Shown here: in pieces, positions 1 through 64,000 of the stretch
How the letters are laid out: each line of letters opens with the position of its first letter
How positions within the stretch are numbered: position 1 is the first letter of the stretch
NCBI RefSeq assembly: GCF_017875325.1
Contig: NZ_JAGGMN010000001.1
Coordinates: 682,001-746,000 of the forward strand
Origin: Methanofollis sp. W23
GTDB lineage: Archaea > Halobacteriota > Methanomicrobia > Methanomicrobiales > Methanofollaceae
Reading direction: 5' to 3'
Length of the DNA stretch: 64,000 nt
Notes under the pieces: generated by a model
What the model saw: only the letters and a program-made list of their open reading frames with translations
What the model was told of the DNA's origin: nothing
The model's database searches: none
Translations under genes and position numbers: made by a program

Positions 1-240
1 GCAGAAGAGGCAAATGAGTATATCAGGAAACACGTGAAGGAACACTACGAGATCCCGCCCGACTACGAGATCCGCGATATCTGTATCCTTGGGGAGGCCC
101 CGATGCTCATCGGCATCAAAGAGAAGAAGAAAAAGATCCTCTTCACCTTCACCAGGCCCTGTTTCGGGACCGACGTCCTGGAGATGGACACCACCCCTGG
201 AGAGATCGCGACGATCAGGGCAGACCTCAGGAAGGACTGA
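1..240 (+). CDS. Conserved hypothetical protein, C-terminal part
   Basis: The open frame runs in from the window edge and stops with TGA at 238-240, so only the last 79 residues are visible. They are rich in Glu and Lys (a KEKKKK run in the middle) and carry the segment TRPCFGTDVLEM with a single Cys. I do not recognise the family. A run of six T at about 247-252 directly after the stop is a plausible archaeal terminator and separates this gene from the FKBP gene that follows. The upstream start is outside the window. Confidence 0.7.
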   Translation, partial: AEEANEYIRKHVKEHYEIPPDYEIRDICILGEAPMLIGIKEKKKKILFTFTRPCFGTDVLEMDTTPGEIATIRADLRKD

Positions 241-320
241 CCCCCTCTTTTTTCTGCCCTCACCTCCTGGTGCGGGTACTTGAAGACCTCTGAGGCGCAA
301 ACTCCAGGGAGATGACGCGG

Positions 321-818
321 ATGAACTATCTGGCAGGGATTGTCATGGTCGCGGCCCTGGTCCTCGCCGCGGGATGTGTCGGCGCCGGGACAAAACCGAC
401 GGCCGGCGACAATGTTTCTGTCAAGTATACCGGAACCTTTGAGAACGGCACGATTTTTGACAGCAATGTCGGGAAAGAGGCGTTCACGTTCACCATCGGG
501 GAACAGCAGGTGATCCCCGGCTTCGAGAAGGCGGTCCTCGGGCTCTCTGAAGGCGAGTCGGTGACGGTGACGGTCCCTGTGGAGGAGGCGTACGGCGAGT
601 ATAACCCCGCGCTTGTCTCTACGGTCAACCGCTCCGAATTCCCTGACGAACTGGCGGTCGTCGGGACGCCGTTCATGATGCCTGGACAGAATGCGATCTT
701 CAGGGTGACCGCCGTGAATGAGACGACCGTTACCATAGACGGGAACCACCCTCTTGCAGGTGAAAATCTCACCTTCAGCATCACTCTCCTCTCGATTCAG
801 GGCCATGGGGACGCCTGA
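321..818 (+). CDS. FKBP-type peptidyl-prolyl isomerase, lipoprotein
   Basis: Predicted peptidyl-prolyl cis-trans isomerase acting outside the cell membrane. The protein (165 residues) begins with a hydrophobic signal ending in a lipobox, LAAGC, so it should be lipid anchored. The mature part follows the FKBP pattern: VSVKYTGTFENGTIFDSN, then the hydrophobic FTIGEQQVIPGFEKAVLG stretch and the loop EEAYGEYNPALV. This is the small archaeal FKBP core followed by a short beta insert. I chose ATG 321 because GGGAG at 307-311 sits about 9 nt upstream; the ATG at 312 abuts that site with no spacing. The end overlaps the next gene by 14 nt, so the two are probably cotranscribed. Confidence 0.88.
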   Translation: MNYLAGIVMVAALVLAAGCVGAGTKPTAGDNVSVKYTGTFENGTIFDSNVGKEAFTFTIGEQQVIPGFEKAVLGLSEGESVTVTVPVEEAYGEYNPALVSTVNRSEFPDELAVVGTPFMMPGQNAIFRVTAVNETTVTIDGNHPLAGENLTFSITLLSIQGHGDA

Positions 819-1431
819 GAGAGAAGAGGCCTGGGAGCGCGATTACCGGCACCGGGGTGCGCTCTGGGGCGGGGCGGTCCATGACCTCCCGCCCCTGGTA
901 CCGGGCGCACGCGTGCTTGAACTTGGGTGCGGGAACGGCAAGACGCTCTCCGGGTTGACCGGACATGGGGCGACGGTCGTCGGGCTCGATCTTGCCAGGG
1001 GTGCGGTCGCCCTTGCCGCCAGGTCGACGTCTGCGCACCTCGTCGTCGGCGACGCCCGCCGTCTCCCTTTCCCGGCGGGGTCCTTCGACACGGTCTGCGC
1101 CTTCCACCTGATCGGCCACCTTATGAGAGACGACCGGGAGGAGGCCGCCATGGAATGCACCCGGGTGCTGAAGGAGGGGGGGCGCCTCTATTTTAAGGAG
1201 TTCTCGGTCATGGACATGCGGGCGGGAAAAGGGGAGGAGGTCGAGCCCTGGACCTTCCGGCGGGGTGAGGGGGTCCTCACCCATTATTTCACCGAGGAAG
1301 AAGGCACCGCTCTCTTCCCGTCTCTTGCTCCCTGCACGGTGACGACCAGGAGGTGGGCGCTCAGGGTGCGGGGCGTGGACCACCCTCGTGCAGAGATCGC
1401 GGCGGTCTTTGAGAGACGGCCGCACCCGTAA
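805..1431 (+). CDS. Class I SAM-dependent methyltransferase
   Basis: Small-molecule or protein methyltransferase with the Rossmann fold of the Methyltransf_11 type; substrate unknown. Motif I is VLELGCGNGKTLSGL near residue 35, the acidic end of strand 2 is VVGLDLARGAV, and motif III/IV is VVGDARRLPFPAGSFDTVC. The C-terminal half has the usual VLKEGGRLYFKEF strand. Length 208 residues fits single-domain members. ATG 805 lies inside the end of the FKBP gene and gives a natural N-terminus; a longer frame upstream is only read-through of the other gene. The overlap suggests translational coupling, but I see no functional link between the two products. Confidence 0.85.
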   Translation: MGTPEREEAWERDYRHRGALWGGAVHDLPPLVPGARVLELGCGNGKTLSGLTGHGATVVGLDLARGAVALAARSTSAHLVVGDARRLPFPAGSFDTVCAFHLIGHLMRDDREEAAMECTRVLKEGGRLYFKEFSVMDMRAGKGEEVEPWTFRRGEGVLTHYFTEEEGTALFPSLAPCTVTTRRWALRVRGVDHPRAEIAAVFERRPHP

Positions 1432-1533
1432 TGTTTCATGCCAGGAGCATAGTCCCTGGCCCTGAGACGTGTGAATACTCTTGCCCGGGGGTGGCATTTC
1501 CCACGATGAATCTCCATAATGATTTGAATTCAC

Positions 1534-2220
1534 GGTTCTGTAGAATCAGGCATGAACCCTGGACTCAGGCATATAGGGAGCATATCCCAGAACTCTCTTT
1601 GGGTGAACATCCCCTCGAACCGAGGTGCTTCCTTCCAAGAATTCTGAACCCTATCCTCGGCCTGGGGGGTGTCTGCCGACCCCCCGCCGATGAAGAGTGG
1701 CGTGGGATCGCAGCCCCTCTTCATGGCGTCTCGCTGCCTTCCCGCCCCTCTCCCCATCCCGCGGGGGTCCGGGGGCAGCGCCCCCGGCGCGGTGATGTGG
1801 GGAGGCGATGCATGCATGGATGCGCGATGAAGAAGCAGGAATCTCTCCATGATCATCTATCACTCTCATCGGTGAGGAAGAGGGCTGGAGAGTTTTGGGA
1901 TGACTTCAGGATGAAAATGATCGTGAGTCTTTGGATCATGCACTGATCTCTGTCCCTCCTTCTTGGCACGACACCACGCACGAGACGGCGATGAAGATCT
2001 TGCGATTGAGGGCGGCACGTCTGATCATCATGCCTTCTCCACATCCTCGTGTCAGGGGACTTCGCACCCGGATCCCCTGGATGATGATAGGGTCTGGAAG
2101 GCAGAATAGATGGCCATGAAGGGGGAGCTTCCGTCCTCGACCAATCGCGTGGTCGAGAGTTCGGGGGGGTCGGCCAAGCCCCCCGCTGGAGAGATTCATC
2201 AAGAGGATTTCTCCAGAACC
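1534..2220 (+). mobile_element. Long-form non-autonomous element (about 690 bp, degenerate)
   Basis: The left end reads GGTTCTGTAGAATC at 1534 and the right end, read as reverse complement, GGTTCTGGAGAAATC at 2220, giving imperfect terminal inverted repeats. Inside are sub-repeats also seen elsewhere in the window: a block at 1577-1645 (also at about 5690-5758, 24271-24341 and 28192-28262), GC-rich hairpins at about 1660-1800, and a block at 2032-2220 matching the right end of the 232-bp element. Flanking octamers GAATTCAC and GAAAAATC agree only partly, as expected for an old insertion. No coding sequence is supported. The rest of the spacer 1432-2385 holds only this element and a possible promoter. 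Confidence 0.6.
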
Positions 2221-2272
2221 GAAAAATCCTGTATATGCGGCATATCTCCAGAACACGCAGAAAAAAATGTAC

Positions 2273-2280
2273 TTATATCT
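2273..2280 (+). promoter_or_regulatory. Possible TATA box for the partner-switching operon
   Basis: CTTATATC lies in an AT-rich stretch between the repeat element and the phosphatase gene. Initiation about 25 nt downstream would give a leader of roughly 80 nt. Position and composition are the only evidence. Confidence 0.35.
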
Positions 2281-2385
2281 TCAGGGAAAAGACAGAAGAT
2301 CTGTGAAGAAGAATGCCCTAGACTCCTTGGTCAGTGAAGCCCCAAGGGATGTCGACCTGGCGACGGTCGCCCGGGGACAGACCTG

Positions 2386-3756
2386 ATGAATCCCCAGGTC
2401 GAGGACTTCATCATCCTCTTCCAGATGATCTGCGTCATCATCGTCGCCGCCTACTTCATCACCAGGACACCGACCTTCACCGCCGCCCTCGAACACCGCC
2501 TCACCCCGAAGGGGTCTGTCGCCCTGGTCCTCTTTTTCGGTGCCCTCTCCATCTACGGCACCCTGAGCGGCGTCGAGGTGCTCGGCGCACCGGTCAATGT
2601 GAGAGACCTCGGGCCGATGGTCGCCGGGGTCTTCTGCGGCCCCCTCGTCGGGGTCGGGGCCGGATTGATCGGCGGCGGGTTCAGGCTCGGGATGGGTGGG
2701 TTCACCGCCGTCCCGTGCGCCCTCTCCACCGTGCTTGCCGGGCTCCTCGGCGGGGTCGTGTACCTCCTCCTCAGGCGCGCCGATACCCCCGTGCCCCGCG
2801 TCGGAGCCGTCGTCGGGTTTGCCGTCGGCATGGAGGCGTTGCACATGGGACTCGTCCTCCTCGCCTGCCCGCCCTTCGAGGAGGCCTGGGCCCTGGTACG
2901 TCAGGTCTCGGTCCCGATGGTCCTGGCCAACGCAGCCGGGATGTTCGTTTTCGCCTTCATCATCGCCAACCTGGTTGCCGAACGGCGGACGCAGACCGAA
3001 CGCGACGCCTACCAGGAAGAACTCAGGGTGAAGAAGGCCGAGTTGAAGGTCGCCGCCGAGATCCAGCAGACCTTTCTTCCCAGGAGCATCCCGACGATGC
3101 AGGGGTTCGACCTTGCCGCCGTGAGTTGTCCTGCCCGCGAGGTGGGCGGCGACTTCTACGACGCCATCCGTCTCCAGGAGGGGAAGACCGGGCTGGTCAT
3201 CGCCGACGTCTCAGGCAAGAGCGTGCCGGCGGCGATCTTCATGGCCCTCTCCAGGACGATCATCAGGGCGATGGCACTCCGCCACCCCGACGTCAGTCTC
3301 GCCCTTGAGGACGCCAACGCCATGCTCCTCGAAGAGTCGGATACCGGGATGTTTGTCACCCTCTTCTACGGTGTTCTCGACGAGGAGACCAGGACGCTCA
3401 CCTATGCCAATGCCGGCCACAACTCCCCGCTCCTCCTGCGTCGCGGCACCGACGAGTTCGTCTCCCTGGCCCCGACCGGGGTGGCGCTCGGCGCCGCGGA
3501 GGAGATGGAGTACGGCGCCGGCGAAGTGCGGGTGGAGGCCGGCGACCTCCTGGTCATGTTCACCGACGGGGTGACCGAGGCCTTCGGCCCTGGGGGCGAG
3601 GGCTTCGGGAACAGGCGCCTGGAAGAGACGGTCCGGGCCGCAAGGGGGCTCCCCGCCATGGGAGTGATCAGGGCGATCAGGGAGGCGGTTCTGGGCTTTA
3701 CCGGCGAAGGGCCGCAGGACGACGATGTCACCGTGATGGTGCTGAAAGGAGAGTGA
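2386..3756 (+). CDS. Membrane SpoIIE-family serine phosphatase with LytS-type 5TM domain
   Basis: Predicted PP2C-type phosphatase of a partner-switching pathway, expected to dephosphorylate the STAS protein encoded two genes downstream. Residues 1-205 form about five to six membrane helices of the 5TM-5TMR_LYT type found in LytS sensors, with the glycine-rich FCGPLVGVGAGLIGGG loop. A short coiled linker (about 205-230) leads into the SpoIIE/PP2C domain with VGGDFYD, IADVSGKS, YANAGHN, FTDGVTEA and the closing DDDVTVMVL, so the metal-binding aspartates are present. ATG 2386 is the first usable start after an in-frame stop at 2335; no strong ribosome site is visible. The next gene begins 3 nt after the stop. 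Confidence 0.9.
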   Translation: MNPQVEDFIILFQMICVIIVAAYFITRTPTFTAALEHRLTPKGSVALVLFFGALSIYGTLSGVEVLGAPVNVRDLGPMVAGVFCGPLVGVGAGLIGGGFRLGMGGFTAVPCALSTVLAGLLGGVVYLLLRRADTPVPRVGAVVGFAVGMEALHMGLVLLACPPFEEAWALVRQVSVPMVLANAAGMFVFAFIIANLVAERRTQTERDAYQEELRVKKAELKVAAEIQQTFLPRSIPTMQGFDLAAVSCPAREVGGDFYDAIRLQEGKTGLVIADVSGKSVPAAIFMALSRTIIRAMALRHPDVSLALEDANAMLLEESDTGMFVTLFYGVLDEETRTLTYANAGHNSPLLLRRGTDEFVSLAPTGVALGAAEEMEYGAGEVRVEAGDLLVMFTDGVTEAFGPGGEGFGNRRLEETVRAARGLPAMGVIRAIREAVLGFTGEGPQDDDVTVMVLKGE

Positions 3757-3759
3757 GCG

Positions 3760-4164
3760 ATGGTCGAACCTATCACCGTGAGTGCCGAGTTGTCGTCCCT
3801 TCCAGAGGTGCTTGCCCATGTCACCGGCGCTCTCAGGACCCTCGGCCTCCCTTCGAAGGCGGTGCAGGAGATGGAACTTGCCGTCGACGAGGCGGTGACG
3901 AACATCGTCCTCCACGGGTATGCCGGGAGTGAGGGGTGGGTGAGGCTCTCGTGCGCGCGAACCGGCGAGGGCGTGGCGGTGGTGATCGAGGACGCCGCCC
4001 CGCCCTTCGACCCGACCGCCGTCCCGTCGCCCGACCTTGAAGGGGAGATGGACGAACGGGCGATCGGCGGGCTTGGCGTTCATTTTATCCGTGAGATGAC
4101 CGATGAGATGAGATATGAGTACAGGGACGGGGTGAATGTCCTGAAACTTTTCAAACACGTCTGA
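3760..4164 (+). CDS. RsbW-like ATP-binding anti-sigma-type kinase
   Basis: GHKL-fold serine kinase of the RsbW/SpoIIAB family, 134 residues, the family's normal size. The N-box is MELAVDEAVTNIVLHGYAG near residues 38-56, the G1 box is VVIEDAAPPFDP, and the G2 region is RAIGGLGVHFIREM. In bacteria such proteins phosphorylate a STAS partner and bind a sigma factor. Archaea have no sigma factor, so the output here must be another target. The gene is packed between the phosphatase (3 nt) and the STAS gene (10 nt to its ATG), so all three are surely one transcription unit. Confidence 0.88.
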   Translation: MVEPITVSAELSSLPEVLAHVTGALRTLGLPSKAVQEMELAVDEAVTNIVLHGYAGSEGWVRLSCARTGEGVAVVIEDAAPPFDPTAVPSPDLEGEMDERAIGGLGVHFIREMTDEMRYEYRDGVNVLKLFKHV

Positions 4165-4174
4165 GGTGAGTACA

Positions 4175-5353
4175 ATGGAGATGAGATCTGCACGCGAGGG
4201 CGCCCTCCTTACCGTCATGGTGAGCGGGCGACTTGACGGATATGCGGCTGAAGAACTGAAGGAGGGGATCGACGGCGCCCTCCAGGACGACGACAGGGCA
4301 GTGGTCGTCGACCTCGCCAGGACCGAGTACCTGAGCAGTGCCGGTATCAGGGTCTTTCTTTCCCTCCAGAGGAGAATGAAGGCGCGGGGAGGGTGCATGT
4401 CCCTCTGCAATGTGGAACACTATCCGATGGAGGTGCTCTCGATGGCCGGGTTCGACCGCGTCTTCTCGATTGTCGGGTCACGGGAGGAGGCGAGGAGGAT
4501 GTGTCTGCGAGAGGAGGACACCCTCTCGCTCATCGCCGACCTGGAGCAACCCGCGGTGGAGATCGACGGGATGAAGTTCAGGTTCGAACCAGGGACGCAT
4601 GCCGCCGCTCATCTCAGGGTGCACGGGAACCCCCACGCCCCCCATACTGGCGACGAGGTGCGGGCCGTCCCGCTCTCTGAACTGAACTATGCCCTCGGGG
4701 TCGGGGCGCTCGGGGGCAGCAGGGACGAGGCGGCCGGGCATCTTGGGGAGATGGTCGCCCTGCGTGGGGCGATGGCCTGGGTGCCGGGCGATGGTCATGG
4801 CGCCCCCGACTACCTGGTGCCGGCGACCCCTGGCGAGGGGGTGGCATATACCGCCTTCGACCTGGCGCTCGACGGACCGTTTCATGAGGTGGCGTCGGTC
4901 GAGGCGGGTCCACAGGAGAGTTTCACTCTTGCGGCACTCTACCGTGCCCTCCTCGCCCTGGCGCAGAGGCGCCGGCCCGGGTTTGAAGGCGTCGTGGCGA
5001 CCGCTCTCTGGGGCGTGACCGCCGGGGTGCCCGGTGCGGGAGGAGCGTTCCGTCACCATGGCGACACCCTCCTCTCCTTCGGGATCGCGGCCGAGCGTGC
5101 TGCGGTCGGGGAGGAGTTCGCCGCCCTCTGCCAGGCACGCCCTGGCGAGTCCGCGGAAGAAGGGCTCTGCCACTATGCCCATGGGGCGGTCGTGCGGGGC
5201 GTCCCCTGGGACCAGGGCGCCAGCCTGGAAAAGGGGATAGACCGGTGTTTTGCCGAGGGGGACGTCGTGGACGTCTGCCGCCTCCTGGGTACGACGCGGC
5301 TGCGGCGGGCAAAGGTGGGAGTGGCGTACGTCACGCAGGTCAGGCGTGCGTGA
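4175..5353 (+). CDS. STAS-domain antagonist with unrecognised C-terminal domain
   Basis: Residues 1-105 are a STAS anti-anti-sigma-type domain: LTVMVSGRLDGYAAEEL, VVVDLARTEYLSSAGIRVFL (the Ser-Ser pair is the expected phosphorylation site) and LSMAGFDRVFSI. A linker leads to a further 280-residue region that I do not recognise. It has FRFEPGTHAAAHLRVHG and two His/Gly-rich stretches (near GDGHGAPDYLVP and GAFRHHGDTLLSFG) and ends in a basic tail. ATG 4175 is preceded by GAGGTGA with good spacing; the GTG at 4166 lies inside that site. In a partner switch this protein would be the phosphorylated element, and the extra domain may be the output. Total 392 residues, about four times a plain STAS protein. 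Confidence 0.8.
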   Translation: MEMRSAREGALLTVMVSGRLDGYAAEELKEGIDGALQDDDRAVVVDLARTEYLSSAGIRVFLSLQRRMKARGGCMSLCNVEHYPMEVLSMAGFDRVFSIVGSREEARRMCLREEDTLSLIADLEQPAVEIDGMKFRFEPGTHAAAHLRVHGNPHAPHTGDEVRAVPLSELNYALGVGALGGSRDEAAGHLGEMVALRGAMAWVPGDGHGAPDYLVPATPGEGVAYTAFDLALDGPFHEVASVEAGPQESFTLAALYRALLALAQRRRPGFEGVVATALWGVTAGVPGAGGAFRHHGDTLLSFGIAAERAAVGEEFAALCQARPGESAEEGLCHYAHGAVVRGVPWDQGASLEKGIDRCFAEGDVVDVCRLLGTTRLRRAKVGVAYVTQVRRA

Positions 5354-6167
5354 GAGGCAGAGGACGCCGCCGCCTTCGAGGGGAATGCCCCCCGGAGACC
5401 TGCAATACTTTCCATCTGGGATGCGTGAACCCTGGTTTCATCCGCGAATCTCGATGAACGATGGTGGAGAACTCTGCCATTCTACATGACACATCCACGC
5501 ATTCGTTGCCTTCCCACCTCTTCGTGCCAGGGGCGCTGCCCCCGGACCCCCGGGATTATGATAGGGCCAGGGAAGGCATATTCGACCTCCCTAAAGAAAG
5601 ATTGCCGTCCACGACCTATCGTGTGGCGGGGTATCGTGTGGCGGTCAAGCCCCCCGCCAGAGAGAGATCCGGAGGGTTTCTACAGAGCCAGAATTTCAGA
5701 AAGGGAGCACTTCAGTTTGAGGGGATCTTCACCCGAAGAGATTTATGAGATATGTTCCGCGCTAAAGAATGAGCACCGACCTTGAGACACCCCTCTTGAG
5801 GCCCCTCTTCTCCTCGGAGATCAGAGATCTTCTCATGCTCCCTGCCGTCCGTCGCACCCGCCACACAGGTGGTCGAGAACGGCAACGTCCTCGTCATGGC
5901 TGAATCGTATGCCTTCCCGGCCCCATCATCATCATCATCTCGGGGGTGCGGGCGGCACTCGAAGATCAAAAATTTTCTCAACTCCTTCCGGTCGTCCCCC
6001 CTGACCCCCCATGACGAGAATTGAACTTGGTCTTCACTGATTTTCCAGTCTTGAAAAAAAAGAACGCACGCGACGAGAAATGTTCATCCCCTATGCGTGA
6101 GGCGAGACCTCGCTTTATGCTGGATTCTACAGATCCCGCATCTCCCTCCCTCTCCCCACCGCATCCA
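5354..6167. repeat. Repeat-filled spacer (element fragments)
   Basis: No gene is supported here. From 5508 to 5689 lies a right-hand portion of the 232-bp element, ending in GAGGGTTTCTACAGAGCC. It abuts a 70-bp sub-repeat at about 5690-5758 that is the reverse of the block at 1577-1645. A small hairpin (GGAGATC AGA GATCTTC) sits at 5816-5832, and another element fragment with a GC-rich core at about 5855-5945. An inverted left end of the long form ends with GGATTCTACAGATCCC at about 6115-6130. Open frames through this block are low-complexity shadows. Confidence 0.6.
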
Positions 6168-6953
6168 TCACGAGTCCTCGACCAGGTGCCCCTGGAGCCA
6201 CATGACCCCGGAGATGGCATCGCCGACGGCCGGGACATACCCGCCGGTGACGTGCTCGGCGGCATAGAGGGTGATCTCTGCGTCGTCCTGCCCTTCCCTG
6301 TCCCTTGGCCTGAAGAGGGGGGCGGTGATCTGGTAGACCCTCCTCGTCCCGAAGGTGACCTCTCTGACCTCTTTGATGTGGGTCTGGAAGACGAAGTCGT
6401 CGACATCCCCGCCCTGGAAGGGAAAGTATCCCGCCATATGCTCCAGAGAAAATTCTTTCCCGTCAGGCCCGGTCACGGTCCCTGGGTCCGTTCTCCTGAG
6501 CCTGTAGGCAAGGGCGGCGAGAGAGAAGCGGTATCTTCCGCCGGTCTCGTATCGCTCCTTGTGCATGAAATACAGGGTGTCGAAGAAGGCGATCCATGCC
6601 CCCGCAAGGCGGCCCCTCACCTGGCCCTCGACCCTGCTCCTCCACTCCTCGACCCTGTCGACCTCGACCTCGTGGACGCTCCCCCTGGCGAGGTACGGGT
6701 ACCCGGTGCAGAGTTCCTGGTCGACGACGACCGAGCAGGTCTTCAGGACCTCGCCCCCTGACAACGCCGCAAGGACTGTCCTACGTCTCTCGATCATCTT
6801 CAGGTGCCCTGCATGTTCCAGCGCGCCGACGACCGCGGCCTGGACCTCGCCCTCAGTCCTGACGAGAGCATTCCAGTGACTCCCATGGCAACCGATTTTT
6901 TCTGGTTTTTTCTTCTCTTCAGATTCGTGATCAGGTGTATCAGGGAGTATCAT
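6168..6953 (-). CDS. Uncharacterised protein, 261 residues
   Basis: I do not recognise this family. The frame is long and has normal coding composition. The first 25 residues are charged and probably disordered (ESEEKKKPEK). The rest looks like a soluble alpha/beta protein, with segments such as VVVDQELCTGYPYLARGS, IAFFDTLYFMHKERYETGG and FPFQGGDVDDFVFQTHIKEV. There is no signal peptide, membrane helix or metal-binding cluster that I can see. ATG 6953 has GAGG about 7 nt upstream on its strand. It stands alone between two repeat-rich spacers, so context says nothing about function. Confidence 0.7.
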   Translation of the reverse strand: MILPDTPDHESEEKKKPEKIGCHGSHWNALVRTEGEVQAAVVGALEHAGHLKMIERRRTVLAALSGGEVLKTCSVVVDQELCTGYPYLARGSVHEVEVDRVEEWRSRVEGQVRGRLAGAWIAFFDTLYFMHKERYETGGRYRFSLAALAYRLRRTDPGTVTGPDGKEFSLEHMAGYFPFQGGDVDDFVFQTHIKEVREVTFGTRRVYQITAPLFRPRDREGQDDAEITLYAAEHVTGGYVPAVGDAISGVMWLQGHLVEDS

Positions 6954-7440
6954 GGCAGTTCCTCGGATCTAGGGGGGATATGATGGGGTGCATATCTGCG
7001 CTGAGATATAGTCATCTCCGCATATAGAGGTTGTGATAATTGGGTCCCCTAAAAAACTCGTTAATATTCTAAAATGTACATGATCTGAGATTTACTCCCC
7101 GAGGTCGTCCCGATATTTTTAGATCCCTCCCCCTTTCGAGAGAGAGAGGGGGATGTCGGAGAAATCTCCGCCATTTCGTCGTGCACAGATGTAGCCCTCA
7201 CCGTCTCCTCTCTAACCTCCCCACGTATTCGCGCCGCGGGTGAGTGCCGCCCTGAACCCCCTGGACGGCGATGGGGGCAGGAAGGCACACAAAATAACCA
7301 TGACGAGGGGATTGCCGTCCTCTGCCTATCCTCGCGCGGGGGAACGAGCGGAAAGAGTCGAGAAGATCTCTGATCGTCGAGTGGCACGCCCTGCGCAGAG
7401 ATGACCATCAGGAGAATTTCTACAAAATCAAAAAAAGGAG
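6954..7440. repeat. Spacer with degraded element fragment
   Basis: The first 180 bp are AT-rich and probably hold the promoter of the upstream-facing gene at 6953. A short inverted repeat (stem CCCCCTTTC/GAGAGGGGG, about 7130-7155) lies in the middle. From about 7240 to 7429 the sequence matches the inner and right-hand part of the 232-bp element, including a GAAGATC TCT GATCGTC hairpin at 7362-7378 and a decayed right end (GAGAATTTCTACAAAATC). No gene is supported. Confidence 0.5.
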
Positions 7441-7866
7441 TTACTTCGGGATCAGCACCGAGTCGATGACATGGCAGACACCATTTGAACAGACGATGTC
7501 TGGCTGGATGACGCTGACACCGTTGATGCGGACGCCGCGGGTGGTGTCGATCTCGAGGTCTGAGCCCTGCAACGACGTGATCGAGCGCATCTTCACGATG
7601 TCGTCGGCCATGTGCGTGCCAGAGACCACATGATATTTCAGGACCTCAGCAAGCTGGCTCGGGTTCTCCATCAAGTGGTCGATCGTCTCCTTCGGGATCT
7701 TGGCGAAGGCGGCGTCGTTGGGTGCGAAGACCGTGAACGGTCCTGGGCTGCTGAGCGTCTCGACCAGGCCCGCGGCCTTCACTGCCGCGACCAGGGTGTT
7801 GAACTGCCCGGCCTCGATCGCGGTCTCCACGATATTTTTCTGTGCTTGAACTGCTCTCTGCTGCAT
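7441..7866 (-). CDS. Fasciclin-domain (FAS1) protein
   Basis: A single FAS1 domain fills the 141-residue protein: NIVETAIEAGQFNTLVAAVK, the H1 motif FTVFAPNDAAFAKIP, YHVVSGTHMADDI and the closing H2-like region NGVCHVIDSVLIPK. FAS1 proteins usually act in cell adhesion outside the cell, but this one has no signal peptide, so it is either cytoplasmic or exported in another way. ATG 7866 has GGAGGGG upstream on its strand, and a TATA-like TTAAATAT lies about 40-50 nt upstream. The gene stands alone. FAS1 proteins of this short, signal-less type are common in methanogens and their role is unknown. Confidence 0.9.
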   Translation of the reverse strand: MQQRAVQAQKNIVETAIEAGQFNTLVAAVKAAGLVETLSSPGPFTVFAPNDAAFAKIPKETIDHLMENPSQLAEVLKYHVVSGTHMADDIVKMRSITSLQGSDLEIDTTRGVRINGVSVIQPDIVCSNGVCHVIDSVLIPK

Positions 7867-8245
7867 CTCTCATCCCCTCCACGGGATTGCCCCCATAGAA
7901 TCTCGTCATATTTAACAGATCCGGCCGAAAACCCGGTCCGTTGCCAGCGCGAACGGGTGGGCGTCGGGACGCTCTGTCCCGCCCGGACACCAGGTCCATG
8001 TTCGAGCGGTCATGCGGCCATGGTGCCACGCGGCGCCCGGATAACGGCGACTTCAAAGAGTGGGGGAGACGGATGAAGGTCGCAGGGATGGGGCGGCATG
8101 GCCCAGATCCTGATCTCTCCTCTCCTTTCCGGCCCCGTAATGCCCCCTCATGGCCAGGGACGCACGGGACCCACAATATCATGGCACGAATAATCCCTGC
8201 CAATAGGCACACGGATGCAGGACTCCGTGTGGTGCCATTCCTGAA
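7867..8245. other. Spacer without recognised features
   Basis: Apart from the promoter of the fasciclin gene near 7900-7916 I see no supported feature. The open frames through it are GC-rich shadows with no domain-like segments, and the repeat family is not evident here. Confidence 0.4.
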
Positions 8246-8751
8246 ATGATGAAGACGAAGATCATAGGAGTCGGCATCGCCGTCCAGGCGCTGGCGGAGA
8301 TCTACGCGATCGGCGTCGTCTTCCCTGGCGGTGACGACCCCGCACCCTTCGTGACAGGTTATTCCCCGACGGCTCGGCGCGAGAGATCACCATTGAAGAG
8401 GCGCTGCTCTTCCTGGACCGCGAGGAGAACCCGGAGATGGTCATCACCCCCTCGCAGAACAGGTCGGGGGTCTGGGACTCGTCGCGTCTTCGTACAAGAC
8501 TTGCGGCTCAGGCCGTGCCCGTCCTTGTCGAGGGGGGGCGGAACGGCGCCCTGGCCAACCTTATCTCTGCTCCAGTCGACTTCCCCTCGGTGCCCGAGAC
8601 CGTCCCCCTCTACCGGTTGAAATCACCCGAGATCGCGACGGCGTACCTGGAGGAGAAGGGGTTGATGCCCGCAGAGGCGGTCGAGGAGGGGAAGGCCTTC
8701 GGGGTACCGCTCTTCCCTCAGACCTGCGGGGGAGGGCTTCACCTGGTATAA
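8246..8751 (+). pseudogene. Frame-disrupted gene upstream of the iron-type importer
   Basis: A plausible signal-like start (MKTKIIGVGIAVQALAEIYA) is read in one frame from 8246 or 8249 to about 8360. A convincing coding stretch, FPDGSAREITIEEALLFLD onward to the stop at 8749-8751, is in another frame that is closed by a stop at 8329. The switch must lie at about 8335-8370, so the gene seems to carry a frameshift or small deletion. The second part contains segments such as VPVLVEGGRNGALANLI and VPLYRLKSPEIATAYLEEKG and ends FPQTCGGGLHLV. I do not recognise the family. A sequencing error would also explain it. Confidence 0.45.
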
Positions 8752-8836
8752 CTATGATCGGGCAGATCATTCAGAACAATTCAGACAGATGAAACGCCCT
8801 TGTGATACAATCATACCAATCTAAAAAAAGATAAGA

Positions 8837-8844
8837 TTAAATAA
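8837..8844 (+). promoter_or_regulatory. Probable TATA box of the ABC importer operon
   Basis: TTAAATAA lies in a strongly AT-rich stretch 39 nt before the GTG start of the binding-protein gene, preceded by an A-run. A second AT-rich hexamer (TTATATC, 8858-8864) is closer to the start. No ribosome site is obvious, so the leader should be short. Confidence 0.45.
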
Positions 8845-8882
8845 TGCACCTCCTGAATTATATCACATAGAGTTGATATACC

Positions 8883-10043
8883 GTGTCACGACACACCATT
8901 CTGTATCTCTGCATATCGGCAGCCCTTCTGGCATGCCTCTGCATTGCAGGCTGTACCGGAACCCAGCAAGGCGGCGCCACCGTCCAGGACGGTTCTGACG
9001 ACGCGGAAACCGTCACCATCACCGACGGCGCTGGCCGCGAGGTGACCGTCCCCGCCACTGTCGAGCATGTCGCCTGTTCAGGTTCTGGGTGCCTGCGCTA
9101 CCTCACCTACCTCGACGCCCAGGACCGGATCGTCGGCGTCGACGACATCGAACAGCGTGAAGAGCCCATGGACGCCCGCCCGTACTTCCTTGCCAACCCC
9201 CAGTTCAAGGACTACCCCCTCATCGGTGAGTTCAGGGGCCACGACGACCCCGAGAAGATCCTCGCCCTCCAACCGGACGTAATCTTCAAGACCATGGCCA
9301 CCTCAGGCTACGACCCCGACGAACTCCAGCAGAAGACCGGGATCCCTGTCGTCGTCCTCAACTACGGCGACCTGAGCTTCCAGAGAGCCCACTTCTACCA
9401 GTCGCTGCGGACGATGGGCCAGGTACTCGGCACCGACGAGCGTGCCGAAGAGGTGATCGCCTTCTTCGACGAGCGGATCGCCGACCTGGATGCCAGGACC
9501 AAGGACGTTCCCGAAAGTGAGAAGACCAGCGCCTATGTCGGTGGGATCGCCTACCGCGGCCCGCACGGGCTCCAGTCCACCGAGACATCCTACCCGCCCT
9601 TCATCTTCGTGAACGCCGTCAACGTCGCCTACGACACCTCGAAGGCCCCTGAAGAGCAGCTCCAGACCGGCACGCCGGTCGCAAAGGAGAAGATCCTTGA
9701 GTGGAACCCCGACGTCATCTTCGTCGACCTTTCAAGCCTCCAGCTCACCGACGGCTCCAGCGCCATCGACGAACTGAAGAACGACCCCTCGTACGCCGGG
9801 CTCACGGCAAAGAAGAACGGCGAGGTCTACGGAGTCCTCCCGTACAACTGGTACAACCAGAACCAGGGCTCCATCCTGGCCGACGCCTACTATGTCGGCA
9901 AGGTGCTGTACCCCGACCAGTTCGCCGACATCGACCCGGCCGCCGAGGCCGACGAGATCTACACCTTCCTGGTGAAGAAACCGGTCTTTGGCGAGATGAA
10001 CAAAGGCTTCCAGGACCTTGCATTCACGAAACTGAATATCTGA
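8883..10043 (+). CDS. ABC transporter substrate-binding lipoprotein, iron-siderophore/cobalamin type
   Basis: Extracytoplasmic binding protein of the FecB/BtuF (COG0614) class, 386 residues. The signal MSRHTILYLCISAALLACLC ends in a lipobox, CIAGC, so it is lipid anchored. The mature chain has the class signatures VTITDGAGREVTVPATVEHV, a first-lobe segment GCLRYLTYLDAQDRIVGVDD, the LALQPDVIFK strand, and in lobe two NPDVIFVDLSSLQL and VYGVLPYNWYNQNQGSILAD. The start is GTG 8883, which gives an intact signal. The permease follows after 22 nt. The substrate cannot be told from sequence; ferric-siderophore, heme or corrinoid are all possible. Confidence 0.9.
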   Translation: MSRHTILYLCISAALLACLCIAGCTGTQQGGATVQDGSDDAETVTITDGAGREVTVPATVEHVACSGSGCLRYLTYLDAQDRIVGVDDIEQREEPMDARPYFLANPQFKDYPLIGEFRGHDDPEKILALQPDVIFKTMATSGYDPDELQQKTGIPVVVLNYGDLSFQRAHFYQSLRTMGQVLGTDERAEEVIAFFDERIADLDARTKDVPESEKTSAYVGGIAYRGPHGLQSTETSYPPFIFVNAVNVAYDTSKAPEEQLQTGTPVAKEKILEWNPDVIFVDLSSLQLTDGSSAIDELKNDPSYAGLTAKKNGEVYGVLPYNWYNQNQGSILADAYYVGKVLYPDQFADIDPAAEADEIYTFLVKKPVFGEMNKGFQDLAFTKLNI

Positions 10044-10065
10044 ACCGAGAGGAGAGAGGTGACGG

Positions 10066-11193
10066 ATGCATCTTGCTGACGGGGAGGTTCCCCAGGAATA
10101 TCTCCATTACACCGGCCGGAAGATCTCGGCCATCCTCGGAGGAGTGATCCTCCTCATCCTCCTTCTCATCCTCTCCATCTCGGTGGGCGCAGTCTGGATC
10201 CCGCCGACCGAGGTGGCGACCGCCCTTGTCTCCGGGCTGATCGAACGGGTCAGCGGCCTCCTCAACCTCTCGTTCCCGAACCCCCTCGCCGGCCAGGTCA
10301 CCCAGATGAACGACTCGATCATCTGGAACATCAGGCTCCCCCAGGCTCTGGCAGGGATCGCGGCCGGGCTCGGGCTCTCGGTCGCCGGCGTGGCCATGCA
10401 GTCGATCCTCAGGAACCCGCTCGGCTCGCCCTACACCCTCGGGATCTCCAATGCCGCCGCCTTTGGGGCGGCCTTCTCGGTGATGATCCTCGGGGCCGGG
10501 ACGATGCAGAGCACCGGCACCTCGGTGAACATCTCCAACCCCTACCTCACTACCATCTCGGCCTTCGCCTTCGCCCTCCTCGCCACCCTCGTGATCCTGG
10601 CCATCTCCAAGATGCGACGGACCTCGCCAGAGGTGATGGTCCTTGCCGGCGTCGCCCTCGGTTCGCTCTTCACCGCGGGGACGATGTTCCTGCAGTACTT
10701 TGCCGACGACAACCAGCTTGCCGCGATGGTCTTCTGGACCTTCGGCGACCTGGGCCGGGCAAGCTGGAACGAACTTCCCATCATCGCCATCCCGGTCATC
10801 CTTGCGGCGGTGTACTTCTACTTTAACAGCTGGAACTACAATGCCATCGACGCCGGGGACGAGACCGCCAAGGGGCTCGGCGTCAACGTGGAACGGATCC
10901 GGCTCGTCGGGATGCTCCTTGCCTCCATGGTCACCGCCATCGTCGTCGCCTTCCTCGGGGTGATCGGATTTGTCGGGCTGGTCTGCCCGCACATGGTGAG
11001 GCGGGTCATCGGCGACGACCACCGGTTCCTCATCCCCGGCGCCTGTGTCGCGGGAGCCGTGCTTCTCCTCGCCGCCGACACCGTGGCCAGGGTCATGCTC
11101 GCCCCCCACATCCTGCCGGTGGCGATCCTCACCGCGTTCATGGGCGCTCCGGTCTTCCTGTATCTGCTTGTACGGGGGTATGCACGATGTTGA
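10066..11193 (+). CDS. FecCD-family ABC permease
   Basis: Integral membrane permease of the BtuC/FecCD family, 375 residues with about ten hydrophobic helices. Family landmarks are WNIRLPQALAGIAAGLGLSV, GVAMQSILRNPLGSPYTLGI, AFLGVIGFVGLVCPHMVRR (the cytoplasmic loop that docks on the ATPase) and GAVLLLAADTVAR near the end. The N-terminus is a little longer than usual, with about 20 polar residues before helix 1. Only one permease gene is present, so it should act as a homodimer. Its end overlaps the ATPase gene by 7 nt. Confidence 0.93.
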   Translation: MHLADGEVPQEYLHYTGRKISAILGGVILLILLLILSISVGAVWIPPTEVATALVSGLIERVSGLLNLSFPNPLAGQVTQMNDSIIWNIRLPQALAGIAAGLGLSVAGVAMQSILRNPLGSPYTLGISNAAAFGAAFSVMILGAGTMQSTGTSVNISNPYLTTISAFAFALLATLVILAISKMRRTSPEVMVLAGVALGSLFTAGTMFLQYFADDNQLAAMVFWTFGDLGRASWNELPIIAIPVILAAVYFYFNSWNYNAIDAGDETAKGLGVNVERIRLVGMLLASMVTAIVVAFLGVIGFVGLVCPHMVRRVIGDDHRFLIPGACVAGAVLLLAADTVARVMLAPHILPVAILTAFMGAPVFLYLLVRGYARC

Positions 11194-11942
11194 TTGAAGT
11201 ATCAGATGTCAGGTTCGAGTACAACTCGAGGGCCGTCCTCGAGGACGTGGAGTTCTCAGTCGAGATCGGACAGATCGTCTCGATCATGGGCCCTAACGGC
11301 GTCGGGAAGACAACGTTGCTCAAGTGCATGAATGCCATCCTCCGCCCGAAAGCCGGGACAGTGATGGTCGGCGACGACGATGTCCTCGGCCTCGAACAAC
11401 TCGAGATCGCAAAGCGGATCGGCTACGTCCCGCAGCGGTGCGAGACCGGGCGGCTCACCGCCTTTGATGCGATCCTGCTTGGCCGGCGCCCGTATATCCG
11501 CTGGAAGGTGACCGAGCACGACCTCAAACTCGTCGACGCGGCGATCAAGAGGCTCTGCCTCGAAGACCTCTCGCTCAGGTTCATCGACGAGATGAGCGGC
11601 GGTGAACTCCAGAAGGTGAGCATCGCACGGGCTCTGGTCCAGGAGCCCAGGGTGCTCCTCCTCGACGAACCCACGAGCAGTCTCGACCTGCGCAACCAGA
11701 TCGAGATCATGGACACCGTGCGTGAGGCGGTCACCACTCATGACGTCGCCGCGGTCCTCACCATGCACGACCTCAACACCGCCCTGAGATACTCGGACCG
11801 CTTTATCTTCCTCAAGGGCGGGACGATCTATGCCGCCGGGGGCCCCGAGATCGTGACCCCCGAGGTCATCGCCGCCGTCTATGGGGTGCCGGTTGAGGTG
11901 GAGACCCACCGTGGGTTCCCGCTCGTGATCCCGGCCATCTAA
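11187..11942 (+). CDS. ABC transporter ATPase, FecE/BtuD type
   Basis: Nucleotide-binding subunit of the importer, 251 residues. Walker A is MGPNGVGKTTLLKCM (about residue 32), the Q-loop follows at IGYVPQRCE, the signature is MSGGELQKVSIARALVQEP, Walker B is VLLLDEPTSSLDLRNQ, and the switch His is in VLTMHDLNTALRYSD. All catalytic residues are present. It is the last gene of the three-gene importer operon; a run of six T at 11952-11957 after the stop is a likely terminator. Confidence 0.94.
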   Translation: MLIEVSDVRFEYNSRAVLEDVEFSVEIGQIVSIMGPNGVGKTTLLKCMNAILRPKAGTVMVGDDDVLGLEQLEIAKRIGYVPQRCETGRLTAFDAILLGRRPYIRWKVTEHDLKLVDAAIKRLCLEDLSLRFIDEMSGGELQKVSIARALVQEPRVLLLDEPTSSLDLRNQIEIMDTVREAVTTHDVAAVLTMHDLNTALRYSDRFIFLKGGTIYAAGGPEIVTPEVIAAVYGVPVEVETHRGFPLVIPAI

Positions 11943-11980
11943 ACAGCAACCTTTTTTGCCCGCTCCTCTCATCCAGGAGT

Positions 11981-12469
11981 ATGCCTCAGGAGCGGGCGCA
12001 GGCCTACCTCACCCTTGCCGGGCGTTCGGGCTGGGCGCTCCTCAACACCTATCATGCGGTGCTGCGTGAGCGCGGCGCCCGCCCGGCCGAGGTCCATCTC
12101 GTCGCCTGGGAGGAGAGCAGGCTCGGCCCGGTGCTGGAAGGGCTCAGGCTGATCTCTGCACGCTATGGGTTCTCCCCCGAGGTCTCGGTCGTCAGGGTGG
12201 CCGAAGGGGACTATACCGCCGCTGGCAGGGAGGTGACCGGATTGGTCCGCGCCCTTGTCGCCAGGGGGTTTGAGACCGCCCTCGACATCACGCCAGGACG
12301 GAAGGCGGCGATCGTCTCGGTCTGCCTGGACCTTGCCGCCGAAGGGCTTCAGGTCGACCATATCTATTATCTCGGCCTGCCCATCCCCGACCCCCCGGCC
12401 AGCCCCTACCTCCTCATCCCCCTCCACATCCAGCCTCTCCGCGACCTCGTCGAGGAGGGGAGCGGATGA
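11981..12469 (+). CDS. CARF-like (ligand-sensing Rossmann) domain protein
   Basis: A single-domain 162-residue protein resembling the CARF domains of CRISPR ancillary proteins such as Card1 and Csx-type regulators. It shows alternating strands and helices: AYLTLAG, helix SGWALLNTYHAVLRE, strand EVHLVAW, strand PEVSVVRV, then TALDITPGRKAAIVSVCLDL and strand VDHIYYLGL. The D-I-T-P-G-R-K segment (102-108) corresponds to the conserved loop and helix start of CARF domains that contact cyclic oligonucleotides. There is no effector domain in this chain. The next gene, a PIN nuclease, overlaps by the 4-nt ATGA, which suggests a sensor-effector pair. Family placement is by pattern recognition. Confidence 0.6.
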   Translation: MPQERAQAYLTLAGRSGWALLNTYHAVLRERGARPAEVHLVAWEESRLGPVLEGLRLISARYGFSPEVSVVRVAEGDYTAAGREVTGLVRALVARGFETALDITPGRKAAIVSVCLDLAAEGLQVDHIYYLGLPIPDPPASPYLLIPLHIQPLRDLVEEGSG

Positions 12470-13476
12470 GCGAGATGGTGATCACGAGCCAGGAGATCCC
12501 GGCCCTCATCAACTTTTTCGGCGGCGAGGTCACTGTCTCGTACCCGATCTACGGGATCCGTCTCCTCGAGGCGCGGCCCAGAGGCACCGGCTACCAGATC
12601 TCGATCCTCTCGAACCCCGACGAGTTCTATGCCGCCTCGCTCAGGTTCGGCGAGCACGCGATGGAGATGCCGTTTTTCTCGGACTTCGAGGAGTGTCTGC
12701 TTGCAAGCGGGGTCACGACCTATGCGAACATGGAAGAGTTCAGGGAGAAGGCGAAGGTCTACCGCGGGCTGAAGAAAGAGATCTCCTTTGGGCTCGATAC
12801 CAACCTGATGTACCACCGCTTCTTCACCACGAGCCGCGCTCTCCGTCCCGACGAGGTGATCCTCACGGGGATCGTGCGCCAGGAGATCGAGTACGTGCTC
12901 AACCACAAATATTCGGCCCGTTTCATCGCCGAACTGCGGGAGAGCGCGCCCGAGGCCAGTTGGTACATCGCCGAGTTCGAGAACCGCCGGAAGAAGAAGT
13001 CGAGAAAGGCAGCGTACCTTGCGATGCCCGAGTACAAGGCCCTCCGCGACCGGGCCCTCCTCCTTGAGGAGGGGGAGAAGGCGGTGCATGCCACCCGCGA
13101 GAACGACCAGATGATCGTCGAGGCCCTCCGCCGGTTCGAGGAGAAACGGTTCGGCCTGCCGGTCCTCCTCACTGCGGACGGGGCGATGGCCGATCTCTGC
13201 GATGCCGAGGGGGTGGAATATTTTCTCTTCAGGGCCCCGTACCACCCACGACCCCACCATGCCTCGCCAGAGACTTTCTTCAGGCTCATCGCCCATCTCG
13301 CCCTCTCCTTCGGGGTCGTCACCATCGATTCGGCCGTGCTCTTCGGCGAGTTCGGAGGCAAGGGCGACGACCCCGATGCCTTCAGGCTAACTTTCATCGG
13401 TGATGACCGCTATACCGAGTGCGAGAGGGACATCGAGGTATGCAGGAAACTTTCGGCCCTGGGGATCAGGCGATAA
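12466..13476 (+). CDS. PIN-domain nuclease paired with the CARF-like protein
   Basis: Predicted metal-dependent ribonuclease, 336 residues. The PIN fold starts near residue 105 with ISFGLDTNLMYHRFF (D111), continues with ILTGIVRQEIEYVL (E140), ATRENDQMIVEAL (D214) and LPVLLTADGAMADLC (D238), so the four acidic positions are all there. About 105 residues before the PIN fold form an extra domain with several beta strands (VTVSYPIYGIRLLEARPRG) that I cannot assign. A basic insertion RRKKKSRK near 174-181 could contact RNA. About 75 residues follow the PIN core, including the FGVVTIDSAVLFGEFGG segment. Start ATG overlaps the CARF-like gene, and the end is overlapped by the HAD gene. Confidence 0.72.
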   Translation: MSEMVITSQEIPALINFFGGEVTVSYPIYGIRLLEARPRGTGYQISILSNPDEFYAASLRFGEHAMEMPFFSDFEECLLASGVTTYANMEEFREKAKVYRGLKKEISFGLDTNLMYHRFFTTSRALRPDEVILTGIVRQEIEYVLNHKYSARFIAELRESAPEASWYIAEFENRRKKKSRKAAYLAMPEYKALRDRALLLEEGEKAVHATRENDQMIVEALRRFEEKRFGLPVLLTADGAMADLCDAEGVEYFLFRAPYHPRPHHASPETFFRLIAHLALSFGVVTIDSAVLFGEFGGKGDDPDAFRLTFIGDDRYTECERDIEVCRKLSALGIRR

Positions 13477-14123
13477 GGCACGTCCTCTTCGACATGGACA
13501 ACACGCTCTGGGATTTTGTCGGCGCAAAGAGGGAGGCGTGCCGGGCGGTGGTCGAGGACTTTGGGGAGGGCGAGGCCGAAGCGCTCTACCAGTACTTCAG
13601 GCGCCCGGGCGTGGGCTACGAGGACCTGCAAAATATCAGGGACTATCTTGCCGGGTTCAGCGCCGAGAGAGAGGCCTATGGCCGCGCCTGCTGGGTCTAC
13701 GAACACACAAAACTCACCTCGATAAGGCTCTTCGACGGGGTGGAGGAGACGCTTGAGGCCATCGCCGGTGCCGGTCTCACCATGGCCGTCGTCACCGATG
13801 CCTATTCCTTCCAGGCGATGGCGCGACTCGAAGAGGTCGGGGTCAGGAACTATTTTTCCTATCTTGTCACTCCTGACCTGACCGGCCGCAAAAAACCCGA
13901 CCCCACACAGTTTCGGTGCGCCCTTCATGCCCTCTCCGCCGACCCGGCCGAGACGATGGTCGTCGGCGACAGCATCCGCCGCGAGGTCGCCCCCGCCAGG
14001 GCACTTGGGATGCAGGCGGCCTATGCGTTGTACGGCGATCACAGCGAGGGGCCTGAACCCATCTGCAGGCCCGACTATGTGCTTGAGGATATCAGGGACC
14101 TCCTCCCGGCCCTTGGGATCTGA
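13440..14123 (+). CDS. HAD-superfamily hydrolase (phosphatase-like)
   Basis: Subfamily-I HAD enzyme, 227 residues. Motif I is VLFDMDNTLWDF (nucleophile and acid/base Asp), motif II VVTDAYSF, motif III Lys in GRKKPDPTQF, and motif IV VVGDSIRREV. A helical cap lies between motifs I and II. Such proteins dephosphorylate nucleotides or sugar phosphates; the substrate is unknown. ATG 13440 lies 37 nt inside the end of the PIN gene and has GAGGGA upstream; a GTG at 13419 is possible. The overlap places it in one operon with the CARF-like and PIN genes, which may mean a nucleotide-related role. Confidence 0.87.
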   Translation: MQETFGPGDQAIRHVLFDMDNTLWDFVGAKREACRAVVEDFGEGEAEALYQYFRRPGVGYEDLQNIRDYLAGFSAEREAYGRACWVYEHTKLTSIRLFDGVEETLEAIAGAGLTMAVVTDAYSFQAMARLEEVGVRNYFSYLVTPDLTGRKKPDPTQFRCALHALSADPAETMVVGDSIRREVAPARALGMQAAYALYGDHSEGPEPICRPDYVLEDIRDLLPALGI

Positions 14124-14741
14124 TCGGTCGGTCCGCAAACACGATAAGGTCAGGGACGGCAAATCCCTCTTCGGGATCGTCGGAGATGCTTTCCCAGTCC
14201 AATCGTGGTCCTGTGGATCCTGGGGATGCGAGCGTCAGCGAACCTGAGAAGATCTTTGATCTTCGATAGCGCCCCCAACGAGAAACTATGGGAAGTTAGG
14301 TGAGTCATGTTCACATGAAGAAGCGGTGAGGGTCCCTACAGGATCGAGATTTTATCACGCTCACTCGCACCCGCCCACACGATACAGTCGGGGACAGCAA
14401 CCCCCTCTCTGGGATTGTCGGAGATGCCTTCCCGGTCCAATCGTCATCCCTGGGGTCCGGGGGCAGAGCCCCCGGCGCGTATGATAGGGGAAGGCACGTT
14501 GATCAGAACGCTCTCCCTTAATTGTAGACATTTCACTTTAATCTCGCGCCGGGGGGAGGCTCCTCGAACTCCCCACAATAAAGATTGGCGGGGGCGGGAA
14601 ATTGAATGGAATTCTTCCTATTGTCCTCTCGCGAGGAGAGAGAGCAATCGGGCCCTCTCTCCTTCAACATGGAATGGCAGAACCAAAGATCTTGAATAGG
14701 AGAGTGAAGGCCTTGAACCCTCATGCCTGGGCGGCCAATGG
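14124..14741. repeat. Repeat-filled spacer with duplicated core
   Basis: Two direct copies of the same element core, about 70 bp each and roughly 240 bp apart, begin near 14136 and 14376; both contain GGGATYGTCGGAGATGC and a TTCCC...CCAATCGT stretch. The second leads into the GC-rich hairpin CCGGGGGCAGAGCCCCCGG at 14457-14475. A perfect small hairpin GAAGATC TTT GATCTTC is at 14248-14264. The last 120 bp, before the FTR gene end, contain a short inverted repeat (CTCTCGCGAGGAGAG, about 14626-14640). No gene is supported. Confidence 0.5.
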
Positions 14742-15245
14742 TCACAGGAACCGCTCGAACCGGTCCTTCTTCGCCCGGCAGATCGGGCAGACCTCGGGGG
14801 GGTCGTCTCTCGCACACAGGTAGCCGCAGACCCGGCACCTATGGACCGGGTACTGGAGCGGACCGGCGAGTGGTGCCGTCTGGTCTGCGACACGCTTCGC
14901 CGGTCCCCCGGGAGCGCGGCGTTCTGGCACCGGCCCGACCGCCTTCTCCCCGGCGGCGACCGCCCCCGAGACATAGAGGGCACAGTAGCAGGCGTCGTGT
15001 TCGGTGAGGTCGGGGTCGCGGTAGTCGCACGGGCAGACGATGTCGAGGTCGGCCTCCTTCTCCCCGGTGCTGAGGCGGCACGGACATGCCGGGTAGCCGT
15101 ACCGGCGTTCATTGACCAGGAGACCCCTCACCAGTCCCTTCACGAACGCGGCGTCAGGATTGAGATGGTAACCCCCGGCCCCGGCTTCGCGGTCCAGGCG
15201 GCGGTACGCCTCCTCGACCTCCGCCTCGCTGACCTCCTCGGTCAC
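14742..15245 (-). CDS. Ferredoxin:thioredoxin reductase catalytic subunit fused to rubredoxin
   Basis: The N-terminal 95 residues are the catalytic beta-subunit fold of ferredoxin:thioredoxin reductase, with the six cysteines as CPC (54-56), CPC (71-73) and CYC (86-88), which hold the 4Fe-4S cluster and redox disulfide. After a Pro/Ala/Gly-rich linker the C-terminus is a rubredoxin domain, [21 protein letters not shown], though the knuckle is CGYLC rather than a plain CGY. Such fusions are known in methanogens and reduce thioredoxin or glutaredoxin partners. The GTG start overlaps the stop of the glutaredoxin gene by 4 nt (GTGA), pointing to coupled synthesis of reductase and substrate. Confidence 0.9.
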
Positions 15246-15520
15246 ACCAGCGCCTCCCTGATCTCGTCCTCCTGGTAGCCCACGATCGTCCTGCCATTGA
15301 TCACCAGCGTGGGAAACGACCCCATCGGGTTGTAGCGGTTGACCATCTCGGTGTAGACCTTCTCCATCTCCTCCTTAGAGAGACGGTCGACAAAGAGGTA
15401 GTCATATTCCACGCCAAGCGATTTAAGAAGGTCTTTGGTCTTTGCACACCACCCGCAGGTGCTCAGGGCATAGAGCATGACCCTCCCCTTGTTCTTGCCA
15501 TCGACATGTATCAGGTCCAT
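15242..15520 (-). CDS. Glutaredoxin-like redox protein
   Basis: Small thioredoxin-fold protein of 92 residues with active site CGWC in [19 protein letters not shown], a cis-Pro region SFPTLVING and the C-terminal [12 protein letters not shown] helix. Likely the electron acceptor of the ferredoxin:thioredoxin reductase encoded directly downstream. I use ATG 15520; a TATA-like CTCTTATCC about 28-35 nt upstream would make this a leaderless transcript. An internal ATG at 15478 with GGGGAGGG before it is an alternative that still keeps the active site. Gene order glutaredoxin then FTR with a 4-nt overlap strongly supports a shared pathway. Confidence 0.9.
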
Positions 15521-15618
15521 ACGATATGCGAGAGTGGCCCCCCTTCTGGATAAGAGTTGTGATCCCGATCAGGCCCAGAACAAAAGGTTGATGCCCGCGG
15601 AGGTCGCCCTCTCAGTCG

Positions 15619-15951
15619 ATGAGTCTTGCGCTCCTCGTCGAGGTCTACCGACTTGCTGCAGAGAGCCTGAGCTTTGCAGGGGCACTCGTGATCATCTACG
15701 GCGGCATCAGGGCCATCGTGAGGACGCTGCAGAAAGAGGTGCTCAAAAAACCATTCAAGTATCACGACATCAGGCTCGGGTTCACCGCCAAGATTGTCTT
15801 CGGCCTCGACTTCCTCATCGCTTCAGACATCCTTCTCACCCTCATCGCTCCGAGCCAGGAGGAACTGCTCATCCTCGGGGCGACGGTCATCATCAGAACG
15901 ATCCTCGGATATTTTCTTACAAAAGAGGCACAGGAATTTGTGTTCGATTGA
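15619..15951 (+). CDS. DUF1622 membrane protein
   Basis: A 110-residue protein with about three membrane helices: LSFAGALVIIYGGIRAIV, FLIASDILLTLIAP and ELLILGATVIIRTILGYFL. It matches the DUF1622 family, known from bacteria and methanogens, with no defined function. A conserved-looking charged stretch, KYHDIRLGFTAKIVFGLDFL, sits between helices 1 and 2. It is transcribed away from the glutaredoxin/FTR operon across a 98-bp shared promoter region. No ribosome site is evident upstream of ATG 15619. Confidence 0.82.
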   Translation: MSLALLVEVYRLAAESLSFAGALVIIYGGIRAIVRTLQKEVLKKPFKYHDIRLGFTAKIVFGLDFLIASDILLTLIAPSQEELLILGATVIIRTILGYFLTKEAQEFVFD

Positions 15952-16004
15952 TCAGGTCTGTGGAGCGGAGTAATATGGCCCCGCTTTGCGGCTTGCTGCC
16001 CCAG

Positions 16005-16212
16005 CCTTTCTTCTCACCGGGGGTTGCACCCCCTGACCCCCGCTCCACCACGATTGGTCGAAGACCGTATGCTCCTCTTCAAGAACGTTGAATGTGCCTT
16101 CCCGACTCAATCTTCATCCCTGGGGTCAGGGGGCCGCGCCCCGGGTGAGAAGATAGGGGAAGGTGGGGGAATCGCGCACGTACCCAGAAAAGGGAAGGGT
16201 TTCTACAGGGCC
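16005..16212 (-). mobile_element. Partial copy of the 232-bp element
   Basis: The copy has the GC-rich hairpin cores (CCGGGGGTTGCACCCCCTG region and the CCCTGGGGTCAGGGGGCC region) in the same order as the element at 30875-31106. It ends with GGGTTTCTACAGGGCC at 16212, two mismatches from the canonical end. The outer end near 15955-16000 is decayed. It fills the spacer between DUF1622 and the methyltransferase. Confidence 0.6.
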
Positions 16213-16241
16213 GAAATATTAACGGTCTTCGAAGGCCGTGC

Positions 16242-17030
16242 TCAGTCCATCAACGCCCGAAACCTTCGAACCGAGAGGTCGAGGTACTCCTGCTCCCGCT
16301 CGATCCCGAGGAACCGGCGGCCATGCATCACGGCCGCAAGCCCGGTCGTCGAACTCCCGGCAAAGGGATCGAGGACCAGGTCGCCTTCAAGAGAACTCGC
16401 CAGCACCACCCGCTCTAAGAGAGCGAGCGGCTTCTGGGTCGGATGCTTGCCCTGCTTCTTCTCTGAGGGCTTGGGGGCCGGGACCGACCAGACCGACCGC
16501 ATCTGTTTGCCAGGCCTCTTGATGACATCGTACTCCCACTCGCCATACTTCATCTCGTCGTAATTGAACGTATGCCGTCCCTCGCCCTTCTTCGCCCAGA
16601 TGAGAGTCTCGTGACTTGCGGTGAAGTAGCGGGTACTGAGATTGGGCGGGGCATTGGGTTTGTACCAACAGACATCATTGAGGATCTGGAACCCCAGGAC
16701 CTGGAGGGCAAACCCGCAGGCATAGATCGAGTGATATGTCCCGCTGATCCAGATCGTCCCCCCGTCCCTGAGCACCCGGCCACAGGCCTCGATCCACCGG
16801 CGGTGAAACGCAAAGTCCTCCTCGACCCCTGCGCTCTGGTCCCATGCGCCCTTGTCAACCGGCGCTCTCTTCCCTCCCTGGCAGGTGAACCCGCCATTGG
16901 AAAGATTATAAGGAGGATCGGCAAAGATCAGGTCGATTGAGCCTTCTGGGATGGTTTCCATGCACTCGACCGCATCGCCGTGCAGGAGCGTCGCACCGTC
17001 GCATGAAAAATAAGGCTCTCTCCGCTTCAT
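16242..17030 (-). CDS. Beta-class adenine DNA methyltransferase, DpnA-like
   Basis: Site-specific DNA methyltransferase, 262 residues. The catalytic motif DPPY (38-41) precedes the SAM-binding motif DPFAGSSTTGLA in the C-terminal third, which defines the beta class (N6-adenine or N4-cytosine). The middle, with LSNGGFTCQGG, TIWISGTYHSIYACGFAL and a YFTASHETLIWA stretch, closely resembles DpnA (M2.DpnII) and more distantly HinfI/CcrM enzymes, so GATC is a likely target, an inference. The closing HPTQKPLALLERV is typical. I chose ATG 17030, preceded by GGAGAAAG; a longer frame to 17156 lacks domain-like sequence and runs into the divergent gene. No restriction gene lies nearby. Confidence 0.86.
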   Translation of the reverse strand: MKRREPYFSCDGATLLHGDAVECMETIPEGSIDLIFADPPYNLSNGGFTCQGGKRAPVDKGAWDQSAGVEEDFAFHRRWIEACGRVLRDGGTIWISGTYHSIYACGFALQVLGFQILNDVCWYKPNAPPNLSTRYFTASHETLIWAKKGEGRHTFNYDEMKYGEWEYDVIKRPGKQMRSVWSVPAPKPSEKKQGKHPTQKPLALLERVVLASSLEGDLVLDPFAGSSTTGLAAVMHGRRFLGIEREQEYLDLSVRRFRALMD

Positions 17031-17144
17031 TCTTTCTCCGGAATAAATGTCGTTCTCACTCGTGATGACGTTTCCTATTGGTCTCTCTGGCCACAGACCA
17101 CGATATTCTAATGTAGTTGGCACGACCACCTGTCTGGTAGGATC

Positions 17145-17744
17145 ATGGAGAATCACGTTGTTCAGGATATGATGGGTCTGATGGCCTCAAAGATTGCCTC
17201 GATCGCTGACACGATCGCAGACGCCGAAGTCGAGTCTTTCCTCCAGGAACTCCTCTGTGCAAAGAGGATCTATGTGCTTGGGGCGGGACGCTCAGGACTC
17301 GTGGCAAAGGCCTTTGCCATGCGGCTGATGCACCTCGGACTGCACTCGTACGTCGTCGGCGAGACTGTCACCCCTGCCATGGGGGAGGGCGATGTCCTGG
17401 TCGTCTTCTCAGGCTCAGGCAAGACCAAGACCGTCGCCGAACTTGCCGAGACGGCCAAAGATATCGGCGGCCGTGTCTGCTTGATCACGTCCAACTCGGA
17501 CTCGCGGATCGGCAAGATCGCCGACTGCACCGTCGAGATCGAGAGCCACCGCGACGAGGTGAAGGACGAGTCGGCCGAGTTCGAGGTCAGGCAGATGATG
17601 GGGCAGCACAAGTCTTTCGCGCCCCTTGGCACGATCTTTGAGACGACCTCGATGATCTTTGCAGACGCGATCGTCTCGCGCCTGATGGAGATCACCGAGA
17701 CCAATGTCGAAGACCTCAAGTGCAGGCACGCCAATATCGAGTGA
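17145..17744 (+). CDS. hxlB: 6-phospho-3-hexuloisomerase (SIS domain)
   Basis: SIS-fold sugar isomerase of 199 residues that interconverts 3-hexulose 6-phosphate and fructose 6-phosphate. In archaea lacking the oxidative pentose phosphate pathway this runs in the reverse ribulose monophosphate route to supply ribulose 5-phosphate and formaldehyde. Family landmarks are RIYVLGAGRSGLVAKAFAMR, HSYVVGETVTPAMGEGDVLV, VVFSGSGKTKTV, LITSNSDSRIGKIAD and FAPLGTIFETTSMIFADA. The partner synthase (hps, often fused to fae) is not in the window. GGTAGGATC precedes ATG 17145. The aminotransferase gene starts 5 nt after its stop. Confidence 0.92.
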   Translation: MENHVVQDMMGLMASKIASIADTIADAEVESFLQELLCAKRIYVLGAGRSGLVAKAFAMRLMHLGLHSYVVGETVTPAMGEGDVLVVFSGSGKTKTVAELAETAKDIGGRVCLITSNSDSRIGKIADCTVEIESHRDEVKDESAEFEVRQMMGQHKSFAPLGTIFETTSMIFADAIVSRLMEITETNVEDLKCRHANIE

Positions 17745-17749
17745 TCGGT

Positions 17750-18862
17750 ATGGCTGAAGAGCGGTTTGCAGAGCGGGTCCGCGGGATCGAGATCTCGGGG
17801 ATCAGGAAGATGTTTGAAGGGGCGGGCGAGGACTCGATCAATCTCGGTCTCGGCCAACCCGATTTCCCGACGCCGCCCCTGATCAGGGAAGCGGCAAAGC
17901 GGGCGATCGACCAGGGGATGACCGGCTACACGATGAACGCCGGGGTCCCTGAACTGCGCGCGGCGGTGAGCGAGAAGTTCAGGCGCGAGAACGCCCTCTC
18001 GTACTCGCCCGACCAGGTGATCGTCACGGCGGGTGCGAGCGAGGCTCTCCATATCGTGATGCAGGCCCTGGTGGACGAAGGCGACCGGGTGCTCATCGCC
18101 GACCCTGGTTTTGTCTCGTACGCGGCGCTTGCCACGCTTGCCGGCGGCCGGACCGAGGGGCTCGGCCTCGACGCCTCTCTTCACCTCGATGTGGAAGCGG
18201 CCAAGGAACAGATGGACGGCGCCCGTCTGCTCGTCCTGAACACACCTGCGAACCCGACCGGGATGGTGGAGAGCGAGGAGTCGGTGAAGGCTCTGGTCGA
18301 GTATGCCGAGGACAAAGGCGTCACCGTCGTCGCAGACGAGGTCTACGAGCACTTCACCTACGGCACACCGCACGTGAGTGCGGCGCGGTTTGGCGAGGAC
18401 GTCGTGACCATCAACGCCACCTCCAAGACCTATTCGATGACCGGGTGGCGTCTGGGCTATATGGCCGCGCCCGAGGCGGTGGTGGATGAGTGCATCAAGG
18501 TCCACCAGTATTGCCAGGCGTGCGCCACATCCATCTCGCAGTATGCGGCATTGGCGGCGCTCACCGGGGACCAGTCGCCGGTGGCGGCGATGCGCGAGGA
18601 ATACCGGGCACGCCGCGACCTTCTCTGTACCGGGCTTGCCGACCTTGGGTTCAGGTTCCCGGCGCCCGAGGGAGCGTTCTATGCGTTTGTCCCGATGGGC
18701 CAGAACCTCTTTGCAAAGATCATCGAGAAAGGGGTAATCATCGTCCCGGGTTCGGCCTTCGGTACCTGCGCGCCCGACTACGCCAGGATCAGTTATGCGG
18801 CGTCGCAGGACGATCTGCGGCGGGCGCTGGCCAGGATCGCCGAGGCGGTCCTTGAAGATTAA
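17750..18862 (+). CDS. PLP-dependent class I/II aminotransferase
   Basis: Fold-type I aminotransferase of the aspartate aminotransferase group, 370 residues. Visible are the N-terminal substrate loop INLGLGQPDFPTPP, VIVTAGASEALHIVMQAL, the Asn-containing LNTPANPTGMVES, VVADEVYEHFTYG with the Asp and Tyr that hold the cofactor, the Schiff-base Lys in NATSKTYSMTGWRLGY, and the Arg region YARISYAAS. The substrate may be aspartate, alanine or an aromatic amino acid; sequence alone does not decide. ATG 17750 lies 5 nt after hxlB, and the M42 peptidase follows after 26 nt, so the three genes are likely cotranscribed. Confidence 0.92.
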   Translation: MAEERFAERVRGIEISGIRKMFEGAGEDSINLGLGQPDFPTPPLIREAAKRAIDQGMTGYTMNAGVPELRAAVSEKFRRENALSYSPDQVIVTAGASEALHIVMQALVDEGDRVLIADPGFVSYAALATLAGGRTEGLGLDASLHLDVEAAKEQMDGARLLVLNTPANPTGMVESEESVKALVEYAEDKGVTVVADEVYEHFTYGTPHVSAARFGEDVVTINATSKTYSMTGWRLGYMAAPEAVVDECIKVHQYCQACATSISQYAALAALTGDQSPVAAMREEYRARRDLLCTGLADLGFRFPAPEGAFYAFVPMGQNLFAKIIEKGVIIVPGSAFGTCAPDYARISYAASQDDLRRALARIAEAVLED

Positions 18863-18888
18863 GGTCTCAGAAAAGAAAGGTGAATGAT

Positions 18889-19923
18889 ATGAAAGAACTC
18901 TTGAAAAAACTCTCCAATGCCCACGGGATCTCGGGGAGCGAGGGGAGCGTCGCCGAGGTCATCAAGGCCGAGGTCGCGCCCTTTGTCGACGAGATCAGGG
19001 AAGACTCGATGGGCAACCTCATCGCCGTCAAGAAGGGCGACGATTTCTCGGTCCTGCTTGCGGCGCACATGGACGAGATCGGGGCGATGGTCAAGTATGT
19101 CGATGAGAAGGGCTTTGTCAGGTTCGTCACCATCGGCGGATGGTACGACCCCACGCTGTATGCCCAGCGTGTCGTGCTCCACGGGACGAAGGGCCCGGTC
19201 TATGGCGTGGTCGGCGGCAAGCCGCCCCATGTGATGAAGGAGGAGGACCGCAAGCGTCCGCCCAAGGTGGACGACATGTTCATCGACATCGGGGCGACCT
19301 CGGCTGAGGATGCCGCGGCGCTCGGGATCGAGGTCGGCACCCCGGTCAGCATCGATAGGGAGTTCCGGCCCCTCGCAAACACGCGCGTGACCGGCAAGGC
19401 CTTCGACAACCGTGCCGGGTGTGCGATGCTCATCGAGACACTCAAGAAGGTCGAGTCGCCGCACACGATCTATGGGGTCTTCACCGTGCAGGAGGAGGTC
19501 GGGTTGAAGGGGGCAAAGACCGTCGCCTACTCGCTCAACCCCGACTGCGCCATCGCCACCGACACCACGATCCCTGGCGATCACCCGGGGATCGAGAAGA
19601 AGGACGCTTCCCTGGAGATGGGAGCCGGTCCGGTGATCACCATCGTCGACAGCAATGGTCGCGGGCTCATCGCGAACCGCACGGTCGTCGCATGGCTGCG
19701 CCAGGCGGCCGAGGCAAAGGAGGTGCCCTACCAGCTTGAGGTCGGGAAGGGCGGGACCACCGACGCCACCACCATCCACCTGGAGCGGGGCGGTATCCCG
19801 GCGACGACGCTGAGCATCCCGACGAGGTACATCCACTCTCCGGTCGAGGTGCTCGACCTCGCCGATATCGAGAACGGTGCGGCGCTCCTCGTCGAGGCGC
19901 TGAAGTCCAAACCGGACTTCTAA
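18889..19923 (+). CDS. M42-family metallopeptidase (TET-like aminopeptidase)
   Basis: Cytoplasmic dinuclear-metal aminopeptidase of the M42 family, 344 residues, which usually forms a hollow dodecamer that degrades peptides. Metal and catalytic positions are visible in LLAAHMDEIGAMV, GKAFDNRAGCAM, FTVQEEVGLKGAK, IATDTTIPGDHPG and PTRYIHSPVEVLDLAD. A cap domain (about 65-165) interrupts the catalytic domain as in the family. I use ATG 18889 with AAGGTGA correctly spaced; the GTG at 18880 overlaps that site. A run of seven T at 19927-19933 directly after the stop is a likely terminator. Confidence 0.92.
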   Translation: MKELLKKLSNAHGISGSEGSVAEVIKAEVAPFVDEIREDSMGNLIAVKKGDDFSVLLAAHMDEIGAMVKYVDEKGFVRFVTIGGWYDPTLYAQRVVLHGTKGPVYGVVGGKPPHVMKEEDRKRPPKVDDMFIDIGATSAEDAAALGIEVGTPVSIDREFRPLANTRVTGKAFDNRAGCAMLIETLKKVESPHTIYGVFTVQEEVGLKGAKTVAYSLNPDCAIATDTTIPGDHPGIEKKDASLEMGAGPVITIVDSNGRGLIANRTVVAWLRQAAEAKEVPYQLEVGKGGTTDATTIHLERGGIPATTLSIPTRYIHSPVEVLDLADIENGAALLVEALKSKPDF

Positions 19924-19972
19924 ATCTTTTTTTCTGCGGGGCGGGATGAGGGAGCCCGGTGTTTGATATTAT

Positions 19973-20204
19973 GGCTTTGTAGAAACCCTCACTTCCTCTC
20001 GGTGCAAGGGTAACTCAATCGCCTTCCCACACAATCACGCCGGGGGCTCTGCCCCCGGACCCCCAGGACCACGATGGAGCCGGGAAGGCACACAAAATGA
20101 CCATGAAGAGGGGATTGCCGTCCACGACCTATCGCGTGGCGGGGGGTTCGGGGGGCGGCCAGCCCCCCGTCGAAGAGAACCATCAGGAGGGTTTCTACAG
20201 AGCC
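19973..20204 (+). mobile_element. Full-length 232-bp MITE-like element, copy 1
   Basis: Bounded by GGCTTTGTAGAAACCCTC and GAGGGTTTCTACAGAGCC, which are 18-bp inverted repeats with one mismatch. Inside are two GC-rich hairpins: GCCGGGGGCTCTGCCCCCGG near 20040, and a stem formed by GGGGGGCGGCCAGCCCCCC near 20150. It has no coding capacity. It is nearly identical, in reverse orientation, to the copy at 30875-31106, and both are exactly 232 bp. Flanking octamers GATATTAT and GTTTTAAT agree at 5 of 8 positions, so target duplication is uncertain for this copy. Confidence 0.85.
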
Positions 20205-20384
20205 GTTTTAATAGGAATCTCCACGCTCAGGGCAGGGGCTCCCGTCATCGAGCAATCTTTCTCCAGAACCGAAGAACCAAAAATCATCCCCGTCACCCTG
20301 ACGACGGTCCCCTCTCATATCTCCATCATTTTCCCCGTGCAGTTCGGCGCAAGAACCTTACCTCTCGCAGCCCAGTATAGAGAC

Positions 20385-20960
20385 ATGAAGAGATCAATCG
20401 GTGCAAAGACACTGCTGTATCCGCATCCGGTGCTGATCGTCTGCACGTACGACACCAAGGGCACCCCCGACGCCATGACCGTAGCGTGGGGCGGGATCTG
20501 CTCCTCGAACCCGCCGTCGGTCGCAATCTCGGTCCAGAAGTCGAGGAAGACCTACGAGAACCTGATGGCAACGCAGGCCTTCACCGTCTGCATCCCCTCC
20601 GAGAAACATGTCGCAGAGGCCGACTACTTCGGGATCGAGTCAGGCAAGAACACCGACAAGATCGCCGCCGCGGGTCTCACCGCCGCGAAGGCCACGCAGG
20701 TGAACGCCCCCTACATCGAGGAGTTTCCGGTCGTCCTCGAGTGCAAGGTCTCGCAGACCGTCGAGATCGGCGTTCACACCCAGTTCATCGGCGAGATCGT
20801 CGACGTCAGGGTGGACGAGGCGGCCCTTGGCGAGGACGGGAACCCGGCGATGGAGAAGGTCATGCCCTTCATCTACGACTCCGCATGCAGGACATACCAT
20901 GGTGTCGGCCCCGAGATCGCAAAGGCCTTCTCGGCCGGGCGTGCCCTGAAGAAAGAATAA
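20385..20960 (+). CDS. Flavin reductase family protein (FMN-binding split barrel)
   Basis: Flavoprotein of the archaeal flavoredoxin/flavin reductase group, 191 residues. The N-terminal AKTLLYPHPVLIVCTYDTKG, the FMN loop MTVAWGGICSSNPPSVAISV and the pattern RKTYENLMATQAFTVCIPS are typical, as is VVLECKVSQTVEIG with the final HTQFIGEIVDVRVDE strands. It probably binds FMN and moves electrons from F420, NAD(P)H or ferredoxin; the partner is not evident. I start at ATG 20385, where the conserved domain begins. The longer open frame upstream is read-through of the repeat element. Confidence 0.88.
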   Translation: MKRSIGAKTLLYPHPVLIVCTYDTKGTPDAMTVAWGGICSSNPPSVAISVQKSRKTYENLMATQAFTVCIPSEKHVAEADYFGIESGKNTDKIAAAGLTAAKATQVNAPYIEEFPVVLECKVSQTVEIGVHTQFIGEIVDVRVDEAALGEDGNPAMEKVMPFIYDSACRTYHGVGPEIAKAFSAGRALKKE

Positions 20961-20972
20961 CTTTTTAGAATC

Positions 20973-21093
20973 GGCTCTGTAGAAACCCTCGCCTATTGTG
21001 GGGGGATGTGTGTCGCCTGCCTTCCCACCTCTTCGGCTGGGGGCGGCCAAGCCCCCCGCCAGAGAGATTCATCAAGAGGATTTCTACAGAGCC
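20973..21093 (+). mobile_element. 121-bp MITE-like element with perfect 8-bp target duplication
   Basis: The ends are GGCTCTGTAGAAACCCTC and GAGGATTTCTACAGAGCC, inverted repeats with one mismatch. The element is flanked on both sides by the identical octamer TTAGAATC (20965-20972 and 21094-21101), a clear target-site duplication. Compared with the 232-bp form, about 110 bp of the middle are missing and one GC-rich hairpin (GGGGGCGGCCAAGCCCCC) is retained. It sits just after the stop of the flavin reductase gene. Confidence 0.9.
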
Positions 21094-21101
21094 TTAGAAT
21101 C

Positions 21102-21669
21102 TTTTTCTGGAGTATTTACCCGGGGTTGACCGCCTCCCCGACCCCATCGCCATCCCGGGGGTTCCGTGGCTGCGAGCGATAGCGAGCATGAGAATACTCG
21201 CAGGTCTTCGAGATGTGAGCGGAGTGAACACGAGAAACACGGAGTGTTTCGAAGAGCCCCCGGTGTGAGCGTTTGGGAAGGAGTGAGAGCAAGAACGATT
21301 GAGGGGGGACGGTAGGTGATCGGGAGCCGCCCTCATCAAGAGATCATCTTCACCGTCGTCTCGCGCCGGGGGTTTCACCCCCGGACCCCCACGGAGAGAG
21401 GATAGGTGGGGACGACAGTGGTTGGTGCTCCTCATTTGCGGTTTTGTTATGATGTGAGTGATCAGGATTTCCTGCGTGGTCTTCCCGTCCCTATCGTCAT
21501 CCCTGGGGTCCGGGGGCAGCGCCCCCGGCGCGGGCGGGCATGAAGGAAGGCACATCGATCAAATAACAATCTGCTCTCTGCTTCCCCTCACCTCGCCCCC
21601 CTCAGGGGGAAGGAGATATGAGGACTGAGCGGCAAGAGTATGAGACCAAGATCCCGAGGGAGAATGCAG
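21102..21669. repeat. Spacer with structured and element-derived DNA
   Basis: About 21170-21290 is unusual: it has repeated short motifs (GCGAGCG, TGAGCG, GGAGTG) and a hairpin with stem AAACAC/GTGTTT around 21235-21255. It lies between two halves of an element-like GC-rich core. Around 21385-21400 and 21510-21530 are two further strong hairpins (CCGGGGGTTTCACCCCCGG and CCGGGGGCAGCGCCCCCGG). The last 80 bp, from about 21590, hold the leader of the pyrophosphatase gene. No gene is supported. Confidence 0.45.
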
Positions 21670-23286
21670 ATGAACAAAGTCTATGTGATCGGGCACAAGC
21701 ACCCTGATACCGACAGCATATGCAGCGCCATCGGCTACGCCGAACTCCTCAATAAGAGCGAGCCGGGAAAATACGTCGCCTCCCGCTGCGGGGGAATCAA
21801 CCCCGAGACCAGATTTGTGCTTGAACATTTTGGAGCCGAAGAACCGTATTTCATCGAGAGCGTCGAACCCAACGTCTCCGACCTCCCCTACACCTACCCG
21901 ATCAGCGCCCGCGCCGACGTCCCGACCATCGAGGTCGTTGCCAGAATGGACGAGCAGGGCGTGCGGAACATGCCGATCGTCGACGTCGACGACCGCCTCC
22001 TTGGCCTGGTCAGTGAACACGGGCTTGCCCGCGCCTATGTGACCAGGACGAAGATCGAACAACTTTCCATCGCCCCCATCAAACTCGAAACCCTTGCCAA
22101 GATCCTCAGCGCCGAGATCGTCGTCCCGGGCCCCGACCTCCTGGAAGGCAAGGTCTACATCGCCATCGACGCCCTTCACGTCTCGCTCTCCAGACTGGGC
22201 GCACGGGACGTGGCCATCGTCGGCGACAACGAACCGGCGCAACTCGCCCTTATCTCGGCCGGGATCGCCGCCCTCATCATCGCCGACGCCTCGCCGGTCG
22301 GCGACCGCGTCATCCATGCCGCAAAGGCCGGGGAGATCGCCGTGCTTTCGACCGCCCTCGACGCCTTCGGGGTCGGGAAGATGATCAACCTCTCCCTCCC
22401 CGCAAGCATGGTGATGGCCACCGACATGCCCAGGGTCGGGATGAACGATCCTCTCGAATATGTCAAGGGCGTCGTCTCCAACTCCAAGTACAGGACGGCC
22501 TGCGTGGTCGGGGCCGACGACTGTCTCCTCGGGATGATCTCGCGCAACACCTTCGTCGACGAGATCAACAAGCAGGTGATCCTGGTCGACCACAACGAAT
22601 ATTCCCAGGCGGTCGACGGGATCGAGAAGGCCGACGTCCTTGAGATCCTGGACCACCACCGCATCGGGGCGTTCTCGACCCTCAAGCCGATCCGGTTCCT
22701 CAACGAACCCGTGGGTTCGACCTCGACGATTGTCACCCGCAAGTTCATCGAAGCAGGGGTCGAGCCTGACCAGAGGACGGCCGGTCTCCTCCTCTCGGGC
22801 ATCCTCTCCGACACCCTGGTCCTGCGGATGTCCACGACGACGCCTGAAGACCGGAAGGCCGTCGACTATCTTGCCGGGATCGCCGAGGTCGACCCTGAGG
22901 CGTACGGGATGGAGATGGTCCAGCAGGGGATCGAACTCAAGGACGTCTCGGTCCACGACCTCCTCCTCAGGGACACCAAGCACTACAACCTCTTCGACCG
23001 TGCAGTGGTCATCGCCCAAGTGATCGTCCCCTCCTTCGAGTACAGCGCCGAGCGGACCGGGGAGATCAGGGAGGTCCTTGAGGTCCTCCGTGCCGAGGCA
23101 GGGGCCGATATCTTCGTCGCCCTCTTCACGAACGTCTTCGAAAATGCCAGCGACCTCTTCGCGGCCGCCGACGAGGTGACCCTCGCGAAACTGGGGGTGA
23201 CCGGGCAGCCCATGCGCCTTGAGAACGTGATGTCACGCAAGAAAGATTTCCTCCCGCAGTTTGGGAATATGCTGCGCGGGCTTTGA
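21670..23286 (+). CDS. Manganese-dependent inorganic pyrophosphatase with CBS and DRTGG domains
   Basis: Family II pyrophosphatase, 538 residues, hydrolysing pyrophosphate in the cytoplasm. The DHH domain opens with YVIGHKHPDTDSICSAIGYA and resumes after a regulatory insert with VILVDHNEYSQAVDGIEKAD and VLEILDHHRIG; the DHHA2 domain follows and ends with a C-terminal KKDFLPQF. The insert (about 65-300) has two CBS halves (VRNMPIVDVDDRLLGLVSEH and TACVVGADDCLLGMIS) around a DRTGG domain. In CBS pyrophosphatases adenine nucleotides control activity, so regulation by AMP/ATP or diadenosine polyphosphate is likely. ATG 21670 has GAGGGAGA at good spacing; the ATG at 21664 abuts it. Confidence 0.93.
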   Translation: MNKVYVIGHKHPDTDSICSAIGYAELLNKSEPGKYVASRCGGINPETRFVLEHFGAEEPYFIESVEPNVSDLPYTYPISARADVPTIEVVARMDEQGVRNMPIVDVDDRLLGLVSEHGLARAYVTRTKIEQLSIAPIKLETLAKILSAEIVVPGPDLLEGKVYIAIDALHVSLSRLGARDVAIVGDNEPAQLALISAGIAALIIADASPVGDRVIHAAKAGEIAVLSTALDAFGVGKMINLSLPASMVMATDMPRVGMNDPLEYVKGVVSNSKYRTACVVGADDCLLGMISRNTFVDEINKQVILVDHNEYSQAVDGIEKADVLEILDHHRIGAFSTLKPIRFLNEPVGSTSTIVTRKFIEAGVEPDQRTAGLLLSGILSDTLVLRMSTTTPEDRKAVDYLAGIAEVDPEAYGMEMVQQGIELKDVSVHDLLLRDTKHYNLFDRAVVIAQVIVPSFEYSAERTGEIREVLEVLRAEAGADIFVALFTNVFENASDLFAAADEVTLAKLGVTGQPMRLENVMSRKKDFLPQFGNMLRGL

Positions 23287-24435
23287 GAGATTTTGGCTCT
23301 GTCGATATCTTCTTGCTGTCTCTCTGACAGGGGGCTTGGCCGCCCCCCGGACTCCCTGCGGATGAAGAGTGGCGGGGGTTTGCACCCCCCGGCACGATCA
23401 TCACTCTGCCTTCCCGCCTCAATCGCTATCATGGGGGTCTAGTGGTGTGGGAAGACATGACTGCATGGACCTGCAACGAAAAGGGGAGGATCTTCTCACC
23501 AGATCTACTGCTCTCTTCTGGGTGTGGGAGGTCTGGAGAGTGTTGGGATGACCTCCATGAAAATGATCCTGACGATCAATCCTGGCGGTTTGTATGATGA
23601 TTTTTCCTCACCGTGATCCTTCATACCTGATATACGGACTACAGCAACTCCCTCCGAATGACCGGCCGCCCTCATCGCAGAACCTTCACCGCAACCTCAT
23701 GCCGGGGTTTTCATCCCCTGACCCCCCGGACAGAAGAAGATAGGCGGGGGCGGCAATGAGGCGATGGTCTTATAGAGTATCCCGCTCTGAAGGAGGAGCA
23801 TGGGTCCACACACCCTGGAGACTCACGATCATGTTCAATCGCGTATGTGTGAGCCGGGGGTTCATGCCCGATTCTACAAATATAGTATGGGTTTTCTCTC
23901 GCCGCCTTCCTCGCCGGCACCAGGCATCCTACAGGGCCATAAAATCACTCATGAAGTGAACACACGTCCTCTCTTTTTAAGACAGGAGAATCGGTGAGGA
24001 TTTTGTTCCATCGCCGCCCCTCTGGCGCAAGAAGACGGTGACGATTCTGTAGTGCGGGCGGCACGTTCTGATCAGCACGCCTTCCCAGATCCTGGTGACG
24101 AGGGCGAGTGCTGTCCGGACCCTTGGGAAGAAGATTGGGCTGGGAAGGCGAGATCAATGAACATAAAGAGAGTGTTGTTGTCCTCCGTCACAGAGAATCT
24201 TCTTGTGGGGCCTGGGGGGTGAGACCCCTGGCACGAGGAATGAGGAAGGCGAGTGATCTGAGGTTCGCTCTGAGTATATCTCTGGACTCTCTTGGAGTGA
24301 ACATCTCCTCGAACCAGAGTGCTTCTGTCCGGAAATTCTAAACCCCCAATTGCGTCCTGTCTTCATGGTTGTTCTCTCTGCCTTCCCGGCCTGGGCACTC
24401 GCCCCCGGCGCGAGCAGGCCAGAGGTCAGACCCGC
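23287..24435. repeat. Long repeat-filled spacer
   Basis: No gene is supported in these 1.15 kb. A reversed long-form element seems to start at 23295 (GGCTCTGTCGATATC) and to end near 23884 with the reversed left end (GGTTCATGCCCGATTCTAC). It holds GC-rich cores at about 23330-23450 and 23700-23755. At 23968-24050 is an isolated inner part of the long form (AAGACAGGAGAATCGGT), and at 24271-24341 another copy of the 70-bp sub-repeat seen at 1577-1645. Further GC-rich fragments lie at 24080-24140 and 24385-24420. Confidence 0.5.
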
Positions 24436-26121
24436 TTACTCCTCTTCCCCGATATGATAATGTTTCCTGAGGAACTCGCGCACCTTGTCTGACTCAATGT
24501 ATCCCCGGTCCAGTCTGTCGACGAGATCGTTGATCGCCGCCACCTGCCTGAGGTACTTCTCGGTATTCTCCCCGCCGTCGAGTTCGGCGAGGCCCTGGAT
24601 CACCTGGAGAGGATTTCTGATCTCGTCGTTGAGGGCCGCAAACTGCCTGAGGTTCTGTTCGATCTGGGCAAATGCCTCCGACTTCAACTGTTCGAGTTGT
24701 TTGCGCTCTGTGATGTCCCTGATGATCGCAAGGAGGTACGGCCCTGAGGTCAGTTCAAAGCGGCCCAGGATCACCTCGGCATCGACCGGGGTGCCGTCCG
24801 TGGTCAGGTATTGCCACTCGAAGGAAGTGGTCTTGCCCTCATAGGCCAGTGCGATGTACGCTTCCAGCGCCTCTTTCGAATCCCGGCCGTCAGGCTGCTG
24901 GTCTGGGGCGTAGGCACACGGGGAAGTCTGGACCATACTCTCCTTCCTGTGCCCGAGCATCTCGGCGGCTCTGGAGTTGCAGTCGACGATCCGGTCCCTG
25001 TCGAGCATACAGATTCCGTCATTTGCCGACTCGACAAGGGTGCGGTAACGCTCTTCTGACTCCTGAATCGTCTGCTCATAATGTTTGCGCTCGGCAAGAT
25101 ATTTTTCCAGGTATTCGAAGAGTTCATTGACCGAAGAGGCAAGGAGGTTCATCTCCTTCATGTTCCCGGCCGGGAGACGGCGCGAATAGTCCTGGTCACG
25201 CCGCACCGCCTCGACGACACTGGTCATCTTCCTGAAGTGCGAGATGAGCGAGTGGTCGAGGATCAGGATGATGAGGATACCTGCGACCGAGCAGATGATG
25301 ATGATCAGGAGGACAAAGGAATAGATAGCGTCCAGTCCCCCGAAGTAGAGGGTGCGCGGGAGGTCGACCCTGATGATATATTCTGAAGACCCCGCGAGGG
25401 CAGAGACCGGGAGGATCCCCGAGATGGTGTGGCGGTCGTCTGAGATTCTGATCGTGGTCCAGTTGGTGTTTGGCGACCTGGGATGACTGGGACTGAACAT
25501 GGTCTGTTCGCCCTCGCTGACCAGGGAGACTGGTATCATCGCCACATCAGAGATCTCCTGCACCATCTCTCCGTCGAGATTGCGCCCTATGACCAGTGTC
25601 CCGGCCCGGGGTCCCTCGCCCGACCCCCTGAGCACCGGGGCGGCGGCGACGAGGGTAGGTCCGTTCTGGAGGACCACGATCCCTTCCACTCCTTCATCGA
25701 CCCTGGTCAGGTTCAGGTGCGTGGCTTCAGAGAGGAGTGTCTGCGAGGTGGAGGTCTGGTTTTCGGCACCGAATCCAAGGTGGACGACCATATCACCCTC
25801 CGCGTCGAATAGGAGGAGCCAATCGACCTGGGATGAAATGAAGGTTTCGTTGAGGAATAGAGATTGGAGGTTGGAAGATTCAGAAGAACTGAGGCGGTAA
25901 TAGGTCTCGTCCCAGGTTGCATAGTCGCCTGCAAGGAGACCAAGAGCGTATACTTCCTTATCGATATGACTCTCGAGCAGGTCGCAGGTCCTCTCGACAG
26001 TGGTCTTCTCGACATTGTCCAGGCTCTTGAGCAAGAGGTAGTTGGACGCGAGGACAATCCCGCAGATCAGGGAGAGCGTGATCAGGACTGTTACTAATGC
26101 AACATGAGTGCGCAGTTTCAT
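24436..26121 (-). CDS. CHASE4-HAMP-PAS signalling protein lacking a kinase domain
   Basis: Membrane sensor of 561 residues. An N-terminal helix (about 8-30) and a second helix (about 268-290, FVLLIIIICSVAGILIILI) flank an extracellular CHASE4-type domain. A HAMP linker, a coiled segment and one PAS domain (about 355-470) follow, the latter ending in LLAIIRDITERKQLEQL. The last 85 residues resemble a dimerisation helix pair, but the expected H-box reads FAALNDEIRNPLQV, with no His, and there is no ATPase domain. This C-terminal module occurs in many Methanomicrobiales sensors. It probably signals by protein contact rather than phosphotransfer. ATG 26121 has GAGGGAA upstream. Confidence 0.85.
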   Translation of the reverse strand: MKLRTHVALVTVLITLSLICGIVLASNYLLLKSLDNVEKTTVERTCDLLESHIDKEVYALGLLAGDYATWDETYYRLSSSESSNLQSLFLNETFISSQVDWLLLFDAEGDMVVHLGFGAENQTSTSQTLLSEATHLNLTRVDEGVEGIVVLQNGPTLVAAAPVLRGSGEGPRAGTLVIGRNLDGEMVQEISDVAMIPVSLVSEGEQTMFSPSHPRSPNTNWTTIRISDDRHTISGILPVSALAGSSEYIIRVDLPRTLYFGGLDAIYSFVLLIIIICSVAGILIILILDHSLISHFRKMTSVVEAVRRDQDYSRRLPAGNMKEMNLLASSVNELFEYLEKYLAERKHYEQTIQESEERYRTLVESANDGICMLDRDRIVDCNSRAAEMLGHRKESMVQTSPCAYAPDQQPDGRDSKEALEAYIALAYEGKTTSFEWQYLTTDGTPVDAEVILGRFELTSGPYLLAIIRDITERKQLEQLKSEAFAQIEQNLRQFAALNDEIRNPLQVIQGLAELDGGENTEKYLRQVAAINDLVDRLDRGYIESDKVREFLRKHYHIGEEE

Positions 26122-26403
26122 CGTTCGTGTTCCCTCGAAGTATGCTGCTTAGATTCTAAGTCCTCTTGGAGATGACCTGGATGGACTACAGGGCCGGTGC
26201 GCGCACATTTGCATAACAGTGCGGGTTTCTGATACTTAATAGGGATGCTTTGAGAGCTCTATGGATTCAGCTGCATTTGACAAAGTCAGCTTATTTTAGC
26301 TAACAAATAGGATCGACCCACCGGTGTACCAGGGATAAAGAAGGTGAGAGACGCAGGATCAGGAAGCGGTGTACTCAAAGAAATGCAACAGAAAATCACA
26401 GAC

Positions 26404-26474
26404 GCCCCGGCTGGGATTCGAACCCAGGTCGAAAGCTCCGGAGGCTTCCAGGATATCCACTACCCTACCGGGGC
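26404..26474 (-). tRNA. tRNA-Arg (CCG)
   Basis: On the minus strand the sequence folds as a full cloverleaf. The acceptor stem is GCCCCGG/CCGGGGC, the T arm is CTGGG-TTCGAAT-CCCAG, and the anticodon stem GAAGC/GCTTT encloses the loop CTCCGGA, so the anticodon is CCG and decodes CGG arginine. No CCA is encoded and there is no intron. A TATA-like TATAAAAA lies about 27-34 nt upstream of the 5' end. Confidence 0.95.
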
Positions 26475-26500
26475 CTGCTCATACTACTTGTCTCGCCAGA

Positions 26501-26508
26501 TATAAAAA
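26501..26508 (-). promoter_or_regulatory. TATA box of tRNA-Arg
   Basis: The plus strand reads TATAAAAA, thus TTTTTATA on the transcribed strand, 27-34 nt before the mature tRNA 5' end. This matches the expected position of an archaeal box A when transcription starts at or just before the tRNA. Confidence 0.6.
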
Positions 26509-26520
26509 ATGGTGGGCCAC

Positions 26521-27552
26521 TCAGAGGTGGCGGACATGGTAGAGGCTCCAGATCTTGCAGGCGCCCTCGTGACTGACCATACAGGGGCCGACCGGAGTCC
26601 TTGGCGTGCAGAGTTTGCCGAAGAGTTTGCAGTCGGTGGGCTGGGCGATCCCGCGCAGCACCCGGTCGCAGATGCATCCTGAGTGCTTTTCCACGTGCTT
26701 GATCTCGATCCCGAACTTCTTCTGGGCGTCGTAGTGCGCAAACTCGGGCCTGAGTCTCAGCCCGGACTTCGGGATCACCGGGAAGCCGCGCCATTCCACG
26801 TTGACCGGTTCAAAGACCTCGTACATCAACTCCATCGCCTTTGCGTTTCCCTCGCGGCAGACCGCACGCGGGTAGGCGTTTTCGACCTCGTGGCGTCCTT
26901 CCTTCACCTGCTTGACCAGCATCAGGAGGCCGAGGAGGATGTCTTCTCCCTCGAACCCGCCGACGACCTGCGGGACCGGGAAGTGCTCGTACTCTTCGTA
27001 GCCGGTGACAACGCAGACGTGGCCCGGGAGGAGGAACCCGTCCAGCGAGGCCTCCCCCTGTTCGAGCAGCCACTGCATCGCCGGTGGGACGAGGCGGTGG
27101 CAGGAGAGGATGGAGAAGTTCTCTGGCGGGCGGGCAAGGATCGTCGCCGCCACCGTCGGTGCCGTCGTCTCGAACCCGACCGAGATGAAGACGACCTCTC
27201 TGTCAGGGTTCTTCTCTGCGATCTCGACAGCCTTGTGGATGCCCTGGACGACGCGTACGTCCCCGCCGCTCGACTCAAGCGAACCTTTTGTGCCAGGAAC
27301 CCGGAGGAGGTCACCGTAGGTGGCGACGATGCACCCTTTCTCCACGAATTCCAGGGCGGCGTCGATCTCGCCCTGCGGCGTGATGCAGACCGGGCACCCT
27401 GGTCCCATCACGATTTTTAATTTCTCGGGGAGGACGCTGCGCAGCCCGGTCCGTGCAATGGCCGCCTCGTGTGTCCCGCAGATATGCATGAATGTGTAGT
27501 CGCGGTCCACCAGGTCATGGAGCGCGGCCTTCAGTTCGTCTCCTGTTGCCAT
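26521..27552 (-). CDS. hypD: Hydrogenase maturation protein HypD
   Basis: HypD binds a 4Fe-4S cluster and works with HypC to assemble the Fe(CN)2CO group of NiFe hydrogenases, on which this methanogen depends. The 343-residue chain shows the family motifs MHICGTHEAAI, MGPGCPVCITPQGEID, FISVGFETTAPTVA, LPGHVCVVTGYEEY and the C-terminal cysteine motifs HSGCICDRVLRG and CKLFGKLCTPRTPVGPCMVS. I use ATG 27552 with GAGGATT upstream; the longer frame beyond it is not HypD-like. The other hyp genes are not in the window. It is transcribed toward tRNA-Arg, with only 46 bp between. Confidence 0.95.
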   Translation of the reverse strand: MATGDELKAALHDLVDRDYTFMHICGTHEAAIARTGLRSVLPEKLKIVMGPGCPVCITPQGEIDAALEFVEKGCIVATYGDLLRVPGTKGSLESSGGDVRVVQGIHKAVEIAEKNPDREVVFISVGFETTAPTVAATILARPPENFSILSCHRLVPPAMQWLLEQGEASLDGFLLPGHVCVVTGYEEYEHFPVPQVVGGFEGEDILLGLLMLVKQVKEGRHEVENAYPRAVCREGNAKAMELMYEVFEPVNVEWRGFPVIPKSGLRLRPEFAHYDAQKKFGIEIKHVEKHSGCICDRVLRGIAQPTDCKLFGKLCTPRTPVGPCMVSHEGACKIWSLYHVRHL

Positions 27553-28453
27553 GGAATCCTCATAGTGTACTATGCCTTCCAGAGGATAAGTGTACCTATG
27601 GGAAACGCCCTGTACGCTACCTGTCTCCTTTTTTCCGGGCCGATGGGATCGGTAGTCATGACGGGGGCTCGTGCCTGCTACGGAAATGTGCGGCGGAAGG
27701 ACGGAGGCAATGGCTGGCGACCTGATCATTGAGGTGATCGATGGGGTGGTGACTCTCTCTATTTTCTCCAACGTCTCTGGCGGAGTGCGGCATCGATCTC
27801 GAACCGGTCACGGAGAGTGTGCCGACCTGGAGGTCCAACGACCATGGTCATCTCCTATGCCTGGGCCCGGGGTTCACGCATATGGGATGAACATTTCATG
27901 TCGCTTCATCGCCGACCCCGCCTCTCTTCTTTGTGGGGAGTAAGGGGGGCGGTACGCCCCCCGGCATGAGACGGCAATGAAGGGTCTTGCGATTGTGGGC
28001 GGCATGCCTGTTCATCGCGCCTTCCTCTTTCTTCTCGCCTGGGACGAGTCCCGCCCGGATCCCCGGGATGAGAAGATAGGGGTGGGAGAAGGCAGAAGGA
28101 TGATCGTGAAGATGGGATGCGAACCCCCGTCAATCTTCATCCGCGGGGAGTCCAGAGGGCGGGTACGCTCCCCGGTGGAGGAGAGAGGGTAGAATTTCTG
28201 GAAGGATGCATTTCAGTTTGAGGAGATATTCACACCTAGGGAGTTCTGGGATATGCTCATGGTAACCCCTCTCACCTCTTCCTGATGCACGCGTGCCTCG
28301 CCTCCCTCCCTCGATACCCGCACGGACCCCCGGGATGGCGATGGGGGTGGGAAGGCACACCCAACGATCATGAAGAGAGGGGTGCGGTCCCCGCCGCAGA
28401 GTCTGTCAAGAGGGATTTCTACAGGGTCGTGATCTGGGATCTCGCCGTGCCGT
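27553..28453. repeat. Repeat-filled spacer between hypD and the radical SAM gene
   Basis: About 900 bp without a supported gene. The first 100 bp probably carry the hypD promoter. Around 27838-27900 are decayed left-end sequences of the long-form element (CCGGGGTTCACGCATATGGGATGAACATTTC). GC-rich cores follow at about 27925-28190, then a copy of the 70-bp sub-repeat at 28192-28262, and a decayed right end (GGGATTTCTACAGGGTC) at about 28414-28430. Confidence 0.5.
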
Positions 28454-29416
28454 TCAGTTCGACTCCCCTGGAGTGTCTCGATGCCTGGGTCGGAAGAATG
28501 TCCCTCTCTCCTCGGTCTTCTCTTCAATCAACTCTTCTTCAAGGAGGTACTGGATATATTTCCCGACCTCGTTCCTGTGCAGCCCGGTGATCCTGGCCAG
28601 ATCGTCGAGGGTGCAGGGGCGCCTCCTGACCATGGAGAGGATGAACTCAGAGGTCTCCAGGTGGAACGACCCCACGGTCTCACGCGAGGGGAGGTCGGCG
28701 ATGATCTCGACAGGTGCGGCGGTGATGGCGGATGCGATCTCCTTGAGCCTCTTCTTTGATGCGGGCCTGACCCATATGGCGGCACCCGGGCGGTCGAGGG
28801 TGTTCAACTGGACTTTGTCGGGCCTGATCCTCTCGATTGCTCGTGCAATCCCGGCGATCTCCTCATCGCTGTCATTGATGCCGGGCACGATGAAGACTTC
28901 GAGCCAGAGGGCGCCTGCGTACTCCTCCCTGAACTGCACGATCCCGTCGATCACTTCTTCAGGGGTCACCAGAGGGTGTGCCCGGTGGATCTTCCTGAAA
29001 CTCTCTTCTGAGGCGCTGGTGAGGGTGGGGACGACAAGGTCGGCCCTGGTGAGGGCGCGGCGCACCTCGGGGTCTGGGAGGAGACTGCCATTGGTGAGGA
29101 CGGCCACCCGGTACGAGGGGAACTCGTCCTTGATCATCCTGATCACCTCGCCGATCCCGGTGTGAAGTGTGGGTTCCCCTGACCCGGCAAGGGTGAGGTA
29201 GTCGAGGTCAGGGGAGGTGGCAAGGTAGGCGCGCAGTTCCCTGATCACCTCGTCGGTCGGGACATATTCTCCTCTCTCTATGGTGAGGCGGGTTGTCGGG
29301 CCGCATTCGCAGTAGACGCAGTCGTATGGGCAGGTCTTGAAGGGTATGAGGTCGACCCCGAGCGAGACGCCGAGACGCCTGGACGGGACCGGGCCGAAGA
29401 GATGATAATAAGTCAT
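28454..29416 (-). CDS. Radical SAM protein with C-terminal winged helix
   Basis: COG0731-type radical SAM protein, 320 residues. The cluster-binding motif is CPYDCVYC (C29, C33, C36) directly after GVDLIPFKT, followed by DYLTLAGSGEPTLH, VAVLTNGSLL and VFIVPGINDSDEEI. The last 65 residues form a winged-helix-like region (CTLDDLARITGLHRNEVGKY), suggesting nucleic-acid or partner binding. Family members are often annotated only as Fe-S oxidoreductases; this is not the classic MoaA or wybutosine enzyme. The reaction is unknown. The neighbours are repeat spacers, so context does not help. Confidence 0.88.
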   Translation of the reverse strand: MTYYHLFGPVPSRRLGVSLGVDLIPFKTCPYDCVYCECGPTTRLTIERGEYVPTDEVIRELRAYLATSPDLDYLTLAGSGEPTLHTGIGEVIRMIKDEFPSYRVAVLTNGSLLPDPEVRRALTRADLVVPTLTSASEESFRKIHRAHPLVTPEEVIDGIVQFREEYAGALWLEVFIVPGINDSDEEIAGIARAIERIRPDKVQLNTLDRPGAAIWVRPASKKRLKEIASAITAAPVEIIADLPSRETVGSFHLETSEFILSMVRRRPCTLDDLARITGLHRNEVGKYIQYLLEEELIEEKTEERGTFFRPRHRDTPGESN

Positions 29417-29766
29417 AATGTGCCGTGTGGATCTGCACTTCGTCAGAGAAAAAGCGATCTGTCAGGGCAGGGGTAGGGAGGTGGCCCGCGCCTGCCGGAA
29501 GAATATTTCATTCCTGTTGGTCTGCGGGGGCGCTACGCTTCCCCCGCAGAGATACCTATCCTGAGGGTTTCTACAGAACCCGAAGATTTCCATCTTCTCA
29601 GACTCGTTCTCGTTCGCATCCCTGGGATGGGGATAGAGGCAGGAAGGCGCAATGGATGAAGATGAGAAGGAAGGTTCTGTTCACCTCTCGTTCCTGCGAA
29701 GATGGATGCAAAGGTATAATGTCGCAGGTCGCCACTTCCCGCCATGGAGAGGGGGCGTGAGTCTGG
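29417..29766. repeat. Spacer with element right end
   Basis: From 29521 to 29580 lies a GC-rich stem (TGCGGGGGCGCTACGCTTCC region) followed by GAGGGTTTCTACAGAACC, the right end of the repeat family. The remainder contains GC-rich core remnants (about 29615-29660) and the leader of the small gene at 29767. Confidence 0.5.
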
Positions 29767-30003
29767 ATGAATGACAGTTTTGACAGCACTTATATCGTCA
29801 GGAAAGAGCGTTTCGAAGAATTTCTTGCCGATGTCGAAGGATTGGCGCTGACGGCCTACACGGTGCCGGCTTTTACCGCGCTGGACCTGTACCTGCTCAT
29901 CGACATGAACCGAGACATTGCGGTGCGGGTGGTGTGGCGCCCGGAGACGACGGTGAAAGCGATCAAGGCCCTGGACGAGAAGTGGTTTTTGAGGGATTAT
30001 TGA
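29767..30003 (+). CDS. Small uncharacterised protein, 78 residues
   Basis: Compact acidic-to-neutral protein with alternating helix and strand: KERFEEFLADVEGLALTAYT, ALDLYLLIDMNRDIAVRVVW and a C-terminal KAIKALDEKWFLRDY. It does not carry a motif I recognise, but its composition is that of a real folded protein rather than a shadow frame. GAGTCTGG precedes ATG 29767 only weakly. It stands alone between repeats; function unknown. Confidence 0.55.
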   Translation: MNDSFDSTYIVRKERFEEFLADVEGLALTAYTVPAFTALDLYLLIDMNRDIAVRVVWRPETTVKAIKALDEKWFLRDY

Positions 30004-30547
30004 CTCCTTGCAGATGTCGGTGGCGGAGAGAGGGGTGGGCAGGTCATGACGAGGAGGCTATCCTATCCTGCCTCTCTTCGTCGTGGAGAAACGAGTGTCA
30101 GCGGGTGTGAAAAGATAGTTCCTGTGGAAATTCTCTGGATGGAGAGGAGTGATTGGAAGTACTCTGCCATACCCATTCAAGGTCGGTCCGCCGATGGTAG
30201 TCGTCTTCCGAATGATGGCTTTGTAGAAATCCTCTTGATCGTTCTCTTCGCCGGGGGGTGGCACTCGCCCGCGGCGGGAGCATGGGGGAAGACATGATGT
30301 TGAGGTGTGTCGTCCTCGTCATCATGGAATCTCTTTCGCCGTATCGCGCGGGGTGTGTGCATCCCATCAGACACGAAGATCAAAGATCGTCTTGAACTCA
30401 CGAGGAAAAAGATCCATGTGCGTCCCAAAGGCCCACAATTATTTCATCGCATATATGTGAGCCCGGGGTTCATACCAGATCTACAGAATTTATAGAGACG
30501 AGACTTTGCCTCAACAGATAGGGGGTGGAAGATGGATGGAGGATCAT
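30004..30547. repeat. Spacer with reversed element remnants
   Basis: A reversed element begins at 30217 with GGCTTTGTAGAAATCCTC and the GC-rich core CGCCGGGGGGTGGCACTCGCC, and may end near 30487 with a decayed left end (GGGGTTCATACCAGATCTAC). A hairpin GAAGATC AAA GATCGTC lies at 30375-30391 inside it. No gene is supported before the antitoxin. Confidence 0.5.
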
Positions 30548-30775
30548 ATGACGAGGAAGATTTCCATCACCGATGAAGCATATGATCTCTTGAGCACGCT
30601 GAAGAGATCTGATACAGAGAGTTTCTCAGATGTAATCGTGCGTCACTATTCCAGAAGAAATAGAAGATTATCCGAAGTGCTGGATGAAGTCGGAGAGTGT
30701 GAAGATCTCGCCGACAGCATCGAAGAGACGTCAAAGGAGATGCGAGGGCGTGCGATGAAAGAGCACGAACTCTGA
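30548..30775 (+). CDS. VapB-like antitoxin (DUF217/COG1753), orphan
   Basis: A 75-residue protein with the typical start MTRKISITDEAYDLLSTLK and SFSDVIVRHY, a ribbon-helix-helix-like fold, and a charged C-terminal tail that in complete modules wraps a VapC PIN toxin. No VapC reading frame follows: the next 100 bp have no DxD-type start and then a 232-bp element occurs at 30875. ATG 30548 follows GGAGGATC; a longer frame to 30506 has no domain-like sequence. It may neutralise a toxin encoded elsewhere or be a leftover of a broken module. Confidence 0.75.
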   Translation: MTRKISITDEAYDLLSTLKRSDTESFSDVIVRHYSRRNRRLSEVLDEVGECEDLADSIEETSKEMRGRAMKEHEL

Positions 30776-30874
30776 ATGTCTGTGGGTCCTGGTGATTCTC
30801 ATCTTCTCGAATGTGCTCGCGCTCGTAGCGCGATGATTGGGAGGTCCAAGGGCTCTGGAGATATTTTCTTTATG

Positions 30875-31106
30875 AGCTCTGTAGAAACCCTCTTGATGGT
30901 TCTCTTCGCCGGGGGGCTGGCCGCCCCCCGAACCCCCCGCACCACGATAGGTCGTGGACGGCAATCTCCTCTTCAGGGTCATTTTTTGTGCCTTCCCAGC
31001 TCCATCGTGATCCTGGGGGTCCGGGGGCAGAGCCCCCGGCGTGATTGTGTGGGAAGGCGATTGAGTCACCCTTGCACCGAGAGGAAGTGAGGGTTTCTAC
31101 AGAGCC
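30875..31106 (-). mobile_element. Full-length 232-bp MITE-like element, copy 2
   Basis: Same length as, and nearly identical in reverse orientation to, the element at 19973-20204. The ends are AGCTCTGTAGAAACCCTC and GAGGGTTTCTACAGAGCC. The flanking octamers are TCTTTATG and TTTTTATG, differing at one position, which fits an 8-bp target duplication. Both GC-rich hairpins are intact. It lies 99 bp after the stop of the VapB-like gene. High similarity between the two distant copies argues that they moved recently. Confidence 0.88.
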
Positions 31107-31303
31107 TTTTTATGATTTTTTCAGGTGGGAACCACCGGGCGATCCCCCCCATTCAAATTTGTCTGGTGTGCCTTCCCGGTGCGACTGTCTATAGGTGGGG
31201 GTGGCCATGCGATGACCTTCCCATATGGTGTTCCAGGAGACCCATGGTCATGTCCATCTCGTATGCGTGAGTCCCCGGAGTTCATGCCAGATTCTACATA
31301 GCC
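31107..31303 (-). repeat. Decayed reversed long-form end
   Basis: Contains a short GC-rich core (about 31170-31200) and ends with the reversed left end of the long form, GGAGTTCATGCCAGATTCTAC followed by ATAGCC at 31303. Exactly 8 bp (AATTATTT) separate it from the next element start at 31312. Confidence 0.55.
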
Positions 31304-31311
31304 AATTATTT

Positions 31312-31936
31312 GGCTCTGTAGAATTCACCATGAACCCTGGTTCAAGCATACGGGATGAAAATTTCTCACCACTTGCTCTCTCTTTCTTTTCAAGACAGGA
31401 GAACTGGTAGAGACTTCGTTCCATCGCCGCCCCCACCTCTCTTCGTCGTGGGGGGTCCGGGGGGCACTCGCCCCCCGGTGAGAGATTCCAGGGAAGATGC
31501 TGCGATTGAGGGCAGCACGCCTGACCGACGTGCCTTCCCACGTGTTTGTGCCGGGGGCTCTGCCCCCGGACCCCTGGGATGAAGATAGGGAGGGAAGGCA
31601 GAGAACCTGATGTTCAGAAGGTGTCTCTTTCCTCTGTGTATCAGTATTGAGGATAATCAGTGCGTTCGAATTCTCATCCATAAATCCAGAATAGAACGAC
31701 TGAATCATTTTCATGGTAACCCCTCACTTTTTTTGGTCTGAGTATGATTCAACCGCCTTCCCTCATGAATCGTGATGGTGTCGCGGCCCCCGGACCCCTG
31801 AGATGAAGATTGGGCCGGGGAGGCATATTCAAAATCCCTGAAGAGAACTTGCCGTCCTCGACCAATCGTGACGCGGGGTTCGGGGGGGCGCCGCGCCTCC
31901 CGCAGAGATCGTTATCAAGAGGTTTTCTACAGAGCG
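31312..31936 (+). mobile_element. Long-form non-autonomous element (625 bp) with perfect 8-bp target duplication
   Basis: Begins GGCTCTGTAGAATTC and ends GAGGTTTTCTACAGAGCG, imperfect inverted repeats of the same type as the short elements. It is bounded by the identical octamer AATTATTT on both sides (31304-31311 and 31937-31944). The interior has an AT-rich left block shared with 53174-53290, GC-rich hairpins at about 31440-31590, and a right part (about 31745-31935) that is the inner and right portion of the 232-bp element. No transposase or other convincing protein is encoded, so it is non-autonomous. This shows that left-end and right-end fragments scattered in the window belong to one family. 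Confidence 0.75.
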
Positions 31937-31944
31937 AATTATTT

Positions 31945-32334
31945 GTGTTCTTGAACGTGTTCTCACGCGTAACTCGAAAATTGAGCCCTGTAGATACCCT
32001 CACTTATCATGGCGAGAGATCAGAACACAGAAATGCAGAAAATTTGGCTCGGTAGAATTCGGCATGACCCTCGTCGAGGCTCAGAGATATGTGATTGAAC
32101 GTTTCTGTAAGTCTCTGGGATCTGCATGGACTTGTGGGCAATCGATAAGAGCACTACTCACCTGCTGTCTCCTTCTCTCCTCAGGTGGGGGACATTGTGG
32201 TTCTGTGGTCTGCTCATAAGACTCATGCATGCCCTCTCCACATGCGGTCCAGGGGAGAGCGACCTGGAGAAAAGATCCATAGAATAAAAATACTACTCAA
32301 AAACACTGAAAAGAACCGAGCAAAAGTGATGAGA
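31945..32334. other. Spacer before tRNA-Thr
   Basis: Two more end-like sequences occur here: GAGCCCTGTAGATACCCTC at about 31984 and GGCTCGGTAGAATTCGGC at about 32045, both decayed left ends. The rest, to 32334, shows no supported gene; it holds the 3' flank of tRNA-Thr. Confidence 0.4.
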
Positions 32335-32405
32335 GCCTCGGGCGGGAATCGAACCCGCGACCTCTTCCTTACCAAGGAAGCGCGATACCGCTATGCCACC
32401 GAGGC
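32335..32405 (-). tRNA. tRNA-Thr (GGT)
   Basis: On the minus strand: acceptor stem GCCTCGG/CCGAGGC, anticodon stem CTTCC/GGAAG with loop TTGGTAA, so the anticodon is GGT and decodes ACC/ACU threonine. The T arm is GCGGG-TTCGATT-CCCGC. No CCA and no intron. Upstream, at about 32422-32437, is a perfect 6-bp palindrome with one-base centre (GTGACCAGGTCAC). A TATA-like sequence lies near 32447-32480, somewhat far from the 5' end. Confidence 0.95.
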
Positions 32406-32544
32406 ACCTGTTCATCGTGCCGGTGACCAGGTCACTCGACCACAGATGCATTACATAGGTGGTCGTATCTCCTATAAAATGGTGTTGATTGTTCCAGATG
32501 GAAAAAAGAATAATATTGTGCTTATATTGCGAGATTATCTGCTC

Positions 32545-33252
32545 TTAAAACTCTTCAAGTCTCTTCATACTCTCTACCGCGCCTTCGATCCCTCTCACTT
32601 CAATGATCGGGTCGACGCCGCTCTTCCTGACCACATCCATCACCGCGGCGAAATCGATGGTTCCTGTACCCACCGGTGAGTGGGTATCGGCACTCCCGTC
32701 ATTGTCGTGAAGGTGAAAATGGACGATCGACTGGTCGAGGAATTCTGGCAGACATCCCCTGATATTGGCATGCCCCACGTCGAGGACCAGGCCCGCCCCG
32801 CACGGGAGCGGGAGTTCGTCGGGCGTCTGGAGGAGAAAGAACTCCCATGCCATATTTTCCACTGCATACCTGACCGAGCGCTCCTCTGCCGCCTCTGAGA
32901 GTTCGGCCAGCGAGTGTTCAAACTGCCGGCGTGCGCGTACTTTGTCGGCCTCCCATGCAAAGTAGCCTGGATGGATGACCACGTCGGCATCCACCTCGCC
33001 TGCGATGGAGAAACAGTCGGTGATCACCTCGATACTTGCGCGTCTGATCGGTTCGAGAGTGCTGGCGATATTGACGCTCCTTGAAGGTGCATGGAGGGTA
33101 TAGCGCAGGTCATAGGAGAGAAGAGGCTCTGCATCTTCAAGATAGTGAAGCCCGTCGTCCATCACCTCGACGTACCCAGTCGACGCTGCAATCCTGTCCA
33201 GCGCCTCGGGGAGCGGGAGGTCATGGAGGGCATAGGTGGAGATCCCGTACAT
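32545..33252 (-). CDS. Sugar phosphate isomerase/epimerase-like TIM barrel protein
   Basis: AP-endonuclease-2-type TIM barrel of 235 residues. Metal-binding and barrel landmarks are GYVEVMDDGLHYL, YTLHAPSRSVNIAS, DADVVIHPGYFAW, YAVENMAWEFFLL (the Glu ligand), GLVLDVGHANIRG (Asp and His) and IVHFHLHDNDGSADTHSPVG, followed by PIIEVRGIEGAVES. Such proteins isomerise or epimerise sugars or cyclitols; no substrate can be named. It is a little shorter than most members. It is read toward tRNA-Thr, and an AT-rich TTTATTTTC just upstream of ATG 33252 may be its promoter. Confidence 0.87.
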   Translation of the reverse strand: MYGISTYALHDLPLPEALDRIAASTGYVEVMDDGLHYLEDAEPLLSYDLRYTLHAPSRSVNIASTLEPIRRASIEVITDCFSIAGEVDADVVIHPGYFAWEADKVRARRQFEHSLAELSEAAEERSVRYAVENMAWEFFLLQTPDELPLPCGAGLVLDVGHANIRGCLPEFLDQSIVHFHLHDNDGSADTHSPVGTGTIDFAAVMDVVRKSGVDPIIEVRGIEGAVESMKRLEEF

Positions 33253-33316
33253 GGAAGAGAATAGCGCACTGAAAATAAAAGAGGTTGTGCCGGGCCAGGC
33301 CCTCTGTCCTGCCGGC

Positions 33317-33997
33317 CTACTCGCTCTGCTGCTCTACATACCGCTCAGGCACCATGACCTTGAGGTCATAGGACTTGATGCAGTAGGTGTTGATCACGAA
33401 CCAGTAGTCCCTGTAGCCCTCGAAGAACTTCTCAGACCACATCCCGTCGGTCTCTGAGTCGCTCTTTGTAGTGTTGCCCTGCTTGAAGTCGGCGTGGGGG
33501 TGAGAGAGGATCCGCACAAACCGGTTGGGGTCGTTTGCGTCCATCACCTGGATGTTGAAGAAGCAGAACTCAGTGTTGTACGGGTCCGCCTCATACCAGA
33601 GTTCCCAGTACGGGTAGGGGATATGAACGATCTCGGTCGTGCCGCTCTCGGTACCATGGATCTCCGCATAGGTGACCATCTTGTTGGTGCTCTGCGGGAG
33701 GGCGGGGTACCGGATCGGGGCCTGGACGCGCTCCTTTACGAGGCTGAGGTTGTACGACGAGGGGTCGACAAACCCGATCTCCTGGGGTTTCCCGTCCCAT
33801 CCTGGGGCGGGCGTGGGCGTCGGGAGGGGCGGGTCGGTGACCGAGGGTGTCGGGACGACGCTCCCGTTCCCTGGCCCGGTCACTCCCGGCGTTCCCTGGC
33901 CGGGGTCCTCACCATTGACCATGGGCTTGACGACCACGGCAACGATGATGACGATTACAATTGCAGCCACAAGGCTGACTACATCTTCCTTCTCCAT
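33317..33997 (-). CDS. Membrane-anchored extracellular protein, distant paralogue of 51162-51755
   Basis: A 226-residue protein with one N-terminal helix (VVSLVAAIVIVIIVAVVVKP), a Gly/Pro/Thr-rich linker of about 50 residues, and a C-terminal beta-rich domain outside the cell. That domain has TTEIVHIPYPYWELWYEADP, IQVMDANDPNRFVRIL and YRDYWFVINTYCIKSYDLKV. The same order (anchor, Pro/Thr linker, TEx3IPYxxW, DA motif, RDYY) is seen in the protein at 51162-51755 on the far side of the motility cluster. Function unknown; a cell-surface sensor or structural role near the archaellum is possible. It diverges from the archaellin operon. Confidence 0.75.
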   Translation of the reverse strand: MEKEDVVSLVAAIVIVIIVAVVVKPMVNGEDPGQGTPGVTGPGNGSVVPTPSVTDPPLPTPTPAPGWDGKPQEIGFVDPSSYNLSLVKERVQAPIRYPALPQSTNKMVTYAEIHGTESGTTEIVHIPYPYWELWYEADPYNTEFCFFNIQVMDANDPNRFVRILSHPHADFKQGNTTKSDSETDGMWSEKFFEGYRDYWFVINTYCIKSYDLKVMVPERYVEQQSE

Positions 33998-34120
33998 CTG
34001 CGTGCTCGATGACTATATGATTCCGTGATGCATAAAAATTCTTCCATCTTGGAATTAAGAATTGAATGGAGAGGTATTCACGATAAAAGAATTAGTTGGG
34101 CTTGCATAAAAATAAGAACC

Positions 34121-34128
34121 TATAAATA
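34121..34128 (+). promoter_or_regulatory. TATA box of the archaellin operon
   Basis: TATAAATA, preceded by AAGAACC, is a near-ideal archaeal box A. Start of transcription about 25 nt downstream gives a leader of about 50 nt ending in the strong ribosome site GGGTGA (34193-34198) before ATG 34203. The 205-bp spacer also serves the divergent gene at 33997. Confidence 0.75.
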
Positions 34129-34202
34129 CTTAGAATGAGAGTTACACGGTAGGAATGTTGGATGGGTCCAGCGTTCACAAAAAAAACAATTAGGGTGAAG
34201 TT

Positions 34203-34784
34203 ATGAGAAAATTCGCGAAGAATGATGAGGCATTTACCGGTCTCGAGGCAGCGATCGTCCTGATCGCCTTCGTCGTCGTGGCCGCAGTGTTCTCATATGT
34301 CATGCTCGGCGCCGGGTTCTTCACATCCCAGAAGAGCCAGGAAGTCGTCCACACCAGTGTGGAGCAGGCAAGCGCGAGCATTGAAGTCCGTGGCGACGTC
34401 TACGGCTATGACAAAGCAAAGACTGGTGAGATCGTTGGTCTCCAGTTCAACCTGGCCCTGACCGCCGGTGGATCCCCGGTCGACATCAACAAGACAGTCA
34501 TGACCTACGCCACCGCTGACACGGTCCAGGTTCTCACCAGGGATCTCACCAAGGACGCAGACACCCTCGCTGTTGGCGAGTGGACTGTGATCAAGAAGGT
34601 CGGGAACAATGACACTGACAACCTCGTCGAGAGAGGCGAGCAGTTCGTCATCAACGTCAAACTCCCGCAGACCCTTAAGGCCAACGAGCACTTCAACCTT
34701 GAGGTCAAGCCGGCCGCCGGTGCCGCCCTCGGGCTGAAGAGGACTGCACCGCCGCAGATCGACGCGGCGAACCTGCTGTACTGA
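34203..34784 (+). CDS. arlB1: Archaellin 1
   Basis: Structural subunit of the archaellum filament, 193 residues. The class III signal precedes the hydrophobic core FTGLEAAIVLIAFVVVAAVF, which forms the filament core helix. The likely prepilin-peptidase cut is before FTGLE; the residue before the cut is Ala here (NDEA), whereas archaellins 2 and 3 have Gly. The C-terminal part is the exposed beta domain and ends in the shared LKRTAPPQIDAANLLY. First gene after the promoter and thus probably the most strongly expressed of the three. Confidence 0.95.
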   Translation: MRKFAKNDEAFTGLEAAIVLIAFVVVAAVFSYVMLGAGFFTSQKSQEVVHTSVEQASASIEVRGDVYGYDKAKTGEIVGLQFNLALTAGGSPVDINKTVMTYATADTVQVLTRDLTKDADTLAVGEWTVIKKVGNNDTDNLVERGEQFVINVKLPQTLKANEHFNLEVKPAAGAALGLKRTAPPQIDAANLLY

Positions 34785-34795
34785 GGTGACAGAGA

Positions 34796-35389
34796 ATGAA
34801 ATTTATGAGAAATGAAGAAGGTTTCACCGGTCTCGAGGCAGCGATCGTCCTGATCGCCTTCGTCGTCGTGGCCGCTGTGTTCTCCTATGTCATGCTCGGC
34901 GCCGGGTTCTTCACCTCACAGAAGAGCCAGGAAGTCGTCCACACCAGTGTCGACACCGCCAGTGCGAGCCTCGAGGTCCGCGGCGATGTGATCGGCCGTG
35001 ACAACACTACGAACCAGAAGATCGACGTCATTGAGTTTGCGGTGGCCCAGACCGCCGGCGGCACGCCTGTCGACCTGAACTCCACGGTTCTCACCTACGC
35101 TACCGACGAGGGCGTCTGGATCCTTGATCAGGTCTATAAGACCGATGATCTTGCTCCGGGCAAGTGGATGCTCAAAGAATCCCTCAACGGCGACGGTGAC
35201 ACCCTTGTCGAGAAGGGCGAACTTGCAATCATCCAGGCCGACATCGGTGGCGACGGTACTGCCACTTTCCCTGCAGAACTTGAGGCCAACGAGAACTTCA
35301 ACCTTGAGATCCAGCCGGCCGACGGCGCTGCTCTCGGTCTGAAGAGGACCGCCCCGCCGCAGATCGACAAGGTGAACCTGCTGTACTGA
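34796..35389 (+). CDS. arlB2: Archaellin 2
   Basis: Second filament subunit, 197 residues. The signal MKFMRNEEG is followed by FTGLEAAIVLIAFVVVAAVF. The N-terminal half is nearly identical to archaellins 1 and 3, also in DNA, while the outer domain (about 65-175) differs; it carries an NTT glycosylation sequon near residue 67. It lies 11 nt after arlB1 with GAGGTGA before the start. The C-terminus LKRTAPPQIDKVNLLY is the family end. Confidence 0.95.
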   Translation: MKFMRNEEGFTGLEAAIVLIAFVVVAAVFSYVMLGAGFFTSQKSQEVVHTSVDTASASLEVRGDVIGRDNTTNQKIDVIEFAVAQTAGGTPVDLNSTVLTYATDEGVWILDQVYKTDDLAPGKWMLKESLNGDGDTLVEKGELAIIQADIGGDGTATFPAELEANENFNLEIQPADGAALGLKRTAPPQIDKVNLLY

Positions 35390-35400
35390 GGTGACAAAGA

Positions 35401-35988
35401 ATGAAGTTTATGAGAAATGAAGAAGGTTTCACCGGTCTCGAGGCAGCGATCGTCCTGATCGCCTTCGTCGTCGTGGCCGCTGTGTTCTCCTATGTCATGC
35501 TCGGCGCCGGGTTCTTCACCTCACAGAAGAGCCAGGAAGTCGTCCACACCAGTGTGGAGCAGGCCAGTGCCAGCATGGAAATCCGTGGCGACGTCTATGG
35601 TCTGAACACCACCGCCGCATCAAAGAACAAAGTCGACATCATCGACTTTACGCTCTCCCTGACTGCCGGTGGCACCCCGGTCGACATCAACAAGACCGCG
35701 ATGACCTATGTGACCTCGGAGTATGCCGGCGTCATCAAGTATAAGGGTACTGCTGAAGGCACTGACCCCGAAGCGGGTACCTGGTCGGTCTACAAGAGAG
35801 TCGACGCTGACAAGGACTACCTGGTCGAGCCAGGGGAGCAGTTCATCGTCCGCCTCGCCCTTCCAACTGATGAGGAACTTGGCGCCAACGAGAAGTTCAG
35901 CGTTGACATCAGGCCCCCGGTCGGTGCGGCACTTGGTCTGAAGAGGACTGTCCCGCCGCAGATTGACGCAGTCAATCTCCTCTACTAA
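35401..35988 (+). CDS. arlB3: Archaellin 3
   Basis: Third filament subunit, 195 residues, with the same signal as archaellin 2 (MKFMRNEEG) and the same core helix. The outer domain has an NTT sequon near residue 66 (LNTTAASKNK). It ends LKRTVPPQIDAVNLLY. A run of six T at 35994-35999 and a hairpin follow the stop, so some transcripts probably end here and archaellins are made in excess over the motor proteins. Confidence 0.95.
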   Translation: MKFMRNEEGFTGLEAAIVLIAFVVVAAVFSYVMLGAGFFTSQKSQEVVHTSVEQASASMEIRGDVYGLNTTAASKNKVDIIDFTLSLTAGGTPVDINKTAMTYVTSEYAGVIKYKGTAEGTDPEAGTWSVYKRVDADKDYLVEPGEQFIVRLALPTDEELGANEKFSVDIRPPVGAALGLKRTVPPQIDAVNLLY

Positions 35989-35993
35989 CCCCC

Positions 35994-36019
35994 TTTTTTC
36001 TTTGAGGTGCGCCTCTCAA
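35994..36019 (+). terminator. T-run and hairpin after the archaellin genes
   Basis: TTTTTT at 35994-35999 follows the arlB3 stop by 6 nt, then the stem GAGG-TGCG-CCTC extended by outer TTT/AAA pairs at about 36001-36019. Partial termination or RNA processing here would separate highly expressed archaellin messages from the motor genes. The ribosome site for arlCDE comes just after it. Confidence 0.45.
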
Positions 36020-36039
36020 AAAGGGAATGGTGACGTAGA

Positions 36040-36819
36040 ATGACGGTGAACCAGGCACAGGTTGATCAGATTCTTGGCGCCGCGTCGGCAGACGACCCAG
36101 AGGTCAAACTCGCCAACCTTGAGCGCGAGGTCGACCTCGTCAAAACCTCGATCAAAAAGCTCCTCATCGATATCAGGGAGCGGATGAACGAGATGGAGAA
36201 CCCCTTCGTCTTTGCTGCAAGCGGCTTTGCCCAGGCACCTGCTGAAGAGTCGGCAGACGCTGAAGAAGAACTTGAAGAAGAAGAGGAAGAAGAAGTCGAG
36301 GAAAAACCGAAAAAACAGAAAACACCGGACCTCGGGGCAGACCTTGCCGGGCTCCAGGCCGACGGCGAGATGCTTGCGGCCCTCCAGGCACACCTTGCCA
36401 AGACCCAACCTCTCCCCGCAGACCCGCCCAAACAGAGCAAACTCAGGCTCCAGAAAGTCCATCGCCTCTTTGAGTGGACCGGGCAGGCCGTCAAGAAGTA
36501 CGGCCTCGACAGGCTCGAGATCATGCTCGACTCGTACTCCTCCATGGGCTACCTTGAACGCGAGGAAATCGCCCAGGTCAAGGAGATCGCCAGGCTCATG
36601 CCCCCGTCCCTCGGCGAAGCCGACGAGATCGAGGCAGAAGAGTTTGTCTCAGAACTCTATGTCCTCAACCGCATCCTCGATCCCAACGACACCTCCCTTG
36701 ATAGGGACATGATCCAGGTGCTGATGGGCAAGAAGCCGGAGAGCACTGAAGAGTCCAAAGAAGAGTGCAAAGAGAAGAAAAACAGCGAAGACTGGGTCCA
36801 GTCGCTTGAACAGATCTAA
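36040..36819 (+). CDS. arlCDE: Archaellum accessory protein ArlC/D/E-type (fused)
   Basis: Cytoplasmic motor-associated protein of 259 residues in the place of flaC/D/E, which in Euryarchaeota connect the motor to CheF and CheY. Residues 20-48 form a predicted coiled coil, about 65-95 a Glu-rich run (EEELEEEEEEEVEEKPKK), and about 130-230 the FlaD/E domain with VHRLFEWTGQAVKKYGLDRL and MLDSYSSMGYLEREEIAQV. The charged tail resembles the linker and may be flexible. It is one chain rather than three genes, as is usual in this order. Confidence 0.88.
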   Translation: MTVNQAQVDQILGAASADDPEVKLANLEREVDLVKTSIKKLLIDIRERMNEMENPFVFAASGFAQAPAEESADAEEELEEEEEEEVEEKPKKQKTPDLGADLAGLQADGEMLAALQAHLAKTQPLPADPPKQSKLRLQKVHRLFEWTGQAVKKYGLDRLEIMLDSYSSMGYLEREEIAQVKEIARLMPPSLGEADEIEAEEFVSELYVLNRILDPNDTSLDRDMIQVLMGKKPESTEESKEECKEKKNSEDWVQSLEQI

Positions 36820-36831
36820 AGGGCATGATGG

Positions 36832-37320
36832 ATGTCGAGCGAAACCATAACCACCGCAATTTTTCTGATTACTGCAGTCGTAGCGGCTGCAGTGCTCGTC
36901 AACGCCATATTTCCTATTATCTACACGGTTTCCGACACCGCAAGCTCGGCATCCCATGCTGCGGACGAACGACTCAGGACCGACGTCAAGATCATCAACA
37001 CTTTTGCATCGGCCGGCGGCCATGACGCCAGAATCTGGCTTAAGAATACCGGGACATCCCGGATCTCGGCCGCCGCCCTGAACACCTCCGATATCTTCAT
37101 CGGTGCGCCAGGGGACTTCGACCGCGTCTCGCAGGGGACCGACGGGTGGGAGGCCACCATCCTGGACGGCGACGTCGACTACTGGCTTCCAGGAGAGACG
37201 GTCCGTATCGACATCATGGACAACCTCCTGATCCCTGACACAAAAGGGGATTCGGTCTATTTCCAGGTCGTCCTGCCGGGGGGTGCGGCCAGGACAAAAG
37301 AGTTCACGGCAGGGGTGTGA
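36832..37320 (+). CDS. arlF: Archaellum stator protein ArlF
   Basis: ArlF (162 residues) has an N-terminal membrane helix, TAIFLITAVVAAAVLVNAIFP, and a beta-sandwich domain outside the membrane that binds the S-layer and anchors the motor as a stator. Visible strands include DVKIINTFASAGGHDARIWLKNTG and the closing VYFQVVLPGGA. ATG 36832 is 12 nt after arlCDE. The start gives the short polar N-terminus usual for the family. The stop of arlF and the start of arlG are 1 nt apart. Confidence 0.9.
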   Translation: MSSETITTAIFLITAVVAAAVLVNAIFPIIYTVSDTASSASHAADERLRTDVKIINTFASAGGHDARIWLKNTGTSRISAAALNTSDIFIGAPGDFDRVSQGTDGWEATILDGDVDYWLPGETVRIDIMDNLLIPDTKGDSVYFQVVLPGGAARTKEFTAGV

Positions 37321-37321
37321 C

Positions 37322-37804
37322 ATGGGCGCGGCATCGGTGGTCGCATCCGCCATCTCCATCGTCCTCATCATCATCGTGGCCTACGTGGTCATGGGGGGCG
37401 TGATCATCACCGCCGAGACGGTGGCCGATGCCCAGGGAGCCCGCCTCCAGCAGGAGGAACTCAGGCTCCATACTGGCATCGAGGTCACCGACTATACCCT
37501 TGATGAGGGTACCTCGATCCTATACCTCAACCTTACCAACACCGGGAGCGAACCAGTACTCACGTACGATCAGATGGTGGTCTTTACCGCGGCCGAGGAC
37601 GTCCCCCCGGTCTACTACTCATATGAACCAGGGGGGAGCGACGGGACCTGGTCGTGGCTCGCCATCACCCCCGACCTCGTCCACCCCAAGGAGTTCGACC
37701 CTGACGAGGTGATGAATATCTCGGTGAGGTACGCCGGCGAGCGCCCAGAATGGGTCCAGGTGACCACCCCGAACGGAATTTCAGATTCACGATACCTGAG
37801 GTGA
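37322..37804 (+). CDS. arlG: Archaellum stator protein ArlG
   Basis: Partner of ArlF, 160 residues, with an N-terminal helix (VASAISIVLIIIVAYVVMGG) and a beta-sandwich domain (LYLNLTNTGSEPVLTYDQMVVF). In known systems ArlG filaments are capped by ArlF at the pseudoperiplasmic stator. I use ATG 37322, one nt after the arlF stop; a longer frame inside arlF is not family-like. The end lies 5 nt before the arlH ATG. Confidence 0.9.
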   Translation: MGAASVVASAISIVLIIIVAYVVMGGVIITAETVADAQGARLQQEELRLHTGIEVTDYTLDEGTSILYLNLTNTGSEPVLTYDQMVVFTAAEDVPPVYYSYEPGGSDGTWSWLAITPDLVHPKEFDPDEVMNISVRYAGERPEWVQVTTPNGISDSRYLR

Positions 37805-37809
37805 GAGAG

Positions 37810-38550
37810 ATGGATGACAACGAATCACTTGGAGACCTGCTTGGAGGAACGGACAAGAAGATCCTCTCCACAGGGAACACAGAACTTGATAAAAAAATTG
37901 CAGACGGCCTGCCTCTCGAGTCGCTCACCCTCATCGAGGGGGAGAACGACACCGGCAAGAGCGTACTGACGCAGCAGATCGTCTGGGGGGCGATGAAGCA
38001 GGGGCTCAATGTCGACCTCTTCACCACCGAGAACACCACCAAGAGTTTCATCACCCAGATGGAGTCGATGAGCCTGGACATCTCCGACTACTTTGCCTGG
38101 GGATATCTGCGGACCTTTCCGCTGCACACCGTCGGGTTTGAGTGGAAGAAAGAGGACATGCAGGGCATCCTCCAGGCCATCATCACGCATATCCACCAGA
38201 GCAAGGCAGAGGTCGCGGTCATCGACTCGCTCACCCTCTTCACCGAGTACGCCTCCACCGACATGATCCTCACGTTCTTCACCAACTGCAAGAACCTCGT
38301 CGACCATGGCAAGACGATCCTCATCACCCTGCACACCTACGCCTTCGAAGCCGACACCCTGGTGCGGATCCGCTCGATCTGCGACGCCCACCTCTTCATG
38401 AAGAAGGCGCTTGTCGGCGATAAGTACGTCATGATGCTTGAGGTCGTAAAAGTGCGTGGAGCACAGAGGACGACAGGGAACATCGTCAGTTTCGAGGTCC
38501 ACCCCGGGTATGGCATGAAGATCATCCCGATGACCTACGCGAAGGTCTGA
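37810..38550 (+). CDS. arlH: Archaellum motor protein ArlH
   Basis: RecA/KaiC-like ATP-binding protein, 246 residues, that binds ArlI and controls assembly and rotation. The Walker A is GENDTGKS (44-51), degenerate by the Asn-Asp in place of the usual Gly-rich loop but normal for ArlH. Walker B is VAVIDSLTLFTEYA, and LITLHTYAFEADTLVRIRSI follows. I use ATG 37810, which follows GGTGAGAGAG; the longer frame from 37750 is read inside arlG. arlI begins 2 nt after the stop. Confidence 0.94.
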   Translation: MDDNESLGDLLGGTDKKILSTGNTELDKKIADGLPLESLTLIEGENDTGKSVLTQQIVWGAMKQGLNVDLFTTENTTKSFITQMESMSLDISDYFAWGYLRTFPLHTVGFEWKKEDMQGILQAIITHIHQSKAEVAVIDSLTLFTEYASTDMILTFFTNCKNLVDHGKTILITLHTYAFEADTLVRIRSICDAHLFMKKALVGDKYVMMLEVVKVRGAQRTTGNIVSFEVHPGYGMKIIPMTYAKV

Positions 38551-38551
38551 T

Positions 38552-40417
38552 ATGAGTTCAGGGCTCACATTCTCAGCGAAACTTCCCTTCAAGACTGAAG
38601 AAAACGAGGACCTGAGCGGATGCTATGCAGACCTCGAGTCTTCGGCCCTGTACCGGATGCTCCCCTCCAATGCACGGGAATATGTGAAGCATAGTCCTCA
38701 CCTCTTAGAGTACCTCAACATCTTCCCGGTAAACCAGTACGGGATCCCGCTCTTCTTCTCTGAGCTGAATAATGACGCTAAAAAAGCCGAGACTCTCAAC
38801 CTCATCTACCCGGCCGACGGCGACACCTTCATTCACATCCTCCAGGACCCCGACGATGTCAGGAACTACTATATCCCGATCGAGCCCTCCTTCCTGCACA
38901 GTGTAGGCTATCTCCTGCCGCCGGTGGAGACGCGGCTCATCGACCTTCTGGACGCCCTGGAGACCGACCCGATCACCGAGGAGGAGCGGATCGCGGTCCT
39001 CAAAAAACTGATCAAGGAGATCGTGTACATCAAAAAGCCTGATGAAGAGATCAATCCCGACCTCCTCGACGGCACCCAGAAAACTTCGGTCAAGGACAGG
39101 GTCGTCAAGTTCCTCAACACCGACTTCTCGTCAAAGAAGAAACTCGACACCAGCGAGGTGGACAAAGGGATCACCAGGCTCCCTGACGGGCGGATCGTGG
39201 TCACCCCCCAGGAACACCGGGCACTTGAGTACATGATGATCAGGGACAAGATCGAGATGGGCATCCTCAAGCCCTTCCTTTCAGACCCTTATATCGAGGA
39301 TATCTCCTGTGATGGGGTCGGCCCGATCTTCATCGAGCACAAGGCCTTCAAAGGGCTCAAGTCGGTGATCGGGTTTACTGATTCTGGGCCTCTCGACCAG
39401 TTCGTCATCAAGATGGCCGAGCGGATCAAGAAACCGATCACCTACCGCAACCCGGTGGTGGACGCCACCCTCCCGGACGGGTCTCGTATCAACATCGTGT
39501 ACGGCAGCGACATCAGCCGGCACGGGAGCAACTTCACGATCAGGAAAGTGAACGAGGAACCGCTCTCCATCCTCCACCTTATCAACTCCAAGACCTGCGA
39601 CTTCATGCTCGCGGCGTACCTCTGGATCTGCCTGGAGTTCGGGATGTCCCTCTTCGTGAGCGGGGAGACGGCGAGTGGGAAGACGACGACGCTCAACGCG
39701 ATCACCACCTTCCTCCCGCCAGAGAACAAGATCGTGACCATCGAGGATACCCCTGAACTGACCGTGCCGCACCGGAACTGGACGCGCGAGGTCGCGAAGG
39801 GCAAGGGGAAAGGCGAAGGCGAGGGCTCGGACGTCACCATGTTCGACCTCCTGAAGGCCGCCCTCCGTCAGCGTCCCAACCAGATCCTGGTGGGTGAGAT
39901 CCGTGGTGTCGAAGGGAGCGTCGCCTTCTCGGCCATGCAGACCGGTCACCCGGTCATGAGCACCTTCCACGCCGCCTCGGTGGAGAAACTGATCCAGCGT
40001 CTCTGCGGTGACCCGATCCTCATCCCAAAGACTCACGTGGACAACCTCAACATCGTCATCATCCAGAGTGCGGTCCGCAGGCCGGGCGGCGGGACGGTGC
40101 GACGGATGCTCAGCGTCAACGAACTTGTCGGCTACGACCCCCAGACCCAGGGTTTCTCCTTTGTCGAGATGTTCCACTGGGACCCGGTCACCGACGAGCA
40201 TGTCTTCTGCGGGCGTGGGAGCAGTTATCTGCTTGAGAACAAGATCGCAACCCTCCTTGGGATCCCTGAGAGCAAGAGGAATGAGATCTACTTCGAGGTC
40301 GATAAACGGGCAAAGATCCTGCAGCGGCTCAATGATGCCGGCTACCTCAGGTTCTGGGACCTCTTCCACACGATCTCGAAGATCAAGAAACAGGGTCTGC
40401 TCAAGATCGAGGTCTGA
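38552..40417 (+). CDS. arlI: Archaellum motor ATPase ArlI
   Basis: Secretion-type ATPase that drives both assembly and rotation, 621 residues. The N-terminal part (about 1-230) includes a long variable region; the catalytic domain holds Walker A in SGETASGKTTTLNAI (about 370-384), the Asp box KIVTIEDTPELTVPH, Walker B ILVGEIRGVEG and the His box QTGHPVMSTFHAAS. The insertion KGKGKGEGEG after the Asp box is typical of archaeal ArlI. Longer than many homologues (about 550) because of the N-terminal region. arlJ follows after 3 nt. Confidence 0.95.
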   Translation: MSSGLTFSAKLPFKTEENEDLSGCYADLESSALYRMLPSNAREYVKHSPHLLEYLNIFPVNQYGIPLFFSELNNDAKKAETLNLIYPADGDTFIHILQDPDDVRNYYIPIEPSFLHSVGYLLPPVETRLIDLLDALETDPITEEERIAVLKKLIKEIVYIKKPDEEINPDLLDGTQKTSVKDRVVKFLNTDFSSKKKLDTSEVDKGITRLPDGRIVVTPQEHRALEYMMIRDKIEMGILKPFLSDPYIEDISCDGVGPIFIEHKAFKGLKSVIGFTDSGPLDQFVIKMAERIKKPITYRNPVVDATLPDGSRINIVYGSDISRHGSNFTIRKVNEEPLSILHLINSKTCDFMLAAYLWICLEFGMSLFVSGETASGKTTTLNAITTFLPPENKIVTIEDTPELTVPHRNWTREVAKGKGKGEGEGSDVTMFDLLKAALRQRPNQILVGEIRGVEGSVAFSAMQTGHPVMSTFHAASVEKLIQRLCGDPILIPKTHVDNLNIVIIQSAVRRPGGGTVRRMLSVNELVGYDPQTQGFSFVEMFHWDPVTDEHVFCGRGSSYLLENKIATLLGIPESKRNEIYFEVDKRAKILQRLNDAGYLRFWDLFHTISKIKKQGLLKIEV

Positions 40418-40420
40418 GAG

Positions 40421-42025
40421 ATGTTCGAGTCGGTGAAGAACAAACTCGTCGAGAAGAACGGCGGGACAGTCCCCTTCGAGGAAGAGGTCGGGGCGGCGAA
40501 GGAAAAGGTCGCCCAGATCGCTGAGAACAAGAAGATGGAAGGGGACCTGGTCTTCATGACGACCTACATGGCCTCGGCGATGACGGCAGACGTCTCGCGG
40601 CCAGAACTCTTCGAGTACACTGCAAACCGGCACGAGTACATCTCGACAAAGTACATCCAGAAAGTGGTCTTCTTTGTCAAGCGCTGGAACTACAGCTATG
40701 CCGAGGGCCTCAGGATGGTGGCCGACCGGGTCAACAATGAGATGCTCAGGAGCATGTTCAACCGCTACGCCAACTCCATCGAGTCTGGTGTGCCTGACGG
40801 CGAGTTCCTGGATGTAGAACTGGACACCGCCCGCAACGTCTACCGCAACACCTTCGAGCAGGGCTTCGAGATGCTGAAGAAGTGGGGCGACGCCTATATC
40901 GCCCTCCTCTTCTCCTCGATGCTGGTCGCGATCATCCTGATGATCTCGGTCGCGATCTATGCTCCGAGCGGGATCGACTCGGCCCTCAACACGGCCTATG
41001 CCCTGGTCTTCCTCACCTCGGGCTTCGGCATCACCCTGATGTACCGCGCTGTCCCGGTCGACGAGAAGACCATCGACCGGTCGATGAACCACTGGTGTTC
41101 GCGAGAACAGTCGATGATCGACAGGTTGCAGAAACCTATCCTTACAATCACTGCGATCGGGGTTTTTCTTCTCCTGCTTACAGGAGTGAACACAGGAATG
41201 GTCTACCTGATGCTCGGGCTCCTGCTTGCCCCTCTCGGGATCATCGGCTACATCGACAACCACAATGTGGTGCTCAGGGACGAGGACTTCCCGGCATTTA
41301 TCAGGGGGGTGGGGTCGATCATGGAGGGGAAAGGCACCACCATGGTCGAGGCGATCAGGGAGGTCGACCGCAAGTCTCTCCTCGCCCTCGAACCCCATAT
41401 CAACGCCGCTTATACCAAGTTGAACCTCGGTCTCGACGAGGCCATGACCTGGGAGCGGTTCATCGGCGACTGCGGGACAAATCTCATCGCGAAGTATATG
41501 AACATCTTCAGGGACTCGGTCTCGCTCGGCGGCGCCCCGGGAGTCATCGGCAATATCGTGGGTTCGTCCATGCTCTCGCAGGTGCTCCTGCGCAGGAAGC
41601 GCGACATGGTGGCGACCGGGTTTATCGTCCTCCTGGTCCCGATGCATATCGCCATGGTCGGGATCTTCCTGGCCCTGTACGAGATCCTTCACACGATGTC
41701 GGAGGCCGTCGGCGAGGTCATGGCGTCGTTGGGCGAGAGCCAGGCGGCCCTCACCTCGTCGTCGGGGTCGATCGCCGGGTCGATGATGGGTTCGATGAAC
41801 ATGTTTATCAACTTCCCTGAGGACAAGATGGTCCCCTTTGTGATGATTATCCTCCTGATGATCACGCTGTCCAACATCATCGCGGGCAAGATCGTTGTCG
41901 GGGGAGACCGCTATATGGTCTACTTCCTCTCGGCGCTCCTCTTCACCATCACGGGATTGCTTATCCTTGTCGTACCGCCGATTATCGGTTACTTCTTCCA
42001 GATACCCCAGTTTGGAGCGGTTTAA
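40421..42025 (+). CDS. arlJ: Archaellum platform protein ArlJ
   Basis: Polytopic membrane protein of 534 residues with about nine helices that docks ArlI and ArlH on the membrane. The T2SF-type domains are visible around DEDFPAFIRGVGSIMEGKG and MTWERFIGDCGTNLIAKYMNIF. Long hydrophobic segments include YIALLFSSMLVAIILMISVAIY and the last helix VYFLSALLFTITGLLILVVPP. The next gene starts directly at 42027, one nt after the stop, so it is part of the operon. Confidence 0.95.
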   Translation: MFESVKNKLVEKNGGTVPFEEEVGAAKEKVAQIAENKKMEGDLVFMTTYMASAMTADVSRPELFEYTANRHEYISTKYIQKVVFFVKRWNYSYAEGLRMVADRVNNEMLRSMFNRYANSIESGVPDGEFLDVELDTARNVYRNTFEQGFEMLKKWGDAYIALLFSSMLVAIILMISVAIYAPSGIDSALNTAYALVFLTSGFGITLMYRAVPVDEKTIDRSMNHWCSREQSMIDRLQKPILTITAIGVFLLLLTGVNTGMVYLMLGLLLAPLGIIGYIDNHNVVLRDEDFPAFIRGVGSIMEGKGTTMVEAIREVDRKSLLALEPHINAAYTKLNLGLDEAMTWERFIGDCGTNLIAKYMNIFRDSVSLGGAPGVIGNIVGSSMLSQVLLRRKRDMVATGFIVLLVPMHIAMVGIFLALYEILHTMSEAVGEVMASLGESQAALTSSSGSIAGSMMGSMNMFINFPEDKMVPFVMIILLMITLSNIIAGKIVVGGDRYMVYFLSALLFTITGLLILVVPPIIGYFFQIPQFGAV

Positions 42026-42026
42026 C

Positions 42027-43232
42027 ATGAAAAAGATCAGTTTCCCTACAATTGACCCGACTATCAGGCGTTTGCTCATCTTCTTCTCGACGGTGAGCAT
42101 CGGTTCAGTCTTCATCATCTATGATGTCTCGACCGAGATGCTGATCATCGGGACCGTGGCCGCAGGCTCGCTCACGCTCTTTATCTTTGGGGCCGCCAGA
42201 CTCTCCGACCTGAGACCAAGTCAGATCAAGAAGGCGGTCCACAAGGCTGTCGAGGAGTTCAAGGCCAGGAAAGAGAAGTCCACTGAGCGTAAGAGTGCAG
42301 ACGAAACGAAGGCGTCCCTTCTCAAGACACAGGCAGAGGGGAAGTCCGGCTCGATCGTCTCGGTTCTGAAGTCTTTCACTGAGGCGGTGGGAGGCGGGGC
42401 CGAGAGGCTGAAGGCCACGCTCTTCCATAAAGATGAAAAATTCGAGGAGATCGATACCGCACTTGCGGCGGCGTCTGTGGGCGTGGCTGGAGGGGCGGCG
42501 GCAGCCGCCGCCTCTGGTGCAGCGGCCGGGAGCGGCGGTGCAGGCGGCCTTGACCTTGATGACGAGGAATTCGACGACGCTCTTGAGGGACTGGACCTTG
42601 GCGACGACCTTGATGATCTTGAGGAGATTGCCGGCGCAGATGGCCTGGGCCTCTCCCTTGATGAGGAGGTACCTGGGGCGGCTGCAGAGACGTCGGCCGA
42701 TCCAGAACCTGACGATGCGGCGGTCTCCGCGATCCTGGAGGCACACTCGGACGAACTCGAGGAGTTTGAAGAACTCGGTGAGATCGAGGATCTGGACGCC
42801 GATCTGTCCGGGGACCTGGACGAACTCGACGACCTCGATCTCGACTCCCTTGAGATCGATGAAGGAGAGGTCGAAGGGGTCCAGCCTGAGCCTGAGGAAG
42901 AAGAGGACGTCCTGCCCGAAGCGGAGGCGCCGGCCGCCGACCTTGCGCCCCCGCAGGAGACCGGTGGAGAGGCCGGGTCAGGAGAGGATGGTGAGGGCGA
43001 CGAAGGGTTTGATATGCTCGCCTTTGCAAACGGGGGCGGAGACTCCAGCGGTCTGCTGGACCTCCTTAAAGAGGATGTCAAGAAGAAGAAGACCGAAGAC
43101 TATGATAGCCTCGTCCGTGACATGAAGGGGCAGAAATTCAAGGCCGATGACCTGGTGAATGAACTTGAGGATACCTTGAAGGAATTAGGAAGTGAGACTG
43201 TAAAGAATACAGAGGAGAATATGAATGAGTAA
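42027..43232 (+). CDS. Acidic membrane protein between arlJ and cheF, uncharacterised
   Basis: A 401-residue protein with two N-terminal membrane helices (LLIFFSTVSIGSVFIIY and MLIIGTVAAGSLTLFIFGAA), a basic amphipathic stretch of about 60 residues (KKAVHKAVEEFKARKEK), an Ala/Gly-rich hinge, and a very acidic region (about 180-320) rich in DLDDLEE and EELGEIEDL repeats. A conserved-looking end, FDMLAFANGGGDSSGLLDLL and EDYDSLVRDMKGQKFKADDL, resembles a docking module. I do not know the family. Its gene overlaps cheF by 8 nt and follows arlJ by 1 nt, so it most likely works at the interface of motor and chemotaxis signalling. ATG 42027 is preceded by GGAGCGG. Confidence 0.8.
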   Translation: MKKISFPTIDPTIRRLLIFFSTVSIGSVFIIYDVSTEMLIIGTVAAGSLTLFIFGAARLSDLRPSQIKKAVHKAVEEFKARKEKSTERKSADETKASLLKTQAEGKSGSIVSVLKSFTEAVGGGAERLKATLFHKDEKFEEIDTALAAASVGVAGGAAAAAASGAAAGSGGAGGLDLDDEEFDDALEGLDLGDDLDDLEEIAGADGLGLSLDEEVPGAAAETSADPEPDDAAVSAILEAHSDELEEFEELGEIEDLDADLSGDLDELDDLDLDSLEIDEGEVEGVQPEPEEEEDVLPEAEAPAADLAPPQETGGEAGSGEDGEGDEGFDMLAFANGGGDSSGLLDLLKEDVKKKKTEDYDSLVRDMKGQKFKADDLVNELEDTLKELGSETVKNTEENMNE

Positions 43233-44019
43233 TGTGCCTGTGAAGATCGAGAAGCAGGGGAAGTGGATCACCGCAAAACTCGCACTGGACAAAGAAGGGA
43301 TGAAGTCCTCGGACAAGTCCCTTGCAGTCCTGTACAAATCGATCGTCGACCTGGAGGCAAAGGGCAGTGTCCTCAATATCGTCGTGAAAGGACAGAAGGA
43401 CCCTGTCAGGATCGCCTCGGTCGCGAAGGTACTCAGTGTTCTTAAGAGGCAGATCCTTGCCTCGTGCAGTGCATACCGTCTTGGCACTTTCTTCATGTCT
43501 CCGGCAGTGAGAGGCGGCGTCTTCGTCAAGAACGCAGCCTGGGAAAAGGGGGGTATCGCCGTCCTGGTCTCGGGGATCTGGTTCTTCTCGAAGAACCACC
43601 AGATCTGTGTCCCTCTCGATGATGTCGCCTCGATCGAGATGACCAAGCGTGAGGTCCAGGGCAAAGACGTCGATGTCATCAAGATCGACCACATCGAAGA
43701 GGACGAGGTGGTCACCAGCCTGGTGCTCTGCCCGATCACGACGCTCCAGGTCCTCTATAATTTCCTGAAAGAGTCCACCAAGGGCATGGATGTGGCGAGT
43801 CACGAGGTCGACCCCCAGTCGGCACAGGTCGCCATGCTTGTATACAGTGGGATGGACACCGCATCGATCGAGAATATGCTCACACTCTCACAGCGTGATG
43901 TCGACCGCGTCTACGACGCCCTGATCAAACAGGGACTTGCCGAGGTCGTCGTAACTCGAAGGGAGGTGAAACTCACCACAAAAGGCGTGAGGTTCATCTC
44001 AGATGCAACAAAAGTATAA
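43225..44019 (+). CDS. cheF: Archaeal chemotaxis adaptor CheF (DUF439)
   Basis: CheF (264 residues) binds CheY and the ArlC/D/E proteins and so carries the chemotaxis signal to the archaellar motor; it exists only in motile archaea. Family segments include WITAKLALDKEGMKSSDKSL, KVLSVLKRQILASCSAYR, GIAVLVSGIWFFSKNHQICV and LCPITTLQVLYNFLKE, and it ends in a winged-helix-like part (TASIENMLTLSQRDVDRVYD). GAGGAG precedes ATG 43225. It is the last gene before a T-rich stretch and the separate cheY promoter. Confidence 0.92.
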   Translation: MSNVPVKIEKQGKWITAKLALDKEGMKSSDKSLAVLYKSIVDLEAKGSVLNIVVKGQKDPVRIASVAKVLSVLKRQILASCSAYRLGTFFMSPAVRGGVFVKNAAWEKGGIAVLVSGIWFFSKNHQICVPLDDVASIEMTKREVQGKDVDVIKIDHIEEDEVVTSLVLCPITTLQVLYNFLKESTKGMDVASHEVDPQSAQVAMLVYSGMDTASIENMLTLSQRDVDRVYDALIKQGLAEVVVTRREVKLTTKGVRFISDATKV

Positions 44020-44053
44020 ATTCTTTTATTTTCTCCCCTCTTCAAAAATCGGA

Positions 44054-44062
44054 AAATATATA
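44054..44062 (+). promoter_or_regulatory. TATA box of the che operon
   Basis: AAATATATA in an AT-rich spacer 35 nt before the cheY ATG. A start of transcription about 25 nt downstream leaves only a 10-15 nt leader with no clear ribosome site, so cheY may be translated in a near-leaderless way. It implies that che genes can be expressed apart from the arl operon. Confidence 0.55.
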
Positions 44063-44096
44063 TTCTCGTGCTCTCAAATAGTTACTTTAGAGCACT

Positions 44097-44459
44097 ATGG
44101 GAAGGATCTTAATCGTCGATGATACGCTCTTCATGCGGACTCTCCTGAAGAACATCCTCTTCTCTGGAGGGCATACGATCGTCGGTGAAGCCGAAAACGG
44201 CGAAGAGGCGATCGCTAAATACCAGGAATTGAAGCCCGACCTCGTCACGATGGATGTTGTCATGCCAAAGAAGAACGGCATCGAGGCACTCCAGGGGATC
44301 AGGGAAGTCGACCCCCATGCCAGGGTGGTCATGTGCACCGCGGTGGGCCAGGAACAGATGGTGAAATTGGCGGTAAAAAGCGGTGCAAAAGGCTACATCG
44401 TCAAACCATTCCAGGCCCCGAAAGTACTTGAGGAGGTGAAAAACGTCCTTGGGGCCTGA
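44097..44459 (+). CDS. cheY: Chemotaxis response regulator CheY
   Basis: Single receiver domain, 120 residues. Acidic pocket DD near residue 8-9, phosphoacceptor D53 in LVTMDVVMPKKNG, T81 in VVMCTAVG and K103 in GYIVKPF are all in place. Phospho-CheY binds CheF and the archaellar motor to change rotation direction. It is the first gene of a tight che operon; cheB starts 2 nt after its stop. Confidence 0.95.
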   Translation: MGRILIVDDTLFMRTLLKNILFSGGHTIVGEAENGEEAIAKYQELKPDLVTMDVVMPKKNGIEALQGIREVDPHARVVMCTAVGQEQMVKLAVKSGAKGYIVKPFQAPKVLEEVKNVLGA

Positions 44460-44461
44460 TC

Positions 44462-45496
44462 ATGATCAGGATTCTAATTGTCGATGACTCGGTCTTTATC
44501 CGCACGATACTGAGGGACATCTTCAGTAAATCGCCTGAGATTGAGGTGGTGGGGGTTGCGTCTGACGGTGCTGAGGCGCTCAAACAGATCGATATTCTCA
44601 AACCGGACGTGATGACTCTCGACATCGAGATGCCGAAACTCAACGGTCTCCAGGTGCTTGAGGGGATGAAACGCTGTCGGCACCGGCCAAAGGTGATGAT
44701 GCTCAGTTCTCTCACGGCAAAAGACGCGGAGCACACAAAAAAAGCCCTGGCTCTTGGCGCCGACGACTTCATGCTCAAACCCACCGAGATCTTCAAGGTC
44801 CGGGGGATCGAGGAGGAACTGGTCACCAGGATCAAGCACCTCATCGAGATCAAGCCTGCGGTCAAGGTCGCAGGGCGCCGGGACCGGGTCGCCAGCACGG
44901 TGGTCCTCTTCGGCTCTTCGGCCGGGGGACTCCAGCAGCTCGATCTCGTCCTCTCCAGACTCTCGCCTGATCTGGGGGCGGCAATCGTCGTGACCCAGCA
45001 TATGCCCGCGGGGTTCACGGCCGCTCTTGCCGAGCGGTTCAACCGTATCTGTCCTCTTCCAGTAAGGGAATCTGAGAACGGGACGGTCCTGATGGAAGGT
45101 GAAGTCGTCATCTCAAAGGCCGGGTATCACTCCCTGATTTCGGCGGTGCTCACCAGGAACGGGACTCGTGGGGGCAAGATCATCCATTCCTCGGCGCCCC
45201 CGGTCCATGCGGTACGGCCGGCAATTGACAAGACCTTCTCGTCAGGGGCGAAGATATTCAAAAATCGCACCCTTGCCGTCGTGATGAGTGGTATGGGGAA
45301 TGACTGCGGTGCCGGTGCCGCCGATGTCAGGGCCGCCGGCGGGACGGTCTATGTCTGTAAGGAACACGACTGCCTGGTCTATGGTATGGCCCGTTCAGCA
45401 CTCAAGACGAACTGTGTCAACCAGGTGGTCTCCCTGCGGCACATCCCCGAGGAAGTCATGAAGACGGTCAAAAAAATGGAGGCAGTACATGGCTGA
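44462..45496 (+). CDS. cheB: Chemotaxis methylesterase CheB
   Basis: Removes methyl groups from, and deamidates, chemoreceptors. Residues 1-125 are a receiver domain (D54 in VMTLDIEMPKLNG), joined to the esterase domain with catalytic Ser in FGSSAGGLQQL, His in VTQHMPAGFTAAL and Asp in VVMSGMGNDCGAGAADV. The length, 344 residues, is usual. The stop overlaps the cheA start by 8 nt. Confidence 0.95.
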   Translation: MIRILIVDDSVFIRTILRDIFSKSPEIEVVGVASDGAEALKQIDILKPDVMTLDIEMPKLNGLQVLEGMKRCRHRPKVMMLSSLTAKDAEHTKKALALGADDFMLKPTEIFKVRGIEEELVTRIKHLIEIKPAVKVAGRRDRVASTVVLFGSSAGGLQQLDLVLSRLSPDLGAAIVVTQHMPAGFTAALAERFNRICPLPVRESENGTVLMEGEVVISKAGYHSLISAVLTRNGTRGGKIIHSSAPPVHAVRPAIDKTFSSGAKIFKNRTLAVVMSGMGNDCGAGAADVRAAGGTVYVCKEHDCLVYGMARSALKTNCVNQVVSLRHIPEEVMKTVKKMEAVHG

Positions 45497-47450
45497 TATG
45501 GAGGACTATAAAGAACTCTTCGTGGTGGAGTCCAGGGAAAGCAATGAGACTATCGCCCAGGCGATCCTGAACCTGGAGGAGTGCAATGACCGGGAGACTA
45601 TCGACGAGATCTTCAGGTCGGCGCACACCATCAAGGGTGCCTCGGCGTCGATGGGTTTCATGAACCTGGAGAAACTTTGCCACACAATGGAGGACGTCTT
45701 CGACCTCATCAGGAACGACAAGATCGTGGTCTCGGCACCACTCATCGATGTCCTGCTCGGGTGTACCGACGAGATCGAAGACCTGCTCGATTCGATCGAA
45801 GGCGGGGGGACCGACCAGGGAGAGAATATCGAAGACCTGGTCACGGCTCTTGAGAACTGTAAGGCAAGCGGGGACCGGGACGATCCGCCGGGGGCCGGGG
45901 CTCCCGAGACAGAAGAAGACGGTTCCGGGGATCCTGAAGACGGAGAAGATCCTGGCGACGAGCCGAGTGCAGGTGAAGCCTCCGGGAACGGCGCACGCTA
46001 CCGTGTGACCGTATCCATTGTGTCAGGGAGTTCGATGAAGGACGTCCGTGCCATGATCGCCCTCTCGAACCTGGACGAGATCGGCACGATCATCTCGACC
46101 ACCCCGTCGGTCGAGGCGATCGAGGACGGCCAGTTCGAGGACTCCTTTGAGACCATCATCGAGAGCGAGGTCGGAACTGAGGCGATCCAGGCGGCCGTCT
46201 CAGGGACCGACATCGCCGGGGTGGAGGTCGCGCCGGCAGACGCCCCTCCTGCTCCCCCAAAAAAGAAAGAGAAGAAAGAGACCAAGAAACAGAAGTCCGA
46301 CCACCGCGGGAAGACGCGGGAGATCAAGAACATCAGGGTGGATATCCACCTCCTCGACCAGATGATGAACCTGGTCGAGGACCTGGTCATCAACCGTGGT
46401 CGCCTCAAACAGATCGCCCAGAAACACCAGATCAAGGAGTTTGATGAGGCCCTCAGTATGGTCGGGCGCTCGGTGGCAGATCTCCAGAACCTGATGATGC
46501 ATATCAGGATGATCCCGTTGAGCCATATCTTCAATCGCCTCCCGAGGGTCGTACGTGACGTGGCCCAGCAGGAGGAGAAAGAAGTGGACTTCATCATCGA
46601 GGGCGGGGAGACCGAACTCGACAGGAGTGTCATGGACGGGCTCAACGATCCTCTCCTGCACCTGATCAGGAACGCCGTCGACCATGGGATTGAACTCCCT
46701 GAAGACAGGAAGGCCGCCGGAAAACCTGAGAAGGGGGTCCTCCGTCTTTCGGCAAAGCGGGACCGCGACAATGTCGTCATCAGGATCGAGGACGACGGTG
46801 CCGGGGTCGACGTCGAGAGGGTCAGGGCAAAGGCCGTCTCAAGAGGATTATATTCTGAAGAAGATGCCGCCTCTCTCTCAGAGGAACAGGTCGTCGACCT
46901 TCTCTTCAGCCCCGGGTTCTCGACCGCCGAGACGATCACCGACATCAGCGGCCGCGGGGTCGGGCTTGACGTGGTGAAGGCCGCGATCGAGTCGATGAAG
47001 GGTTCGATCAATGTCAGATCGGTCGAAGGGAAGGGCACCTGTTTTGAACTGGTCCTGCCGCCGACGATGGCCATCGTCGAGGTGATGATGGTCAGGATCA
47101 ATGGCCGGCGGTGTGCGATCCCGATCAGCAACGTGGTCGAGGTTGCCATCCTCAAGACGGAGGCCGTCCACCGTGTCGGGACCAGCCAGGTGATCCTCCT
47201 GCGCGACGAGGTGCTTCCCATCCACCTGCTCGACGATATGTTCGGCGGGTCCAACCACGGCGAGGTCCTTGTGGTCCTCCAGAACAGTTCGAAGAAATGC
47301 GGTATCGTGGCCGATGTCGTCGAAGGACAGCAAGAGGTCGTCGTCAAACCGCTCAGCACTCTTATCGGGAGTTGTCCGGGCGTGGGCGGCGTGACCATCC
47401 CTGGTGATGGCGAGGTCGTCCCGGTTCTTGATGTAAATACCATGATCTAA
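45489..47450 (+). CDS. cheA: Chemotaxis histidine kinase CheA
   Basis: Sensor kinase of the chemoreceptor array, 653 residues. HPt domain with H46 in FRSAHTIKGASASMGF; an acidic linker (about 130-165); a P2-like region; a basic linker PPKKKEKKETKKQK before the dimerisation helices (DQMMNLVEDLVINRGRLKQI); ATPase with N box HLIRNAVDHGIELP, G1 EDDGAGVDVERV and G2 GRGVGLDVVKA; and a C-terminal CheW-like domain (MAIVEVMMVRINGRRCAIPI). No separate cheW gene is in the window. The ATG lies inside the end of cheB, so the two are translationally coupled. Confidence 0.95.
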   Translation: MADMEDYKELFVVESRESNETIAQAILNLEECNDRETIDEIFRSAHTIKGASASMGFMNLEKLCHTMEDVFDLIRNDKIVVSAPLIDVLLGCTDEIEDLLDSIEGGGTDQGENIEDLVTALENCKASGDRDDPPGAGAPETEEDGSGDPEDGEDPGDEPSAGEASGNGARYRVTVSIVSGSSMKDVRAMIALSNLDEIGTIISTTPSVEAIEDGQFEDSFETIIESEVGTEAIQAAVSGTDIAGVEVAPADAPPAPPKKKEKKETKKQKSDHRGKTREIKNIRVDIHLLDQMMNLVEDLVINRGRLKQIAQKHQIKEFDEALSMVGRSVADLQNLMMHIRMIPLSHIFNRLPRVVRDVAQQEEKEVDFIIEGGETELDRSVMDGLNDPLLHLIRNAVDHGIELPEDRKAAGKPEKGVLRLSAKRDRDNVVIRIEDDGAGVDVERVRAKAVSRGLYSEEDAASLSEEQVVDLLFSPGFSTAETITDISGRGVGLDVVKAAIESMKGSINVRSVEGKGTCFELVLPPTMAIVEVMMVRINGRRCAIPISNVVEVAILKTEAVHRVGTSQVILLRDEVLPIHLLDDMFGGSNHGEVLVVLQNSSKKCGIVADVVEGQQEVVVKPLSTLIGSCPGVGGVTIPGDGEVVPVLDVNTMI

Positions 47451-47480
47451 GAAATTGCATCATAATCTTTGAGGAATATC

Positions 47481-48095
47481 ATGAAACTAACAGAAATACA
47501 GACAGATGCACTCGAAGAACTCGGAAACATCGGGGCGGCCCATGCCGCGACGACCCTCTCCCAGATGTTGATGAGCAATATCGAGATGGACGTACCGGCG
47601 GTCGACATCATCGATATTGCTGATTTTTACCAGAATGTGGGTGATGAAAAAGTCGCCCTTGTAGTCTTCAGGATCAAGGGGGAGGTCGCGGGCGAGGGCT
47701 TTGTCGTGATGTTGATGCCGCTCAAGTCCGCGATCAGGATGACCAACACCATGCTCGGCATGGGTGATACCGAGCGCGAGATCACCGAGATGGATGAGAG
47801 TGCCATCATCGAGATCGGGAATATCATGGTCTCGGCCTTCCTTGATGCGACGGCAGGTCTCCTTGGTATCGTCATGCTCCCCTCGCCCCCGTCCCTCTGC
47901 ATCGATATGGGACATGCAGGACTTGAGGCGCTCATCGCCGAGGTCGCTACTGATACCAATGATGTGGTCGTCTTCAGGACCAAACTGACCTCTGGCCAGC
48001 ATGCGATTGACGGGACGATCCTGATGTTCCTGACTCCAGAGATGCTTGAGAACCTGCTCAATCTCCTTGAGGCACTTACCTCTCAGGGGATCTAA
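47481..48095 (+). CDS. cheC: CheY-P phosphatase CheC
   Basis: Class of CheC phosphatases that dephosphorylate CheY-P and interact with CheD, 204 residues. Both active-site helices are visible: DALEELGNIGAAHAATTLSQ and ESAIIEIGNIMVSAFLDATA, each with the E-x2-N pattern. I use ATG 47481 with GAGG in front; the frame from 47469 has no ribosome site. Lies 30 nt after cheA and 15 nt before cheD. Confidence 0.94.
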   Translation: MKLTEIQTDALEELGNIGAAHAATTLSQMLMSNIEMDVPAVDIIDIADFYQNVGDEKVALVVFRIKGEVAGEGFVVMLMPLKSAIRMTNTMLGMGDTEREITEMDESAIIEIGNIMVSAFLDATAGLLGIVMLPSPPSLCIDMGHAGLEALIAEVATDTNDVVVFRTKLTSGQHAIDGTILMFLTPEMLENLLNLLEALTSQGI

Positions 48096-48110
48096 GGGAG
48101 ATAGCATATC

Positions 48111-48602
48111 ATGGCCGAGTTTCGACCTGCTGATGTCAATGCCCGATTTATAGGAATCGGTGAGTACTATGTGGGGGAAGACCCCATGACCACCATCGGG
48201 CTTGGCTCATGTATCGCTCTGATCCTCCATGACGAGCGGCATGGTGTCGGAGCCATGGCCCATGTGATGCTCCCTGAGAGCAAAGGCCAGGCCGACCGCC
48301 CCGGGAAATATGCAGACACTGCGCTTGGGGTTCTGCTTGAGGGACTTGAGAGGTTTGGGACGAGAAACGGTTCGCTCAGGGCAAAGATGGTGGGCGGGGC
48401 CAATATGTTCGGGTTTAATGACAACAATCTCAACATCGGTGAACGGAATATCGAGGCGGTGCACATGATGCTGGACCAGCAGCGTATCTCCCTGATCGCC
48501 GAGGATGTCGGGGGAAAAGTCGGACGATCGGTGATCTATGATCCCGGAGCGGGCGGCGAGATCGTGGTAAGGAGAGCGGACGGGGCATGCGTCGAGCTGT
48601 AA
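48111..48602 (+). CDS. cheD: Chemoreceptor deamidase CheD
   Basis: Deamidates glutamines of chemoreceptors and binds CheC, 163 residues. The catalytic Cys is C34 in TIGLGSCIALILHD, the His is H51 in GAMAHVMLP, and the Thr lies in KYADTALGVLL. The remaining family segments AKMVGGANMFG and GERNIEAVHMML are intact. The 3' end overlaps the propeller gene by 16 nt, so this unusual neighbour is in the same transcript. Confidence 0.94.
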   Translation: MAEFRPADVNARFIGIGEYYVGEDPMTTIGLGSCIALILHDERHGVGAMAHVMLPESKGQADRPGKYADTALGVLLEGLERFGTRNGSLRAKMVGGANMFGFNDNNLNIGERNIEAVHMMLDQQRISLIAEDVGGKVGRSVIYDPGAGGEIVVRRADGACVEL

Positions 48603-49624
48603 TTTTCATTGTCTTTGCCTGCATCGCATGCACTGCAATCGCGTCTGCAAACCTGACGGTATTTCAGCCTTCGTATGGCGGCCTCTCCGCTACCAATGTC
48701 TATGACTGGTGCAATGGCCCTGACGGCGAGGTCGTGGCGGCGACCGCGCGGGGACTCTCTGTCTTTGACGGGGAGAACTGGACGACCTATCATAGACCTG
48801 CGGGCTATGTGCCTGAGAGTCTCATCTCAGAGACGATCCTCTCGGTGGAGTACGGGCCGGATAATACGCTCTGGCTCGGGACAACCCTGGGCCTGCAGTC
48901 TTTTGACGGCCAGTCTTTTCACACCCTTGCCACGCAGGATCAGTTGAAGAACCCGGCGGTGATCGCCTTGCAGCGCTGGGACGATGCGATGTGGGTCGAG
49001 ACGCGGAACAGCGGTGTTCACCGTGTGGAAGGCGGGAACTGGACCTGGTACAAACCGTTCGCGCCCGGGTCACCGGCAAGTTATGCCCTGGAAGATATGG
49101 CTCTCGATCCTGAGGGGCGTTACCTGTATTGTCTCTCAAAAGAGGGGCTCTGGGCCATCGAGGAGAACTCTACGGGGGGGTTCTCTCAGGTGACCATGGA
49201 CGGCATGTCGCTTCGCGGGTACGAGGGGATCAGGACCGATCCCTTTGGCGGGGTCTATCTCTTCAATCGCAGTCAGGTGGTCCACCTTGATGCGGCCGGG
49301 AAGGTGGCGCCGGTGCTCGGGTGCGGGGACTTCGAGAGAGTGGGCATCAGGGTCCAGGACCTTGGTGCGGCACCTGACGGGGCGCTCTGGGTGGCGACGA
49401 ATTACGGGATCTTCTGCTGGAAGAACCTGAGGGTCGTCGAGGAGATCGGGCGTCCGGATGGGATCTGGGCACGGTCCATCAAGACGGTCTTTCCTGACCA
49501 GGCGGGGCGGTGCTGGTTCTCCACTTCGACGTGTGTAGGGTACTCGCCTCTTCACAGTCAGACCGGTACAGCGATCTCCTTTGTGGGGCCGGCGCGCTGG
49601 GACGGGAACCTGCGTCTGCAATAG
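48587..49624 (+). CDS. Secreted beta-propeller (two-component-regulator-type repeats)
   Basis: A 345-residue protein with a signal peptide (AVIFIVFACIACTAIASA) and then repeated Reg_prop-like blades. Each blade has a hydrophobic strand and a DG/W motif: VVAATARGLSVFDGENWTTY, TLWLGTTLGLQSFDGQSF, DAMWVETRNSGVHRVEGGNW, ALWVATNYGIFCWKNLRVV and CWFSTSTCVGYSPLHSQ. Such propellers usually sit on the outside of sensor kinases; here the propeller is a free secreted protein. Its ATG lies inside cheD. I know of no role for it in chemotaxis; it could bind a ligand or the cell surface. The 3' end overlaps the opposite-strand gene by 67 nt. Confidence 0.78.
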   Translation: MRRAVIFIVFACIACTAIASANLTVFQPSYGGLSATNVYDWCNGPDGEVVAATARGLSVFDGENWTTYHRPAGYVPESLISETILSVEYGPDNTLWLGTTLGLQSFDGQSFHTLATQDQLKNPAVIALQRWDDAMWVETRNSGVHRVEGGNWTWYKPFAPGSPASYALEDMALDPEGRYLYCLSKEGLWAIEENSTGGFSQVTMDGMSLRGYEGIRTDPFGGVYLFNRSQVVHLDAAGKVAPVLGCGDFERVGIRVQDLGAAPDGALWVATNYGIFCWKNLRVVEEIGRPDGIWARSIKTVFPDQAGRCWFSTSTCVGYSPLHSQTGTAISFVGPARWDGNLRLQ

Positions 49625-50769
49625 GCCTCCACTGAGTTGAGATAGGCTTTTTTTGCTTTTTTTACCCTGGTCTCGTCCTCTGAGAGGATGTCGTGAGAGA
49701 GATAGTTGATGAGCGTGAGGTAGTGGTCCTGCGAGGGGTAGGTCTCTTTCATGGCCTGTATGCGGGTGTATGCGTCTTTTTCATGCCCTGAAAAGAGGGA
49801 GAACGAGAGGTCGAGGAAGCCAAGGACGTCGGGCGGCATCTTTTTTTCTCCGGCTTTTTTCCTGAAGGTATGGTAGCCTGAGCGTGTCCTGGTCCGCAGC
49901 GCGAGGAGCATGCCGTAGTAGTCTGGTTCGCTGCTTTCCGGTGCCTGCTGGAGCATCTGTTTGACGATGTCGGCCGCGCCGGTTCCATCTCCTTCGTCGA
50001 TGGCAAACTGGAATGCTTCGCGCAGGACACCCATGTTGTTCCCGAAGCGGGTAAGGGCGATCTTGAGGGTCTCTCGTCTCATCTCGTGGTTGTGATCGGT
50101 ATGTGCTTTTTCAAGACCGAGTTTGATGAAGGCGGGGTTGCTCGGGAACCAGTCGATGGCACTTGAGGTCATCAGCCAGAAGATCCTGGTGAGGGCGGGG
50201 TCGGCGGTGTACGGGAGGGAGGAGGCGACGGTCTGGTGGGTGCGTGCGAGTTCGAGCATCTGTTCTCTGGCCCGGAGTTCCATCTCGCTTGGGGCTTTGA
50301 TGTTCTTGAGTTGTGCGACTTCTGAGAGGGAGAGGGCATAGTAGCAGTAGGCGAGGGCGATGTGGATCAGGGGGTCCCGGGAACGGTATTTCCTGAGGTA
50401 TGGGAGTGCGTGTGCAAATTCTCCGGCCTTCATCATCCTGAACCCGGCGGCGATCTCGACGCCGGCCCGCGGGTTTTTTCCTCGTTTGAGTCGTGCGGCA
50501 TGTTCGACGACGCGGTCGACAAAGGTAGGGTCTGAGCCCCTGGGGGAGGTCTCAAGGATCTTGAAGCTGATGGCGTCAAGGAAGGTGTCGTGGTCTCCCG
50601 GGTCGAGGTGGGGAAATGAGGATTCGAGTGTGGAGACGACATGGCCATAGAAGACTGGAAGTTTTTCGTCGATTTTATGATGGTTGGACTGGATGTATCC
50701 AAAGAAGTCCTGTTTCAGGGTCTCGATTTTGTCATAGTGCACCGCTTCAGAGAGAGTCTCGCCGCGCAT
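49558..50769 (-). CDS. Helical-repeat (TPR-like) protein, uncharacterised
   Basis: A 403-residue, mostly helical cytoplasmic protein. The middle has TPR-like helix pairs, for example AGFRMMKAGEFAHALPYLRK and IHIALAYCYYALSLSEVAQL, and AFIKLGLEKAHTDHNHEMRR. The first 120 residues have charged helices (KIETLKQDFFGYIQSNHHKI). I do not recognise a specific family. It ends on the last 67 nt of the propeller gene on the other strand, so transcripts from the two sides collide. It may be a scaffold, but this is a guess. Confidence 0.72.
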   Translation of the reverse strand: MRGETLSEAVHYDKIETLKQDFFGYIQSNHHKIDEKLPVFYGHVVSTLESSFPHLDPGDHDTFLDAISFKILETSPRGSDPTFVDRVVEHAARLKRGKNPRAGVEIAAGFRMMKAGEFAHALPYLRKYRSRDPLIHIALAYCYYALSLSEVAQLKNIKAPSEMELRAREQMLELARTHQTVASSLPYTADPALTRIFWLMTSSAIDWFPSNPAFIKLGLEKAHTDHNHEMRRETLKIALTRFGNNMGVLREAFQFAIDEGDGTGAADIVKQMLQQAPESSEPDYYGMLLALRTRTRSGYHTFRKKAGEKKMPPDVLGFLDLSFSLFSGHEKDAYTRIQAMKETYPSQDHYLTLINYLSHDILSEDETRVKKAKKAYLNSVEAYCRRRFPSQRAGPTKEIAVPV

Positions 50770-50859
50770 AGTATGTGATAGTGATTGATATTAGTTTTTA
50801 TATTTTAGGAATTGATCTTCTGAATTGGGGACGGTGGTCCACGGGTTTTGTAAAATTTA

Positions 50860-51095
50860 GGCTCTGTGGAAATCCTTGCCTCTTCCAGGTACATTCGTGA
50901 CTCAATGAGCCTGGAAGGCAGGATGGATGACTATGACGAGGGTGGTGCCTTCCCGGCCCAATCTTCATCCCAGGGGTCCGGGCCTCCGCTCCCCTGTGAG
51001 GACGATAGGGACAGGAAGGCAGAAAGAAGATCATGAGGACGTGATGCGATCTCCCGCGAATCATTATCAGCAGGGGGTCGGGGATGGTGGGGGGA
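50860..51095 (+). repeat. Degenerate copy of the 232-bp element
   Basis: Begins GGCTCTGTGGAAATCCTTGCC at 50860 and carries the element interior, including two CTTCCCGGCC/GGGAAGG-type cores at about 50950-51020. The right end is too decayed to place. Lies between the helical-repeat protein and the anchored protein downstream. Confidence 0.5.
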
Positions 51096-51161
51096 TCTTC
51101 AAGGTCAAAAAAAAAAATTGACGGGAACTTTATTCTGGATAATCATCCCTGGAGTGCCCCT

Positions 51162-51755
51162 TCATAGGAATTTTGGTTTGGTCTCCATCTCGATGTGGGT
51201 CAGGGCATTCTGTGATTCGATGATGAGGTAGTAGTCGCGGGGCATGATCTGGATGTTTTTGATGATATGGCCAGGGCCGTTGAGTTCGAATCCTTTGATG
51301 ACGGTGTTGTTCCCGGCATCGACGAGGGCTGCTTTGACATAGGACGATGCCGGTTTTTCTGAGGTAACGGTGCAGTTCATCCGCCACATCTGGTACGGAA
51401 CATAGAAGGTCTCGGTCACCCCGCCCAGGGTCGCGTCCAGGCAGGCGAAGGGGACGCCGTCTTCCGGGCCCCATGACGGGTCTGAGCCGCCGAAAAGGTT
51501 CATCTCGTCAGGAATGAGGTAGGTCTTATATTTTAAGACAGGTTTCTCGACATATGAGATCCTGAAGATAGAAGGGGCGCGCACCGGTGCAGGGGTGGTC
51601 AGGGCCGGGTCGGTCTGATTTGCTATCGAGGGGTGCTGTGATCCGGTCCCTCTCTCGTCTGTAGGTTGGTAGTCTCCCCACCATTGGACGCCAAAGGCGA
51701 CGAGGATGACGATCACGACACCTGCCGCGACACTCAGGAGGTCTCCTGAAGACAT
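51162..51755 (-). CDS. Membrane-anchored extracellular protein, distant paralogue of 33317-33997
   Basis: A 197-residue protein with one N-terminal helix (LLSVAAGVVIVILVAFGVQW), a polar Pro/Thr linker (about 28-60) and a beta domain outside the cell containing TETFYVPYQMWRMN, VKAALVDAGNNTVIKGFEL and MPRDYYLIIESQNALTHIE. The same layout and the TExxxxPYxxW, DA and RDY positions appear in the protein before the archaellin genes. The two flank the motility cluster on opposite sides. Function unknown. A TATA-like sequence lies about 26-30 nt before ATG 51755 and no ribosome site is seen, so the transcript may be leaderless. Confidence 0.72.
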   Translation of the reverse strand: MSSGDLLSVAAGVVIVILVAFGVQWWGDYQPTDERGTGSQHPSIANQTDPALTTPAPVRAPSIFRISYVEKPVLKYKTYLIPDEMNLFGGSDPSWGPEDGVPFACLDATLGGVTETFYVPYQMWRMNCTVTSEKPASSYVKAALVDAGNNTVIKGFELNGPGHIIKNIQIMPRDYYLIIESQNALTHIEMETKPKFL

Positions 51756-51865
51756 GCTCAGTATATATGATAGAGTATGTAAAAAGCTTTTTTAAAGTTT
51801 CTCCCACATAAAAATTACATATTGCGATTATTTCATGGTTCTGCTTTTTTCAGAAATTACGAAAC

Positions 51866-51873
51866 TATATAAA
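51866..51873 (+). promoter_or_regulatory. TATA box for a leaderless gene
   Basis: TATATAAA, with its last base 24 nt before ATG 51897. This is the usual distance from box A to the start of transcription, so the messenger should begin at or next to the initiation codon. Confidence 0.6.
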
Positions 51874-51896
51874 TTACGACTCCGATTTATACTTTG

Positions 51897-52133
51897 ATGG
51901 ACCTCCCGGAATTCAGGACATGGGTCTTTCTGTATCTCATCTCCTCGGTGGCTCTCCTCTGGGCGGCGTTCCTCTCTGCACAGGGGGTTATGCTCTGGAT
52001 GAGCATGATACTCGTGCTTGTCGTGGTCGGGGCAAACTTTCTCGTCGTCCTGAGCGAGCTCAAGCGATGTGCGGCGCAACAGGAGATGATGAAGCGGCTT
52101 TCTGCAATAGAGATGGAAGTCGAAGAAAAATAA
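51897..52133 (+). CDS. Small two-helix membrane protein
   Basis: A 78-residue protein with two adjacent membrane helices (VFLYLISSVALLWAAFLSAQ and LWMSMILVLVVVGANFLVVL) and a short charged helical tail, ELKRCAAQQEMMKRL. I do not recognise a family. It diverges from the anchored protein at 51755 across 141 bp. The start follows a TATA box by 24 nt with no ribosome site, so it looks leaderless. An upstream TTG at 51894 is less likely. Confidence 0.65.
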   Translation: MDLPEFRTWVFLYLISSVALLWAAFLSAQGVMLWMSMILVLVVVGANFLVVLSELKRCAAQQEMMKRLSAIEMEVEEK

Positions 52134-52454
52134 TTGGTCGCTCTATTTCTGTCCTCTGAGCTGAATACATTCCTGGCTCTGGAGAACCTGGCGTGAACCT
52201 TGGGCTCACACATACGCGGTTGAACCTGATCGTGGGTCTTTGCACCGTGCACTGATCTATTGTTTCTCCTTCAGAGCAGACACCACGTGGGAAGATCATC
52301 ACATGGCCGCCCTTACCGATCTCCATTGTCAGGCAGGGGTCTGGGGGCGGCCACTCCAATCAACGTGCCTTCCCTCAACACCATGCCGGGGGCGAGTGCC
52401 ACCCGCACCCCCGGGATGATGATTGGGTCAGGAATACAGAGGCTCTCTTATTCT
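52134..52454. other. Spacer with decayed element ends
   Basis: Includes a decayed left end (GGCTCTGGAGAACCTGGCGTG, about 52174) and core fragments at 52300-52440. No gene is supported. Confidence 0.4.
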
Positions 52455-53003
52455 AACTCTGTAGAAATCCTCTTGATAGTTCTCTTCGACAGGGGGCTGC
52501 ACCCCCCTGACCCCCCGCCACACGATTGAGTCGAGGACGGCATCCCGTCTTTCAGGATCTTCTATTCAGCCTTCCCGCTCCTATCTTCCTCCCAGGGATC
52601 CGGGGGCAACGCCCCCGGCGGGAGGCTATGGGAAGGCGGATGACACGCATTCTTCCTACGAGAAGTGAGGGTTTACCATGAAAATGATCCTGACGTTCAA
52701 TTCTAGAGTTGCGGATAAGAATTTGAGCACACAGAATCCTCTCAGATCTGATATGCAGATGAGGGAGACACTTTCTGAACGACCCGGCTCTCTGCCTTCC
52801 CTGCCCTATCACAATCCCGGGGGTCCGGGGGCAAGGCCCCTGACCCCCCACGACGAAGAGCGCCGAGGGGCGGCATGATGCTCGACTTCGATCACTCCTC
52901 GTTCGTAAAAGGATGAGGGTCAAGAATTGATCAAATTTGAGATGATATTTTCATCCCATATGCCTGAGGCGTGCTCTCGACTCATGCCGGATTCTACAGA
53001 GCC
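52455..53003 (-). mobile_element. Long-form element, reversed, with decayed target duplication
   Basis: On the plus strand it starts AACTCTGTAGAAATCCTC and ends GGATTCTACAGAGCC, so left and right ends of the family are reversed relative to 31312-31936. Flanking octamers CTTATTCT and CTCATTCA agree at 6 of 8 positions. Inside are GC-rich hairpins at about 52490-52620 (CCGGGGGCAACGCCCCCGG) and 52820-52870. No coding sequence. Confidence 0.65.
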
Positions 53004-53487
53004 CTCATTCAAGAGATGTATCTGCAATCTGTGTATCACTCTTGAGGAAATCTGGTGGATAAAAATCATTATGGAATCCTGGAGAGATGATTTTTGCGAT
53101 CATTTTCATGGTACATCCTCTTGAAGATATTTTGTGGCGGCGGGCGTGCCGCCCCGGTGAAAGATATTTGTTTGGCTCTGTAGAATTGGGCATGAACTCT
53201 GGGCTTTACGCATACTGGATGAAAAAATTTCATCGCTAGGTCTCTTATTTCAAGACAGGAGAACCGGTGCAGATCTCACTTAATCGCCATCCCTGGCGCG
53301 AAACGGTGATAATGATTCTGTGATGAGAGCGGCCGGTCTGAACATCGAAGCCTTGCCCCATCTTTTCGCCGGGGGGCGGCACGCCCCCCGTAGAGATTCC
53401 TCTCCAGCACATTTTTACAAAACTCCCACGAGAACCACTTCGGCGTCGCGCAAAAAAGAGCGAAGGTGGCTTTGTAGAAATTTTGTA
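53004..53487. repeat. Element fragments
   Basis: A left end of the long form begins at 53174 (GGCTCTGTAGAATTGGGC) and continues through the shared inner block AAGACAGGAGAACCGGT near 53255. A GC-rich core (CGCCGGGGGGCGGCACGCC) lies at about 53365-53390. No matching right end or duplication was found for it. No gene is supported. Confidence 0.5.
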
Positions 53488-53495
53488 GAAATTCT

Positions 53496-53618
53496 GGCCC
53501 TGTAGAACTCCTCACCAATTCTCGGTGCGAGCGTGATTCAACCACCTTCCCCCCTCTTCTCGTCGGGGGCGGCACGCCCCCCACCAAAGATACCTGTCCA
53601 GAGGATTTTTACAGAGCC
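53496..53618 (+). mobile_element. 123-bp MITE-like element with perfect 8-bp target duplication
   Basis: Ends GGCCCTGTAGAACTCCTC and GAGGATTTTTACAGAGCC, and is flanked on both sides by the identical octamer GAAATTCT (53488-53495 and 53619-53626). It has one retained GC-rich hairpin (GGGGGCGGCACGCCCCCC). It is the same deletion form as the element at 20973-21093 but has diverged in sequence, which shows an older, independent insertion. Confidence 0.88.
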
Positions 53619-53649
53619 GAAATTCTCATTTTTTCCGGGTGCAAGTGTG

Positions 53650-53814
53650 AACCATCCGCCTTCCCCCATCCCCTTGCCAGGGGTTTGGGGCCGGGAAGAC
53701 AGCATTGATGCACCTGAAGAGGAGGATGCCGTCTTCGACCGGTCGTGTGGCTGGGGGGAGCGGGAGGGTACAACCCCCTGCCACCAGGAGAGATCAAAAA
53801 GATTTTTACAAACC
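53650..53814 (+). repeat. Degenerate element core and right end
   Basis: Contains core sequences of the 232-bp form and a decayed right end (AAAGATTTTTACAAACCCG). It lies directly before the end of cheR and could be its terminator region. Confidence 0.5.
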
Positions 53815-53831
53815 CGAGGCGGCGGAGATGT

Positions 53832-54620
53832 TTACTTCTTGGTATAGACCTTCTGGATCGGGTCAAAGGGGGCGAAAAGGGCCTCGACGTCGCGTCCCAG
53901 GTATTCGGTCTTGCCCATCACATAATACCCGTCCATCCTGAGGGCGTCATGGATCATCCGCACCAGGTCGGTCTTCTGCGCTTCATTGAAATAAATGGTC
54001 ACGTTCCTGCATGAGACGATATCCAGGAATCGGGCTGCCGGGATATTGGACATCAGGTCATGATAGGAGAAGCGGATCATCGCTTTCAGTTCGGGCTTTG
54101 CCTCGTACTTCCCGTCGTCCCTGTGGAAAAAGTGCTTCTGGATCTCTCTTTCTTTGAGGTTCTTGAGGGCCCTCGCGTCGTACACCCCTTCCCGCGCCCT
54201 CTCGAGGACCTTGCGGTCGATGTCGGTCGCATAGATGGTGCAGTCGATCTCGTGGGTGAACGAGAGATCCCTGGCAAGCATCGCATAGGTGTATGCCTCT
54301 TCCCCTGTGGCGCACCCTGCACACCAGATCCGCACCCGCGTCTTCTTCTCCAGGATCTCTGGGAGCACCTGCGTGCGCACCACCGAGAAGACTTCGGGGT
54401 CTCGCAGGAACTCGGTCACATTGATGGTGAGGGCGTTCCTGAGACGGTCTTTCTCCTCCTCCTCAGAGAGGAGATACTTGTGATAGTCGGCAAATGAATC
54501 ATTCCCTGAGATCCGCATCCTGGAGAGGACGCGGCGGCGTATGTAGTCTTCCTTGTAGTTGGAGGTCTTGATCCCTACCACACGCTCGATAGTCCGGTTG
54601 AGTGCTACAAAGTCGTCCAT
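53832..54620 (-). CDS. cheR: Chemoreceptor methyltransferase CheR
   Basis: Methylates glutamates of chemoreceptors using SAM, 262 residues. The N-terminal helical part (IERVVGIKTSNYKEDYIRRR) recognises the receptor; the catalytic part has RIWCAGCATGEEAYTYAML (SAM loop), TIYATDIDRKVLERAREGVY, YHDLMSNIPAARFLDIVSCR and NVTIYFNEAQKTDLVRMIHD. It follows the receptor gene by 18 nt in the same direction. AGGGA precedes ATG 54620. Confidence 0.95.
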   Translation of the reverse strand: MDDFVALNRTIERVVGIKTSNYKEDYIRRRVLSRMRISGNDSFADYHKYLLSEEEEKDRLRNALTINVTEFLRDPEVFSVVRTQVLPEILEKKTRVRIWCAGCATGEEAYTYAMLARDLSFTHEIDCTIYATDIDRKVLERAREGVYDARALKNLKEREIQKHFFHRDDGKYEAKPELKAMIRFSYHDLMSNIPAARFLDIVSCRNVTIYFNEAQKTDLVRMIHDALRMDGYYVMGKTEYLGRDVEALFAPFDPIQKVYTKK

Positions 54621-54638
54621 GGTGTGTCCCTTGAATTA

Positions 54639-57251
54639 CTATTTGGTCTTGAAGGTGTCCATCTTTATTTTCAGGTCTCTTGAGAGCTCAGTGAGCTCAT
54701 GGGCGGCGCTGCCGACCTCCTGCGTCGAGGCGCTGACCTCTTCGGCGAGGGCGGCCATGTCTTCTGTCTGTTTGAGGTTTTCTTTCGTCTTGCCTGCGGC
54801 CGATTCCATCATCTCCATGATCTTCCCGGTCTCCCCGGCCTGGTTCTCGGTCGCCCGGGTGATCTCGGTGATCGCGTTCGCTGCCTCGCCGATATCGACA
54901 CTGATCCTGGAGAGGACCGTGATCGCACGGTTGACGCTCTCGATCCCCTCCTCGATCTCCTGGTGAGAGGCCCGCATCGACTCGGCGGTCTGCTCGCTCT
55001 CCTTCTGGATGGAGGCGATCAGTTCCTCGATCTGCTGGCTTGCCTCTCTGGAATCACCTGCGAGGTTCCTGATCTCGCCTGCGACCACCGAAAAGCCCCT
55101 GCCGTGTTCGCCGGCCCGCGCCGCCTCGATCGCGGCGTTGAGGGCAAGCAGGTTGGTCTGGCTGGAGATCTCGTTGATCAACTTTACGATCTTTGTGATC
55201 TCGTGCATCTGGGTGTTGAGGTGCCCGATATCTTTGACAGTCTGCTCAGAGATCGTCCCGACGGCTTCCATCTTCTGGGACGCGACCTTCCCGATCTCGG
55301 CACCATGCCGCCCGTCCTCGGCCGAAGTCAGGGCCTTCTTCATGACTTCCTGGGTGGTGCTTGCGATCTCTTCGATGGATGCGGAGAAGTCGGCGATGCT
55401 CCGGTTCACATTCTCGATGCTCTCCAGGAGGTCGCGAGAGGACTCCGAGGAACTCTGGGTCGCGATGGCCACCTGTTCGGTGGCCTTGCTGATTTCGGCT
55501 GCGCCTTTTCCAGTCTCCCCGGCCGTCTCCTTCACGACGTCCACGGCCTGGTTCACCTCCCCGATGATCGCCCTGAAGTTCTCAAGCGAACGGTTGTAGT
55601 TGGCCTTCACCCCCGCGAGGAGGTCGTCTTCTTGAATTGCAACGCTGGTGGAGAGATCGCCGCACGCCGCGGCTTCCATCACCGCGGCAAGGTCGGCGGC
55701 ACTCTTCTCAAAACTCTGTGCCCGCTCGTCGGCCTCGGTCATGAGCGCCCTGATCCTGTCCTCCTTCTCGCGCTGAGAAGTGACGTCATTGTAGACGATG
55801 ATGATGCTCGCGATCTCGCCGTCCGCGGAGAGGAGCGGGATGCCGTACTGCTCAAGGTTGTGGGTGCCGCTCGGGAGTTCGACCGTCACTTCACCATAAC
55901 AGCGCCTTTTATGCTGGAGAGTCTGCTTGAGCCCTTCGCCTTTCTGTTCGAGCACCCTGAAAGAACGGATGTTCGTCCCTTCCAGGTGCTCGTATGGGAT
56001 CCCTGACATCGCGGCGTAGGCCTCATTTGCCGAGATGACCGTAAAGTCAGGGGTGATGAGGAGGATGGGCATCGGGTTCTGCTCGATGATCGTCTGCGAG
56101 CGGGCCTGGAGATCTTTGATCTCGGCCATCTCCTCCTTGAGTCGCGCCTCGTTCTCTCTGACCTCGGTGATGTCGTAGAAGATAAAGAGCCCCCGGTCGG
56201 TCCGGCCAGTCTTGGTGCGAAGCGGGATGCCGTACTGATCGACGATCTTGCTCCTCTTTCCGATGCTGAGTTCGAGCGTCGACCTGGTCTTCTTCCCCCT
56301 GGAGAAGACATGGCTGTTCCTGTCCCCAGCAAGATGCCTGATTGTAGCACGGCCCTTTGCGCCAGAGAGGAGGCGTTCCCTGGAGTCTTCCATCAAGGTG
56401 CAGTAGGCGTCGTTGAGGGCAAGCACCTGCAGGTCCTTGTCGATGAGAGCCATCGGCATCGGGTTCTCCTGGAAGACGGTCTTCAGCCAGATGTCGGCCT
56501 TCTGCTTCTGTTGCATCTGGGAGAAGATCTCCTCGATTACGCCGGCAAGTTCCCTGAGTTCATCGGGGTAGGAGGCGCTGTCCAGGTGAAGGAAGGCGTT
56601 CCCGTTGAAGGTGTGCCTGATGGTGTCGGTCAGTTTCTGGACTGATTCTTTTGACCTGACCGCCTCCTCCTTCAGGTCTGCAAGGGTCGCCTGTTCCTCC
56701 TGCATTCTGAGGATCTCTGCTTTCAATCCTGCAACCTTCGCCTCGTCCTCATCGGTCGTCCTGGTGGTCTCCTCTTTCAGTTCCTCAACTGCCGCCTGTT
56801 CCTGCTGCTGTATCCTGGCCGTTTCTTCTTCCAGTCGTGCAACCTTTGCCTGCTCCTCCTGCACCATGCTCAGGGTGCGGTTGAAGACCCAGGCAAGTGG
56901 CTGCAGGGGGGAAGGGAGGACGTCGGTCTCGACCGGTGCGGGGGACGTACTGGAGAGGGCCTGCTCCAGGGTGCTGGTGAGTTCGACGACCGCGTCGTCT
57001 GGCACACCTGAAGGTGTCGTCTCTTCCTGCATCCTTGCGATGACGCCGGTGACTACGTCGGTAAGGCCCCTGAGTTCTTCAGGGACTTCTCTGGTCTCCA
57101 CTTCGACCGAGAAGTCACCGTCCAGCGCCCCTTGCAGTGCCGTTGCGAGGGCGTCGACCCTCTCCACCAGGGCTTCACGTTCCTCTTCACTCCCGTTCAG
57201 TGCCGCGGGTTCGGCAAAAAGCGCCTGTCTTCCTGGTTTTTCTGAAATCAT
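54639..57251 (-). CDS. Soluble methyl-accepting chemotaxis protein with two PAS domains
   Basis: Cytoplasmic chemoreceptor of about 870 residues without membrane helices. After a HAMP-like and coiled-coil N-terminus (about 20-270, with [20 protein letters not shown]), PAS domains occur at about 280-400 and 405-520. The signalling hairpin has the conserved tip [20 protein letters not shown] followed by [14 protein letters not shown]. The sensed signal is probably redox, oxygen or a small ligand inside the cell. I use ATG 57251 with GAGGTG in front; ATG 57254 and GTG 57260 are near alternatives. The gene lies between parA (21 nt) and cheR (18 nt). Confidence 0.93.
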
Positions 57252-57272
57252 CATCTCCACCTCTGTGTACGA

Positions 57273-58100
57273 TCAGTCCCACTCGCCGACAAAGGCCGCA
57301 ATCTCCCTGTACGCCGCCGCCGCCTGACATTCCGGGGCATAGTGGGAGATCGGGAGCCCGTGTTTCTGGGCTTCAGGAACCTCGCGGGAGAAGGGAATCT
57401 TCTCCACCCTGAGAAATGTCCTGGCCGCCTCGGCCTCGACCGGGTCTCTGTTCTCTTCGTCATGCTCCTGTGCAAACCGGCGTTTCATCCAGGAGAGAAA
57501 CCCTTTCGGTCTCTCCTCAGGGGGCGAGCGCGACGTGATGAGGGCCATCTCGGCCCTGATCTTTACGCCGATATGCTCCTGGATGTCCCCAAAGATGGCC
57601 TTCATCGTCGCCACCCCCCCGAGAGCGAAGAACCCTGAGTCCAGGGTGACGACGACATGGTCGGCCGCGACCATGCCGTTGATGACGAGTTGCCCCATGC
57701 TCGGCGGTGTGTCGATGAGGACGAGGTCATAGTCTGTGGCCTCCTTCGCAAGGATGTCTCTGAGGATAGTCGCCCGCTCCTCGACCGAGTAAAGGAAAGG
57801 TTCTGCCCCGACAAGGTCGAGAGAGGAGGGGAGGAGATCGATTCCTGAATCGGTCTGGACCACCACTTCCTTAAGACCGACCTGAGGGAAGTCGTCGACG
57901 CGGCCCATGAAGAGATCATAGATACTTTTCTGGTAAGACCCCGGCCCGACACCGAGACCTGAGGTTGCATTTGCCTGGGGGTCGCTGTCCACGACCAGGA
58001 CTTTCTTCCCTGCCTGCTGGAGAAACCCCGCGATGTTGAGGCACGAGGTCGTCTTGCCGGTCCCTCCTTTATGGTGGGCAAATGCGATACACCGAATGAT
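57273..58100 (-). CDS. ParA/MinD-family ATPase next to a chemoreceptor gene
   Basis: Deviant Walker ATPase of the ParA family, about 275 residues. The P-loop HHKGGTGKTTSCLNIAGFL is read in frame upstream of the first GTG (57992), followed by VLVVDSDPQANATSGLG, DYDLVLIDTPPSMGQLVING and VVTLDSGFFALGGV. No ATG, GTG or TTG occurs between the in-frame TAG and the P-loop; the best starts are ATC 58100 or ATT 58097, placed after GGGTGAG. A frameshift, base change or sequencing error is the alternative. Directly followed by mcp and cheR, so it probably positions the receptor cluster, as ParC/PpfA do in bacteria. Confidence 0.82.
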   Translation of the reverse strand: MIRCIAFAHHKGGTGKTTSCLNIAGFLQQAGKKVLVVDSDPQANATSGLGVGPGSYQKSIYDLFMGRVDDFPQVGLKEVVVQTDSGIDLLPSSLDLVGAEPFLYSVEERATILRDILAKEATDYDLVLIDTPPSMGQLVINGMVAADHVVVTLDSGFFALGGVATMKAIFGDIQEHIGVKIRAEMALITSRSPPEERPKGFLSWMKRRFAQEHDEENRDPVEAEAARTFLRVEKIPFSREVPEAQKHGLPISHYAPECQAAAAYREIAAFVGEWD

Positions 58101-58232
58101 CTCACCCTGCTCCTGCTATGAGAATTTCGCATGATCCATTATAAAGATTTATATTTTGTAAATTTTTAATATGTGATATTCTTTTATTTCGATCGGTTAT
58201 TCTGTCTTTATTTCCCTTAAAATTCTAAATAA

Positions 58233-61200
58233 TTATGCTGTCCTGTAGACGGTCAGGTCTCCTATCCCTTCAGGAGAGAATTCCTTTTTTTCTCCCCTTT
58301 CACAGAAGGAGAGAAGGGCGCACATGTGCTCAAATCCTCTCACTGCTTTTTCATGGCTGAAGAGTTCAAACGAAGGTTCAAGAAGCCGTCGAGGGAGGAA
58401 GACGATGCACTTGGCCCGTGCCCGCGTCACCGAGACATTGAGGCGGTTGAGACTGTAGATGAACTCGGCCTCTCTGAGGGCGGTCTCGGTATCGCTGACG
58501 CCGTACGAGACAATGACTGCCTCGCACTGCTGCCCCTGCATTTTGTCGACGGTATCGACGAAAGGGTCTGATTTCCATGCTCTGCGCTCGGAGAGAGCAT
58601 GGGTAATCGCCGCGATCTGAGCGTGGTGCGGGCTGACGATGAAAAGGCCCCCGCGCCAGAAGGCGCTGTCGCCGCTCATCGTGGCCGGGTAGGGGATCTC
58701 TTGATCTGGCTGGCAGAGTCTCTCTCTCAGGGCGCAGGCAAGATCGGCAACCAGTCCGGCTTCTTCCAGGTTCTCGACGGCGGCCCGCACCTCTTCCAGG
58801 ACGACGACCGTGAGCGGGAAGGCGGGGTCGAGGACGTACTCGACGAAGGGGTCGCAGGCCCCGGTGTCCAGAAGCCTGATCTCCTGGGCGGCGACGATCT
58901 TGTTTGCCGGGCGGTAGCCACAGCCGTACAGGCTCTCTGCAGAAAAGCGGGAGAGCGTCGCGTTCATCCGCCAGTTCTCCATGAGCTGGACGGTGTAGGA
59001 GGAGTCCCCCCCGGTATCCCGGCGTCTCAGCCAGGCGAAGACCGAGTCCTGCAACTCGTTCTCCTTCTCGTCCTCGTCGGTGCTGTGCATCACGACCGGC
59101 GGGAGTTGGAGGTCGTCGCCTGCCAGGACCAGTCTGCCCTCGCCGCCAAGGAGAGGGAGGAGGAGGGCGAGTTCGCCGAACTGCATCTGCGAGGCCTCGT
59201 CGATGATGAGGAGGTCGAAGCTCGGGAGTGAGGACCGGTACTTGTAGAAGGCCTGGGCCGTCCCGCCGAGGACGAACCGCTCTGGGACGCGGGTCATGTT
59301 CTTGACGACGTCGTGACCGAGGACCAGGAGGGCGTGCCCCTTCGGGCTCGTCGCTTTCTGGAGTTTGCAGACCGAGAGGTTGAGGCCGAAGTCTCCGGCC
59401 GTCATGTCCTGGAGTTCGAAGAGGAGGTTCTCGATGGCGGCGTGGGTGAGGGCGCTCACCGCGATCCTGATCTGGCCCTGCCTGGCCTTTGCGATCGTCT
59501 GGATGGCGTGGGCGAGGAAGTGGGTTTTGCCGGTGCCTGGCGGCCCCCAGACAAGGGTGAGCCTGTTCCCAAGGATCTGGGTGAAGGCCCGCGTCTGGCT
59601 CGCGGTGAACCCATCAAGCGCCGCCAGGTCTGGACGGCAGAGGGGCGGCATCGGCACGGCGAACTTTCCCGGGTCAGTGAGGAGGGTGAGGAGGTCGTGC
59701 TCTTTCAGGGCGTCCACCTCCTCGATCTGGTCGAGGATCCTGGTGGTGGCAAAGTCGGTCGCACGCGGGAAGAGGAGGGCATGGTCGCCGGCCTCGAACC
59801 GGTCCTGCTCGGCGTCGTACCTCACCTCAAGGGCGAGGCGCGAGACCTGGCCGCTCCGGTCTGTCCTGACCTCCTTCACCCCGGCAAACCTCACCTCGCC
59901 CTGCGGGGGCCTGGTGGTGGCCACATAGAGGGCGTCGTCGAAGCCCTGAGCGGCCCGTAGTCCGTCTGTGGTGGCAGGGACGAGGAGGTAGCCGGGAAGA
60001 CCGCTGGTCGTGGGGAGGGCCGCCTCGTCGAGGCCGGAGAGCACCTCCCACCACTCGCCGTCGACGCACCGCAGCCTGACCCTGGTCCCGTTCCATTCGG
60101 CCTCGGCCTCAGGGAGGCACCTGGCCCGCCGCATCTCGGCCGCCGCGGTGGCCGCCTCCTCTCTGACGGTCCCGACAAGGGCGGCGAGTTCTGGGTGGGC
60201 GTAGCGGTGGACCGGCGGGAAGGCGAACTTCTCGGCCCACCGGTGCGGGTGCGAGCGGTCCCTGAGGGCGCTGAGGAGGTCGCCGGCGGTACGGAGACGG
60301 CGGGCGACCTCGTCTCTTGTCCACTCGACCGCCTCAGGGCGGTCGCCGTACCATGCCATCGCGACGGCGTCGCTCTTCATCAGGTTGCCGAAGGCCGGCC
60401 AGAAGAGATCTGAAGGCTTGAAGGCCGCAGGGTGGTCTGGGCCGAGGAGGGCGGCGAGGGCGGCGGGGAGGCGGGCCGCGACCGGCACCGGGAGGGCGGC
60501 CGAGTCGTTGAGGAGGCGCGAGAGGACCACCACCGGGTACCTGGTCCGCCTGCCTTCCACGCCGGCATAGTACTGGAGGAGCGGGCGGGCCTCGGCGGCG
60601 GTCTCCGGATCGGCGGCGACCTCCCTGAGGAGGTCGAGGAGGAGGAGGCGTTCGCCTTCGTCGAGGACATAGGTCTGGAGGGATCGCTGGTCCATGAAGG
60701 ATCGGCCTTCGTTGTATGCGTCGAGAATTTCGAGTTCATGAAAGAGCGCCCTGACAAATTCTTTGCCGACCTCCCCGCACTCCTCAGGGGTCCGGGCGAC
60801 CTGCACCCAGACCTGCGAGGGCGAGGGGTAGACCTCCTTGCCCTTGAACCGCCTGAACCCCGCGGCATAGAGACGGCCCCCGACTGGTTCCTTCTGGAGG
60901 GTGATGACAAGCCCGATGCTCTCGTTGATCGGGAGGGAAGGCGAGGCCCCGTCGAGCGGGACGACCTCCCCGCTCGTGAGGGCCTGGACCTGGCGGCGCA
61001 GGCGCTCGCCCTTCCCCCGCAATGACCCGCAGCGTTCCAGGGCGTCGTCCGCATCAGGGCAGGAGAGGAACCCGTCGAGGGCGTCGAGGGCGTCGACCCC
61101 GAGGTCATGGAGATAGCGCCTGGCCCCGGAGGTGAGACCTGGCATGAGGGAGACCGATCTGGTTTCATCTGCCTCCTCCTGGCACGAGGAGAAGAAGGGG

Positions 61201-61919
61201 CAGGACTCGCAGTTCGGCCTGAGGTGCCAGGGGAGATCGTGGGGAGAGGTGCTCATGATCGCCCCGAGGTCGTGAGCGAGGAACGAGCCCAGCACCCGCA
61301 GGTCAGGGGCGATCTCCACGGTCTCAGGGGCCTCGGCGTCCTGGAGCCATACCCCTGCACAGGTGCGGTCGACACACCGTTCGATCCCGTGCTCAGCCAG
61401 GACCTCTTCGATGATGAGGGCGTACAGGGCGACCTGGACGCGGTGACTGGTCTTCACCTGGTCGGTCGCCTTGAGGTCGATCACCCTGAGGCGGTCGTCG
61501 TCGACAGACCATATGAGGTCTGGATGGCTCTCGTGAAAGGAGCAGAGGCCGGGGTCGAGCCCATACCGCCGGTAAAATCCTGGCGGGGCGACAAGGGTGG
61601 ACTGGTAGATCCCGGTGCCCGCCGGCGCCCCTGCAAGGAGGCGGAGGCTCTCCTGCACCCCAAACCGGCGTTCATGGAGGGGGCCGGTTCCTGGGGCGAC
61701 CTGCACCTTCCCCGGGATCCGCCTGCCAATGGCCTCTTCCTCCCATGCAAACCCCTTTGCCCTGAGCAGGTCGGTGACCATGCTCCGGTCTTCTGCGGGC
61801 TCAGGGATGCCGAGGGCGGCACGGGCCTGCGGCGGGGTGGCGGCGTACCTGAGGAACCTGGGGCACTGGTGGTAGAAATAGCGAGCGACAAGAGAGGGGC
61901 TGAGGTTGTGCTGGGGCAT
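58233..61919 (-). CDS. Fe-S PD-(D/E)XK nuclease fused to SF1 helicase (Dna2-like)
   Basis: A 1228-residue bifunctional enzyme. The N-terminal part is a RecB/Cas4-like nuclease (catalytic region PDLIWSVDDDRLRVIDLKAT then QVALYALIIEEVL), with four cysteines, C19 and the cluster NCESCPFFSSC at about 258-268, that likely hold a 4Fe-4S cluster as in Dna2, AddB and Cas4. The C-terminal helicase has Walker A LVWGPPGTGKTHFLAH (about 790), SALTHAAIENLL, Walker B LLIIDEASQMQFGEL, and VDTVDKMQGQQCEAVIVSYG with the final NVSVTRARAKCIVFLP. It resembles the TM0106-type nuclease-helicases and probably acts in DNA end processing or defence. I start at ATG 61919; the longer open frame enters the neighbouring gene. 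Confidence 0.9.
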   Translation of the reverse strand: MPQHNLSPSLVARYFYHQCPRFLRYAATPPQARAALGIPEPAEDRSMVTDLLRAKGFAWEEEAIGRRIPGKVQVAPGTGPLHERRFGVQESLRLLAGAPAGTGIYQSTLVAPPGFYRRYGLDPGLCSFHESHPDLIWSVDDDRLRVIDLKATDQVKTSHRVQVALYALIIEEVLAEHGIERCVDRTCAGVWLQDAEAPETVEIAPDLRVLGSFLAHDLGAIMSTSPHDLPWHLRPNCESCPFFSSCQEEADETRSVSLMPGLTSGARRYLHDLGVDALDALDGFLSCPDADDALERCGSLRGKGERLRRQVQALTSGEVVPLDGASPSLPINESIGLVITLQKEPVGGRLYAAGFRRFKGKEVYPSPSQVWVQVARTPEECGEVGKEFVRALFHELEILDAYNEGRSFMDQRSLQTYVLDEGERLLLLDLLREVAADPETAAEARPLLQYYAGVEGRRTRYPVVVLSRLLNDSAALPVPVAARLPAALAALLGPDHPAAFKPSDLFWPAFGNLMKSDAVAMAWYGDRPEAVEWTRDEVARRLRTAGDLLSALRDRSHPHRWAEKFAFPPVHRYAHPELAALVGTVREEAATAAAEMRRARCLPEAEAEWNGTRVRLRCVDGEWWEVLSGLDEAALPTTSGLPGYLLVPATTDGLRAAQGFDDALYVATTRPPQGEVRFAGVKEVRTDRSGQVSRLALEVRYDAEQDRFEAGDHALLFPRATDFATTRILDQIEEVDALKEHDLLTLLTDPGKFAVPMPPLCRPDLAALDGFTASQTRAFTQILGNRLTLVWGPPGTGKTHFLAHAIQTIAKARQGQIRIAVSALTHAAIENLLFELQDMTAGDFGLNLSVCKLQKATSPKGHALLVLGHDVVKNMTRVPERFVLGGTAQAFYKYRSSLPSFDLLIIDEASQMQFGELALLLPLLGGEGRLVLAGDDLQLPPVVMHSTDEDEKENELQDSVFAWLRRRDTGGDSSYTVQLMENWRMNATLSRFSAESLYGCGYRPANKIVAAQEIRLLDTGACDPFVEYVLDPAFPLTVVVLEEVRAAVENLEEAGLVADLACALRERLCQPDQEIPYPATMSGDSAFWRGGLFIVSPHHAQIAAITHALSERRAWKSDPFVDTVDKMQGQQCEAVIVSYGVSDTETALREAEFIYSLNRLNVSVTRARAKCIVFLPRRLLEPSFELFSHEKAVRGFEHMCALLSFCERGEKKEFSPEGIGDLTVYRTA

Positions 61920-62024
61920 CTGATAGATCAATAGTGAGGGAGGGCACAAATAGTCGGTGCCCCTCGCGCACATTCTTATAGGGGAGAACCGAGGGAGTGC
62001 GTGTCTGCAGAGGGGGGAGTCTAT

Positions 62025-62549
62025 ATGGTCCTTGCATATCTTACAGCGCCGCTCTGGTCCCCGTACGTCGCGGGTGCCGGGGTCGGCGTGATGGCGGTGC
62101 TCTCGTTTCTCCTTGCCGACCGCCCGCTCGGGTGCTCGACGGCGTTTGTCAAGACAAGCGGGATGATCGAGAGGGCGGTGCGGGGAGAAAAAGTGATGGA
62201 GCACCCATATTACCGAAAATACGTCCCGAAGATCGACGGGGCATGGATGGTCGTCGTCGGGATCGTCGTCGGGGCGTTCCTCTCGGCGATGCTCTCCGGG
62301 GTCTTCGCCCTTGCCTGGGTGCCGCCGCGCTGGGGCGAGACCTTCGGCTACGACCCGGCAGTCCGCGTCCTTGCCGCCCTGGCCGGCGGGTTTCTCCTGG
62401 GGTTTGGCGCACGTTGGGCCGGGGGGTGTACGAGCGGGCACGGGATCAGCGGGACGCTCCAACTCTCGGTGAACAGCATCATCGCGGCGGCCTTCTTCTT
62501 CATCGGCGGGATCGCGACGGCGATGGCGATCTACGGGTTCCCGTTCTGA
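62025..62549 (+). CDS. YeeE/YedE-family transporter, N-terminal half gene
   Basis: Membrane protein of 174 residues with four to five helices. The Cys-containing loops RPLGCSTAFVKTSG and RWAGGCTSGHGISG are those of the YeeE/YedE (TsuA-like) family that imports thiosulfate or related sulfur anions through a chain of Cys residues. ATG 62025 is preceded by GGGGGGAG; the GTG at 62001 is less likely. The second half of the fold is encoded by the next gene 13 nt downstream. Confidence 0.87.
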   Translation: MVLAYLTAPLWSPYVAGAGVGVMAVLSFLLADRPLGCSTAFVKTSGMIERAVRGEKVMEHPYYRKYVPKIDGAWMVVVGIVVGAFLSAMLSGVFALAWVPPRWGETFGYDPAVRVLAALAGGFLLGFGARWAGGCTSGHGISGTLQLSVNSIIAAAFFFIGGIATAMAIYGFPF

Positions 62550-62562
62550 GAGGTGAAGAGCG

Positions 62563-63120
62563 ATGCTGACGGCACTCCACAAAAATGCCAGGGCCCAACT
62601 GTTCATCGGGCTCCTGATCGGGACCGGGTTTGGGTTCTTCCTCCAGAAAGGAGGGGTGACCACCTACGATGTCATCGTCGGCCAACTCCTCCTCCAGGAC
62701 TTCACGGTGGTGAAACTGATGCTCTCGGCGGTGGTCGTCGGGATGGTCGGGTTCTATCTCCTCAAGGGGAAGGGGATGGCGCAGGTCCACTGCAAGAACG
62801 TGACCCTGGGCTCGGTGGTGATTGGCGGGCTTATCTTCGGCGCCGGGTTTGCGGTCCTCGGTTACTGCCCCGGCACCGTTGCCGGGGCGGTCGGGCAGGG
62901 CTGGCTCGACGCCCTGGTCGGCGGGGTCGTCGGGATGGTCCTTGGCGCCGGGATCTTTGCCAGGCTGTACCCGCGGCTTGTCGGCGGGGTGCTTGCCCGC
63001 GGCGAGTACGAGGTCAGGACTATCCCCGAGGTGCTCGGGGTCAACGAGTGGGTGGTGGTCGGGGGCGTCGTCGTCCTGATACTCGCAGTGCTGTACCTGC
63101 TTGAGGCGCTGGGGGTGTGA
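62563..63120 (+). CDS. YeeE/YedE-family transporter, C-terminal half gene
   Basis: Second half, 185 residues with about five helices. The loop AVLGYCPGTVAGAVGQGWLD carries the remaining conserved Cys. Other family-like segments are FIGLLIGTGFGFFLQKGGVT and VVVGMVGFYLLKGKGMAQVH. In many bacteria the two halves are one chain; here two adjacent genes should assemble into one transporter. The substrate (thiosulfate, sulfide-like or selenium compounds) is inferred from family. Confidence 0.87.
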   Translation: MLTALHKNARAQLFIGLLIGTGFGFFLQKGGVTTYDVIVGQLLLQDFTVVKLMLSAVVVGMVGFYLLKGKGMAQVHCKNVTLGSVVIGGLIFGAGFAVLGYCPGTVAGAVGQGWLDALVGGVVGMVLGAGIFARLYPRLVGGVLARGEYEVRTIPEVLGVNEWVVVGGVVVLILAVLYLLEALGV

Positions 63121-63250
63121 AAGGGATGGACCGGCGGTGAGGGTGGAATCCGTCCGGGTGTGGGTCAACCTTCTGTTTGCCTGCCATTTCCCTCCTCTTC
63201 TCCTGAGGATCGGTTCCCCAGGTCCCTGAGGTGAAGAATGGGCCAGAAAG

Positions 63251-63385
63251 GGTTTTGTAAAAACTCTCACCTATTGTGCTATTGTGTGGGGAGAATGTAT
63301 GTCGCCCCCCTTCCCATAGTCTCTTGGCAGGGGCATTGCCCCCGGACCCTGAGATCAAGATTGTGTCGAGGAGGCAGAGTAGACA
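63251..63385 (+). repeat. Degenerate element copy
   Basis: Starts GGTTTTGTAAAAACTCTCACC at 63251, similar to the left of the 121-bp element (it shares the TATTGTG segment), and includes the core GGCATTGCCCCCGGACCC at about 63333-63350. The right end cannot be placed. Confidence 0.45.
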
Positions 63386-63433
63386 AACATTTTTGAGTTT
63401 CCCTCTGCGCTCAAAAATCTCATCCTCCCATCC

Positions 63434-64000
63434 TCACTCCTCGTTCTCCCCGCAGAGCTCTGAAGGCAGAGGTTCGGCCTCCCCCTCCCGGTGCATCCCC
63501 TTCCCGGTCCGGCGCCTGATGAGATATTTGTAGAACTCGTGAGAGACGAAGAGGAGGATCGGGAAGGGTACCAGCAGCAGGAGATAGACAGGCGGGACGC
63601 TCGCGGTGTTGAAGACCGCCTGGACCGGCGGGGCGGTGAGGAGGAGGAAGATCCAGATCGCCTCCAGGACCACGGCGACGATGAGGAGTTTGTTGGTGAA
63701 GAGGCCGCGCTCAAAGGCCGAGAACTCCCAGGAGCGGAGGGTCCAGACATTGGCGAGCTGGCAGGTCACCGCCCCGAGGAGAGTCATGGTCATCGCCTGC
63801 CTGTGGAGTTCGGTGCCGGCGATGGAGAGGTCGCCGTAGTGCCAGCCCATCAGATACAGGAACCCGAGGAAGGCGGTCATCGCAGCGGTCGCCTCGATGA
63901 TCCCCAGGAAGAAGTAACCCCGCTTGAAGACCTCGCGGTCCAGGATCCGCTCGGTCTTTCCCACCGGCGGGATCTCCATGATGTCCTTCTCATGCCGCTC
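63434..64000 (-). CDS. P-type cation-transporting ATPase, C-terminal membrane part
   Basis: The gene enters from the window edge; the visible 188 residues hold its last part. After PPVGKTERILDREVFKRGYF come about five membrane helices, including GIIEATAAMTAFLGFLYLMG, FSAFERGLFTNKLLIVAVVL and VYLLLLVPFPILLFVSHEFY, the pattern of the C-terminal domain of SERCA/Na+,K+-type (P-type II) ATPases. The ion cannot be identified here because the catalytic and ion-site helices lie outside the window. The tail is polar and may be regulatory. Confidence 0.85.
   Translation of the reverse strand, partial: ERHEKDIMEIPPVGKTERILDREVFKRGYFFLGIIEATAAMTAFLGFLYLMGWHYGDLSIAGTELHRQAMTMTLLGAVTCQLANVWTLRSWEFSAFERGLFTNKLLIVAVVLEAIWIFLLLTAPPVQAVFNTASVPPVYLLLLVPFPILLFVSHEFYKYLIRRRTGKGMHREGEAEPLPSELCGENEE

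Follow-up and report, generated by a model that had tools for sequence, protein, structure and literature searches.

Just downstream of a gene in the methanogen Methanofollis sp. W23 lies a 121-bp element with inverted ends and a repeated octamer on either side, and it raises the question of which enzyme put it there. We analyzed a stretch of 64,000 nucleotides around it, the window, and found no transposase for the element there, in agreement with the initial annotation. Our preferred reading, which we hold with a probability of about 93%, is that the element is a non-autonomous MITE that would be moved in trans by an IS5-family transposase, a partner predicted from relatives. Sequence and repeat analysis placed the element at positions 20973-21093 of the window, with the following parts:

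20965..20972, plus strand: target duplication, left copy TTAGAATC (sequence and repeat analysis)
20973..20990, plus strand: terminal inverted repeat, left, GGCTCTGTAGAAACCCTC (repeat analysis)
20991..21075, no strand: non-coding interior with a GC-rich hairpin (folding and comparison with insertion sequences)
21076..21093, minus strand: terminal inverted repeat, right, GGCTCTGTAGAAATCCTC, read on the minus strand (repeat analysis)
21094..21101, plus strand: target duplication, right copy TTAGAATC (sequence and repeat analysis)

The inverted ends have the 18-nt length claimed for them, and 17 of the 18 positions are complementary, with one mismatch; the octamers TTAGAATC agree at 8/8. Short, non-coding and bounded by terminal inverted repeats, the element has the form of a MITE. 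A listed open reading frame (20640-21050, minus strand) spans much of it, runs antisense to the upstream gene and exits the element. A search of Rfam with the element gave no matches. The element starts 12 bp 3′ of the stop codon (20958-20960) of the upstream gene, which we take to be flavin-reductase-like, and sits between this gene and an open reading frame at 21640. The listed start of the upstream gene, 20097, falls inside another end-bearing repeat (19973-20204); a start at 20385 fits the 192-aa open frames in two other Methanofollis genomes, G001 and G005, better.

We then looked at the insertion point in the 12 Methanofollis genomes. The upstream gene was found in all 12, and the downstream sequence was recovered at four of the 12 loci, our own included. 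G004 and G005 are uninterrupted at this point: when the window flanks are joined with one octamer, they align across the site to G005 without a gap and to G004 with a 1-base gap. In G001 the place is taken by different, unalignable sequence with no copy, as judged by eye.

The end of the element is present in very large numbers. If up to one mismatch is allowed, the 12-mer GGCTCTGTAGAA is found 340 + 358 = 698 times (forward plus reverse) in the 2.9-Mb genome of the window (G000), and the reversed control pattern 4 + 6 = 10 times. With at most two mismatches, there are 33 ends in the window against 4.07 expected. None of 100 shuffles reached this count, which, together with the genome-wide figure, refutes a chance inverted repeat with chance octamers, a notion for which we found nothing. 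Counts in the other genomes, with the reversed control in parentheses, were 763 (10) in G001, 308 (14) in G005, 197 (12) in G004, 146 (10) in G009, 71 (6) in G010, 61 (6) in G008, 17 (5) in G011, 16 (6) in G003, 13 (6) in G002, 6 (7) in G007 and 5 (8) in G006. The whole 121-bp sequence was matched in eight of 61 genomes, all of them Methanofollis.

Flanking octamers were listed at other copies, as the initial annotation had proposed. In 464 kb of G000, 198 ends (at most two mismatches) formed 121 inward pairs within 2.5 kb, and in 15 of them the octamers agreed at seven or all eight positions. Randomly combined pairs agree in 0.42% of cases, so about 0.5 would be expected. The 15 pairs are mainly 121 to 124 and 215 to 232 bp long. 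Among the 106 pairs without such agreement, many are unrelated ends paired with each other, and others have presumably decayed. The genome thus holds further paired copies with duplicated flanks, and the description of the locus as a MITE with an 8-bp target duplication is borne out by the matching octamers, the empty site and the many copies. Just outside 116 ends (at most one mismatch), the most frequent bases were G-A-A-A-T-T-T-T. Since the last position is nearly as often C, this consensus is close to the palindrome GAAATTTC; it is AT-rich, the GC content of the sample being 59%.

Might these repeats rather be kept by selection as hairpins, acting as terminators or mRNA-end structures and no longer or never mobile? 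The position 12 bp after a stop codon would suit such a role, as would the strong folding of the element (z of -5.9 and -5.5) and the finding that just 31 of 116 ends lie inside long open reading frames, which make up 80% of the sequence. However, inverted ends by themselves give strong folding, scarcity in genes follows from purifying selection, and the target duplications and the clean empty site show insertion. We therefore regard this explanation as very improbable.

Several other copies were recognized in the window, and they come in more than one form:

53496..53618, no strand: second short copy, 123 bp, with duplication GAAATTCT (8/8; inward-pair octamer test)
30875..31106, no strand: long copy, 232 bp, octamers 7/8 (inward-pair octamer test and alignment)
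19973..20204, no strand: probably a decayed copy of the long form, 232 bp, octamers 5/8 by eye, upstream of the flavin-reductase-like gene
31312..31936, no strand: 625-bp stretch, B-type end on one side and A-type end on the other, octamer AATTATTT 8/8
1534, 6136, 31303, 31312, 52175, 53003, 53174 and others: family B ends; the L021 end is at 1856, minus strand

Aligned to the long copy at 30875..31106, the 121-bp form shows a large internal deletion. Internal deletion of the 230-bp form is the probable origin of the short form (about 120 bp); the alignment leaves the break-points unfixed. Family B is a second family, with ends GGCTCTGTAGAATCNGGCATGAAC...GCATACGGGATGAAA, whose termini are common with those of the 121-bp element's family; one 356-bp copy, in L021, is bounded by two B-type ends and flanked by the 8/8 duplication CTTTCTTG. 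The 625-bp stretch is a possible composite, and as a single pair it could conceivably be due to chance. At 31303-31936, a B-type end adjoins this composite with one octamer common to both, and this octamer recurs at the composite's far side; the segment was possibly carried as a unit by two MITEs.

To estimate the load, we used profile models for three kinds of element (short form, long form and family B), built from 13 elements and leaving out a 271-bp pair (L076) and the 625-bp window pair. In an evenly spaced 400-kb sample these models cover 6.6% of the sequence, and matches that reach a terminus cover 5.2%, in 147 merged blocks. Scaling from the sample gives, by extrapolation, about 1,070 terminus-bearing blocks per genome; the long-form model also picks up the GC-rich interior hairpin, which may occur alone. 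In the window, coverage is 8.6% (6.4% for terminus-reaching matches), in 30 blocks. In reversed sequence, models of a previous version gave no matches.

We next considered which transposase could act on such ends. In five Methanosarcinales genomes, the exact ends form inward pairs about 1 kb apart. Seven of nine such regions that we fetched hold one transposase gene, sometimes broken; the remaining two, L206 and L207, contain unrelated genes. Four of the seven are flanked by 8/8 octamers (L199, L200, L202 and L204), L205 by octamers agreeing at 6/8, and L201 and L203 show no octamer match. The transposase matches PF01609 and the NCBIfam model of the IS5 family, NF033579, with 228 to 232 bits against a cut-off of 140. 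Residues D133, D206 and E262 and the spacing Y255-R258-E262-K269 are invariant in its alignments. We take the former to be the catalytic DDE set and the latter to be the Y-R-E-K signature of the IS5 family. In the Methanococcoides copies L199, L201, L203 and L204, the transposase frame enters the terminal repeat and ends ...RISTE at the last full codon of the element; with no stop up to that point, the stop would lie in the target DNA outside.

A profile of three proteins from these insertion sequences was then used to search the 12 Methanofollis genomes. Nine matched, with long matches in G003, G005 and G002 and fragments in the others; the G005 transposase L218 has an open frame across profile residues 8-305. 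There were no matches in G001, G007 and G010; G001, which is MITE-rich and transposase-negative, is 81% complete. Complete insertion sequences with 8/8 octamers occur in G003 (1007 bp, three of three full-length loci) and G005 (L209, 1008 bp). The same agreement is seen at a frameshifted 954-bp copy in G009 and at a 1395-bp copy in G006 whose ends have two mismatches; among the loci with 8/8 octamers are L208, L209, L212, L217 and L224. The flanks of the G002 copy have no octamer match. Four more transposase-like loci in G003 (L230, L232, L234 and L235; E = 6.6e-11, residues 97-297) belong to another DDE family, and three of them have no such ends within two mismatches.

The link between the MITE and these insertion sequences lies in their ends and in the length of the duplication, 8 bp in both. 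The 121-bp element agrees over its first 17 nt with the left end of the insertion sequence in G009 (17/17), and its last 20 nt recur exactly at an end of L199 and L200, IS5-type elements of Methanococcoides alaskense (20/20). Beyond these 17 to 20 terminal bases, comparison with eight insertion sequences gave matches of 9 to 10 nt only. This likeness in ends alone counts against the IS5 reading, as do the 106 inward pairs of G000 without octamer agreement and the three genomes of the genus, MITE-rich G001 included, that gave no transposase match. G003 counts against it too, with three full-length insertion sequences and hardly any MITEs (16 ends, control 6); the ends of these insertion sequences are variant, GGCTTTGTTGAA, and less like those of the 121-bp element. 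The ends also resemble those of IS903, and the 8-bp duplication fits the ISH1 subgroup of the IS5 family. On the IS5 reading, the DDE transposase would bind the 17- to 20-bp ends of the MITE in trans and excise or copy it. An AT-rich target would receive a staggered cut to which the MITE is joined, and host repair would duplicate the 8-bp target.

The initial annotation had pointed to an IS6- or ISL3-type transposase instead. The IS6, ISL3 and IS1595 families also make 8-bp duplications, and both this length and the GG-starting ends fit them. Some archaeal IS6 members indeed have 8-bp duplications and GG ends (PMC6807381). But the genome of the window has no matches to the IS6 domain PF13610, ISL3 (PF01610) gave no match in any of the 12 Methanofollis genomes, and an IS1595-type carrier (PF12762) likewise gave no match in G000. 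Across the order, 145 of 150 genomes gave no PF13610 match, and the IS6 loci of the five positive genomes lack the ends GGCTCTGTAGAAAYCCTC within two mismatches; among 15 searched genomes with such MITEs, IS6 was found in just two. IS5-type elements with these very ends do exist, and a carrier from the IS6, ISL3 or IS1595 families is accordingly a slim prospect. Another candidate, L238, the one other DDE_Tnp_1 gene in G000, was also rejected: it is IS1634-like, hence of another family, it has an internal stop, and the end-like 12-mers around it stand 2.8 kb apart with octamers that differ.

No intact IS5-type partner was found in G000 itself. The profile detects 32 residues alone (L216, E = 3.4e-4), a relic that stops 25 bp short of an intact end and abuts unrelated coding sequence. 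That the genome has no intact copy of this transposase counts against the IS5 reading, and the partner is therefore predicted from other Methanofollis species, where it is present. The ends, the duplication, the empty site, the multi-copy family and the same-ended IS5-type elements in the genus are direct observations; from them we infer that the 121-bp copy was moved by this transposase or by a close relative that the genome has since lost. Copies confirmed by duplications in G000 (six short, eight long) have a median mutual identity of about 70%. For 14 copies in Methanosarcina sp. UBA293 the median is 96%, suggesting that the family was recently active there and is old here. Given the 32-residue relic and the roughly 30% divergence among copies, the family in G000 looks immobile, old and stranded. 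Alternatively, a transposase may arrive on a plasmid, or its gene may be missing from the 99.7% complete assembly.

The same ends are found well beyond the genus. In the genome_contigs collection, the paired end pattern occurs in 99 stretches, from Methanosarcina, Methanolobus, Methanococcoides, Methanomethylovorans, Methanohalobium, Methanoregula, Methanofollis sp. STE_20, DPANN and a few bacterial bins. Among 98 exact-ended elements with flanks, octamers agree at 7 to 8 of 8 positions in 40 and at 8/8 in 36, against 0.38% in the control; in the comparison that gave 36 exact 8-bp and nine exact 9-bp duplications, 44 elements showed none. Two elements, in a Tenericutes bin (L113) and a Cloacimonadota bin (L150), have identical flanking octamers and length and so look like one DNA stretch, perhaps a mis-binned methanogen contig. 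Nine of the 98 have exact 9-bp duplications (L083, L085, L098, L103, L149, L165, L167, L169 and L179). They are mostly from DPANN (Woesearchaeota, Nanoarchaeota, Micrarchaeota), with one from a Phycisphaerae bin. Their 12-bp ends are the same, and the continuations, AAAAAGTC or AAAATGTC, differ from the AAATCCTC of methanogens. These elements possibly form a sister IS5 lineage, which we assume to be IS903-like. Viral contigs gave no stretch with paired ends. Nine viral stretches carry a longer end pattern, which we took as chance because the ends are unpaired and the reading frames near them look, by eye, like ordinary virus genes.

The initial annotation had called such elements seldom described in methanogens, which is too strong: Table 4 of PMC3852290 lists 18 new archaeal MITEs, 12 of them in methanogens and four assigned to IS5. 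The IS5-type ones in methanogens are those of IsMbu10 in M. burtonii, ISMba19 in M. barkeri, and ISMma12 and ISMac15 in M. acetivorans. Like the present element, they are small (140 to 252 bp) and have 15- to 17-bp ends common with an IS5-family element and an unrelated interior. By description they differ in copy number, listed as 5 to 24 where we count many hundreds of ends, and in the length of the duplication, 0 or 3 bp as against 8 bp. According to the same paper, the similarity between a MITE and its partner is generally confined to borders of less than 20 nt, and 19 MITE-like repeats have no partner, a lost one being among the explanations offered. Compared with the IS5-family insertion sequences of NF033579, of which the autonomous partner is a member by sequence, the 121-bp element encodes no transposase. 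The Sulfolobus SM1 to SM4, Correia and ERIC elements, as described in the review PMC10969869, are likewise small, repeated, non-autonomous and intergenic. Their copy numbers run from 25 (SM2) to 44 (SM3), exceed 120 for Correia and reach 711 for ERIC in Photorhabdus, compared with about 700 recognizable ends here and the extrapolated number of blocks. The review also states that the 8 to 10% MITE share of some plant genomes is not observed in prokaryotes; on our 400-kb sample, the load here comes near this extreme. The element is thus of the same kind as the IS5-type methanogen MITEs in print, and the unusual part is the load, high against the archaeal figures given in PMC10969869. We found no paper on MITEs of Methanofollis or Methanoculleus, nor on such a load in Methanofollis, in a literature search that covered subscription journals thinly.

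The transposition mechanism itself is textbook, and the missing mobilizing enzyme now gets a name, an IS5-type transposase. Full-length transposases are present in G003 and G005, and none or a fragment was found in the two genomes with the highest load, G001 and G000. We tentatively suggest, at somewhat less than even odds, that this lineage is among the most MITE-loaded prokaryotes. One IS5-type end set may have given rise to several interior families whose debris makes up 5 to 7% of the genome, the autonomous insertion sequence having gone extinct in the two most loaded species, and the 8-bp form of methanogens and the 9-bp form, mainly of DPANN, may be two sister IS5 lineages parasitizing archaea and their partners. 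The 12 Methanofollis genomes, whose end counts run from background level to over 700 within a single genus, offer a natural series on why MITEs explode.

Follow-up and report, generated by a model that had tools for sequence, protein, structure and literature searches.

In Rhodobacter (Cereibacter) sphaeroides, the gene of the ParA-like ATPase PpfA lies beside that of the soluble receptor TlpT; the receptor cluster is cytoplasmic, and PpfA is associated with the chromosome and acts via the N-terminus of TlpT, which is the partner of the ATPase (PMC3964821, PMC7993993). In Vibrio, the ATPase ParC recruits arrays through ParP, in which an N-terminus that binds the ATPase is combined with a CheW/CheA-P5-like domain; the authors of the ParP study reasoned that this N-terminus, fused to another core-unit component, might also recruit arrays (PMC5706961). 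More generally, basic N-terminal peptides on unrelated cargo proteins act as activators of ParA/MinD ATPases, TlpT being a suggested case (PMC7993993, PMC10241942). For archaea, the literature we found links array placement only to the MinD proteins of Haloferax volcanii, which the initial annotation had not brought up: MinD4 and MinD2 affect the placement of chemosensory arrays as well as archaella and, in the case of MinD2, cell shape (PMC11588486). Beyond these two proteins, the open-licence literature on archaeal ParA and chemotaxis contained no report of a module made of parA and a tagged receptor.

The operon described here lies in a window of 64,000 nucleotides, i.e. the whole stretch of DNA that was analysed, from the methanogen Methanofollis sp. 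W23. Judging from sequence, it is quite probably a positioning module like that of PpfA and TlpT for the cell's single, probably cytoplasmic, array, with the receptor as a cargo adaptor whose peptide would trigger ParA. In the Methanomicrobiales that carry it, the sensory array would then probably be positioned or distributed to daughter cells in the manner of some bacteria.

A parA-mcp-cheR operon and its conservation

The three genes follow one another on the minus strand in the order parA, mcp, cheR (Table 1), with 21 nt between the parA stop codon and the mcp ATG at 57251 and a further 18 nt before cheR. Re-read coordinates and domain matches bear out the initial annotation's account of a one-strand operon with these gaps, and its soluble receptor with PAS domains is confirmed by Pfam matches (PAS, MCPsignal) and by zero predicted transmembrane segments. 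The main che operon that it had located at 44097-48602 is likewise present in the window. The end of parA, given there as 58100, was off by one codon, the ATT start occupying 58097-58095.

Table 1. Positions, in window coordinates, of the operon's features and of the cheA gene of the main che operon
Feature	Position	Strand	Description and basis
parA	57273..58097	-	274-aa Soj-type deviant Walker A ATPase (HHKGGTGKTT) read from ATT; AAA_31 E=4e-47
parA initiation region	58095..58107	-	SD-like GGGTGAG at 58101-58107 and ATT start at 58095-58097
ParA residues 196-212 (PKGFLSWMKRRFAQEHD)	57462..57512	-	family-specific variable stretch, helix of hydrophobic and K/R residues; alignment, low pLDDT, helix comparison
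mcp	54639..57251	-	870-aa soluble chemoreceptor; N-terminal tag, coiled/HAMP-like region, PAS, PAS, MCP signalling domain; Pfam, AF2 secondary structure
Tag KPGRQALF (receptor residues 5-12)	57216..57239	-	proposed ParA-binding/activating peptide; core GRxALF in linked genes
MCP signalling domain	54804..55298	-	array-forming part of mcp; PF00015 (contig 736804-737298, window offset 682000); MCPsignal E=3e-43
cheR	53832..54620	-	receptor methyltransferase, third gene of the operon; PF01739 and PF03705 (both CheR domains)
cheA of the main che operon	45489..47450	+	PF02895; sole CheA of the genome

Among 120 sampled Methanomicrobiales genomes, including Methanoculleus, Methanoregula, Methanospirillum and Methanolinea, 67 hold orthologs of this parA, at 68 loci, and a gap of nearly 60 orders of magnitude in E-value separates these from other ParA and MinD matches. 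The downstream neighbour is a gene of the chemotaxis array in nearly every ortholog locus, usually followed by cheR, and the order of parA and then an array gene with the N-terminal tag described below is kept at 67 of the 68 loci, the remaining one ending at a contig end. An upstream helicase gene adjoins parA only in the window's own genus, which argues that the linkage between parA and the array gene is not background synteny. This parA also occurs almost exclusively together with CheA (66 of 67 genomes, the exception being a genome that is 82% complete). Against a positioning module stand 24 CheA-bearing genomes of the order that do without this parA, and the linkage in one operon could equally come from a ParA that helps to assemble the array and does not place it.

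The linkage of parA and mcp, the conservation of which the initial annotation had left to a survey, holds over the order and outside it. In Methanophagales (ANME-1; loci L171, from the same genome as L244, and L245-L253), a parA about 45% identical precedes a gene that has the same tag and starts KIRKPGRKALFEDVE; in one of these loci (L250), the tagged gene encodes a HAMP-rich MCP and is followed by cheW. Looser versions of the tag are found in an Omnitrophota bacterium, where parA precedes a gene for a 1322-aa MCP starting MAKPIRQAAKKALF and then cheW, and in an archaeon of another family (L254), where parA is followed by an mcp with RRAGRKVLF and by cheY, cheB, cheA, cheC and cheD. In a tree limited to Soj-type ParAs and those of ANME-1, Omnitrophota, cyanobacteria and other archaea, the proteins from Methanophagales, Omnitrophota and L254, together with two cyanobacterial ParAs encoded near chemotaxis genes, split from the Soj-type with support of 100/99. 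Methanogens, ANME-1 and Omnitrophota would apparently share the same array-positioning logic.

The initial annotation had envisaged an array distinct from the main che operon. This view is not supported: each CheA-bearing genome of the sample has exactly one CheA (PF02895), several genomes yielded no MCP apart from the parA-linked receptor, and none of the six receptors in the window's genome (the parA-linked one and five others) has transmembrane segments. A second, separate chemosensory pathway is rejected on account of the single CheA, and the parA-linked receptor must therefore use that kinase. It probably serves the cell's single array, which in the window's species is likely to be cytoplasmic.

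A short N-terminal tag on array genes beside parA

The receptor-like genes that follow parA share an N-terminus, typically MIDKPGRKALFTG, with the core G-R-x-A-L-F. A search for GRxALF, made locus by locus, matches the start of a same-strand downstream gene in 67 of the 68 parA loci. Five apparently tag-less loci are no real exceptions: they have an extra mcp, and the tag lies one gene further along in the tandem. At one locus, an extra chance match falls in a non-receptor frame. Statistics on the tag refer to those 61 genes whose start is defined. Their G, R, A, L and F are invariant because the search demanded them; at positions outside the search pattern, K/R precedes the G by two residues in 60 of 61 genes, P directly precedes it in 55, K directly follows the R in 53 and a further G comes two residues behind the F in 50.

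The tag is confined to genes next to this parA. It is absent from all 25 unlinked receptors, which come from eight genomes, and 54 of the 74 genome-wide matches to the DNA pattern PGR(K/R/Q)ALF lie within 6 kb of parA (a reversed control pattern gave about nine matches in total). One could suppose that the tag binds DNA itself and tethers the array to the nucleoid, while ParA does something else, much as FrzCD of Myxococcus uses a positively charged N-terminal tail (PMC5716589). We regard this as very unlikely, given that the tag has just two or three basic residues and a fixed hydrophobic ALF, and that no copy of it was found in parA-less genomes.

Across 15 aligned linked receptors, conservation is 0.93 at residues 5-12 vs 0.49 over the following 48, and AlphaFold gives the receptor's first 20 residues a pLDDT near 35, i.e. 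it predicts them to be disordered (the AF2 model of the full receptor, at a pTM of 0.28, is of low confidence and was used solely for the disordered tip and for coarse secondary structure). Being conserved yet disordered, the tag fits what is expected of a short linear binding motif. The ParP-like motif for which the initial annotation had suggested looking in the N-terminal coiled coil of the MCP can be recognised in kind, as a motif like those of ParA partners, whereas its location differs: it is a terminal peptide outside the coiled coil.

Nine loci have the tag on a protein with PAS and a C-terminal CheW domain instead of on a receptor. Since MCP and CheW carriers have membership of the array in common, this supports the view that the job of the tag is to connect the array with ParA.

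The tag is also reminiscent of ParB N-termini. In the fetched loci, the ParB genes next to Soj-type ParAs start with LGRGLDALI, LGRGLEALL or GKGIDALL, and the N-terminus of H. pylori Spo0J reads MAKNKVLGRGLADIF. In the solved complex, Arg9 of the Spo0J G-R pair is the key contact on ParA residues L50-G51-F52 (PMC11229316). The L-G pair is invariant in the window-type ParA family; two differences are that the ParB motif exceeds the tag in length and that Phe52 of HpSoj, which stacks on the ParB arginine, is mostly replaced by Ile or Val. From this likeness we infer that the tag would bind ParA and activate its ATPase as the ParB N-terminus does.

In the proposed positioning module, ParA would act as an ATP-dependent ATPase of the Soj type and the soluble receptor as its cargo adaptor. 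The disordered peptide, typically M-x-(D/E)-(K/R)-P-G-R-K-A-L-F, would bind the ATP-bound ParA dimer and trigger hydrolysis like a ParB N-terminus, and the signalling domain of the receptor would insert the adaptor into the array of CheA and CheW. As each genome has roughly one array component with the tag, it is via this tagged component that arrays would be connected to ParA, and thereby placed or segregated.

Family, start codon and working surface of ParA

The product of parA belongs to the ParA branch of its superfamily: it has the motifs HHKGGTGKTT and LIDTPPSMGQ with the signature lysine, K10 and K15 are invariant in the ortholog alignment, and the fold is that of Soj (AF2 pLDDT 87.8), the best Foldseek matches all being Soj and including the H. 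pylori Soj-DNA-Spo0J complex. With chromosomal Soj as the nearest solved structures, the protein might be taken for an ordinary chromosome-partition ATPase, or for a division protein of the MinD type, that lies beside the receptor by chance. This is extremely improbable. No parB adjoins parA in the loci examined, where the neighbours are mcp (or a PAS-cheW gene) and usually then cheR, and in the tree the window-type chemotaxis ParAs form a different clade from parB-linked ParAs. A MinD identity is disfavoured by a score of 68 bits against the archaeal MinD model (minD_arch), the cut-off of which is 202, and either identity by the order-wide linkage. The C-terminal membrane-targeting helix of the MinD type is also absent, the C-terminus of ParA reading ...AAFVGEWD.

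Between the upstream stop and Walker A, the window's parA has no in-frame ATG, GTG or TTG, and lack of such a codon ahead of Walker A is common to the window and 28 further loci, of about 13 genera by hand count. Over the 68 loci, the codon seven residues ahead of HHKGG is ATT, ATC or ATA in 58, ATG in nine and ACG in one, and an SD-like word lies at a suitable distance from the start in 61. Loci of the Methanoculleus type have an in-frame GTG three codons upstream, within the SD-like word, and the choice of start is less certain there. The tagged genes, read similarly, start with ATG in 56 of 61 cases. A natural guess is that the AUU-type start would keep the supply of ParA low or regulated; in the literature on non-AUG starts in archaea, nothing specific to parA was found. 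Given a start of AUU, AUC or AUA, gene callers confined to ATG, GTG and TTG would remove the ATP site of ParA, and this truncation could partly explain why the protein was overlooked.

Both the nucleoid and the membrane come into consideration as the surface on which ParA would work. In HpSoj, K227, K230 and K247 are presumably the residues that contact DNA. At the corresponding positions, derived from the alignment, the family has F/Y, mostly non-basic residues and E/D, respectively, and the DNA patch IPRN(V/I)(K/R)L(S/A)EAP of Soj-type proteins is replaced in the chemotaxis clade mostly by VP(Y/F)xxx(I/V)xEAQ. Window-type ParAs are thus without the basic residues of the Soj/HpParA DNA-contact positions, and since these canonical contacts are missing, the usual nucleoid ratchet cannot be assumed. 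Some support for this list of contacts is given in PMC7229837, according to which other residues can serve for DNA binding in MipZ; window-type ParAs, too, may have DNA sites elsewhere.

On the nucleoid, ParA-ATP would coat the chromosome, and a diffusion ratchet would move or space the array, as in the case of PpfA and TlpT. This agrees with a fold nearest to the nucleoid-binding Soj, with a soluble receptor that has no membrane anchor and with the chromosome association of PpfA (PMC3964821); weighed against the replaced lysines and the IPRNxK/R that Soj-type ParAs keep, we put it at somewhat below an even chance.

Loss of the canonical DNA patch would also agree with ParA holding or distributing arrays along the membrane or at a pole, its internal helix at about residues 196-212 binding the membrane like the tip of MinD. 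In many orthologs this stretch, a possible membrane or DNA contact, contains FLKRIF, FIKRLFG or FLKRLFG, comparable to KGFLKRLFGG of the E. coli MinD tip. However, the stretch is internal and incompletely conserved among the orthologs, and in the window's ParA it is highly basic with just moderate hydrophobicity. Its hydrophobic moment, no higher than that of the equivalent Soj helix, does not discriminate, since Soj helices score alike. Work on the membrane is therefore rather doubtful. We think it unlikely that all of the following apply together: a ParA lineage without the nucleoid patch, sitting on the membrane via an internal MinD-like helix, recruited by a tag that moved between receptor and CheW, and kept scarcer than its partner by the order-wide AUU/AUC/AUA start.

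Comparison with known positioning systems

Whichever surface it uses, the proposed module comprises a defined, order-wide pair of ParA and cargo, the short peptide of which lends itself to straightforward tests in vitro. It shares with MinD4 and MinD2 of Haloferax an archaeal ATPase of the ParA/MinD superfamily that is tied to arrays; these two are members of the MinD family, whereas the window's protein falls far short of the archaeal MinD cut-off and is encoded in a parA-mcp operon. With ParABS (Soj-Spo0J), it has in common the fold, the Walker motifs and an N-terminal partner peptide in which G-R/K is followed by hydrophobic residues; unlike there, no ParB adjoins, the cargo is an array component and the DNA-contact residues are replaced.

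Judged by gene neighbourhood and by the kind of partner peptide, the closest resemblance is to PpfA and TlpT: parA adjoins the gene of a soluble receptor, and the cargo proteins of the family share a basic N-terminal peptide, (K/R)PGRKALF. The module differs in being archaeal, in having one CheA only and thus no second dedicated array, in carrying the tag partly on CheW-type proteins and in missing the canonical DNA-contact residues. The PAS-CheW carriers, in turn, share the layout of ParP in the ParC-ParP system, namely an N-terminal tag and a C-terminal CheW domain. In the window, by contrast, the receptor itself would be the adaptor and a separate ParP-type adaptor is absent, and the carriers of its relatives have PAS and Pfam CheW domains. 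Methanomicrobiales would thereby offer a natural case of an ATPase-binding part that resides on either a receptor or a CheW-type protein, the very arrangement about which the Vibrio ParP work had reasoned.

Initiation and surroundings of parA

Order-wide, in the window and at the 67 other parA loci, the apparent start codon of parA is mostly AUU, AUC or AUA, and this non-canonical start is preceded by a Shine-Dalgarno-like word. The first canonical in-frame codon of the window's parA is the GTG at 57992; with gene callers restricted to ATG, GTG and TTG, the Walker A motif would be lost. The TPR gene downstream of the main che operon remains close to parA-mcp-cheR within the genus.

Features around parA and downstream of the main che operon
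Feature	Position	Strand	Remark
Reg_prop (two-component regulator propeller) protein gene	48587-49624	+	immediately 3′ of cheD
TPR protein gene	49558-50769	-	3′ end overlaps the Reg_prop gene of the opposite strand
parA initiation region	58095-58107	-	non-canonical start codon with Shine-Dalgarno-like word in front

Tag carriers and possible loss of CheA and parA

At nine loci (L048, L049, L070, L078, L082, L164, L165, L167 and L172), the ParA tag is borne by a PAS-CheW protein rather than a receptor, several of them encoding an MCP as an additional gene. A single genome (G078:C1) holds two complete parA-tagged mcp loci, L079 and L092, whose tags differ (METIGRKALF and MADERKRPGRKALF).

Two genomes of the window's genus, G021 and G062, lack both a CheA match and a parA ortholog despite several MCPs each (four and six matches, respectively). 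Since G021 is 98% complete, CheA may have disappeared along with parA.

Cyanobacterial ParAs near chemotaxis genes

In cyanobacteria, a ParA lies close to cheA/cheW/cheR (L175:1830-6793) or, in Trichodesmium, is followed by a HAMP-rich receptor starting with MTIPKKRNSGLQVFF (L186:4953-10099). Both ParAs share the tree side of the chemotaxis-linked ParAs, and these loci point to a possible ParA-positioned array in cyanobacteria.
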